Below, in pieces: positions 1 to 36,453 of a stretch of 36,453 nucleotides of DNA. The position numbers and the translations under genes are program-made. The stretch is from Candidatus Falkowiibacteriota bacterium. GTDB lineage: Bacteria; Patescibacteriota; Patescibacteriia; Patescibacteriales; VMTK01. The first letter of the stretch is position 1. Every line of letters begins with the position of its first letter. The notes below the pieces were generated by a model. It had not been told where the DNA came from. It saw only the letters and a program-made list of their open reading frames with translations, and searched no databases. The stretch lies in NCBI GenBank assembly GCA_013791585.1, contig VMTK01000053.1:1-36453 (forward strand), given 5' to 3'.

Positions 1-1
1 A

Positions 2-132
2 AATTTTTAAGTAAAACTCACGGATTAAATTCTGTAAAATTTTTCTTGAAGTGGACCCAAGCATTAATGCTTTGCCGCAAAAAAATTATTTGCAAAGGAA
101 CAAGTTTTCCACCAAATTAAGTTACTTATACC
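2..132 (+). repeat. Left copy of 131-bp terminal inverted repeat
   Basis: Bases 2-132 are the exact reverse complement of 36323-36453; identity is lost at base 133, apart from a short ATAT match. The repeat contains the palindrome AAGCATTAATGCTT (59-72). It carries no convincing ORF. It lies upstream of the S41 protease gene. Because it touches the end of the window it may be the visible part of a longer repeat. Confidence 0.95.
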
Positions 133-406
133 TTATATTGCTAAATTATTAAATTGTTTTAATGTCAGCAATTTAACAATGTAACAATTTAACAATATTT
201 GCATGGATTTTTTAATCAGGGAGAATAATGGTTTTAAAAATTTAGTGTTAAAACGCGTAAGTCCTATAATTAATAATTCTATCATAGCTTATATTTATCT
301 TTTTTTCAACGGTTGTAATGGATATAACAATATGTTAATATATGAAAGTGGATAATACCCACCCCAACACCTTCTCCTCCAATACGGCGGGCAGGCAAGA
401 GGGGAT
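133..406. other. Non-coding leader between the left repeat and the first gene
   Basis: No credible gene. About 135-197 is a hairpin-forming stretch made of 8-nt units related to CAATTTAA/CAATGTAA and their complement, like other intergenic hairpins in this window. The rest is AT-rich. A purine-rich AGAGGGG just before the ATG at 407 looks like the ribosome binding site of the protease gene. I could not identify a convincing promoter. Confidence 0.6.
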
Positions 407-1738
407 ATGATTATGTTAAACAAATTCAATTCAAAATACATAATTCAAGAGAAAAAAACAACTATTTTAAAAAAATCTTTAATAGCTGTTTTAATTTTGG
501 TTTTGATGGCTGTCTGCTTCGGCTCCGGGATGTATATTACCCGCAAAAGCGAAACAGTTAAAAATTTGGCTGATCAAGAGCTTGTTTTGCTTGGCAAAGT
601 TCTGGGCAAATACAGCCAATCTCCCGAAGACAAATTAAGCCAAGATGTGGATTTTAATTTATTCTGGGAAGTTTGGGATATATTGGAAAAAGAATTCGTG
701 GACCGCGACAAATTAAGCGAAAAAGAAATGTTTTACGGAGCTGTGCGCGGCATGGTTTCTTCGCTTGGCGACCCGTATACTGTTTTCATGAACCCGATAA
801 TAGCGCGCGAATTCGCGGAAGATTTGGCGGGAACATTTGAAGGCATAGGGGCTGAAATAGGGATTAGGGATGAAATCTTAACAATCATAGCGCCTCTTTC
901 CGATATGCCGGCGGAAAAAGCCGGGCTGCGGGCAGGGGATAAAGTCTACGCGATTGACGGCGAGTCAACAATGAACATATCAATAGACGAGGCGGTCAAT
1001 AAAATACGCGGACCAAAGGGCACGGAAGTAGTACTGACTATTTCCAGAAACGGCATGGAAAAAGCAAAAGATGTGGCCATAACCAGAGGCGTAATTATCG
1101 TAAAAAGCGTAAAGACTGAAATTTTAAATAATAATATTAATGCTGACGGCAATACTATTAGTAATAATAATGATAATGTTTATATAATAAAGATAACTAA
1201 TTTTAATGACGACACGCTTAATCTGTTTAATGAAGCCGTAAGGGAAATAATTGCTAAAAATCCATCGGGAATAATTCTTGATTTGCGCAACAATCCGGGA
1301 GGATATTTGGAAACCGCCATTGAAGTATCCAGCGAATGGATTGAGGAAGCCGTAGTCGTGGCAGAACAATTCAGCGAAGAAAAAAAGCTTGAATATTTGT
1401 CCAGGGGCCGCGCCAGATTAAAAGATTATCCAACTATTGTTTTGGTCAATCAAGGCAGCGCTTCCGCCTCGGAAATCGTGGCAGGCGCTTTGCAGGATTA
1501 CGGCAAAGCTAAAATCGTAGGCATGCAGACTTTCGGCAAGGGCTCGGTGCAGGCATTGCAGAAATTAAAAGACGGCTCTTCCGTAAAAATAACAGTGGCT
1601 AAATGGCTTACGCCGAAAGGCAACTGCATTAACGAGGAAGGAATCACTCCTGACGAAGAAATTGATTTAACGATAGAGGATTATGAGGCCGGCAATGATC
1701 CGCAGATGGACAGGGCGGTGGAAATTTTAAAAAAATAA
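407..1738 (+). CDS. S41 family C-terminal processing (tail-specific) peptidase
   Basis: Membrane-anchored serine protease of the CtpA/Prc family, which degrades or trims proteins from their C-termini outside the cytoplasmic membrane. A basic N-terminus is followed by one membrane segment (about 24-45). A PDZ domain spans roughly 140-230 (EGIGAEIG, GLRAGDKVYAIDG). The S41 core follows, with NPGGYLETA, the nucleophile region GSASASEIVAGAL (about 350-362) and the catalytic-lysine motif TFGKGSVQ (about 375-382). The 443-aa length is normal for CtpA. An Asn-rich low-complexity insert (ILNNNINADGNTISNNND) separates the PDZ domain from the core. Start: ATG 407 follows an AGAGGGG site; ATG 413 is equally possible. 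It is the first gene after the left repeat and has no obvious operon partner. Confidence 0.93.
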   Translation: MIMLNKFNSKYIIQEKKTTILKKSLIAVLILVLMAVCFGSGMYITRKSETVKNLADQELVLLGKVLGKYSQSPEDKLSQDVDFNLFWEVWDILEKEFVDRDKLSEKEMFYGAVRGMVSSLGDPYTVFMNPIIAREFAEDLAGTFEGIGAEIGIRDEILTIIAPLSDMPAEKAGLRAGDKVYAIDGESTMNISIDEAVNKIRGPKGTEVVLTISRNGMEKAKDVAITRGVIIVKSVKTEILNNNINADGNTISNNNDNVYIIKITNFNDDTLNLFNEAVREIIAKNPSGIILDLRNNPGGYLETAIEVSSEWIEEAVVVAEQFSEEKKLEYLSRGRARLKDYPTIVLVNQGSASASEIVAGALQDYGKAKIVGMQTFGKGSVQALQKLKDGSSVKITVAKWLTPKGNCINEEGITPDEEIDLTIEDYEAGNDPQMDRAVEILKK

Positions 1739-1842
1739 TATTCAATATCCAATATACAATATTCATTCAATATTTAATATCTAAATAATCAATAAAACTA
1801 ACCCTTAGATTTTTGATTATTGAATTATTGGATGGATATTAA
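1739..1842. repeat. Intergenic imperfect hairpin of ~7-nt units
   Basis: The left half is a run of related heptamers (CAATATC, CAATATA, CAATATT and variants). The right half (GATTATTGAATTATTGGATGGATATT) is roughly their complement. It begins immediately after the protease stop. It has no strong U-tract, so a terminator role is uncertain. Confidence 0.5.
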
Positions 1843-1886
1843 AGGTGAATATTGATATTGAAAATCGTATGTTAAATAAAAAGATT

Positions 1887-2762
1887 ATGAATAAGAATAG
1901 AATTAATTTAACAGAGCAGAAAGAAATATGGGATAATTTATCTCATGTCTGGAAAAGATATACAACTCCTCCAGCCAGACATTGCCAAGGGTTGCTTAAA
2001 ATATGGGAGAAAGTTATTAAGGAGATTGCTAAAAAAGTGAAAAATCCCAAAGCATTAATCCTTGGGTCCACACCTGAACTGCGCGATTTGGTTTTAAGAT
2101 ATAACTTTGAATCCATTGCTTGTGATATAAACCCAAACATGCTTGAAGCAATGGATAAGTTAATGAAATATAAAGATCATCCTCAAAACAAAAAAGTCGC
2201 GGGTGATTGGCTAAAGATGAATTTTAAGAAGCATAGTTTAGATATTGTTTTGGGACACCAAGCGATAGAGCAGTTATTTAATACAAAAGAAGTAAAAATA
2301 CTTTTTAATCAACTAAGATTTTTTTTAAAGCCAGAGGGGTTGTTTTTAATTTGTGCAGCCACGCGAGAAAATAAAAAGCCCGGGATTTCCGGTAATGACA
2401 GGGCAGTATTATTTAACAAATATAAAAAGCAAGAAATTTGTGAATGCGAACTTCATCATTTTCTCAAATACAACAGCGATTGGAATACTTATAATAACTC
2501 TCCTTCTCTTATGGGGACTTTGCCTGTTTATAAAAAAATTAAACAACTTTCTAAACAAAATAAAGCAGTTAAAAAATTTTATTCATGGTGGGAAAAGGCG
2601 CTCGGAAATAACAATAAAAAAGTTCTTATTTTTTTAAGAAAAGATTTAGAAAAATTATTCAAACAATACTTTAAACTACTGCCAATAGAGCAATGTGACG
2701 ATTTTACATTTTGTAAATACATGCCTTCCTACTTAGGAAGGCCGAGAAAAGATTTTAGATAA
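1887..2762 (+). CDS. Class I SAM-dependent methyltransferase-like protein, paralogue 1 of 3
   Basis: First of three homologous proteins in this cluster. The Rossmann core shows ALILGSTPELRDL in the motif I position, the acidic strand-2 motif CDINPNMLEAM, a family signature LMKYKDHP followed by DWL, then DIVLGH and FFLKPEGLFLI. The canonical GxGxG is replaced by LGSTPELRD, which is also seen in both paralogues. The C-terminus FTFCKYM is matched by KFCEYF and RFFKYL in the others. The ATG at 1887 gives about 59 residues before motif I, as in paralogue 2; upstream in-frame starts at 1845 (GTG) and 1869 are possible. Acceptor substrate unknown. Followed after a short gap by the swivelling-domain gene on the same strand. 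Confidence 0.75.
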   Translation: MNKNRINLTEQKEIWDNLSHVWKRYTTPPARHCQGLLKIWEKVIKEIAKKVKNPKALILGSTPELRDLVLRYNFESIACDINPNMLEAMDKLMKYKDHPQNKKVAGDWLKMNFKKHSLDIVLGHQAIEQLFNTKEVKILFNQLRFFLKPEGLFLICAATRENKKPGISGNDRAVLFNKYKKQEICECELHHFLKYNSDWNTYNNSPSLMGTLPVYKKIKQLSKQNKAVKKFYSWWEKALGNNNKKVLIFLRKDLEKLFKQYFKLLPIEQCDDFTFCKYMPSYLGRPRKDFR

Positions 2763-2820
2763 AGATGATAAATATGCTTAAATAAAAATTATGCAAATTT
2801 TTTAAAAGACAAAAAGATAA

Positions 2821-4365
2821 ATGCAAAAGATTAAATATGTAATACAAAATTATAATACCCCGATCTACCCTATTATTTTGATTATAGAGATGATAATTAA
2901 TGATTTCCCCAAAACCTTTCGCCGCTATTGGGTTAAAAGATGCATTGCCAAGTGGGTAGGTGATTTTAACGAAATATATACTTTTGATGATTTAGAAAAT
3001 AAAAATTCTGCTTATTTTCAGCGTCGGATCGTAAATTCCGATTTATTAAAACAAACGAGGCATAATATTTTTAAACAGGGCGATAGCTTAATAAAGTTTA
3101 CTGAAAAGTTTCCGAGATTAAATTTAAAATCAATAAGTGATAAGCAATTAGTGGATTTGTATTTAGAATTTAATAATAAGTATAAACAGCTTTGCCTATG
3201 GGGCTGGGTGCCGAATGCGGTTGATGGTAGGAAAAATCTCTTCTCCAATAAATTAGAAAAAAAATTGAAAAATATATTAATCAAAAGGCGAAATGAACAA
3301 AAGATAGGGGAGTATTATACAATTTTAACCAGCAAATCTAAAATTAGCTTAAGAGAAGAAGTTAAAATAGAGTTGTTAAGGATATGTTTAAAAATAAAAA
3401 ATAACTGCTCTATTAAAGAATTATTCACCGAAAATTCTGTGAAAGATATAATTAAAATTTTGCCAAAATATCTTAAATTCCAAAATCTTATTAAAAGGTA
3501 TGCTCAAAAATATGGCTGGCTAACCTTTAATTACAATGGTCCGATTTATTCTTATAAAAATTGCGTTAGCGAAATAAAACTTTTTTTAAAAGAAAAGCAG
3601 GACATCAAGCTGGAATTAATAAATTTACAAAAGAAAGCTATAACTACCAGCAGACAAAAAGAAAATATAACCAAAGAATTAAATTTGCCTATTAATTTAA
3701 AAAGGGAATTCAATGCTTTGAGCGAACTTTTTTATTTAAAAAATTTTAGAAAGAATATTTTATATCAGGCACATTATCATGTACAATTTTTATTAAAAGA
3801 AATGGCGAGGCGTTTAAATTATCCTTTGAATTTAATGTATTATCTACTTCCATGCGAAGTAACATCTCTATTTTTGGGTCAGTTAAACAAAAAAGGGTTT
3901 AAAGATTCACTAAAAGATCGTTTGAACTTATCTGTACTTCGGATTTCTTTATCAGGAATTCAATTATTTACTGGCAAAAAGGCAAATTCAATACTTAAAA
4001 AATATAACATAAAAAGAAAAGATATCGTGAAAAAAAATAATAAAATTATTCAGTTAAAAGGTCAGATCGCTTCATCGGGATTTTATCAAGGGAAAGCAAA
4101 GATTATAAACAGCAAAAACGATATTAATAAATTTAAAAAAGGAGAAATTTTAGTTTCAGTTAAAACTGACCCAGCGCTTTTGCCGGCGATGCAGCGTTCA
4201 GGGGCAATTATTACAGAGATGGGGGGTATTACTTCGCATGCAGCTATCGTATCCAGAGAATTGCAAAAACCCTGTATTATAGGCGTGAAATCAGCAACCG
4301 CAATCCTAAAAGACGGAAACAAAATTTTAGTTGACGCCAATGAAGGTAAAATTACAATTTTATAA
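2821..4365 (+). CDS. PEP-utilising-enzyme mobile (swivelling phosphohistidine) domain protein lacking ATP-grasp
   Basis: 514 aa. The last ~100 residues are a clear PEP-utiliser mobile domain: GQIASSGFYQGKAKII, then DPALLPAMQRSGAIITEMGG and TSHAAIVSRELQKPCIIG, with His473 as the expected phosphorylated histidine. The preceding 400 residues are helical and Lys-rich; LNYPLNLMYYLLPCEV resembles the helical linker of PEP synthase and rifampicin phosphotransferase. The N-terminal ATP-grasp domain those enzymes use to make phosphohistidine is not evident, so this is either a split enzyme whose partner is elsewhere or a family with another donor or acceptor. It lies between a methyltransferase gene and a PLP-enzyme gene on the same strand. 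Base composition is more AT-rich than in the housekeeping genes. Confidence 0.78.
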   Translation: MQKIKYVIQNYNTPIYPIILIIEMIINDFPKTFRRYWVKRCIAKWVGDFNEIYTFDDLENKNSAYFQRRIVNSDLLKQTRHNIFKQGDSLIKFTEKFPRLNLKSISDKQLVDLYLEFNNKYKQLCLWGWVPNAVDGRKNLFSNKLEKKLKNILIKRRNEQKIGEYYTILTSKSKISLREEVKIELLRICLKIKNNCSIKELFTENSVKDIIKILPKYLKFQNLIKRYAQKYGWLTFNYNGPIYSYKNCVSEIKLFLKEKQDIKLELINLQKKAITTSRQKENITKELNLPINLKREFNALSELFYLKNFRKNILYQAHYHVQFLLKEMARRLNYPLNLMYYLLPCEVTSLFLGQLNKKGFKDSLKDRLNLSVLRISLSGIQLFTGKKANSILKKYNIKRKDIVKKNNKIIQLKGQIASSGFYQGKAKIINSKNDINKFKKGEILVSVKTDPALLPAMQRSGAIITEMGGITSHAAIVSRELQKPCIIGVKSATAILKDGNKILVDANEGKITIL

Positions 4366-4396
4366 CTTAAATATTTTTAATTTTAAAATTAAAATT

Positions 4397-5749
4397 ATGA
4401 ACAGAGAAAAAATTACAACCGAACATTCCGCGGAAAGTTGGAACGAAGAAGTTGAAAAATATAAAAAAGGAGAAAAAATTGATATTTATGCCAGGAATAG
4501 ATATCCGGAGTTAGAAAAGAAAGAAAAAGAGTTTGCTAAAATGATTAAAGTGCCAGATACCGCCTTATTTAACGCTGGAATGGCAGCAATTTACACAGCG
4601 ATTGAAGCGGAAAATTTAAAACCGGGCGATGTTGTATTATGCGGTAAAGATGTTTATAGCCAAACTAAAGAGATGTATAACAGTTTAGAAAAAAGGGGCA
4701 TCAAAATTGAACTGATTAATTCCGGCGATATGGATGAAATTGAAGAAAACATAAAATCTAAAAAACCAAGATTAATAATTTTAGAAGACATTGCCAATGC
4801 ACATGATATGCAAGTTTGCGATATTAAAAAGTTAGCAGGATTAACAGAACAAGCCAATGGAATATATCAATCAGAACTTTCGCCGGATAATTTACTGGAA
4901 CAATATTTTTCAAAAAGAGAGCAATATAAAGATGCATCGCCGGAATTTAAAGAAAATGCTACAACCAAGATTCAGGAATTTAAACAAGGCAATAATCCCT
5001 TTGTTTTTCGGGATATAATTAAGGAAGTTGAAGATACCGCCGATTTATCAACAAAAGATGCTATTAGAGAGGTTTCAAGGATGGTTAAATTTGTTTTAAG
5101 AAACAGTCGGGAAAAGCTGTCTTTGATTATTGACAACACTCTGGCCTCGCCTATTTTGTATAATCCTATTAAGGATTTAGAAGGCAGTGATGTTGAGGCG
5201 GTTGTAGTGGAAAGCGGTACCAAGCATTATCAGGAAGGGCAGGATAAAATTACTTTAGGCATTGCTTATTCAAACCGCCAGGGAAAAATAGACGCGATAA
5301 AGAAAAAAAGAACAGAGCTGGGAACATACTTGCAGCCGGTTGCTGAAAAAGAAATTCCGCAGGATATTACAGAAACTATGCCGGATATTTTGAAACAGCA
5401 CGCTGATAATGCCTTGAGGCTGGCAGAAATGCTGAGCAAATCAAAAAACATTATTGCAGTCAGCCACCCGAACTTGCCGGCGCATAAGCAAAATGAATTA
5501 GTTAAAGAGATTGCGCCTGAGGGGTTGGTCAGCTTGTTTTACATTAAAGTGCCGGATGCGGAGGAATTTGTAAAAAAAGTTAAAGAGCTGGGTGGAGATA
5601 AAATCGGCGTTGGCGGCAGTTTCGGCCATAAAAAGACTTGGCTTTATAATATTGGCGATCAGATTAGAATCGCGGCCGGAAGCGAAAAAGGGGTGGAATT
5701 TGAAGAAACGCTGGATATTTTCAGAAAAGCCATGGAAAAGACCGATTAA
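4397..5749 (+). CDS. Cys/Met metabolism-type PLP-dependent enzyme (cystathionine gamma-lyase/synthase fold)
   Basis: 450 aa, fold-type I PLP enzyme. NAGMAAIYTAIEA fits the cofactor phosphate-binding region. LIIDNTLASPILYNP contains the Asp that pairs with the pyridine nitrogen. VVESGTKHYQEGQDKITLG matches the family's SxTKYxxGH motif, with Lys276 as the Schiff-base lysine. Usual members are about 380-400 aa; the excess is an insert at roughly 155-235 (KREQYKDASPEFKENATTKI region). The usual GH after the lysine motif is GQ here, and the exact reaction (lyase, synthase, sulfhydrylase) cannot be read from sequence. The ATG at 4397 is chosen because it starts just after the previous stop. Its stop is separated by one base from the next methyltransferase start, suggesting co-translation. 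Confidence 0.82.
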   Translation: MNREKITTEHSAESWNEEVEKYKKGEKIDIYARNRYPELEKKEKEFAKMIKVPDTALFNAGMAAIYTAIEAENLKPGDVVLCGKDVYSQTKEMYNSLEKRGIKIELINSGDMDEIEENIKSKKPRLIILEDIANAHDMQVCDIKKLAGLTEQANGIYQSELSPDNLLEQYFSKREQYKDASPEFKENATTKIQEFKQGNNPFVFRDIIKEVEDTADLSTKDAIREVSRMVKFVLRNSREKLSLIIDNTLASPILYNPIKDLEGSDVEAVVVESGTKHYQEGQDKITLGIAYSNRQGKIDAIKKKRTELGTYLQPVAEKEIPQDITETMPDILKQHADNALRLAEMLSKSKNIIAVSHPNLPAHKQNELVKEIAPEGLVSLFYIKVPDAEEFVKKVKELGGDKIGVGGSFGHKKTWLYNIGDQIRIAAGSEKGVEFEETLDIFRKAMEKTD

Positions 5750-5750
5750 T

Positions 5751-6602
5751 ATGTCAATATTTACCGAAGAAAAAATTAAAGAATGGGGACAACTTTCCCT
5801 TGCTAGGTCAGAATCAAGAGATGAGTATTATGGCGGGCCCAAATCCGGCAAAGGAATATTTAAGTTGTACAAGTATTTTTTTAAAAAAGCAATTTATAAT
5901 AAGCAAGAGCCAAAAATTTTAGTTTTAGGGGCTACGCCGGAACTTCGCGATCTGGTTTTAGGCCGGAATATTCCGCTGATGTCAGTTGACCAGAACGCGC
6001 GCGTGGCGGATAAAATGACAGGATTAATGAAATATAAAAACCATCCGAAAGAAACAATAGTTATCGGCAACTGGCTTGACTTGCCATTACCCGATAATTC
6101 CATTGATTTTGTTATGGGTGATGGTATTTCTAATAATATTGCTTTTTTAGAGCACGAAGAGTTATTTTTAGAACTACAAAGGATTTTAAAATCAGATGGC
6201 TATATTTTATTAAGAGATATTATGTTGGATAAAAACCATCCTCGCAGAATTATTAAAGAAATTATCAGTAGTTATAAAAATGAAGGTTGGCATAAATTTG
6301 ATTTATTTTTTGAATTATATCTTTACAGCGCCGATGGCGTATATACCCCGGAAGATAATGTGGTCAGCATGGATAAATTGGCCCAAAAACTGGAAAAAGA
6401 CGTTTATGGAAAAAATATACTAACCGGCCCGGAAGAGCAGTGGCTGAAAAAATTTGTCAAAGGTTTAGTAAAGACAACCGTAGTGCCTGAAAAAAGATGG
6501 CTGGAAAATTTTGAAAAGTATTTTAACGTAATTGATATTGCCGCGGCATCAGACTATAAATTTTGCGAGTATTTTAAGTTTTATTTTGGTAAAAAATTAT
6601 AA
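5751..6602 (+). CDS. Class I SAM-dependent methyltransferase-like protein, paralogue 2 of 3
   Basis: 283 aa. It shares with its neighbours the motifs ILVLGATPELRDLVL, VDQNARVADKM, LMKYKNHP with GNWL about eight residues on, DFVMGDG, ILKSDGYILLRD and a C-terminal YKFCEYF. The ATG at 5751 lies one base after the PLP-enzyme stop, and the N-terminal length then agrees with paralogue 1; longer in-frame starts inside the PLP gene are unlikely. It has retained a clear strand-2 acidic residue and the post-motif GDG, so SAM binding is plausible. Substrate unknown. Confidence 0.78.
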   Translation: MSIFTEEKIKEWGQLSLARSESRDEYYGGPKSGKGIFKLYKYFFKKAIYNKQEPKILVLGATPELRDLVLGRNIPLMSVDQNARVADKMTGLMKYKNHPKETIVIGNWLDLPLPDNSIDFVMGDGISNNIAFLEHEELFLELQRILKSDGYILLRDIMLDKNHPRRIIKEIISSYKNEGWHKFDLFFELYLYSADGVYTPEDNVVSMDKLAQKLEKDVYGKNILTGPEEQWLKKFVKGLVKTTVVPEKRWLENFEKYFNVIDIAAASDYKFCEYFKFYFGKKL

Positions 6603-6688
6603 CACAACTCACAAAACAAAAAAAGGTGGTAAGAACCAATATAATTTTTTAAGTAAGCAGCCATTTTTTAAGGCTCTTAAATAATAAT

Positions 6689-7531
6689 ATGCAACACAAA
6701 ACTCAAGGATGGGAAATTGCTGAAAAGAGAGGAAAAAGAAAAAATCGCATTCCTCCTTTTGCGCCGTCAAAAAATGAGATTACTTTTTATCAGAAATATA
6801 ATAATAAAGTTGCAAAAGATAAAAATTTGCCTCAAAGAGCATTAATTCTTGGCGCTACTCCAGAATTGCGCGACTGTGCCATAAAATCTGAATTAGAAAG
6901 TTATGCAGTTGATATTAGCCAAGAAATGATGGATAAATTTTCTTTATTAATGAAATACCATAATCATCCTTTAGATAAACGAATAATTCAAGATTGGCTA
7001 AAAATTAAATTTCCTAAAGACTATTTTGGTATTGCGATGGGCGACGGCTCATTAATTAATTTTGCAACTCGCAAGGAAAATAATACTTGTATTAAAGTTT
7101 GCGCTAAGACAATAAAAAGAGGCGGGTATTTAATTTTAAGACAAGTCGTATATCCCCAAAATCTGCAATCCTATAAAAGCGCAGAGCGGTTAATTAATGA
7201 TTATCGCAATAAAAAAATATCATGGGAAGATTTTTTCATGGAATTAAGAATAGTATTTTATAAAGACAAACTTTACAATAAAAAAACTTTTCAATTTAAC
7301 GCGGGCAAAAGTTTTAAAATGATTGATAAATTATTTGAGAATAAAATTTTAACCAAAAAAGAATATGAGAAAATTAATACTTTTCGGAATAATATAACCA
7401 ACATTTTTTATCCCGAGAACAATTTTATCAAGATGATTGAAAGCAAGGGTTTTAAATTAACCGCCAAGTTTCATGATAAACCCCATAGGTTTTTTAAATA
7501 TTTATACATGATGGCGTTTAGGAAAACTTAA
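6689..7531 (+). CDS. Class I SAM-dependent methyltransferase-like protein, paralogue 3 of 3
   Basis: 280 aa. Motifs parallel the two upstream paralogues: ALILGATPELRDC, YAVDISQEMMDKF, LMKYHNHP followed by QDWL, GIAMGDGS, GGYLILRQVV and a C-terminal HRFFKYL. It diverges most in the second half, which is rich in Lys and Asn. It starts about 90 bp after paralogue 2, in an AT-rich gap with no obvious terminator, and ends just upstream of pyrG, so it may be in the same transcript as either. The three copies differ enough to suggest old duplications and distinct substrates. Confidence 0.76.
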   Translation: MQHKTQGWEIAEKRGKRKNRIPPFAPSKNEITFYQKYNNKVAKDKNLPQRALILGATPELRDCAIKSELESYAVDISQEMMDKFSLLMKYHNHPLDKRIIQDWLKIKFPKDYFGIAMGDGSLINFATRKENNTCIKVCAKTIKRGGYLILRQVVYPQNLQSYKSAERLINDYRNKKISWEDFFMELRIVFYKDKLYNKKTFQFNAGKSFKMIDKLFENKILTKKEYEKINTFRNNITNIFYPENNFIKMIESKGFKLTAKFHDKPHRFFKYLYMMAFRKT

Positions 7532-7567
7532 TACATTAAAAATTAAATTAAGCATTAGCAATAAATT

Positions 7568-9223
7568 ATGGCGAAAAAGAAAACAACTAAATATATTTTC
7601 GTGGTCGGGGGCGTTATGTCCGGCGTAGGCAAAGGGATTACCACCGCTTCCATCGGCACAATACTTCAGGCAAAGGGATATATCGTAAGCGCCATAAAAA
7701 TTGACCCGTACATTAATGTTGACGCCGGCACAATGAATCCTATTGAGCACGGCGAAGTTTTTGTCACGGAAGACGGGGATGAAACCGATCAGGACATCGG
7801 CAATTATGAAAGATTTTTAAACCAAAATATCTACAAGGAGAATTACATGACAACCGGCCGCGTGTACCTAAGCGTAATTCAGCGGGAGCGAAATCTGGAA
7901 TACGGCGGAAAATGCGTGGAAGTGGTGCCGCACATACCAATGGAAATAAGGGACAGGATAAAAAAAGCCGTTAAAAAAACCAAAGCGGAAATTATGATAA
8001 TTGAAATAGGCGGAACAGTGGGGGAATACCAAAATTTGCTTTTTTTGGAGGCCGCCCGCATGATGCATTTATATAATCCAAAAGATGTGCTGTTCGTAAT
8101 GGTTTCTTATCTGCCTATTCCGGAAAAAGTGGGAGAAATGAAAACCAAGCCGACGCAATACGCAATCAGGACGCTGAACAGCGCGGGCATTCAGCCGGAC
8201 TTCGTGGTTGCGCGCGCGCGAGTCGGCATAGACGAGCCGAGAAGAAAAAAAATAGCCATCAATTGCAATATTGCCAAGGAAGATGTAATCTCGGCTCCGG
8301 ACATTGAATCAATTTATGACGTGCCTGTTAATTTTGAAAAAGATAAATTAGGCGATAGAATTCTAAAAAAATTCGGCTTAAAAAAAAGGCAGAAAGATCT
8401 GGTGGAATGGCGCAAAATGATTAAAAAAGCCAAGGGAGCCAAAAAAGAAATTGATATTGGCATAGTAGGAAAATATTTCGCCACCGGGGATTTTTGCCTG
8501 TCTGATTCGTACATTTCGGTTATTGAGGCCATTAAGCACGCTTGCATAGCCAATAATTGCAAATCCAACCTGCATTGGATAAACACGGAAGATATTGAAA
8601 AAAAAGGGACTAAAGCGCTTAATAAGCTTGACGGCATAATTGTGCCGCAGGGCTGGGGTTCGCGCGGCTCAGAAGGCAAAATAAAAACTATCAAGTATTG
8701 CCGAGAAAATAACAAACCGTATTTTGGACTGTGCTATGGAATGCAAATGGCGGTTATTGAATTCGCCCGCAATGTATGCGGCTTTAAGGATGCTAATTCA
8801 GAAGAGGTCGCGCCAAAGACTGCTCATCCTGTTATCCATATAATGCCGGGCCAAAAAGAGATGATCGCCAAAAAACAATACGGCGGCACTATTCGCTTGG
8901 GCGGCTGGCCGTGCAAGATTATTGATAAAACGCATATGGCCAAGGCGTATGGCCGCGGCGCAGGCATAGGCGATAAAAAAATAGTTTCTGAAAGGCACAG
9001 GCACAGATATGAATTTAACAATAAATACAGGGAAATAATGGAAAAAAACGGTTTGACTATTGCCGGCGCATCCCCTGACGGCAAGATAGTTGAAGCGATT
9101 GAAATAACCAAACATCCGTTCTTCATCGGCACCCAGTTTCATCCGGAATATATTTCGCGGCCGCTTAATCCGCATCCGCTGTTTATTGAATTCATAAGGG
9201 TTTGCCTTAAATTGAAAAAATAA
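7568..9223 (+). CDS. pyrG: CTP synthase (glutamine hydrolysing)
   Basis: Makes CTP from UTP, ATP and glutamine in the last step of pyrimidine nucleotide synthesis. 551 aa, the usual length. The N-terminal synthetase domain opens with IFVVGGVMSGVGKGITTASI, a variant of the common GGVVSSLGKGI P-loop, and continues with KIDPYINVDAGTMNPIEHGE and GNYERFL. The C-terminal class I glutamine amidotransferase domain has GLCYGMQMAVIEF with nucleophile Cys389 and a terminal GTQFHPEY providing His and Glu. Several synthetase motifs diverge from model bacteria (SVIQRERNLEYGGKCVEVVP). Codon use is richer in GC than the methyltransferase cluster before it. It ends at a bidirectional terminator shared with the convergent tRNA-Glu gene. 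Confidence 0.97.
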   Translation: MAKKKTTKYIFVVGGVMSGVGKGITTASIGTILQAKGYIVSAIKIDPYINVDAGTMNPIEHGEVFVTEDGDETDQDIGNYERFLNQNIYKENYMTTGRVYLSVIQRERNLEYGGKCVEVVPHIPMEIRDRIKKAVKKTKAEIMIIEIGGTVGEYQNLLFLEAARMMHLYNPKDVLFVMVSYLPIPEKVGEMKTKPTQYAIRTLNSAGIQPDFVVARARVGIDEPRRKKIAINCNIAKEDVISAPDIESIYDVPVNFEKDKLGDRILKKFGLKKRQKDLVEWRKMIKKAKGAKKEIDIGIVGKYFATGDFCLSDSYISVIEAIKHACIANNCKSNLHWINTEDIEKKGTKALNKLDGIIVPQGWGSRGSEGKIKTIKYCRENNKPYFGLCYGMQMAVIEFARNVCGFKDANSEEVAPKTAHPVIHIMPGQKEMIAKKQYGGTIRLGGWPCKIIDKTHMAKAYGRGAGIGDKKIVSERHRHRYEFNNKYREIMEKNGLTIAGASPDGKIVEAIEITKHPFFIGTQFHPEYISRPLNPHPLFIEFIRVCLKLKK

Positions 9224-9234
9224 AAAAAATATCA

Positions 9235-9268
9235 AAAAACACCGTCTAAAATTTAAGACGGTGTTTTT
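9235..9268. terminator. Bidirectional rho-independent terminator between pyrG and tRNA-Glu
   Basis: Perfect 13-bp inverted repeat (AAAAACACCGTCT and its complement) around an 8-nt AT loop. There is a U-run on either strand, so it can end both the pyrG transcript and the leftward fmt/tRNA-Glu transcript. Confidence 0.88.
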
Positions 9269-9279
9269 AAAATATTTTG

Positions 9280-9351
9280 TACCGCCACGGGGAATCGAAC
9301 CCCGGTTACATGGATGAGAACCATGCGTCCTAACCATTAGACGATGGCGGC
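9280..9351 (-). tRNA. tRNA-Glu (anticodon CUC)
   Basis: Folds as a full cloverleaf on the minus strand. Acceptor GCCGCCA pairs with TGGCGGT (one G-U); the D-arm has GTC/GAC stems; the anticodon stem CATGG/CCATG encloses TTCTCAT, giving anticodon CTC; the T-arm is CGGGG-TTCGATT-CCCCG. Discriminator A. The 3' CCA is not encoded. It lies downstream of fmt on the same strand and ends near the bidirectional terminator. Confidence 0.96.
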
Positions 9352-9362
9352 GTGTTCAATAA

Positions 9363-9452
9363 TTCTACCGACCTTTAGGTCGGGTTTTGGCGGCTTTAGC
9401 CGCATAAGAATGAGGATAAATCCTCAAGAACCCGAGCTAAAGCTCGGTAGAA
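9363..9452. repeat. Four-hairpin nested palindromic element
   Basis: An outer stem TTCTACC/GGTAGAA (9363-9369 with 9446-9452) encloses four short hairpins with TTTA or TAAA loops: CCGACC-TTTA-GGTCGG (9368-9383), GCGGC-TTTA-GCCGC (9390-9403), GAGGA-TAAA-TCCTC (9412-9425) and CCGAGC-TAAA-GCTCGG (9432-9447). The first and last are near mirror images with compensated base changes. It sits between the fmt stop and the tRNA-Glu 5' end, so it would be transcribed with both. Confidence 0.85.
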
Positions 9453-9472
9453 GAATGATGAAGCGTGTGTAT

Positions 9473-10438
9473 TTATTTCAAAATACTGCCCATAAAATCA
9501 TTGTGTCCGCGCAAAAATTCTTCCCCATTCATTGCTTTTTTCCCGGCTAACTGCAGTTTTTTTATTATTAAAGCGTCTGTGCCGCACTGTACGGCCAATT
9601 TATCGCCATACAAAAATAATTCCCCGATTTTATATTTATTTATCCTAATCGGTTCATGCTCCGCCTCTATAATTTTTAACATTAAACAATTTCCGACATC
9701 CGACATCCGACATCCGATTTCCGAAAAAGCGCTTGGCCATGGAGTCATTGCTCTTACAAATCGTTCAATTTCTTCTGCCGGCTTTGGCCAATTAATTTTG
9801 CCATCTTTCTTTTTTAATACGCCGACATAACTTGCTTTCTTTTCGTCTTGCGGCATCGGCTTAATCTCGCCATTAATGTATTTTTTCAAAATTTTGATTA
9901 ACAAACCAGCGCCGATTACTGACAGTTTATCATAAAGACTGCCGGCGTTATCTGTTTGTTGAATTTTAATTTTAGCTTGCGATAAAATAGGCCCGGTGTC
10001 AAGTCCGGCATCCATTTTTATGATAGTAATTCCTGTCTGCTTGTCTCCGCTCAAAATAGGCGCTTGTATTACAGCCGCGCCCCTGTATTTGGGAAGCAGG
10101 GAGCCGTGAACATTAATGCAGCCGTATTGGGGAATGCTTAAAATTTCCTTGGGAATTAATTGCGCGTAAGCGGCAACAACTATCAGATCAATATTAGAAA
10201 TTTGAAATTTGAAATTTGAAATTCGTTGGGGCTGAAAAACAGGAATCCGGTATTTTTCAGCTTCAACTTTCACCGGCGGGGGAGTTAAGATTTGTTTTCT
10301 GCCAACCGGCTTGTCCGGCTGCGTTATAACTCCTGCTACATCAAAATAATCATCTTTAACCAGCGCTTTAAGCGATGGAACAGCAAAGTCGGGAGTGCCG
10401 ATGAAGATGGTTTTAATTTTCTTATTTTTATAACTCAT
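9473..10438 (-). CDS. fmt: Methionyl-tRNA formyltransferase
   Basis: Formylates initiator Met-tRNA using 10-formyl-tetrahydrofolate. 321 aa, normal length. The N-terminal formyltransferase domain has IFIGTPDFAVPSLKAL, and catalytic Asn109, His111 and Asp147 in CINVHGSLLPKYRGAA and MDAGLDTG. The C-terminal OB-like tRNA-binding domain includes GKINWPKPAEEIERFVRAMTP. Two arrays of 7-nt tandem units lie in the reading frame: one encodes RISNFKFQISN at residues 72-82 and another the SEIGCRMSDVG region. Both are in surface-loop positions and keep the frame. def is upstream on the same strand, the usual def-fmt pairing, separated here by a hairpin. Confidence 0.96.
   Translation of the reverse strand: MSYKNKKIKTIFIGTPDFAVPSLKALVKDDYFDVAGVITQPDKPVGRKQILTPPPVKVEAEKYRIPVFQPQRISNFKFQISNIDLIVVAAYAQLIPKEILSIPQYGCINVHGSLLPKYRGAAVIQAPILSGDKQTGITIIKMDAGLDTGPILSQAKIKIQQTDNAGSLYDKLSVIGAGLLIKILKKYINGEIKPMPQDEKKASYVGVLKKKDGKINWPKPAEEIERFVRAMTPWPSAFSEIGCRMSDVGNCLMLKIIEAEHEPIRINKYKIGELFLYGDKLAVQCGTDALIIKKLQLAGKKAMNGEEFLRGHNDFMGSILK
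9693..9727. repeat. 7-nt tandem array inside fmt (CCGACAT units)
   Basis: Three exact CCGACAT units, then CCGATTT and CCGAAAA, five consecutive heptamers in all. They lie within the fmt coding region. Since seven is not a multiple of three, the encoded residues change from unit to unit. Confidence 0.85.
10197..10223. repeat. 7-nt tandem array inside fmt (GAAATTT units)
   Basis: Three full GAAATTT units followed by GAAATT. It encodes the SNFKFQISN stretch of Fmt on the minus strand. A closely related array of GAAATTG units is present in the glycosyltransferase gene at 21885-21919. Confidence 0.88.
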
Positions 10439-10504
10439 AACCTATAACTTATAACACGCGGTAAGATAAAAAATACGAGTTATAAGTTATGGGTTATAAG
10501 TTAT
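10435..10504. repeat. Intergenic hairpin of heptamer units between def and fmt
   Basis: The left arm carries TCATAAC, CTATAAC, TTATAAC; the right arm is a matching series of complements (GTTATAAG, GTTATGG). The arms reach into the fmt start codon region on one side and the def stop codon on the other, so the element fills the whole intergenic gap. Confidence 0.75.
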
Positions 10505-10977
10505 GTTAGCTTCTTTATGTCGCGTGCTTTATCTATAAACAACACCCCGTCCAAATGGTCTATTTCATGCTGTATCACCCGCGCCATTAAACCCTCGGCT
10601 TCAATTTTTATTTCTTTGCCTTTTTTGTCTAAATATTTACAAATAATTTTTTTATGCCGTTTAACTTTGCCGAAAACATCAGGCACGGACAAGCATCCTT
10701 CTTCTCCGCATTCTTTGGCCCATGATTTTTTAATTATTTTTGGATTTATCATACAGACAGCGCTATTTTCAGTTCTTACAACAACCAATCTAATATTTTT
10801 TCCTATTTGCGGAGCCGCCAGCCCCGCGCCGTCTTTTTCTTCCATTGTTTTTGCCATATCTGAACAAAGCCGCTGAAATTCTTTTGTTTTAATTTCATCG
10901 CGCCTTATTTGCGTTGATTTTTTGCGCAGGATTGGGTTATGATTTATTAGTATTGGGAGTATTTTTGCATTTGACAT
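10501..10977 (-). CDS. def: Peptide deformylase
   Basis: Removes the N-formyl group from nascent proteins using a bound metal ion. 158 aa. All three family motifs are present: GLAAPQIG (52-59), EGCLSVP (93-99, metal ligand Cys95) and QHEIDH (136-141, two His ligands and catalytic Glu138). It precedes fmt on the same strand and so likely shares its transcript. The extreme N-terminus MSNAKILPILINHNPILRK is typical. Its start codon abuts a possible divergent promoter for the membrane protein gene. Confidence 0.97.
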   Translation of the reverse strand: MSNAKILPILINHNPILRKKSTQIRRDEIKTKEFQRLCSDMAKTMEEKDGAGLAAPQIGKNIRLVVVRTENSAVCMINPKIIKKSWAKECGEEGCLSVPDVFGKVKRHKKIICKYLDKKGKEIKIEAEGLMARVIQHEIDHLDGVLFIDKARDIKKLT

Positions 10978-10999
10978 AAATTTAAAGTTATGCTACTTT
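10971..10999 (+). promoter_or_regulatory. Possible promoter for the 11095 membrane protein gene
   Basis: A perfect TTGACA at 10971-10976 is followed after 17 bp by TACTTT, a weak -10 match (three of six). It overlaps the def start on the opposite strand. Position and spacing are right, but the poor -10 box keeps confidence low. Confidence 0.3.
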
Positions 11000-11094
11000 T
11001 ACATATTAGCTCATTTAAAAAAGAATTTCAAGTCTAAATGGCAACGAATGTCTAAATATAATGATTAATCTTATTTTAGGAAAGGAGAAAGAAA

Positions 11095-12222
11095 ATGATA
11101 AAATTATTTGTAGGCGATGAAAAAGGCGAAGTGCAGGATGCAACAGTTCCCGTAAGATGGTGCGTAGACAAAGAAACAATAGAAATATTAAAGGAAGAAA
11201 AGGTAAAAAAACCATACATTCTATTGGTAACAGCGTCCAGAGATAAAGAAATGACGCGACAATTAGCACCGCTGGATAGATTAATAGAATATATACCTTT
11301 TCAAAGGCCTGGAGAAAATACAATATTTGCCACAATAGTATGGGATCGAGATGAAGGATATTTTGGTTTGTGGAAAAAATATCTCATGAGAGAAAACGGA
11401 AGATATAAATCTGATGTTTATCATTATGGTGGGAAATTCCTAATGGGATTTGGTGAAAAAAAAGAATTCGCCGAAACTAAAGTTATAGTTCCTAAAGAAT
11501 TATTCGCCAAAGAATACCCGGCATGGGAAAGAAAGTGGGTTGAATTTATGTTTTCAACTGCGTCAAAAAATCAATGCCAGTATCGCAAAAGAAGGATTGT
11601 GGCATATTTAATTCAGCCATTTTTACTGCTTTGCAAATTCATTGTTAATTGTATTATAACAATCTTTCTTTTGTTATGCGGAATACGCGATATTAATTTT
11701 AAGCCGTTATCCCATCTTATAGAAGAAGAAACTTCAAAAATTTGGCAAAACACGGCATACGGCCGACAAGATAAAAAGTTTAACAGGTATAGAGAAGAAT
11801 TTGAAAGCGTATTTGTATATCAAAGAAATGGCAAAAAAAGACCCAGTTTCTTTTTACCGCTTGCTCCAATTTGCCCGACAGTGTTGTTTATAGCTTTTTA
11901 TTTTATTAATTTAAAGTGGCATATTTTCCCAAATTTTTCTTCTATCGTAGGAATGGTTATATTGCTCACTTGTGTATTATCGTTATCATGTCTTGTGGCA
12001 ACAATGTTATTATGCATCTACAATCTTATAGAAAAGATTGTAGATGAAATTTTTCCTGAAAAGTCATTTGAAGAAAAACTGCATGGATATGACAATGACC
12101 AAATTCTAATATGCAATGGCGATTTTTCAACTAACATAAAATCACTTCCGCGAGAAAAACAAACCATATACTTGAAATTCATGGACTTTAAAAGGCAAGT
12201 GTGCAAACCTTTGCCAAGATAG
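11095..12222 (+). CDS. Membrane protein of unknown function
   Basis: 375 aa, not recognised. A soluble N-terminal part (about 1-165: VKKPYILLVTASRD, IATIVWDRDEGYFG-like segments) precedes one or two hydrophobic helices at about 168-195 (IVAYLIQPFLLLCKFIVNCI, then IFLLLC). A charged loop (about 200-250) follows, then two more membrane segments at about 253-275 and 285-312, and a soluble tail. The ATG is preceded at 7-nt spacing by AGGAAAGGAG, one of the strongest Shine-Dalgarno sequences in the window. It ends in a hairpin terminator, so it is probably a single-gene transcript. No signal peptide or catalytic motif is evident. Confidence 0.72.
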   Translation: MIKLFVGDEKGEVQDATVPVRWCVDKETIEILKEEKVKKPYILLVTASRDKEMTRQLAPLDRLIEYIPFQRPGENTIFATIVWDRDEGYFGLWKKYLMRENGRYKSDVYHYGGKFLMGFGEKKEFAETKVIVPKELFAKEYPAWERKWVEFMFSTASKNQCQYRKRRIVAYLIQPFLLLCKFIVNCIITIFLLLCGIRDINFKPLSHLIEEETSKIWQNTAYGRQDKKFNRYREEFESVFVYQRNGKKRPSFFLPLAPICPTVLFIAFYFINLKWHIFPNFSSIVGMVILLTCVLSLSCLVATMLLCIYNLIEKIVDEIFPEKSFEEKLHGYDNDQILICNGDFSTNIKSLPREKQTIYLKFMDFKRQVCKPLPR

Positions 12223-12241
12223 TCTTTACTTAAATTTAAAA

Positions 12242-12275
12242 AAGGGAGCCATGTAAAATATGCGCTCCCTTATTT
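12242..12275 (+). terminator. Terminator after the membrane protein gene
   Basis: AAGGGAGC (12242-12249) pairs with GCTCCCTT (12264-12271), followed by a T-rich stretch. It lies 20 nt after the stop at 12222. Confidence 0.7.
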
Positions 12276-12289
12276 TATTAAAAATAATT

Positions 12290-12298
12290 TGCTATAAT
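12290..12298 (+). promoter_or_regulatory. Extended -10 promoter, near-leaderless
   Basis: TGCTATAAT gives an extended -10 element (TG at 12290-12291, TATAAT at 12293-12298). Transcription starting about 7 nt downstream would leave only 1-3 nt before the ATG at 12308. No clear -35 box and no Shine-Dalgarno sequence. Confidence 0.6.
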
Positions 12299-12307
12299 TA
12301 AGATACT

Positions 12308-12586
12308 ATGGCAATAAACAAAGAATTTGAAAAAATCGGGAATTTATTCAATAAAAAAACAGCGGCAAAACCGCCTGCTTACCAGTGGCAAGATCTGGCT
12401 TTAAGAATAATAAATGAATTAGCAATACCGAATTTTAAAAGAAGCTCTGTGTTCAAAATTTGCAAAGAAAAACCGAAAAATTTCATTGAAAGCTGCCTTA
12501 ACGACACCAAAGAACTTTGCAAAACAGGGGATAAGTGGAAGTATTTTTTTAAGATAGTCGGTCAAGGCACTCAAATCTACAAATAA
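12308..12586 (+). CDS. Small conserved-looking protein of unknown function
   Basis: 92 aa, soluble, basic, with two Cys separated by about 24 residues in the core (FKICKEKP, SCLNDTKELC). The central block KPPAYQWQDLALRIINEL looks like a compact helical domain; no known family is recognised with certainty. The last residues (GQGTQIYK) and the stop codon are supplied by the left arm of a 90-bp palindrome at 12567-12656, so the original C-terminus may have been different. It probably starts from a near-leaderless message (TATAAT nine nt upstream). Confidence 0.72.
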   Translation: MAINKEFEKIGNLFNKKTAAKPPAYQWQDLALRIINELAIPNFKRSSVFKICKEKPKNFIESCLNDTKELCKTGDKWKYFFKIVGQGTQIYK

Positions 12587-12656
12587 TATTCAAATCTACA
12601 AATCTTTTCTATTAAGATTATTTGTAGATTTGCATTGCATTCGTAGATTTGAGTGC
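12567..12656. repeat. 90-bp palindrome shared by two convergent gene ends
   Basis: GCACTCAAATCTAC at the left pairs with GTAGATTTGAGTGC at the right. Internal repeats of AAATCTACAAAT and its complement fill the arms. It covers the last codons and stop of the 92-aa gene and abuts the stop codon of the convergent Memo-like gene. Confidence 0.85.
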
Positions 12657-13445
12657 TTACATTTCAAACTGCATAACCAAATACCCAACCCCGAAAGGCC
12701 CTTCGTAAGACAAGAGCTTGGGCTTGCAATTAATTCCGTCTAAAATCCCAAGTAGAATAACAATTGATTTAAGCCCGCATTCTCCTGCCTCATAAATTAA
12801 ATCATGCTTCATGCCTATTATGTTTTTAACGTCTTTTTTCTTGAGATATTCAATTAATTTCTTATCAAATTTTTTGCCTCTTGGCGAGTAGCCGGCCGGC
12901 GCGTCTTTTGTCAGCCGATGCGACAAATCGCCGGAAGCGATAATGGCTACTCTTTCATGGCTGACCAAAAATTCTCTCTTTAACAGCTGGCCGAATTTAA
13001 AATGCGCGCGCAAATCCAGCCCGGAATAATACAAAGGGATTATTTTAATCTTAGGCAGATTTTGCGCTAAAAGATAAAGCGGCACCAAGCTGCCATGGTC
13101 CAGCAACGTCTCGCTCATTAACTGCACAGGGGCTTTTGTTTCCATGCTTTCACGTATTTTGTAAGCCAGCCCGATATTCCCCGCAAAATTAATCTTTGTG
13201 GCGAAATCGCCAAAATCTTCAAAATTGCCTTCAAATTCAGGGCTAAGATTCATGGTAAACGAATCTCTTTGAATACTGCCGTGGGGAGAAATAATAAAAA
13301 TAGTATCCGGCTGGCAAACGTACAAGTCCTCTTTTAATTTTTTAAACGCTTCCAACGTGGATTTCAGCCGCTCTAAATTTTCCTTGCCTATCGCGGGAAT
13401 AAGTATTGGCGGGTGAGGGGTTATGGCGCTAAAGACTATAGGCAT
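12657..13445 (-). CDS. amrB: AmmeMemoRadiSam system protein B / Memo-like, LigB-type extradiol dioxygenase fold
   Basis: 262 aa. It has the class III extradiol dioxygenase/Memo layout, with metal-ligand-type histidines in FSAITPHPPILIPAIG, FIISPHGSIQRDS and IIASGDLSHR, plus LLDHGSLVPLYLL and a C-terminal YEGPFGVGYLV. Proteins of this type occur with an AMMECR1 protein and a radical SAM enzyme in the AmmeMemoRadiSam set. An AmrS-like radical SAM gene lies two genes upstream on the same strand; no AMMECR1 gene is in the window. The LigB fold also includes true ring-cleaving dioxygenases, so the partner gene is the main argument for the Memo assignment. The biochemical role is not established from sequence. 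Confidence 0.8.
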   Translation of the reverse strand: MPIVFSAITPHPPILIPAIGKENLERLKSTLEAFKKLKEDLYVCQPDTIFIISPHGSIQRDSFTMNLSPEFEGNFEDFGDFATKINFAGNIGLAYKIRESMETKAPVQLMSETLLDHGSLVPLYLLAQNLPKIKIIPLYYSGLDLRAHFKFGQLLKREFLVSHERVAIIASGDLSHRLTKDAPAGYSPRGKKFDKKLIEYLKKKDVKNIIGMKHDLIYEAGECGLKSIVILLGILDGINCKPKLLSYEGPFGVGYLVMQFEM

Positions 13446-13510
13446 ATTTTTGTGGATTACGTAAGATTTACAAGAAACCTAAATCTTATTTTGGAATTTT
13501 TTATTATTTT

Positions 13511-13595
13511 CCAAAGTTTATTGTTATATTGCTATATGGTTATATTGCTAATATAAAATTCAACCATATAGCAATATAACAATATAACAATTTGG
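13511..13595. repeat. Intergenic hairpin of 8-nt units
   Basis: Left arm CCAAA...TTGTTATATTGCTATATGGTT pairs with AACCATATAGCAATATAAC...TTTGG. The right arm contains tandem CAATATAA units. It lies in the 187-bp gap between the secreted protein gene and the Memo-like gene. Apart from this the gap shows nothing recognisable. Confidence 0.8.
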
Positions 13596-13632
13596 ATATT
13601 TTGATTTAACAGAAATTTTATCTTATTATCAA

Positions 13633-15090
13633 CTAATTAGCTTCATCTATTGTCTCGCCTTGATCATATAAATACAACACCTTGGAAGAAACAGTGATTA
13701 TATTTTCCCATTTATATCCCAAGCTTTCAAAAACTTTTCCGGAAATAACCGGCCTTTTCTTGTTGTTGGCGATTATGTAGACTGCCGGGGAATTCGGCGA
13801 CTTGACCAATTCTCCGTCTTCAAAAACAACCGGATTAATAGTGCCGTATCCGGCCAATTCTTCAGGCGGGACCGGAATTATTTTTTTATTTTTAAATTTA
13901 GTTTTCAAAAATACCGCGTCCCAAATAGGAGCTTTTTCGCCTTCACTCACCCAATAAACGCCGCCTGTGGTATTGTCCTGAAGCAAAGCTCCTGTAGGAT
14001 AAGTGGAAGTCGCGGTAATAGGCAGCCCTTCTTCGTAGCCGTTAATATCTTCCCAGCTTGCGCCTACAACCTCTTCCGGGTTAATGCCGATTTTGCGGAA
14101 AGCTTCGCCGTCAGCAAAACCGCGCCGCTTATCGTCAACCAGCAAAAAAATCGTTCCGCGCGGCGAGCGCACTACGGAATATTGCGGGAATTTGATGGCC
14201 GTTCCTTTTTCATAAGAATCAAGGTCCGCTTTCTTGACAGTAATTATTTTATTTTCATTAAATCTGGAAGTGAGAGCTCCTCTTGTCAGAAAAGGGCGCT
14301 TTTTATTGTCTTGTATCAGCCAAACGCCAGCTTCTCCTTCTGCCTGAAGCAGAGATCCGTCAGGATAAAGCCGGGTAAAATATCTCTGCCAAATATTAAA
14401 AAAATTGTAATTTCCGTTATAAACATGCGGGGTGTAATTATACAAAGCGGCCGTGGCGCTGTTCACCGGCGTTACAACTGTTGTTTCATTCTGAGTGGTT
14501 GAATAAGGATTGGTAAATGTGTATATTTCTCCGGCTTTATATGTGTAATAATGGGGATTAGACATATAATCAAAAAATTGCAGAGCGGCTGAATTAACTT
14601 GCTTGCCGAATCCTTGCCAGCGCGAATTGCATCCTCCGCCGTCAGGGCAGCCATAGCCGGTTGCCCAGTCAAGCTGGCTCTGTTTAGGAGATTTTTCTTC
14701 AATCAAACTTTGCTCTTTTTGCAGCAGGACCAAAAGAAATTGAGGATTAATGGCTATTGGCGCGCATTTTTGTTTCTTTTCCGCAAGCGTGAAATCATCG
14801 CTTGAATCTATGCCGTCGCAGTCATAATTGTTAACCGCGGCGTCATAAATTATTTCAGCCGCGGATTTTATAATTCCGTCCGCGTTAGGGCAGGAATAAT
14901 TCGCCAAGTAGCCCCCCTTGTTTTTTAAAAATTCTTTAATGGATTCCAAGCTCATTGAGCCGGAATTTAAAATTTCCGCGTCGCTTATAATATAATTAGG
15001 GTCAAAAACGCTTGCTGAAGCGCTTTGCGCCGCGAAACACAAAACACAAAACAGAAAACAGAAAAATAATATTATTTTAAATTTAGTCAT
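13633..15090 (-). CDS. Secreted lysozyme-like protein with C-terminal KRP-type repeats
   Basis: 485 aa with a signal peptide: basic MTKFK, a hydrophobic stretch and an ASASA-type cleavage region near 25. Residues about 30-245 look like a glucosaminidase/lysozyme-like domain (INPQFLLVLLQKEQSLIEE, DWATGYGCPDGGGC, NIWQRYFTRLYP). The Glu in LLQKEQSL is a candidate catalytic acid, an inference. From about 250 on there are four diverged repeats recognisable by NKKRPFLTRGALTSRF, DKRRGFADGEAFRKIG, GEKAPIWDAVFLKTKF and NKKRPVISGKVFESLG, each about 50-60 residues apart; such repeats may bind the cell envelope. Cys residues in the N-domain suggest disulfides. It lies between amrS-like and amrB-like genes on the same strand. 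Confidence 0.75.
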   Translation of the reverse strand: MTKFKIILFFCFLFCVLCFAAQSASASVFDPNYIISDAEILNSGSMSLESIKEFLKNKGGYLANYSCPNADGIIKSAAEIIYDAAVNNYDCDGIDSSDDFTLAEKKQKCAPIAINPQFLLVLLQKEQSLIEEKSPKQSQLDWATGYGCPDGGGCNSRWQGFGKQVNSAALQFFDYMSNPHYYTYKAGEIYTFTNPYSTTQNETTVVTPVNSATAALYNYTPHVYNGNYNFFNIWQRYFTRLYPDGSLLQAEGEAGVWLIQDNKKRPFLTRGALTSRFNENKIITVKKADLDSYEKGTAIKFPQYSVVRSPRGTIFLLVDDKRRGFADGEAFRKIGINPEEVVGASWEDINGYEEGLPITATSTYPTGALLQDNTTGGVYWVSEGEKAPIWDAVFLKTKFKNKKIIPVPPEELAGYGTINPVVFEDGELVKSPNSPAVYIIANNKKRPVISGKVFESLGYKWENIITVSSKVLYLYDQGETIDEAN

Positions 15091-15099
15091 AAAAAATTA

Positions 15100-15169
15100 A
15101 TTGCTACATTGTTAAATTGTTAAATTGCTAAAATTAAAACAATTTAGCAATGTAACAATGTAACAATTT
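15100..15169. repeat. Intergenic hairpin of 8-nt units
   Basis: The left arm is ATTGTTAA, ATTGTTAA, ATTGCTAA in tandem. The right arm is TAGCAATGTAACAATGTAAC. It lies just upstream of the secreted protein start and downstream of the radical SAM gene, on the same transcript. Confidence 0.8.
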
Positions 15170-15217
15170 TGAAACATACTTTATATTATAATATAAACAT
15201 CAAAATTAAACAAATAA

Positions 15218-16234
15218 TTATAATATTATACCAAGATCCTTATCGCAAGCAGCGCATCTGCCTTTGCTGTCCAGCCGCTCAATGTGGTAGCCCAAGCGGC
15301 GGACTGCCAGCTCCCCGCAGGCCGGGCAGTAGGTGTTTTCTTTCTGGTCTCCGGGAATATTGCCTACATAAACATATTTCAGCCCGGCTTCTTTGCCTAT
15401 CTCGTACGCTTGATAAATCAAGCCGTCGCTAGTGTCAGGCAAATGTTTTAATTTCCAAGAAATATTAGCTGAAAATTTGGACAAATGCCACGGAATATCA
15501 AAATCCAGCTCAAGCGCGATAAATTCAGCGGCTCGCTTCAGCATTTCAAGCTTGTCGGAAAGAGTTGGAATGATTAATGTCGTAATTTCCAGATGTATGT
15601 CGGCTTTTTTTATTTGCTTGATGTTATTCAAAACCGGCTGAATTCTGGCGCCGCAATTATCTTTGTAAAAATCATCATCCATTGATTTTAGATCAATATT
15701 AATAGCGTCAAGGTAGGGGATTATGGCATCCAAGCATTCATTGGACATAAAGCCGTTTGAAACCCAGATATTTTTCAGCCCTTTTTGTTTTGCCAATTTC
15801 ATGATATCCAGCGCGTATTCAGTAAAAATTGTCGGCTCAATATAAGTATAAGAAATGGATTCGCATTCATTTTCAATCGCTTCTTTAACGATTCTTTCCG
15901 GATCAAAAAATTCCATGCTTTTAACTTTATTTTCTATATCCCGAGCTTGGCTGATGTCCCAATTCTGGCAATTGGCGCAGAAAAAATTGCAGCCCAGCGC
16001 GCCCAAGGAATAAGTAAAACTGCCGGGCATAAAGTGAAACAGCGGCTTTTTTTCAACCGGATCAATATTTAAAGCAATCGGATAACCGTAGATCAGTGAA
16101 TACAGCTTGCCGTTGACATTTTTCCTTGTCCTGCATTTCCCAACTTGCCCGTTTGAAATAGCGCAAAAACGATTGCACAATCGACACTGGACAGTATTTT
16201 GATTTAATTGTTTGTAGAATCTTGCTGGATGCAT
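15218..16234 (-). CDS. amrS: AmmeMemoRadiSam system radical SAM enzyme (AmrS-like)
   Basis: 338 aa. The radical SAM [4Fe-4S] motif is CNFFCANC (Cys82, Cys86, Cys89) in the context GALGCNFFCANCQNWDIS, with downstream ESISYTYIEPTIF, WVSNGF and DAINIDLKSMDDDFY, as in pyruvate formate-lyase activase-like enzymes. An N-terminal four-Cys cluster (CRLCNRFC with a later GKCR) and a C-terminal pair of CxxC motifs (CPACGEL, CAACDKD) are typical of this subgroup and may bind extra metal. It makes a carbon radical from SAM; its substrate in this system is not known from sequence. Predicted to be co-transcribed with the secreted protein and the Memo-like protein downstream. Confidence 0.9.
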   Translation of the reverse strand: MHPARFYKQLNQNTVQCRLCNRFCAISNGQVGKCRTRKNVNGKLYSLIYGYPIALNIDPVEKKPLFHFMPGSFTYSLGALGCNFFCANCQNWDISQARDIENKVKSMEFFDPERIVKEAIENECESISYTYIEPTIFTEYALDIMKLAKQKGLKNIWVSNGFMSNECLDAIIPYLDAINIDLKSMDDDFYKDNCGARIQPVLNNIKQIKKADIHLEITTLIIPTLSDKLEMLKRAAEFIALELDFDIPWHLSKFSANISWKLKHLPDTSDGLIYQAYEIGKEAGLKYVYVGNIPGDQKENTYCPACGELAVRRLGYHIERLDSKGRCAACDKDLGIIL

Positions 16235-16371
16235 ATTGATATGATGCTAATCCGCTAATCGCGAATTTTCAAATTAAAAATACAAGAATATGAAAATATA
16301 AAAATAAATTTAAAGAATTGCTTCGATTATTCTTGTATTCTGGTATTTTCATATTTTCATTATTATTAGCA

Positions 16372-16489
16372 ATTCGCGGATTTGCATTTACCCCGCACCT
16401 TTTGGACAGTTTTGTATTATTTCTTTTGTGATAATATTTTGATTTATTATCTGCCCAAAAGGTGCGGGGTTTATTCGCAGATTAGCATT
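16372..16489. repeat. ACCCCGCACC palindromic element, copy A, with flanking direct repeats
   Basis: The palindrome 16390-16470 has perfect 16-bp arms (ACCCCGCACCTTTTGG and complement) around a 49-nt AT-rich loop. It is flanked by a 17-bp direct repeat with two mismatches: ATTCGCGGATTTGCATT at 16372-16388 and ATTCGCAGATTAGCATT at 16473-16489. The outer 13 bp of each arm are identical to copy B at 24670-24754. Confidence 0.88.
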
Positions 16490-16519
16490 ATAGCTTTTAT
16501 ATCATTTTAACAAAAATCA

Positions 16520-16548
16520 TTGAAAAAAGCAAAATTATAAAGTATAAT
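16520..16548 (+). promoter_or_regulatory. Strong sigma-70-type promoter giving a leaderless message
   Basis: TTGAAA (16520-16525), 17-bp spacer, TATAAT (16543-16548). The ATG at 16555 lies at the expected start of transcription, so translation probably begins on a leaderless mRNA; no Shine-Dalgarno sequence is present. Confidence 0.8.
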
Positions 16549-16554
16549 CAAAAT

Positions 16555-17769
16555 ATGATAAATATACTTGGAGTTAACATATCAACCCTTAATAAAAAAG
16601 AAGCTATAAAAAAAATAGAGCAATTTTTGTTTAGCGGGAAAGATGGGCAGTATCAAATAGTTACTCCCAATCCGGAATTTTTACTGCAAGCCCAAAAAGA
16701 CGAGGAATTTTTTCATATTTTAAATACGGCTGATTTAGCAGCGCCTGACGGAATCGGCTTGAAATTCGCCGGCTGGCTGATTGGTAAAAATATCACCAGA
16801 ATTGCCGGAGCTGATTTAGTGAAAGATATTCTTAAAATAGCCCAAGAAAAAAATTTAAAAGTAATGATTATTAATTGGGATGAAGGATTATCATGCGCCG
16901 GCGATATAAAAAATACTGTAAAAAATAAATATCCGAATTTATTCATGCAAGTCCAGGATGTTGAACGCGAAGGCGCGATGGCTGATTTGGAAAAAATAAA
17001 AGCGTTTGCGCCGGATATTTTAATGTCTTCCCTGGGCGCGCCTTGGCAGGAAAAATTTATTTATCATAATATGCCCAATTTGCCGTCGGTTAAACTGGGC
17101 ATTGGCGCGGGAGGAGCGTTTGATTTCTTGACAGGCAGAATAAAACGCGCGCCGAAATTAATGCGCGCGCTTGGCTTAGAATGGCTTTGGCGGCTGTTAA
17201 AACAGCCCTGGCGGATAAATCGAATATATAAAGCGGTAATAGTTTTTCCTTTTGAATTTTTCAAGTGGAGATTTTTCTTGCCGTTTATTTATAGGCAAAA
17301 TGTCGCCTGTATTTTATACAAAAAAGTGATGAAACTCGCTGATGAAAAAGGAGTTAAATATAAAATATTATTAGTATTAAGAAGCGACCAGCCGGAGCAC
17401 TGGCAATTGCCTCAAGGCGGAACCGAAGGAGAAGACATTAAAACAGCCGGCGCGCGGGAATTAAGAGAAGAATTGAATACTGATAAATTTAAAATAATCA
17501 AAACTTTTAAAAATGTCTATAAATATAAATTCAGTGATCAGCCGGGAAAATACGGAACGCAGGCAAAAACAGCTATCGGCTGCAAAGGACAAAAACAAAG
17601 TTTGATTATCGCTGAATTTTTGGGCCAAGACAGCGATATAGAAGTGAATTTCTGGGACCATTCCGGCTGGAAATGGGTTGACAGCGATAAAATAATCAAT
17701 GAAGTTTTTCCAATTCGGCGCGATGCCATTAAAGTATTTTTAAAAAAATTTGATAATGTTGACAAGTAA
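16555..17769 (+). CDS. WecG/TagA/CpsF glycosyltransferase fused to a Nudix hydrolase domain
   Basis: 404 aa, two domains. Residues 1-240 are a GT26 (WecG/TagA) glycosyltransferase: VTPNPEFLLQAQKDEEFF, NTADLAAPDGIGLKFAG, RIAGADLV, SSLGAPWQEKFIYHNM, GIGAGGAFDFLTGRIKRAP and a C-terminal membrane-associating helix (EWLWRLLKQPWRINRIYK). This family transfers N-acetyl-mannosaminuronate or ManNAc to lipid-linked GlcNAc. From about 245 there is a Nudix domain: HWQLPQGGTEGED followed by ARELREELN, a near-canonical Nudix box with the Glu-rich metal site; the WQLPQGG lead resembles RppH/Ap4A-type enzymes. A stand-alone WecG is about 240 aa, so the fusion is real unless the assembly joined two genes; no internal start is needed. 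Promoter appears leaderless. Confidence 0.85.
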   Translation: MINILGVNISTLNKKEAIKKIEQFLFSGKDGQYQIVTPNPEFLLQAQKDEEFFHILNTADLAAPDGIGLKFAGWLIGKNITRIAGADLVKDILKIAQEKNLKVMIINWDEGLSCAGDIKNTVKNKYPNLFMQVQDVEREGAMADLEKIKAFAPDILMSSLGAPWQEKFIYHNMPNLPSVKLGIGAGGAFDFLTGRIKRAPKLMRALGLEWLWRLLKQPWRINRIYKAVIVFPFEFFKWRFFLPFIYRQNVACILYKKVMKLADEKGVKYKILLVLRSDQPEHWQLPQGGTEGEDIKTAGARELREELNTDKFKIIKTFKNVYKYKFSDQPGKYGTQAKTAIGCKGQKQSLIIAEFLGQDSDIEVNFWDHSGWKWVDSDKIINEVFPIRRDAIKVFLKKFDNVDK

Positions 17770-17803
17770 AATTAGCGATGATAAGCTTAAAATACTCTAA
17801 ATT

Positions 17804-18826
17804 ATGAGCAATAAAATTACTGAAAAATATTTTGAGCACGCGAATTTTGCCGATCATGAAGAAAAATCGCTTGCAGAAATCACAGCCGAAACAAATTTTC
17901 AGCCGGAAAAAGAAATTTTTCGCGGTCAAATTTACGATAAAGACAAAGTCGGCAGTTTAATTTACAAAGGCCTTTGGCGGAATAAGCCGGCTGTATTAAA
18001 AATTCAAGGGCTCCAGCCTGATGTTGATGAGATTGACATGATTAACGCGTTTAATAACCAGAACGAAAGCGCGAAAATAAGATTGCCAAAACTTTATAAT
18101 GGCTCTAAATGGAATAGCAAGAATGGCTATGGTTATTTGATTTTGGAATATATTGACGCGCCCCAAATATACAAACCTCCTTTTGCCAATCAAGAACAAA
18201 TTCAAGATTTTTGCGCTCTTTATCAAGAATATAAAACTAAATGCTTAAAAAGTCCTTTTATGGAAAAAGAGCCAAATGAACAAAGCAGCCTTGTCTTTAC
18301 GACACAGCGCGTTTCTCATTGGGCTAAAATCGCGCAGTCAAAAGGGCATTTGGCTGAAACAGAAGTGAAAAATGTTGAAAAATTTCTTTCTCTGTCGAAA
18401 AAACATCTGCCATCAATTAAAATGGAATTTATGCACGGACATTTTACGTATAATGATATATTCAAGCTTTCGGATAAAGAATATGTATTGATGTCAAATT
18501 TATTTTGGTCATACAGGCCTGAATTTTACGATGCGACATTTCATCTGTGGGCTGGAATCAAAAGCATAAGAGATGAAAATATTATATTTGAGCAAATAAA
18601 AAAATATATTCAAAATTGGATTAATGAATACAAAAAACTGCCTATCATTCGGCAGGATTCCGATTTTGAAAAAAAATTCAATATAATGATGGCTGAACGA
18701 TGCATAGGGGCTTTGCTTGTTGATATACAAAATCAAAATTACGGCATTAATCGCGATAATCTTGTCGCGCGCTTAACTGAATTATTCAGAGAATTATTTA
18801 AATATTTTACAAACAAATTGGAATAA
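17804..18826 (+). CDS. APH/choline kinase-like protein, probably catalytically dead
   Basis: 340 aa. The overall pattern of the aminoglycoside-phosphotransferase kinase fold is present: an ATP-lysine-like AVLKIQG, a hinge-like YLILEYIDAP and the Brenner-type motif region MEFMHGHFTYNDIF. The catalytic HGD is HGH (His211-Gly-His213) and the Asn five residues later is Asp218; the metal-binding DxE/DW region is VLMSNLFW, with no acidic residue. These replacements suggest a pseudokinase or a non-kinase use of the fold. It follows the WecG-Nudix gene by 34 bp on the same strand, so probably in one operon. Substrate unknown. Confidence 0.65.
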   Translation: MSNKITEKYFEHANFADHEEKSLAEITAETNFQPEKEIFRGQIYDKDKVGSLIYKGLWRNKPAVLKIQGLQPDVDEIDMINAFNNQNESAKIRLPKLYNGSKWNSKNGYGYLILEYIDAPQIYKPPFANQEQIQDFCALYQEYKTKCLKSPFMEKEPNEQSSLVFTTQRVSHWAKIAQSKGHLAETEVKNVEKFLSLSKKHLPSIKMEFMHGHFTYNDIFKLSDKEYVLMSNLFWSYRPEFYDATFHLWAGIKSIRDENIIFEQIKKYIQNWINEYKKLPIIRQDSDFEKKFNIMMAERCIGALLVDIQNQNYGINRDNLVARLTELFRELFKYFTNKLE

Positions 18827-18850
18827 AAAAATTTATATACTTTTAAAATT

Positions 18851-19027
18851 ATGAAATTCAAAATTAAAAAATACATCTACTTAATAAACGACATCACCAA
18901 TATTGTGCTTAAAAAAGAAAGGGCGCAAACAGAAGAAAACGCTGAAAAGTTGCGTGTTGCTTTAATTATTGTTAGTATTGTCTTAACGGTTTCCTTGGTT
19001 TTGAATGTTTATTTATTTATATCTTAA
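18851..19027 (+). CDS. 58-aa single-span membrane peptide
   Basis: Begins MKFKIKKYIYLIND, has a charged middle (KKERAQTEENAEKLR) and a single C-terminal membrane helix (about 36-57: VALIIVSIVLTVSLVLNVY). It fits the 230-bp gap between the pseudokinase and gltX, on the same strand. Basic amphipathic N-half inside, helix at the end; no Shine-Dalgarno sequence. Function unknown. The complete open frame with a membrane-protein composition supports it being real. Confidence 0.55.
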   Translation: MKFKIKKYIYLINDITNIVLKKERAQTEENAEKLRVALIIVSIVLTVSLVLNVYLFIS

Positions 19028-19058
19028 TAAAAATACAGAAGTTTAATTTTTAAATTTT

Positions 19059-20570
19059 ATGCCAAAAGCGCGCTTGCGGTTTGCGCCGTCTCCAACCGGA
19101 TATTTACATATAGGCAGTTTAAGAACTGCGCTTTTTTGCTATCTGGCCGCCAAAAGCTTGGATGGCGAATTAATTCTCAGGATTGAAGATACTGACCAGA
19201 AAAGGGAAGTTGAGGGAGCTGTTGAGGATTTGATTGAAATTTTGGACTGGGTTGGAATTAAATTTAACGAAGGCCCTGATTTGAAACGCGCCGCTACAAA
19301 TGGCGCCCATGCGAATGAAATAAGGATGGGAGGCGAATACGGACCGTACATTCAAAGCCAGAGGATTGGTATTTATAAAAAATACGCTGATGAATTAATT
19401 AAATCAGGCAAGGCGTATTATTGCTTTTGCTCCCAGGAGCGCCTGCAAAAAATGCGCGAAGATCAACAGGCAAAAAAACTGCCTCCGCGTTACGACAGAT
19501 GCTGCCGCGAGTTAACTAAGCCGGAGATAGAAAAAAAATTAAAAAATAAAGAAGAATTCGTCATCAGGCAAAAGATGCCATTGTCCGGCGAAGTTGTCGT
19601 TCGTGATGAATTGCGCGGTGAAATTAAATTCAAAGCCGAAGACATGGATGACCATGTTTTAATAAAATCAAACCACATTCCAACTTACCATTTCGCGCTA
19701 GTGGTTGACGACCATTTGATGGAGATAACCCATGTCATAAGGGGCGAGGAATGGATACCGTCTTTCCCTAAAAATATTTTGCTTTATAAAGATTTTGGAT
19801 GGCAGCCGCCGAAATTTTACCACATGCCGCTAACGTTGAATAAAGAAGGCGGTAAATTGAGCAAGAGGCAGGGCGATGTAGCCGTAGAAGATTATAAAAA
19901 GAATGGCTATCTGCGGGAAGCTTTGATTAATTTTTCTGTTTTGCTTGGCTGGCATCCAAAAGATGATCAGGAATTATTTACGCTAAAAGAGCTAGAAAAA
20001 AAATTTAAGCTGGATGATATGGGTACAAGCCCGGCGATTTTTGATATTGAAAAGCTGGATTATATAAATGGATATTATATACGGCAGATGGATTTGGAAA
20101 AGCTCGTTGAACTGTGCAGGCCGTATTTGAAAGATAATCTAACAAAAACACAAAAACACAAAAACACAAAAACACATTTTATAAAAAAAGTTGTGGCGCT
20201 GGAGCAGGAGAGGTTAAAAAAACTGTCTGAAATAGGAGAGTTGACTGAATTCTTTTTTGTTGATAAGCTGGAATATCCGGCTGAATTATTAATTTGGAAA
20301 AAACTAACAAGCAAAGAAGTAAAAGCTAATTTGGAAAAAGTTTATGAATTATTAAATAAAATTCCGGATGAAAATTGGACCAATGATTCCATTGAAGACG
20401 CTTTGATAACATATATCAAGGCCAAGAAAGAAAAAGTCGGAAATTATCTCTGGCCCATGCGCGCCTCGCTAACCGGCCGCCAAGCCAGCCCGGGCCCGTT
20501 TGATGTGGCGGAAGTTCTTGGTAAAAAAATCAGTTTAAATAGGATAAAGGAGGGGATAAATAAACTTTAA
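19059..20570 (+). CDS. gltX: Glutamyl-tRNA synthetase
   Basis: Charges tRNA-Glu (and possibly tRNA-Gln for later amidation) with glutamate. 503 aa, slightly longer than usual. Class I signatures: RFAPSPTGYLHIGSLRTAL (HIGH = HIGS) and KLSKRQGD (KMSKS). Also present are RIEDTD and the Rossmann insertion with a Cys pair (YYCFCS). The anticodon-binding part follows from about 330. An array of 8-nt units inserts TKTQKHKNTKTH near residues 362-373, in the hinge before the anticodon-binding helices. The window also contains the cognate tRNA-Glu(CUC), though 10 kb away. Confidence 0.97.
   Translation: MPKARLRFAPSPTGYLHIGSLRTALFCYLAAKSLDGELILRIEDTDQKREVEGAVEDLIEILDWVGIKFNEGPDLKRAATNGAHANEIRMGGEYGPYIQSQRIGIYKKYADELIKSGKAYYCFCSQERLQKMREDQQAKKLPPRYDRCCRELTKPEIEKKLKNKEEFVIRQKMPLSGEVVVRDELRGEIKFKAEDMDDHVLIKSNHIPTYHFALVVDDHLMEITHVIRGEEWIPSFPKNILLYKDFGWQPPKFYHMPLTLNKEGGKLSKRQGDVAVEDYKKNGYLREALINFSVLLGWHPKDDQELFTLKELEKKFKLDDMGTSPAIFDIEKLDYINGYYIRQMDLEKLVELCRPYLKDNLTKTQKHKNTKTHFIKKVVALEQERLKKLSEIGELTEFFFVDKLEYPAELLIWKKLTSKEVKANLEKVYELLNKIPDENWTNDSIEDALITYIKAKKEKVGNYLWPMRASLTGRQASPGPFDVAEVLGKKISLNRIKEGINKL
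20142..20176. repeat. 8-nt tandem array inside gltX (ACAAAAAC units)
   Basis: Four exact ACAAAAAC units plus ACA. It lies in the GltX coding frame and is translated as a Lys/Thr/Asn/His-rich loop. It differs from the other coding arrays only in unit length. Confidence 0.9.
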
Positions 20571-20606
20571 CGCACTTTTTATTTTTAATATTGGAAGGAG
20601 GACAGG

Positions 20607-20876
20607 ATGGTAAATTTTATAATAGCAGCTCTATGTTTTAGTTTAGGATTTATTTATGGCTGGCTTTCTGCTATGCTCACAAACAAAGTTTTTGACAAAG
20701 CAAATTTAAGGGCAATAATAATAGTATTTATACTGCTAATGGCAAGCATGCTTTACCTAAAAATCCTTAACTCTGGGATTATTTTAGGATTTATTGGAAT
20801 AGTAGTTGGATATTGTTATTGTTGCAAACCGGCACAATGGCATTACTTTGCTTCAAAGTATTTCAAACACTATTAA
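20607..20876 (+). CDS. Small membrane protein of unknown function
   Basis: 89 aa, three hydrophobic segments (about 3-26, 35-53, 57-72), ending in a Cys/His-rich tail (YCYCCKPAQWHYFASKYF). GGAAGGAGG five nt before the ATG is a near-perfect Shine-Dalgarno sequence, unlike most genes here. It follows gltX and precedes another small gene with an equally strong ribosome binding site, so the two likely form an independently translated pair. Confidence 0.65.
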   Translation: MVNFIIAALCFSLGFIYGWLSAMLTNKVFDKANLRAIIIVFILLMASMLYLKILNSGIILGFIGIVVGYCYCCKPAQWHYFASKYFKHY

Positions 20877-20894
20877 AACAAGGAGGGCGCGCAA

Positions 20895-21068
20895 ATGGGA
20901 AAAATATGTCATGTTTGCAAAAAACCAGGAAAAAAAGAAGGAACACATGTTGACAGAACAAGCAACCCGAACAGGCCGGTTGTATTTCACAGATACAACT
21001 GCGCAACCCACAAGTGCCAAAAGCACAAGCAGCACATCGGCGATGAAGATATCAGGGGGAAATATTAA
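20895..21068 (+). CDS. 57-aa Cys/His-rich, zinc-finger-like protein
   Basis: Starts MGKICHVCKKPG and carries a CxxC knuckle at Cys5/Cys8 with further Cys36 and Cys41 and many His (FHRYNCATHKCQKHKQHIGD), a spacing compatible with one zinc site. AAGGAGG eight nt before ATG 20895 decides this frame over a longer overlapping reading frame that lacks such a site. Highly basic, so nucleic-acid or ribosome binding is possible. A perfect hairpin terminator follows. Function unknown. Confidence 0.68.
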   Translation: MGKICHVCKKPGKKEGTHVDRTSNPNRPVVFHRYNCATHKCQKHKQHIGDEDIRGKY

Positions 21069-21092
21069 AACAATTTCAACCAAATTATTCCG

Positions 21093-21125
21093 AGGAGGTT
21101 TAAAATTTTAAACCTCCTTTTATTT
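21093..21125 (+). terminator. Terminator after the small-gene pair
   Basis: Perfect 26-bp palindrome (AGGAGGTTTAAAA and complement) followed by TTTTATTTTTG. It separates the small genes from the glycosyltransferase promoter. Confidence 0.85.
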
Positions 21126-21140
21126 TTGATTAGATTATCG

Positions 21141-21146
21141 TATAAT
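21141..21146 (+). promoter_or_regulatory. -10 box of a near-leaderless promoter
   Basis: TATAAT nine nt before the ATG at 21156, right after a terminator. No convincing -35 element. Transcription would begin within a few nt of the start codon. Confidence 0.5.
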
Positions 21147-21155
21147 AAAGCTACT

Positions 21156-22304
21156 ATGAAAACTTTATTATTCACATTAGAATATCCTCCATTTCGCGGC
21201 GGTGTGGCTAATTATTATGGTAATATAGTAAAATACTGGCCATCCCTTGCTAAGACTTCGGGGGGCAAGTTAGAGCCGAATAATATTTTTGTCCTGCATA
21301 ATAATGATAATAAATTAATAAAAAATTGGCTTTACCCAAAATGGCTGACGGCTGTTTGGCAGGTTTGGAAAATTATTAAAAAAGAAAAAATTGATCATAT
21401 TCTTGTCGGGCATATTTTTCCTCTGGGTACTGTTGCGTATTTTATATCCCAAATAACCAAAACGCCGTATTCTGTAATTTTGCATGGCATGGATTTTACT
21501 TTCGCGCTGCGCGCCCGCAGAAAAAGAAACATAACTAAACGAATTTTAAAAAATGCGGAAAATATAATTTGCGGCAATAGTTATACGGCTGGGCTGGTAA
21601 AAAAATTTATCGGCGATGAATATGCCGGCAAAATAAAGGTGGTTAATCCGGGAATAGAATCTCGCATAACCCCGCAAATGCTTTGCAAAACGGGGCAGGC
21701 GCATAACGCGCAACGCATAACGCAAATTAAAGAAAAATATAATTTAGATAATAAATTAGTATTACTAACAGTCGGCAGATTAGTTAAGAGAAAGGGCGTT
21801 GACAAGGTTTTAGAAAGTTTGCCGCCTGTGTTGAAAAAAAAGCCGAATTTAATTTATGTTATTCTTGGCAATGGGCCGGAAATAGGAAATTTGAAATTGG
21901 AAATTGGAAATTGGAAATTAGAAAAAAATGTAATTTTGATTACAGACGCGGATGATGAAAGCAGAAACGCCTGGTATAAAATTTGTGATATATTTATAAT
22001 GCCAGCAAGAAATATCAAAGGAGATTTTGAGGGATTCGGCATTGTTTATTTGGAAGCTAATTTAGCCGGTAAGCCGGTTATTGCCGGCAATAGCGGGGGA
22101 GCGCGAGACGCGGTTGAAAACGGAGTAAACGGCCTGCTGGTTAATCCTGAAGATATAAACGAAATCAGCAATGCGATTATTAAATTGGCGCAAGATGAAA
22201 ATTTAAGAAAAAAGTTAGGAGAGCAGGGGAGGGAAAGGTCTATTCGTGAATTTAGTTGGGAAAAGCAAGCGGAGAAAATATATAATTGTGTAACTTATAA
22301 ATAA
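21156..22304 (+). CDS. GT4-type glycosyltransferase (GT-B fold)
   Basis: 382 aa; likely adds a sugar to a lipid-linked or envelope glycan on the cytoplasmic face of the membrane. The N-domain has LEYPPFRGGVANYYGNI; the C-domain shows KLVLLTVGRLVKRKGVDKVL and the donor-binding EGFGIVYLEANLAGKPVI with E-x7-E, then GGARDAV. It contains two 7-nt arrays: CGCATAA/CGCGCAA units encode AHNAQRITQ around residues 182-192, and GAAATTG units encode GNLKLEIGNWKLE near 243-256. Both sit in loops between Rossmann elements. The ATG at 21156 is chosen for its -10 box and the conserved N-terminus. GT2, DUF192 and O-antigen-ligase-like genes follow on the same strand. Confidence 0.9.
   Translation: MKTLLFTLEYPPFRGGVANYYGNIVKYWPSLAKTSGGKLEPNNIFVLHNNDNKLIKNWLYPKWLTAVWQVWKIIKKEKIDHILVGHIFPLGTVAYFISQITKTPYSVILHGMDFTFALRARRKRNITKRILKNAENIICGNSYTAGLVKKFIGDEYAGKIKVVNPGIESRITPQMLCKTGQAHNAQRITQIKEKYNLDNKLVLLTVGRLVKRKGVDKVLESLPPVLKKKPNLIYVILGNGPEIGNLKLEIGNWKLEKNVILITDADDESRNAWYKICDIFIMPARNIKGDFEGFGIVYLEANLAGKPVIAGNSGGARDAVENGVNGLLVNPEDINEISNAIIKLAQDENLRKKLGEQGRERSIREFSWEKQAEKIYNCVTYK
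21700..21727. repeat. 7-nt tandem array in the GT4 gene (CGCATAA/CGCGCAA units)
   Basis: Four heptamers: CGCATAA, CGCGCAA, CGCATAA, CGCAAAT. The same CGCGCAA and ATGCG words recur, reversed, just upstream of greA (about 35819-35839). Confidence 0.85.
21885..21919. repeat. 7-nt tandem array in the GT4 gene (GGAAATT units)
   Basis: Five consecutive 7-nt units, one of them TGAAATT. The unit is nearly identical to that of the fmt array at 10197-10223, although the genes are unrelated. Confidence 0.88.
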
Positions 22305-22317
22305 TTAAAGCATTATT

Positions 22318-22393
22318 TAGTTAACGAGTTAGCGGGTTAACGAGTTATTATTAAAAATTTAATCAACTGGTTAACTCTTTAATTCGTTAACTA
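22318..22393. repeat. Intergenic hairpin of 8-nt units
   Basis: Left arm GTTAACGA, GTTAGCGG, GTTAACGA in tandem; the right arm GGTTAACTCTTTAATTCGTTAAC is its imperfect complement. It fills the gap between the two glycosyltransferase genes. Confidence 0.82.
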
Positions 22394-22421
22394 AAAAATT
22401 AAATAATTTTTGTTATTTATT

Positions 22422-23120
22422 ATGATTTCAATAATAATTCCCGTCTATAATCAGGCGGAAAAATTAAAACAATGCCTGGAAAGCATTAAAAATCAAGCTT
22501 ATGATAATTACGAAATTATTATCATTAACGACCGCTCAACCGATAAATTAAGCAGAATTATTGAATTGTCAAAAAAAGAATTCGGATATAAAATTGAATG
22601 GCTGCATAATTATAGAAACCATGGGGCTCCTTATACGCGCAATAAGGGCTTTAGAAAATCAAAAGGAGAATATCTATTGTTTTGCGATGCTGACGCTGAA
22701 TTAACGCCAAATGCCCTGGAATTAATGTTAAAAACTTTAAATGAAAATCCAAATACGAGTTATGCTTATTCCAGCTTTTTGTGGGGCAAAAAATTATTTA
22801 AATTAGAACAATTCAGCGCGAAAAAATTAAAACAAATGCCGTATATCCATACAATGTCTTTAATTAAACGGGAAGATTTTCCCGGAAACGGCTGGGATGA
22901 ATCAACAAAAAAACTGCAAGACTGGGATCTGTGGCTGACCATGCTGGAGCAGGGGCATGTTGGGGTTTGGATTGATAAAATTTTATTTAAAGTGCAAACT
23001 GGCGGAACAATAAGCAGCTGGCTGCCTTCATTCGCTTACAAAATTTTCCCTTTTTTGCCAAGCGTGAAAAAATATAAAAAAGCGGTTGAGGTAATTAAGA
23101 AAAAGCATAGGTTGATATAG
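22422..23120 (+). CDS. GT2 family glycosyltransferase
   Basis: 232 aa, GT-A fold. MISIIIPVYNQAEKLKQCLESI opens the nucleotide-binding fold; IIINDRSTD and LFCDADAEL supply the acidic nucleotide and metal-binding residues; later LQDWDLWLTML matches the usual [E/D]DWDL acceptor-site region. ATG 22422 begins directly at the fold, whereas an in-frame ATG at 22410 adds four residues. A hydrophobic C-terminal stretch (SSWLPSFAYKIFPFLP) may associate with the membrane. With the upstream GT4 and the downstream O-antigen-ligase-like protein it suggests a surface-glycan locus. Confidence 0.9.
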   Translation: MISIIIPVYNQAEKLKQCLESIKNQAYDNYEIIIINDRSTDKLSRIIELSKKEFGYKIEWLHNYRNHGAPYTRNKGFRKSKGEYLLFCDADAELTPNALELMLKTLNENPNTSYAYSSFLWGKKLFKLEQFSAKKLKQMPYIHTMSLIKREDFPGNGWDESTKKLQDWDLWLTMLEQGHVGVWIDKILFKVQTGGTISSWLPSFAYKIFPFLPSVKKYKKAVEVIKKKHRLI

Positions 23121-23122
23121 CC

Positions 23123-23205
23123 GCTGGCTGCGGGTGTCTCACCCGCGGCATCACCGCAGTTTAAACAGCGCTGCAAACGTCAAGGGTGAGACACCCTTGA
23201 CCAGC
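23123..23205. repeat. Two-hairpin REPIN-like element
   Basis: Hairpin 1 GCGGGT-GTCTC-ACCCGC and hairpin 2 TCAAGGGT-GAGAC-ACCCTTGA are reverse complements in their cores (GGGTGTCTCACCC), with outer ends GCTGG/CCAGC. The element can fold as two hairpins with complementary loops or as one long stem. It lies between the GT2 and the lipoprotein gene. Confidence 0.85.
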
Positions 23206-23215
23206 TGTTAACTAT

Positions 23216-23638
23216 ATGAAAAAAATTTTATTTTTAGCATGCGGCGCTATTCTAATTTTATCCGCATGTTCAAGTAATAACATAAAATCCGCCACAATTA
23301 ACAACACCGAAATAAAAATTGAAATTGCAGACACGCCGGAATTAAGATATCAAGGATTAAGCAATAAAGAAAAATTATGCGCTGACTGCGGCATGCTTTT
23401 CGTTTTTCCAAACAAAGAAATAAGAACATTTGTTATGCGCGATATGAATTTCCCCCTAGATATAATCTGGATAGATGATGAAAAAGTTGTTAAAATAAAT
23501 AAAAACACGCTCCCCGAGGGAAGCGATCCTGTGATGCGATATTCAAGCGATGCTCCGGCTAATTATGTTTTGGAAGTTAATTCCGGGTTTTGCGAGGAAA
23601 ATGGGATTGGAGTAGGGGATAAAATAAATTTAAAATAA
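23216..23638 (+). CDS. DUF192 family lipoprotein
   Basis: 140 aa. Lipoprotein signal: MKK, hydrophobic run, lipobox LSAC with Cys18 the lipidated residue. The remainder is a standard DUF192 domain: ELRYQGLSNKEKL, CGMLFVFPN, TFVMRDMNFPLDIIWID, then SSDAPANYVLEVNSGF and GIGVGDKI. DUF192 proteins are small extracytoplasmic beta-barrel-like proteins of unknown activity. The start lies a few nt from the palindromic element that precedes it, and the stop is two nt before the O-antigen-ligase-like start, suggesting co-transcription. Confidence 0.92.
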   Translation: MKKILFLACGAILILSACSSNNIKSATINNTEIKIEIADTPELRYQGLSNKEKLCADCGMLFVFPNKEIRTFVMRDMNFPLDIIWIDDEKVVKINKNTLPEGSDPVMRYSSDAPANYVLEVNSGFCEENGIGVGDKINLK

Positions 23639-23640
23639 AA

Positions 23641-25365
23641 ATGTCAATTTCAAACTTATTCAACCAAAAATTTACTTTAATATTAGCGCTTATTCTTTTA
23701 GCTGAATTATTTTCAATATTCGGCTATCTTTTGCCTGATTTTAATAATTTTGCTTTTTTAATAATAATTTTTCTTGCTTTAATTCTATCTTTAATAAATC
23801 TTGAATATGGAATCTGGATAATTTTCGCGGAATTATTTATCGGGTCAAAAGGGTATTTATTTGCTTTTGAACAAGGAGAATTTTTAATTTCAATCCGCAT
23901 AGCTTTGTGGCTTATTATAATGGCTGTCTGGCTGGGCAAAACTATTTCTAACGGAATTAAGCATAAAAAATTAGAAATAAAATTTTTCAAATCTTGTTAT
24001 TTTTATTATTTTATTATTTTATTTTTATTCATAGCATGGGGAATAATAAACGGTATATTAAATCATAACAGTTTTAATAATATATTTTTTGACTTTAACG
24101 GCTGGCTGTATTTTACGCTTGTTTTTCCTGCTTATAGCGTGTTTAAAAAAAGCGCAACAAATTATTCTAGAATACAAAAAAATAATTCAGCCGTTCACGC
24201 AAAATCAGAAATTCAAAGCAAGCGCGCCAAACCCTGGATTCCCGCTTTCGCGGGAATGACAGGCGCTGCGCGGCTGGATTCACCTATTAATACAATTCTA
24301 CAAATTTTCACAGCTTCAATAATCTGGTTAAGCGCGAAAACTTTATTTTTGTTATTTATTTTTTCGCACAACATAACAAGCATAACAAGCGAATTGTACC
24401 GCTGGACGCGCGTAACCGGAGTAGGGGAGATAACGCAGATGCAAGGCGGCTTTTACCGCATATTCTTCCAGTCGCATATCTTTGTCTTGATCGGACTTTT
24501 TGTATTTATTTTGTTATTAACGCAAATAGTAAATCAAAAGGATAAATACGACAAAAAAATTCTTACTTCTTACTTCTTGCTTCTTGCTTCTTTTTTATCT
24601 ATTATTCTAATCAGCTTTTCCCGCAGTTTCTGGGTAGGATTGATTATAGGTTTATTATTTTATTATTTCACCCCGCACCTTTCTTCAAGTTTTGTTATAG
24701 ACAAAAATTTTTCTAATAAAAAATACAGTAATATCTTGAAGAAAGGTGCGGGGTTTATTATTTTATTATTTTACAAAACCAGCTGGAAAAAATTATTAAA
24801 ACTTAGCGGAACTTTATTAATCTGCGCGATCATGAGCATCGGCCTAATTATCGCTATTGTTAAATTTCCATATCCAAATCCGACAGGCGGATTCAGCACC
24901 GCGGAATTATTGTCGGAGCGGGCCGGCCAAATAAGCGGGGAGGCAGGCGCTTCTTCGCGCTGGGCGCTATTGCCGGAATTATGGGATGAAATAAAACAGT
25001 CGCCAATTTTAGGGCAAGGATTCGGCGCGACTGTCACTTACAAATCCAGCGACCCCAGAGTGCTGGAGTCCAGCCCGACAGGAGAATACACGACTTACGC
25101 GTTTGAATGGGGCTGGCTGGATATCTGGCTAAAGCTTGGCTTGCTGGGGTTAATTTCTTATTTAGCGCTACTCGCAAAAATAATTATTGATGGTATTTTT
25201 AGAAATAAAGCAAAAGATAAAATTATTTACGGGCTAACGATCGGATTAATAGTTATATCCGCGGTAAGCATATTCAGTCCCTATATGAACCATCCTTTGG
25301 GCATAGGCTATTTAATATTATGCGCGGCCATAATAAATGCTTATGGCGCGGAGGAGATAGAATAG
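23641..25365 (+). CDS. O-antigen ligase/polymerase-like multi-span membrane protein carrying inserted repeats
   Basis: 574 aa, about 10-12 membrane helices and a large extracytoplasmic loop (about 420-495) with SSRWALLPELWDEIKQSPILGQGFGATV, as in the O-antigen ligase (WaaL/Wzy_C) family, where an Arg and an H/N near this loop act in glycan transfer. Three repeats interrupt it without closing the frame: a dRS3-like palindrome giving KPWIPAFAGMTGAARLD (about 200-216), a 7-nt array giving TSYFLLLAS, and the 85-bp ACCCCGCACC palindrome giving TPHLSSSFVIDKN and GAGF. It may still work, since they fall in loops or between helices, but it could also be a decaying gene. Likely part of the surface-glycan locus with the two glycosyltransferases. 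Confidence 0.82.
   Translation: MSISNLFNQKFTLILALILLAELFSIFGYLLPDFNNFAFLIIIFLALILSLINLEYGIWIIFAELFIGSKGYLFAFEQGEFLISIRIALWLIIMAVWLGKTISNGIKHKKLEIKFFKSCYFYYFIILFLFIAWGIINGILNHNSFNNIFFDFNGWLYFTLVFPAYSVFKKSATNYSRIQKNNSAVHAKSEIQSKRAKPWIPAFAGMTGAARLDSPINTILQIFTASIIWLSAKTLFLLFIFSHNITSITSELYRWTRVTGVGEITQMQGGFYRIFFQSHIFVLIGLFVFILLLTQIVNQKDKYDKKILTSYFLLLASFLSIILISFSRSFWVGLIIGLLFYYFTPHLSSSFVIDKNFSNKKYSNILKKGAGFIILLFYKTSWKKLLKLSGTLLICAIMSIGLIIAIVKFPYPNPTGGFSTAELLSERAGQISGEAGASSRWALLPELWDEIKQSPILGQGFGATVTYKSSDPRVLESSPTGEYTTYAFEWGWLDIWLKLGLLGLISYLALLAKIIIDGIFRNKAKDKIIYGLTIGLIVISAVSIFSPYMNHPLGIGYLILCAAIINAYGAEEIE
24238..24257. repeat. dRS3-like palindrome inside the O-antigen-ligase-like gene
   Basis: ATTCCCGCTTTCGCGGGAAT fits exactly the Neisseria dRS3 pattern ATTCCC-N8-GGGAAT. 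Translated in frame as WIPAFAGM, with flanking GC-rich words AGCGCGCC and GGCGCTGCGCGG. Confidence 0.85.
24560..24594. repeat. 7-nt tandem array in the O-antigen-ligase-like gene
   Basis: TTCTTAC twice, TTCTTGC twice, then TTCTTTT: five consecutive heptamers within the coding frame. Confidence 0.85.
24651..24771. repeat. ACCCCGCACC palindromic element, copy B, with flanking direct repeats, inside a gene
   Basis: The palindrome 24670-24754 has perfect 20-bp arms beginning ACCCCGCACCTTT, around a 45-nt AT-rich loop. It is flanked by a perfect 18-bp direct repeat (TTTATTATTTTATTATTT) at 24651-24668 and 24754-24771. It lies inside the O-antigen-ligase-like frame. It shares with copy A the outer 13 bp of the arms and an AGTTTTGT motif at the arm-loop junction, while the inner arm bases differ but stay paired. 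Confidence 0.88.
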
Positions 25366-25644
25366 TGTAAATTTTTTTGGCTATAGCCGAATTATTGCAT
25401 GCAATTTGAATAAAGTGTAAAATGAAGTTGTAAAGCGTATAACGCTTTATTAATTAAGCATAACAATGAGTTAGTTAAAATATATGTTTTTCTTTACGGC
25501 TAACGCTTTCTTTAAAAAGAATTAAATTTTGTTTTTTTATTAATTTATAAATGGGTAATATGGTGTTTTCTCCGCTCCGCTACGAAAATGTTTTATTTAT
25601 AAGGGGAAAACGAATACAATAATAATGCAGTAAAAAATAAAATT
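25366..25644. other. 279-bp spacer upstream of the defence-like island
   Basis: No gene. It holds several short palindromes (GGCTATAGCC at about 25380, ATTGCATGCAAT at about 25394, AAAGCGTATAACGCTTT at about 25432) and AT-rich sequence likely to contain the promoter of the DUF262 gene. The palindromes could be operator sites, but nothing here identifies a regulator. Confidence 0.45.
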
Positions 25645-27354
25645 ATGGCTCAGACAAATATTAGAGTTAGTGAGTTAGTAAATAAAGTTCAGCGTGGTGA
25701 ATTAACTTTGCCTGAAATGCAACGCCGTTATGTTTGGCCTGCAACACGCGTCCGTGATTTATTGGATTCTTTATATCGCGGTTATCCATCTGGCACAATT
25801 TTAGTTTGGGAAACAGACGAAGAAATGCCGACACGGGAATTAGCTGTTGAAGCAACAAGGATGCCGACAACTTCACAAAAATTATTATTGCTTGATGGCC
25901 AACAGCGAGTAACTTCGCTTTCTGCAATTTTAAGCGGTGAACCAGTCCGTGTGCGCAATCGCAAGCGACCAATTGATATTCTTTTCAATCTAGAGCATCC
26001 CGAAGGTCCACCGTCAGATGTTACTGAAATAGATGACAACGGATTTACGACTAATGTGGAGGATGTAGAAGACGAGGAAACTGCTGAACGAGATATACAA
26101 AAAGAAATGCGAAAACGCACTTTTGTTGTAGCTAGTCGTGCGCTAAAAAATGACCCTATTTGGGTTCCTGTTTCAGATATTTTTAAAAAAACAGACAGTC
26201 AAATTCTAAAATCAATCGGTGTTTCTTCAGAAGACGAAAGATGGGATAAATATTCAGAGCGTCTCCAAAAAGTTAAAAAAATTGCTGATTATTTGTATGT
26301 GATGGAGGTACTTGAAAAGAGCATGTCATACGAGGAAGTAACAGACATATTTATCCGCGTAAATTCTCTCGGCATTAAATTGCGTGGCTCTGATTTAGCA
26401 CTTGCGCAAATTACTTCACGTTGGAAAGGATTTATCAATTTAATTGAAGATTTTGCCGCGAAATTCAACGCTGACGAAGATTATATTCTTGAAACCGGAC
26501 TGCCCGTCCGTATGTTAGTTGTTTTTGCCACTCATCAAAGCCGATTTAGAACTGTTGGCAAAATAAGCAAAGAAAAATTAGAAGAATCATGGAAAACAGC
26601 GATAGATGGCTTGGATTATGCAATTAACTTTTTGCGAGAAAATGCAGGCATAGATAACTTGTCTTGCCTTTCCTCGCCGTTTTTGCTTATTCCAATTGCT
26701 GTTTATTGGATATTAAAGAAAAACGAAGTGTTGACACCCGAGGAGGAAAAAAAGCTTTTGCGCTGGTTTTATCTCGCTCATATGCGCGGACATTACAGCA
26801 TGGGTTCATCTGAATCAATTCTTGAAGCTGATCTAGGCGTTCTTTTCCGTGGCAAAAGCCTTAATGATCTAATTCAGCAATTACTTTTGCATGTTAAAAA
26901 ATTCAATGTAGATACCGATGATTTATTTGGTCGCGGCATTAGAAGTCCATTTTTCTCAATGTTATATTTTGTATTAAAGCAAAACGGAGCAAAAGATTGG
27001 TGGTCCGGCCTTAAACTTTCCGAAAGGCATACTGGAAACGCACACACAATTCAATTTCATCATATTTTTCCGAAATCATTACTGAAAGATCAATATGATA
27101 AAAAAGAAATTAATGAAATCGCGAATCTTGCTTTCATCGGTGGAAAAACAAATCGCCAAATTACTAACAAAGAACCTATAAATTATCTTGAAAAGGAAGT
27201 TGTCGCTAAGCGGGGTGAAGAAGCACTAACCACCCAATTAATCCCGCTCGATAAAAAAATGTGGGAAATAAATAATTATCAGCAATTTTTAAATTATCGT
27301 CGCAATGCGATTGCCGAAGCGATAAATGATTTTATGAAAAAATATGAGCAATAA
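25645..27354 (+). CDS. DUF262 protein with C-terminal HNH (GmrSD-type)
   Basis: 569 aa. The N-terminal DUF262 (ParB/Srx-like NTPase) has LTLPEMQRRYVWPATRVRDLL, YPSGTILVWE and LLLLDGQQRVTSL, with the diagnostic DGQQR at 84-88. The middle is helical. The C-terminal HNH nuclease of the DUF1524 type has IQFHHIFPKSLL (His pair near 471), NEIANLAFIGGKTNRQITN and EPINYLE. This layout is that of GmrSD-type IV restriction enzymes, which cut modified phage DNA, and of related defence proteins. Its stop overlaps the start of the restriction-modification gene by 11 nt (ATGAGCAATAA), so the two are translationally coupled. Base usage is poorer in GCCGGC-type words than in the housekeeping genes, consistent with acquisition. 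Confidence 0.9.
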   Translation: MAQTNIRVSELVNKVQRGELTLPEMQRRYVWPATRVRDLLDSLYRGYPSGTILVWETDEEMPTRELAVEATRMPTTSQKLLLLDGQQRVTSLSAILSGEPVRVRNRKRPIDILFNLEHPEGPPSDVTEIDDNGFTTNVEDVEDEETAERDIQKEMRKRTFVVASRALKNDPIWVPVSDIFKKTDSQILKSIGVSSEDERWDKYSERLQKVKKIADYLYVMEVLEKSMSYEEVTDIFIRVNSLGIKLRGSDLALAQITSRWKGFINLIEDFAAKFNADEDYILETGLPVRMLVVFATHQSRFRTVGKISKEKLEESWKTAIDGLDYAINFLRENAGIDNLSCLSSPFLLIPIAVYWILKKNEVLTPEEEKKLLRWFYLAHMRGHYSMGSSESILEADLGVLFRGKSLNDLIQQLLLHVKKFNVDTDDLFGRGIRSPFFSMLYFVLKQNGAKDWWSGLKLSERHTGNAHTIQFHHIFPKSLLKDQYDKKEINEIANLAFIGGKTNRQITNKEPINYLEKEVVAKRGEEALTTQLIPLDKKMWEINNYQQFLNYRRNAIAEAINDFMKKYEQ

Positions 27355-29788
27355 ATTTTTATCAGAACGCGAAGGTCAAATAAAATTTTTCAGTGATTTA
27401 AAAATTAGTGCCGATGTTGAATTAGCCCATAATACCGATGGTGTATATAGAGGTACTTTGTTTGAGTTTAAACTTACAATCTCGGATATCAACAAGGTTC
27501 TATTTCAAGCGATTAAATATTTAAGCCATAGGAGAATTAAAGGCGAGAACGTTCCTGCTCAAATTTTACTTGTGGCGCTCAATGAAGAAATCGCTTACCT
27601 TTTTAATTCCGAAGATTTTCTTGCAGACATAGAAAAAATTTATGCTGGATCGGCAAGTAAAAATAACACGGATTTTAATACCAAAATCAAACCGGAAAAA
27701 GTTAATTATAGTATTTTGAAAGGACTAAATCGTCTTACGGAAATTCTTGATGTTGAAAATTATACCAAGATACATATTGACGTATTTGATGTGGTCGGTT
27801 GGGCAAGCCGGTTTTATCAAGAAAACCCGACTGCTAGTAAAATTAAACTTTTTAAGGAATTACGCGCACCTAAACATTTTGCGTCGTTTATCTACCCGTG
27901 GATTGGCGATGAAAAAGATTTTAAGTACATCATGGATTTACTTAATGATAAGCAACACAAAAAAGAACTTGGCGCCTTTTACACCCCTCCGGCATATTGT
28001 CTCAAGGCAACAGAATTAGTACGAAAGGCCATAAGAGCGATACCTAAAGGACACGACTACATTATACTTGATCGCTGCGCTGGTACAGGTAGTCTGGAAG
28101 AGTTTTTAACCGACAAGCAAGTGGATGATATTACAATCGGCGAGTTAAATCACTATATCGACAAATCCCTAAAAGCCAAATATTTACAGGATAAGGCTGA
28201 CATTATCACTACATTTTATAGTAAAAGCAATTTTAACGAAATCACTATTGGTGAACTAGAAAAACATAAGACAAAAATATCACTGCATGATTATATTTTT
28301 GATAACGAACTATCGCATACAATCGTCAACACTTATGAATTAAAAGAATGGATAGTGTTAAACGAACGTATTGGTGATCGTGTCAAACTTATCATCCCGC
28401 CGCCACAAGAAGTTAGTAATAAAGATGCCCTTGTTGATGGCGGTGATGCGCTTAGCTCGCAATTTGTCACAGGGCAAACATCGCTCGGAATGACCAAAGA
28501 GTATAACGAAAGTATCTCGATGCTCTTAGGTATTGTAAAAGACAAAAAAACAAACATTATCTTGTACGAAAATCCGCCATATAGAGATAGTAGCGCGGCT
28601 AATGTAGAGAATTCGACCAACAGGACAAGTAAGGGGGCACTTGTTTTTGAAGAAATGAAAAAAGATCTCAAAAATCTTGCAAATTCAAATGTAAGTACCG
28701 CTCGCGATATTTCAAATCAATTTATTTGGTCGGGCTGGAATTTTTATATTAAGAAACCAGATGACTATTTTGTCTTATTTAGCCCAATTAAATATTGGAA
28801 ATCCCTTGGTTTAGGCGAGAGAGAATTTATTGATGGATTTTTATTTAATCGCCAGTATTTTCATGCTGGGCCAAGCGCTATTAGTTGTATTTTGTGGCAA
28901 AATCAAGTTAATAGCCAAGAAGAATTAACCCTCAAGGCGTTTGATATTGACAATAAAAAAACACCAGAGCAAGAGGACGACGAATTACTGATTTTAGATG
29001 AAATTAAGATAAAAAAAACCCATTGTACTCTAGAGCCATATTTTGATAAAAGATCATTTCCAAATGATCGTGAGACAAAAGTATACTTTGAGAATGACGG
29101 AAAAGAAACAACCGGAAGAAAAACAGATGGCAAGTCATATGTTAATGAAAACATTGTGGGTTATTTAGTAGCCAAAGGATATGCTGTGACTCAACACGAT
29201 GTCTATTTATTGCGAGGTACGAGATATAATATACGCGGTTTTTACTTACGCTCTGATAATTTTATAGAAAAATTACCATTATTTGCCGCCAAACTATACC
29301 CACAGAAAAATTGGTATGAGCGAGATGTTTATTTCACAACGGCTGACGGAGGTGATTGCTACCTGAAGGACAAAGATTTCTTAAAAACTTGTTTTATATT
29401 TGCTTGCTTGAGTCAACGCAACCATTGTCGCAGTTTTGATGGCAGCGATGGTAGATTTTATAAAAATGAACTTTGTTTTGATAAAGGCACGTTGGCAAGC
29501 AGTAAAGTTAAAAATTACAAACTCACAAAAGACGAACAGGATCTATTGGATACTTTTAATGACATGCTTACAAAAGCAAAACACACAAAGAACTATAATA
29601 AAAAATATACTTACGGCATGTATCAAATTAACGAAGAGCTTAATACGCGTTTCAAAAACGAAAATGACGAATGGATTTACGATTATCCGGAACTTAATAC
29701 TGCAATCAACAGCTTAAAGACAAAATTGGCAAAATATTATGAAGCAGTTATCCAACCTAAGTTGTTTAAATATGAGTTGCTGAAATAA
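27344..29788 (+). CDS. Type IIG-like restriction enzyme fused to N6-adenine DNA methyltransferase
   Basis: 814 aa. At the N-terminus a PD-(D/E)xK-type nuclease signature is visible: TDGVYRGTLFEFKL with Asp32, Glu41 and Lys43. After a helical linker comes the gamma-type adenine methyltransferase: ELGAFYTPPAYCLKATELV, SAM motif I LDRCAGTGSLEEF (about 240) and catalytic NPPY (about 409, LYENPPYRDSSAANVENS). The last 350 residues would hold target recognition. All parts for both cleavage and protective methylation are on one chain, as in Type IIG/IIL enzymes. Recognition site cannot be predicted. Its start lies inside the end of the DUF262 gene. Confidence 0.87.
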   Translation: MSNKFLSEREGQIKFFSDLKISADVELAHNTDGVYRGTLFEFKLTISDINKVLFQAIKYLSHRRIKGENVPAQILLVALNEEIAYLFNSEDFLADIEKIYAGSASKNNTDFNTKIKPEKVNYSILKGLNRLTEILDVENYTKIHIDVFDVVGWASRFYQENPTASKIKLFKELRAPKHFASFIYPWIGDEKDFKYIMDLLNDKQHKKELGAFYTPPAYCLKATELVRKAIRAIPKGHDYIILDRCAGTGSLEEFLTDKQVDDITIGELNHYIDKSLKAKYLQDKADIITTFYSKSNFNEITIGELEKHKTKISLHDYIFDNELSHTIVNTYELKEWIVLNERIGDRVKLIIPPPQEVSNKDALVDGGDALSSQFVTGQTSLGMTKEYNESISMLLGIVKDKKTNIILYENPPYRDSSAANVENSTNRTSKGALVFEEMKKDLKNLANSNVSTARDISNQFIWSGWNFYIKKPDDYFVLFSPIKYWKSLGLGEREFIDGFLFNRQYFHAGPSAISCILWQNQVNSQEELTLKAFDIDNKKTPEQEDDELLILDEIKIKKTHCTLEPYFDKRSFPNDRETKVYFENDGKETTGRKTDGKSYVNENIVGYLVAKGYAVTQHDVYLLRGTRYNIRGFYLRSDNFIEKLPLFAAKLYPQKNWYERDVYFTTADGGDCYLKDKDFLKTCFIFACLSQRNHCRSFDGSDGRFYKNELCFDKGTLASSKVKNYKLTKDEQDLLDTFNDMLTKAKHTKNYNKKYTYGMYQINEELNTRFKNENDEWIYDYPELNTAINSLKTKLAKYYEAVIQPKLFKYELLK

Positions 29789-29828
29789 TGCATGGTACTT
29801 AATTTTTTTCTTTACTAAGTAAAAAAAT

Positions 29829-31094
29829 ATGAACGATATTAAATGTCCACATTGCGGAAAAGTATTCAAAGTCGATGAGGCTGAGTTTGCCGACATACTG
29901 AAACAAGTACGCGATCATCAATTTGAAAAAGAATTGCAGGAACATTTAGATATGGCCACCAAAGACAAAGAAAATGCCGTCAAACTCGCCGAGTCAAATT
30001 TCAAAAATACATTGCAAGCCGAACTGGCAAAAAAAGATAAAGAGTTGGCGGAATTAAAAGCCGAAAAAGAACGCAATCTTGCAGAACAACTAGCAAAAAA
30101 GGAATCCGAGATCGCTGAAATGAAATCGAAAATCACCAATGCCGAAACGGAGAAAAAATTAGCTGTCACGCAAGCAGTCAATTTTGTAGAAAAAGAAAGG
30201 GATGATTTCAAAATCAAACTACAAAGCAAGGAACATGAAATGCAGCTTCGTGAAGTTTCATTAAAGGACAAATATGAAAATGAATTGAAATCAAAAGACG
30301 AAATGATTGAACGATACAAAGACATGAAATTAAAACTCAGTACGAAAATGATCGGTGAGACGCTTGAGCAACACTGCGAAACTGAATTTAACAAACTTCG
30401 CGCCACGGCTTTCCCAAAAGCCTACTTTGAAAAGGACAATGATTCCAAGTCAGGTAGTAAAGGTGACTATATATATCGCGAAACAGATGAGGCAGGCAAT
30501 GAAATCATTTCCATAATGTTTGAAATGAAAAATGAAGGTGATGAAACCGCCACCAAAAAAAGAAATGAAGATTTTTTGCGCGAGCTTGATAAAGACCGTA
30601 CCGAGAAAAAATGCGAGTATGCTGTTCTTGCTACGCTTTTGGAAGTTGAAAATGAATTATATAACACTGGTATTGTTGATGTTTCCCATAAATACCACAA
30701 AATGTATGTAGTAAGACCACAATTTTTTATCCCAATCATTACACTGCTTCGCAACGCAGCCATGAACTCTCTAAAATACAAAGCTGAACTTGCGTTAATG
30801 CGAGCGCAGAATATTGATGTTACTAATTTTGAAGGCCAATTAAATGATTTTCGTGAATCATTTGGCCGAAATTTCAGATTGGCATCCGAAAAGTTTAAAA
30901 CTGCGATTGATAGTATTGATAAATCAATTGAGCAACTTCAAAAGACAAAAGAGAATCTTTTGCGATCTGAAGATAATCTGCGTCTGGCTAATAATAAAGC
31001 TGATGATTTGACAATAAAGAAGTTGACGCGTGGCAATCCTACAATGAAAGCAAAGTTTGAAGAGCTTTCCGACACTGATCAAACTATAGGATAA
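29829..31094 (+). CDS. DUF2130 protein: zinc knuckle, long coiled coil, nuclease-like core
   Basis: 421 aa. N-terminal single CPHC knuckle (Cys6, Cys9; [12 protein letters not shown]). Residues about 30-180 are an unbroken Lys/Glu-rich coiled coil. The DUF2130 core follows, with [10 protein letters not shown] (Asp near 212) and [10 protein letters not shown] (Glu and Lys near 231-233), the Asp...ExK arrangement of PD-(D/E)xK nucleases, then [19 protein letters not shown] second coiled coil ends the protein. DUF2130 is predicted to be nuclease-related; function unproven. It follows the restriction-modification gene by 40 bp on the same strand, suggesting a role in the same defence-like island. 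Confidence 0.85.
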
Positions 31095-31117
31095 AATAAT
31101 GAATTTGAGGTCGGGGC

Positions 31118-31159
31118 AATTCACCCCTTTAATCCCCACCCCTCCCTTTGCCCTAAACA
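31118..31159. repeat. 36-bp direct repeat with palindromic ends, copy 1
   Basis: AATTCACCCCTTTAATCCCC and the following ACCCCTCCCTTTGCCC are identical to 34956-34991. The right end CCCTTTGCCCTAAAC is complete; its left partner (GTTTAGGGCAAAGGG) is degraded here but intact in copy 2. It lies between the DUF2130 stop and the kinase start. Confidence 0.88.
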
Positions 31160-31185
31160 AAAAATTATTTGATAAAAAAATTTAC

Positions 31186-32214
31186 ATGAACGAACAATAC
31201 AAATTTGCCGAAACTAAGAATTCAATCGATCAATTGGAATTCAGTGCGAATGAAATAAAGACTATTAAAAATCTCGGGCTAACACCCGAAGACTTACAGA
31301 AACTACTTGATGGTCAATCTTTCGCTGAAGGTAGTTATGCTTTAATTTTTGAACTGCCAGATAGCGATCCGAAAGTTATTGCAAAAGTTTGGAAAAACCC
31401 CAAACAAGATTCGGAAAGAGCGGATCATGAAAATGTTGCCCTGCGCTTACTAAGAATACGGAAATCTAAAGGTACCCCTCAATTAAAAGGATTTTTAAAA
31501 TCAGCTACCATTCTTTTTGAAGAAAAAATAGAAGGAAAACCTATAGAAAATTTTGATAAAGCCACAATTAAACAATTGGCGGAAGCTATAGCTAAAGTCC
31601 ACTCAATAAATCTTAATAGTTATGGCAAGCCTTTGACACAAAGAAAAAAAGGCACTCAAATGGATTATTTAAATGGTGAGCTTGAAAAATTACGTGATTA
31701 TTTATCTTTATTGCCTGACTCGACAGGAACAAAGTTACTAATTGAACAATCAATTAATAAAACAGAAAGTGAGGCTAAAAAAAAGCCAGAGGCTTTTTGT
31801 GGTAATGATTTTACACTTATCCATTTTGATTTAAATCGCAATAATATTTTACGATCAAATATTTCTGATAAAATTATTCTAATTGATTGGGAACAAACTT
31901 CTGCTGGTGATGGCGCCATGGATATTGCCAAATTATTTCTTAAATTAAATTTTAACGATGAACAAAAAAAAGATTTTCTTATTGAATATGAAAATAAACT
32001 TTCTAAAAAAGATGAATATTTTCAAGATCGTCTTAGCGTTCATGAACCATTAGTACTTATTAATTCAATTTTATGGAGATTACGTGTTTTAAAAGACGCG
32101 CCAGAGACAACATCATCAATTAACGAAGCGCAATTTTTTGACCGAGTAAGAAAAAATTTAGATCAAGAGCTCCATAGTATGCAAAACTTTCTAAAAAACA
32201 ACCATCAAGAATAA
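31186..32214 (+). CDS. APH/choline kinase-like phosphotransferase
   Basis: 342 aa. Kinase fold with an intact active site: FAEGSYALIFELPDS and VIAKVWKNP (ATP lysine), then IHFDLNRNNIL (catalytic Asp and Asn in HxDxxxxN) and IILIDWEQTSAGDGAMDIA (metal-binding Asp). The ATG at 31186 is preferred because an upstream in-frame start would translate the repeat (31118-31159). Substrate cannot be deduced: choline, sugars, antibiotics or proteins are all possible. It opens a same-strand set with a PHP phosphoesterase, a nucleotidyltransferase and a glycosyltransferase. Confidence 0.8.
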   Translation: MNEQYKFAETKNSIDQLEFSANEIKTIKNLGLTPEDLQKLLDGQSFAEGSYALIFELPDSDPKVIAKVWKNPKQDSERADHENVALRLLRIRKSKGTPQLKGFLKSATILFEEKIEGKPIENFDKATIKQLAEAIAKVHSINLNSYGKPLTQRKKGTQMDYLNGELEKLRDYLSLLPDSTGTKLLIEQSINKTESEAKKKPEAFCGNDFTLIHFDLNRNNILRSNISDKIILIDWEQTSAGDGAMDIAKLFLKLNFNDEQKKDFLIEYENKLSKKDEYFQDRLSVHEPLVLINSILWRLRVLKDAPETTSSINEAQFFDRVRKNLDQELHSMQNFLKNNHQE

Positions 32215-32236
32215 TTATTTATCAAGCTATACATTT

Positions 32237-33100
32237 ATGATTGACTTACATTTTCACTCAACATATTCTGACGGAAAATTTTCCGTTCCAGAATTAGCGG
32301 AACTGATAAAAAAAAATGGGCTTAAATATTGCGCCCTAACGGATCACGACACCATTGCTGGTGTAAGTGAGCTAAAAAAATATTTGCAAGAGGACAGTAT
32401 CATTGTTATACCTGGCGTTGAGTTGACAGCTCTTTATGGCGAAAACGAAATTCATATTTTGATATATGATTTTGACGTTAAAACCGTCAGCGAAGTTTTA
32501 AAGGAAAGAAATGAATTGGTAAAAAAACAAAAAGTTAAAGAAATGCAAAAAGCAATTTCTCTATTCAGGAAAGAGGGATTAAGGATGGATGACAATCTAA
32601 AACCAGATGAAAAAAAACCGGTAGGATACACTGTTGCGATGAATATTTGTCAAAATCAGTCAAATCTGGACTTATTATTCAAAAGGCATGGAAAAATATT
32701 ATCTCCCGATGATATTTATTTCAACTATCAAGCCCCTAGTAAATCATGCGCGGTCAGCAGAAGTGGGGTTAGTGTTAAGTGGATACTAGATAAATTGCAA
32801 GACAACTCGACGGATTTTATAATTGCGCATCCCTTTCTGCGAGTCAGTGTTGCAACTAATCCGCTTTCTGAAAATGATATTTATTCCTTATTGGATATTG
32901 GACTTACTGGAGTGGAAATTTATCATGATAAAACCACAAACCAACAAATTCAATCACTAATAAAGATAGCCAATGAAAAAAATCTGTATTATACCGGAGG
33001 TTCAGATTTTCATGGCAGAAAAAATGATATTGGAATTGGAATGTATGGAATAGGATTAGAAGTTCCTAAGTTTAAAATATCTAATTATGAATTAATCTAA
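32237..33100 (+). CDS. PHP-domain phosphoesterase
   Basis: 287 aa, a complete stand-alone PHP domain. Metal-binding motifs: DLHFHSTYSDG (first HxH and Asp), ALTDHDT, IPGVELTAL with EIHILIY, IIAHPFL and a final GGSDFHGR. Stand-alone PHP proteins of this size include 5'-nucleotidases, RNase AM-like exonucleases and histidinol-phosphatase-like enzymes, and the exact substrate is open. An extra helical segment (about 95-155) is inserted between the metal motifs. It follows the kinase gene by 22 bp and precedes the nucleotidyltransferase gene by 9 bp. Confidence 0.88.
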   Translation: MIDLHFHSTYSDGKFSVPELAELIKKNGLKYCALTDHDTIAGVSELKKYLQEDSIIVIPGVELTALYGENEIHILIYDFDVKTVSEVLKERNELVKKQKVKEMQKAISLFRKEGLRMDDNLKPDEKKPVGYTVAMNICQNQSNLDLLFKRHGKILSPDDIYFNYQAPSKSCAVSRSGVSVKWILDKLQDNSTDFIIAHPFLRVSVATNPLSENDIYSLLDIGLTGVEIYHDKTTNQQIQSLIKIANEKNLYYTGGSDFHGRKNDIGIGMYGIGLEVPKFKISNYELI

Positions 33101-33109
33101 AAAAATATT

Positions 33110-33781
33110 ATGCTTAATAGCGACACCGTTAAAATAATCTCTAAAATATTAAAAAATAAATTTGAAAAATTACCCGCAATTTCTTCAGCTTATATTTATG
33201 GAAGTGTTTTAACTAATAATTTTTCACGAATGAGCGACATAGACGTATTATTCATTATTGATAACATAGATAATCCAAATAAATTATTAAAAGAAATAAA
33301 ATTAATTAGAAATACTGTAAAGGACTACAAATTGGATATTAATGTGGTTTTTATGGATGAATTTATCAGGCGCTGGCATATTTACAGACCGCCAACTTAT
33401 TTTTATTGGATTAAATCTCGCAGTGTATTTCTTTGGGGTACGGATTATATAAAAGATGTCAAAGAATCAGAGATAACAGCCGAATCATTATTCAGACGAG
33501 CTATCGACTTAGCACAAAGTAGCCGATCTGTTTATTTGAATAATAAAGACGATTCATTTTGGGAAAGTAAATATAAAAGATGGGTTAGCACCTTAATCTG
33601 TGAAATTAATTTTTTGGATAATGAGCTTGAATTTGATTTTAAAATATGTGCGCCCAAGATGGCAAAAAAATATCCAGAAATAAAAAACATACTCAACCTT
33701 CTCCAAGATAATCCTTCTATGGAAAAAATTACAGGTGTCGCAGAAAACCTTGTTTGTTTTATTCGACAAAACTATTTATAA
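33110..33781 (+). CDS. Pol-beta-superfamily nucleotidyltransferase (MNT/KNTase-like)
   Basis: 223 aa. YIYGSVLTNNFSRMSDIDVLFII has the GS-x10-DxD signature with a third Asp in LDINVVF, so the metal site appears complete. A mostly helical C-terminal half (about 115-223) resembles the kanamycin nucleotidyltransferase C-domain or a HEPN-like bundle. Such enzymes nucleotidylate small molecules or act as the antitoxin of HEPN toxins; the HEPN gene at 35206 lies 1.4 kb away, not adjacent. Its stop is close to the next gene's start. Confidence 0.82.
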   Translation: MLNSDTVKIISKILKNKFEKLPAISSAYIYGSVLTNNFSRMSDIDVLFIIDNIDNPNKLLKEIKLIRNTVKDYKLDINVVFMDEFIRRWHIYRPPTYFYWIKSRSVFLWGTDYIKDVKESEITAESLFRRAIDLAQSSRSVYLNNKDDSFWESKYKRWVSTLICEINFLDNELEFDFKICAPKMAKKYPEIKNILNLLQDNPSMEKITGVAENLVCFIRQNYL

Positions 33782-33785
33782 GTTT

Positions 33786-34937
33786 ATGAAAATTTTAATG
33801 TTAACTTCTATGTTTGGATCTGGGTATGGCATGGGCTATTCATCATACAAGGAAGCTCAGTATTTTTCTGATTTAAATCATGATGTTACAGTTGTTCATT
33901 GCAATTCTGATATTGACGATTATTTTGACAAGCGCATTAAATTCATACACCTGCCAATAAAGAAAACTAAATTTGTTGATTTTATTTTATTTTATATTGC
34001 TCTTAAAAAATTGATGAAAAAAATTAACATAGACGATTTTGACGTGATTTATTTACAATCTTTAGAATTTGGTTTGTTGGAGTTATCAAAAATTAAAAAA
34101 CCAATATTTTATTTTTCTCGTAGTACAATGCTTGGTTTACAAAAAGCACTACAAAAAGAAAATGTCAAAAAATCATTTTTAAATAAAATTAATCATGCTG
34201 TTTTAGTATTTCTTGAGAAACGTTGTATGAATTATGCTAAATTAGTATTTGTTAAGTCAAAAGTCATGCTCGATGAAGTTGCCGATCTGTATCACATAAA
34301 CCATCAAAAAATCATTTTAATAACTGGGGGTATAGATAAAGAAGATTTTAAGGCTGACGCGGTTAAAGATAGTAAGGAGTTTAAAAAAAAATGGTCAATT
34401 TCTTCATCTAGTAAAATTATTCTTTATGCTGGCAGAATAATTCCTCAAAAAGGATTAATCTATTTAATTAAAGCTACTTTGCAATTACTTGATGATCATG
34501 ATTTTATTGTTGTTGTGGCAGGACTTTGCGGGGATAAAAATTATCAAAATTTAATAAAAAAACAATTAAACAGCCATACGAAATCTTTTTTGTTCCTTGG
34601 ACATATCAATCAGCTAGAAATGTCGCACATTTTTAATATTGCCGACTGTATTGTGACACCGTCTTTATATGAACCGTTTGGTATGGTAAATTTACAAGCT
34701 GCTTTTTTAGGGAAAGCTGTGATTACTACAGACATTACTGGGTCTATTGATGTTTTGCAAAATTATCATGGATTAACAGTTGTCAACGCTGGTTCAGTTA
34801 AAGAAATTGAACATTCATTAAAAAAAATATTACTAAATAAAAAAAATAAAGACACCTGGCTTTTTAATTTTGACTGCTATTCGTGGCAAAATGTGGCAAA
34901 TAAAATTATAACCTTATTTAAAACAATAAAAGAATAA
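33786..34937 (+). CDS. GT4-type glycosyltransferase
   Basis: 383 aa, GT-B fold. N-domain MKILMLTSMFGSGYGMGYSS; C-domain KIILYAGRIIPQKGLIYLIK and the donor motif EPFGMVNLQAAFLGKAVITT (E-x7-Q instead of the usual E-x7-E). The last acidic residue of the motif is therefore changed. ATG 33786 begins four nt after the nucleotidyltransferase stop, so the genes are probably co-translated. It closes the kinase-PHP-nucleotidyltransferase-GT cassette and is followed by the second copy of the 36-bp repeat. Confidence 0.88.
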   Translation: MKILMLTSMFGSGYGMGYSSYKEAQYFSDLNHDVTVVHCNSDIDDYFDKRIKFIHLPIKKTKFVDFILFYIALKKLMKKINIDDFDVIYLQSLEFGLLELSKIKKPIFYFSRSTMLGLQKALQKENVKKSFLNKINHAVLVFLEKRCMNYAKLVFVKSKVMLDEVADLYHINHQKIILITGGIDKEDFKADAVKDSKEFKKKWSISSSSKIILYAGRIIPQKGLIYLIKATLQLLDDHDFIVVVAGLCGDKNYQNLIKKQLNSHTKSFLFLGHINQLEMSHIFNIADCIVTPSLYEPFGMVNLQAAFLGKAVITTDITGSIDVLQNYHGLTVVNAGSVKEIEHSLKKILLNKKNKDTWLFNFDCYSWQNVANKIITLFKTIKE

Positions 34938-34940
34938 TGA

Positions 34941-34991
34941 GTTTAGGGCAAAGGGAATTCACCCCTTTAATCCCCACCCCTCCCTTTGCCC
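34941..34991. repeat. 36-bp direct repeat with palindromic ends, copy 2
   Basis: Left end GTTTAGGGCAAAGGG pairs with the right end CCCTTTGCCC; the centre 34956-34991 is identical to 31118-31153. It begins three nt after the glycosyltransferase stop and precedes the truncated CYTH gene. Confidence 0.88.
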
Positions 34992-35014
34992 AACAAAATC
35001 TTTGAAATAAAAAT

Positions 35015-35221
35015 ATGGAAATTGAAATAAGAGCTAAAATAGATAACATAAAAAATATTGAGCAAAGCGTCATTAAGCTTGGCGCTAAATTGTTAAAACA
35101 AAAAAAACAAATTGATAAATATTTTGGGGAGATTTCCGCCGCGGCAGAATCCTCTGCGGAGAGATTCTGCCGCAGCGTAAAATTGATCACTAATTTTTAT
35201 AAATTATGGGACTCGAAATAA
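35015..35221 (+). pseudogene. Truncated CYTH-domain (CyaB-like) gene interrupted by a palindrome
   Basis: Starts MEIEIRAKIDNIKNIEQ, carrying the ExExK-type opening of CYTH enzymes (adenylate cyclase IV/thiamine triphosphatase fold), and DKYFG fits the second strand, but after about 40 residues the sequence becomes SAAAESSAERFCRS, encoded by a GC-rich palindrome at 35140-35173. The remaining ~130 residues of a CYTH domain, including later Arg/Lys/Glu tunnel residues, are absent. The frame ends within the start of the HEPN gene. Probably a broken gene. Confidence 0.65.
35140..35173. repeat. GC-rich palindrome truncating the CYTH gene
   Basis: GCGGCAGAATC (35140-35150) pairs with GATTCTGCCGC (35163-35173); the loop holds a small inner CCTC/GAGG hairpin. 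Its GC content stands out sharply from the surrounding AT-rich sequence. Confidence 0.85.
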
Positions 35222-35658
35222 AAGAAATTCTTAATAAAGAATTAGACAAAATCGATGCAGCAATTAAATCTCAACCTGAAGAAATAATACTAGTATTGCA
35301 GGCGCACCTTTTTGTGGAAAATATAATTGATGAAATGCTGTGTTCCATATTAAAGAGAGGAGATATTTTAACTGAAAATAATTTATCTTTTTACCAAAAA
35401 CTTCTTATTATTCAAGCTTCAGATATTATAGAGTCTTATTTAATTGACACCCTAAAGAGACTAAACAATATTCGAAATAAATTTTCTCATCAATTACAAT
35501 ATAATTTATCAGAAAAAGATATAGATTTTATTGGTGCGCCTTTCGGTGAACGTTATAAAAAAATAAAGAAAAGTGACAGCGAATATCCAAAAGTTAGACT
35601 AAGATGGATTATATATACCCTTATCGCACATCTTCGGATTAAAGTAAATAATTTATAA
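35206..35658 (+). CDS. HEPN-like helical protein (RX4H motif)
   Basis: 150 aa, all helical by composition. LNNIRNKFSHQL holds R90-x4-H95 with Asn91, the RNx3H-type catalytic signature of HEPN ribonucleases. HEPN proteins act as toxins or in defence, often next to an MNT-type antitoxin. The nearest candidate is the nucleotidyltransferase at 33110, separated by a glycosyltransferase and the broken CYTH gene. The ATG at 35206 overlaps the CYTH remnant. It could equally be a DUF4145-like regulator without nuclease activity. Confidence 0.65.
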   Translation: MGLEIKEILNKELDKIDAAIKSQPEEIILVLQAHLFVENIIDEMLCSILKRGDILTENNLSFYQKLLIIQASDIIESYLIDTLKRLNNIRNKFSHQLQYNLSEKDIDFIGAPFGERYKKIKKSDSEYPKVRLRWIIYTLIAHLRIKVNNL

Positions 35659-35689
35659 AAATAATTTTATTTTTAACACTCGCTCTCCC

Positions 35690-35843
35690 AACTTCGCATC
35701 AAGCGCGCGCATCACAGTTGCGCAATTTCAAAAATTAATGTATATTAAAAATTATATTAATTATATTAACTTGTGATGCGTTGCGCGCCCGCCCCGCTTT
35801 GCGAAGCGTTTGCGGGGCTATGCGTTGCGCGTTGCGCGAAAAT
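35690..35843. repeat. GC-rich palindromic cluster upstream of greA
   Basis: GCGCGCGCATCACAG (from about 35703) is inverted as CTTGTGATGCGTTGCGCGC (to about 35789) around an AT-rich loop. A second hairpin CCCCGC...GCGGGG spans 35792-35817, then the heptamers TTGCGCG repeat directly before the greA start. The region shows no promoter I can defend. Confidence 0.7.
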
Positions 35844-36302
35844 ATGCCTGATCAAATTATTTCACAAGAAGGACATGATAAATTAGAACAAGAATTGAAA
35901 TATATTACAACAATTAAGAGGTTGGAAATCGCCAAGCGCATTGAATCAGCCAAAGAGCTGGGGGATTTAAGCGAGAACGCGGAATACACTGAAGCAAAAG
36001 ACGAGCAAGCATTTAACGAAGGCCGAGCCGCTGAAATAAAAATGCTGCTTAAAAATTTAACAATCGTAAATAACGGAGACCGCAAAAATTCTATCGGCAT
36101 GGGATCAAAAGTTACAGCCATGATTAATGGAAATGAAAAACAATATACCATAGTAAGCTTTAACGAAGCGGATCCGGTGGAAGGCAAAATTTCCAACGAG
36201 TCTCCGCTTGGCAAAGCATTTTTAGACAGAAAAAAAGGCGACACGATAAAAGTTGAAACTCCAAACGGAGAAAGCGTGTATAAAATCTTAAGTATAGAAT
36301 GA
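35844..36302 (+). CDS. greA: Transcription elongation factor GreA
   Basis: Rescues backtracked RNA polymerase by stimulating transcript cleavage. 152 aa. The N-terminal coiled coil has QEGHDKLEQEL, with ISAKE-type GDLSENAEYTEAKDEQAFNEGR (the acidic tip residues are in this GDLSENAEY loop). The C-terminal FKBP-like domain has GMGSKVTAM, FNEADPVEGKISNESPLGKAFLDRK-type strands and GDTIKVETPNGES. The ATG at 35844 is chosen by homology (MPDQIISQEGH); upstream in-frame codons are repeat-derived. Stop is TGA, 20 bp before the right terminal repeat. Confidence 0.95.
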   Translation: MPDQIISQEGHDKLEQELKYITTIKRLEIAKRIESAKELGDLSENAEYTEAKDEQAFNEGRAAEIKMLLKNLTIVNNGDRKNSIGMGSKVTAMINGNEKQYTIVSFNEADPVEGKISNESPLGKAFLDRKKGDTIKVETPNGESVYKILSIE

Positions 36303-36322
36303 AATAAAAAATGGTTATATGG

Positions 36323-36453
36323 GGTATAAGTAACTTAATTTGGTGGAAAACTTGTTCCTTTGCAAATAATTTTTTTGCGGCAAAGCATTAATGCTTGGGT
36401 CCACTTCAAGAAAAATTTTACAGAATTTAATCCGTGAGTTTTACTTAAAAATT
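36323..36453 (-). repeat. Right copy of 131-bp terminal inverted repeat
   Basis: Exact reverse complement of 2-132. It begins 20 bp after the greA stop and runs to the last base of the window. Confidence 0.95.

Follow-up and report, generated by a model that had tools for sequence, protein, structure and literature searches.

Transposon classes are defined by their enzymes, and we know of no prokaryotic class that is built on a GIY-YIG nuclease. Nor, to our knowledge, has a mover been named for the Rickettsia palindromic elements (RPEs). These RPEs are in-frame palindromic insertions in many unrelated protein genes (PMC10969869). In its accessible sections, a 2024 survey of rRNA insertions in CPR bacteria assigns every GIY-YIG protein to insertions other than group I or group II introns, seemingly outside a homing context, and finds that many ORF-less insertions are short; these sections leave the GIY-YIG insertions unclassified and make no mention of arms, duplications, or copies across the genome (PMC11270868).

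Here, we analyzed a window of 36,453 nucleotides (the whole stretch of DNA studied) from a Candidatus Falkowiibacteriota bacterium, whose genome is a draft of 1.34 Mb in 73 contigs. The window carries two hairpins, copies A and B (table 1), in which an earlier note had seen a new palindromic mobile element. Both hairpins sit where that note placed them: the 10-mer ACCCCGCACC is exact at four places in the window, all of them arms of copies A and B, and with at most one mismatch it has five matches compared with 0.48 expected. As single-stranded DNA, the two hairpins folded far better than shuffled sequences (z of −8.4 and −11.2). As had been noted, AGTTTTGT directly follows the left arm in both copies and the inner arm bases differ between them; the perfect pairing claimed for the inner arms was observed in copy B but not in copy A, which has one mismatch (GGACAG vs. 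GGGCAG). The interior of copy A is nearly identical to the inverted interior of the copy at C50:2316. Copy B lies within a gene, as claimed, and together with its 4-bp duplication it accounts for 87 bp, or 29 codons, that are in frame and open in the host ORF. No GIY-YIG nuclease gene was found within the window. Rfam gave no match at the two elements, and no group I or group II intron core was matched at the window copies or at loci L034 and L057; each short copy is a single hairpin. The AT-rich inverted repeat of the host that contains copy A (ATTCGCGGATTAGCA units with TCATTATTATTAGC) is dispersed in the genome (window 16245-16490, L048:2562-2713, and L056:731-865). Further intergenic AT-rich inverted repeats, with short repeated phrases such as ATTGTTAAATTGTTA and ATAACTTATAAC, occur in the window at 13519-13591, 15099-15168, 10430-10504, 12567-12656, and 145-196, and strong imperfect hairpins TTCTACCGACC...GAGCTAAAGCTCGGTAGAA (9363-9452) adjoin a tRNA gene (9280-9351, minus strand).

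Table 1. Features of copies A and B and their host sites in the window
Feature	Position	Strand	Remark
Copy A element, 79 bp, CCCCGC...GCGGGG, non-autonomous	16391..16469	-	strand set by family consensus CAGA...ACTG
Copy A left arm, 19 bp	16391..16409	+	
Copy A right arm, 19 bp	16451..16469	-	1 mismatch vs. left arm
Copy A target duplication, left, TTTA	16387..16390	.	
Copy A target duplication, right, TTTA	16470..16473	.	
Older AT-rich repeat, host site of copy A	16336..16486	.	paralogous empty site in L048 (C37)
Copy B element, 83 bp, non-autonomous	24671..24753	-	
Copy B left arm, 19 bp	24671..24689	+	perfect pairing
Copy B right arm, 19 bp	24735..24753	-	
Copy B target duplication, left, TTCA	24667..24670	.	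1 substitution from TTTA
Copy B target duplication, right, TTTA	24754..24757	.	
Period-8 tract (TTTATTAT)n, split by copy B	24651..24773	.	empty site = perfect 36-bp period-8 run
Copy B host gene, O-antigen ligase-like (Wzy_C), 574 aa	23641..25365	+	29 aa element-derived

Copies A and B belong to a dispersed family. The genome contains 49 exact matches to ACCCCGCACCTTT, 26 in forward and 23 in reverse orientation, compared with 0-1 for the reversed control, and with related arms included there are about 36 elements, which share the layout CCCCGC...GCGGGG with 19-bp arms and mostly measure 59-98 bp. The gene-less copies, mostly 59-149 bp, are short, have no coding capacity, and bear terminal inverted repeats, which are features of MITEs. 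The 34 distinct arm pairs hardly differ at positions 1-13 and vary widely at positions 14-19, where complementarity is kept. Positions 14-20 formed 176 Watson-Crick pairs, compared with 120 (sd 6.4, maximum 138) when arms were exchanged among copies; at position 20, which is mostly A/A or T/T, pairing is almost absent. The inner arm bases thus show strong covariation, and the paired structure of the arms is maintained, whether through selection or because one arm is copied from its partner. An identical element was observed inserted at CAGA into two different members of the same family, at L050 (C42:3908-4056) and L032 (C44:19912-20014); the outer right half of the C44 element was apparently lost via recombination between right arms.

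The earlier note had taken flanking repeats of 17 bp (copy A) and 18 bp (copy B) for target duplications. These repeats are present as sequence, but the real duplication is 4 bp, usually TNNA. We compared the flanks at the CCCC/GGGG edge of 38 elements (36 from this genome and 2 from G006) and found an exact 4-bp duplication in 20 of them, compared with a mean of 2.95 (maximum 9 in 2000 trials) when the left flank of one copy was paired with the right flank of another; flank repeats of 6 bp or longer were absent among the 38. The duplicated tetramers are mostly of TNNA form (TTTA, TAAA, TCAA, TTGA, TGGA, and TCCA). The outer A..T that had been counted with the arms lies outside CCCC..GGGG and belongs to the 4-bp duplication, and a 2-bp duplication with arms starting ACCCC was set aside when the edge of the element turned out to be CCCC..GGGG. 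At copy A, the 17-bp repeat consists of two units of the older AT-rich repeat, which is also found element-free at L048; after removal of the element and one TTTA, 63 of 68 bp matched this paralogous empty site without a gap, whereas retaining both TTTA forced a 4-bp gap. At copy B, removal of the element and four bases yields a perfect 36-bp period-8 tract, (TTTATTAT)4.5, and the 18-bp repeat is apparent because any insertion into such a tract shows one; the true duplication there is TTCA/TTTA with one substitution. The flank comparison and these two alignments ruled out a 17-18-bp duplication. Empty sites with a single tetramer were also observed in the 23S rRNA genes of relatives (G005, G007, G009, and G012, with some opposite-strand relatives left out), at the positions of the elements at C50:6703 (TGGA) and C50:3281 (CATA). 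The duplication is thus of fixed length, as in MITEs. The earlier note had named a lack of further copies and a lack of empty sites as findings that would speak against mobility; many copies were found and empty sites exist, and its proposal of a dispersed mobile element that would move in trans is supported by the approximately 36 genome copies, the precise insertions, the empty sites in relatives, and the target duplication.

Removal of the element plus 4 bp restored open reading frames at many places. All 14 gene-internal insertions have a length that is a multiple of three, are in frame, and are stop-free; their hosts are GatB, MiaA, RibE, RibF, PrmC-like, radical SAM, pyruvate:ferredoxin oxidoreductase gamma-like, and reverse transcriptase-like proteins, glycosyltransferases, the copy B O-antigen ligase, and others, with names that lack a family search being a reading of the sequence. 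Compared with their PDB homologues, GatB, MiaA, and RibE have 24-37 extra residues exactly at the element; the host protein of copy B has no PDB relative, and hence no orthologous empty site was available for B. In addition, two insertions lie at codon 2-3 (of an L4-like gene, rplD, and of an ABC transporter gene), three lie in the 23S rRNA gene, and one element array lies in a tRNA-Leu D-loop. Preservation of the frame is most simply explained as survival of tolerated copies.

Two longer copies in one 23S gene (L034:3281-3405, 125 bp, and L034:5184-5313, 130 bp) have the inner arm TTTTAGCCGAT in common, and one of them has TCCC..GGGA ends, a compensated change; more 23S rRNA insertions (102, 144, 127, and 90 nt), without family arms, are present at L034:4502-4918 and 5616-5705. 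At C29:1-320 (L060) and C43:1-320 (L065), the tRNA-Leu D-loop is interrupted by a family element that carries a complete tRNA-Leu(CAG). Of the arm/half-tRNA units in this array, three are 5' and at least three are 3', located at contig ends of the draft assembly; they suggest repeated nesting of the element in its own tRNA.

Full-length elements of the family are about 300 bp (280-320 bp) and contain a single gene for a protein of 86-89 aa. The copy at C16:42841-43151 (311 bp) has one ORF as its interior, encoding an 89-aa GIY-YIG nuclease (Pfam E 2.7e-17); its duplication is GAAC, and its removal restores the host protein frame ...YWSSTENSATNAWKQNF. A second full-length copy with a GIY-YIG gene was found at C29:5640-5935 (296 bp), and a third GIY-YIG copy at C48:44469 has a left arm and no right arm that we could see. 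The genome has no small GIY-YIG genes other than these three, each inside a family element, and a fourth Pfam match is UvrC-like. The dN/dS between the C29 and C48 nucleases was 0.10, so the protein is under selection. In the nuclease alignment, Y5, Y16, G18, R26, and E62 are invariant, and the conserved catalytic Tyr, Arg, and Glu of the GIY-YIG domain are present, which places the protein in that family. It matched the structure of a UPF0213 protein (1zg2, E 2e-10), and its AlphaFold model was confident over the domain (mean pLDDT 82.7). No known transposase was found between family arms, such as the parent of a MITE would carry; the full-length elements encode the GIY-YIG protein only. At L039 (C3:1-167), a right arm is present without a left arm before the contig start, the element being cut by the contig end, and the C3 upstream sequence resembles that beside the C48 (L096) nuclease gene; these sequences may stem from a longer, leader-bearing variant.

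Genomes with the exact window arms are few (2 of 41 relatives, G000 and G006; 2 of 380 genomes of the phylum, G000 and G180), and therefore we traced the class via the nuclease instead of the arm. A species-genome scan with a tight nuclease alignment returned 80 loci, mostly from CPR, with flanking arms above the 95% null in 38 and above the 99% null in 23; in relatives, about 20 of 60 further nuclease loci had arms above the 95% null. By the measure used, about half of the 80 scanned loci lacked arms, and hence the nuclease is not confined to such elements. Arms such as CCCCGCACCTTTTGGTCAC, CCCCGCACTAATTTTCG, and CCCCCACACCTAATAATATG occur in the closest relatives, and among relatives with CCCC-type arms an exact 4-bp duplication, often TTGA, was present in 9 of 21 (null 1.6; 0/5000 as high). 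Short copies with like arms were found in some of these same genomes. On a tree of 45 nucleases and 86 columns, with many weak forks and a well-supported three-way split, the arm classes (CCCC-CAC type, CCCCGTTA type, and GTCATTCCCGC hairpin type, partly assigned by hand after an automatic call) changed only twice, which is the minimum, compared with a mean of 18.4 when shuffled (0/200 as low); arm type thus tracks nuclease phylogeny. Small GIY-YIG genes of the sister clade are flanked by palindromes GTCATTCCCGC..GCGGGAATCC, GTCATTGCGAG.., or GTCATCCCGAG.. at L100, L103, L109, L111, L112, L140, L141, L142, L154, and L178, and no clear target duplication was seen at these loci. We take the palindromes GTCATTCCCGC, GTCATTGCGAG, and GTCATCCCGAG to be repeats common in environmental bacteria.

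We consider it likely that copies A and B are MITE-like members of a transposable element family whose full-length form, of about 300 bp, carries the GIY-YIG nuclease gene, and that this nuclease is very probably the mover. The full-length form has the UPF0213-like nuclease gene between 19-bp complementary arms (CCCCGCACCTTTT...), and we propose that the nuclease would recognize the arms, probably as a hairpin, and cut TNNA targets with a stagger. Once the element had been joined in, filling of the 4-nt gaps would produce the 4-bp duplication. Short copies, consisting of arms and filler only, would be moved in trans, the window copies included. Copies in genes would persist if harmless, that is, in frame and stop-free in proteins, beside a start codon, or present in rRNA as one more hairpin. 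The GIY-YIG enzymes known to us leave 3' overhangs of 1-2 nt, not 4, so a 4-nt stagger by such an enzyme would be new, which counts against the proposal, as do the lack of a nuclease gene in the window, the missing right arm at C48, the related nuclease genes without arms, and the chance that a longer element was broken at contig ends in the 73-contig draft.

The arms, the 4-bp duplication, and the internally deleted derivatives also form the textbook pattern of an insertion sequence and its MITEs. A conventional IS with a DDE transposase could own the arms, with copies A and B as its MITEs and the GIY-YIG gene as a passenger, and draft assemblies would be expected to lose IS copies. However, the GIY-YIG gene is the only gene seen between the arms, at three loci here and in many other genera; the elements, at just 280-320 bp, have no room for a second gene; and arm type tracks nuclease phylogeny. 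We therefore regard this explanation as unlikely. Homing is distinctly improbable: GIY-YIG enzymes are classical homing nucleases, and the copy in tRNA-Leu lies nested within its own target, as if the nuclease cut element-free alleles and host recombination copied the element in, with scatter via rare repair errors, yet in a single genome the family is present at no fewer than 36 sites that are unrelated except for a TNNA-like tetramer, and it has a fixed 4-bp duplication, which homing does not make. We attach very little credence to a Y1 (RAYT) transposase as the mover, with the hairpins as palindromes of the REP type. The hairpins are similar in size and the genome has one Y1-like gene, but this gene has hairpins of its own (CCTCGTCAGAGTC...), unlike the family CCCCGCACC arms, and RAYT-driven movement of REPs is not known to leave a target duplication, as opposed to the 4 bp found here; a Y1 mover was rejected, the Y1 gene having no hairpins that match the family. 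This sole Y1 transposase gene, at L267 (C34), is flanked by its own REP hairpins (CCTCGTCAGAGTCTCCTGAAAGGGACTCTGACG). That these are ordinary hairpins, terminators or products of chance whose similarity is coincidental, accords with the intergenic position of some copies and has a negligible probability given the copy number, the duplications, and the positions in rRNA and protein genes, and it is refuted by the empty sites.

We further propose, with moderate confidence, that such elements may constitute a separate prokaryotic transposon class of about 300 bp, whose sole protein, a UPF0213-like GIY-YIG nuclease, would recognize the arms and transpose with a 4-bp TNNA duplication; this class would be widespread in CPR, would make short palindromic repeat families, and may drive the very common GTCATTCCCGC/GTCATTGCGAG repeats beside the sister clade. 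In the open-access literature, to which our search was limited (preprints, subscription papers, and ISfinder being outside its scope), we found no bacterial GIY-YIG transposable element of such make-up, so its novelty is provisional. If confirmed, these elements would be among the smallest autonomous transposons and would provide a function for many of the small annotated GIY-YIG genes of CPR, an explanation of the unclassified CPR rRNA insertions, and a model for the spread of palindromic elements such as RPEs into protein genes.

The window family resembles several known systems and differs from each. Like the RPEs, it enters unrelated protein genes in frame (14 internal insertions, all open); unlike them, it has defined arms and a 4-bp duplication, enters rRNA and tRNA, and has nuclease-coding full-length copies. 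It shares with bacterial MITEs the gene-less form, the terminal inverted arms, the target duplication, and the putative movement in trans, but its parent is no IS with a known transposase, the GIY-YIG nuclease being its sole gene. As in the REP/RAYT system, a single small nuclease is associated with hairpins; however, the enzyme family is another one, and the window family has long, paired arms at its termini instead of REP pairs, along with a 4-bp duplication. With the free-standing or intron-borne GIY-YIG homing endonucleases (I-TevI, Seg), it has a catalytic domain of identical kind, whereas it is without an intron, is found at numerous unrelated sites, and has terminal arms and duplications. 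Penelope-like retroelements also contain a GIY-YIG nuclease within a transposable element, but they are eukaryotic and have a reverse transcriptase, whereas the nuclease is the only gene here. The CPR rRNA insertions, as reported in the accessible sections of the 2024 survey (PMC11270868), likewise combine GIY-YIG genes with short ORF-less insertions in rRNA, and they are plausibly the same elements as the window family.
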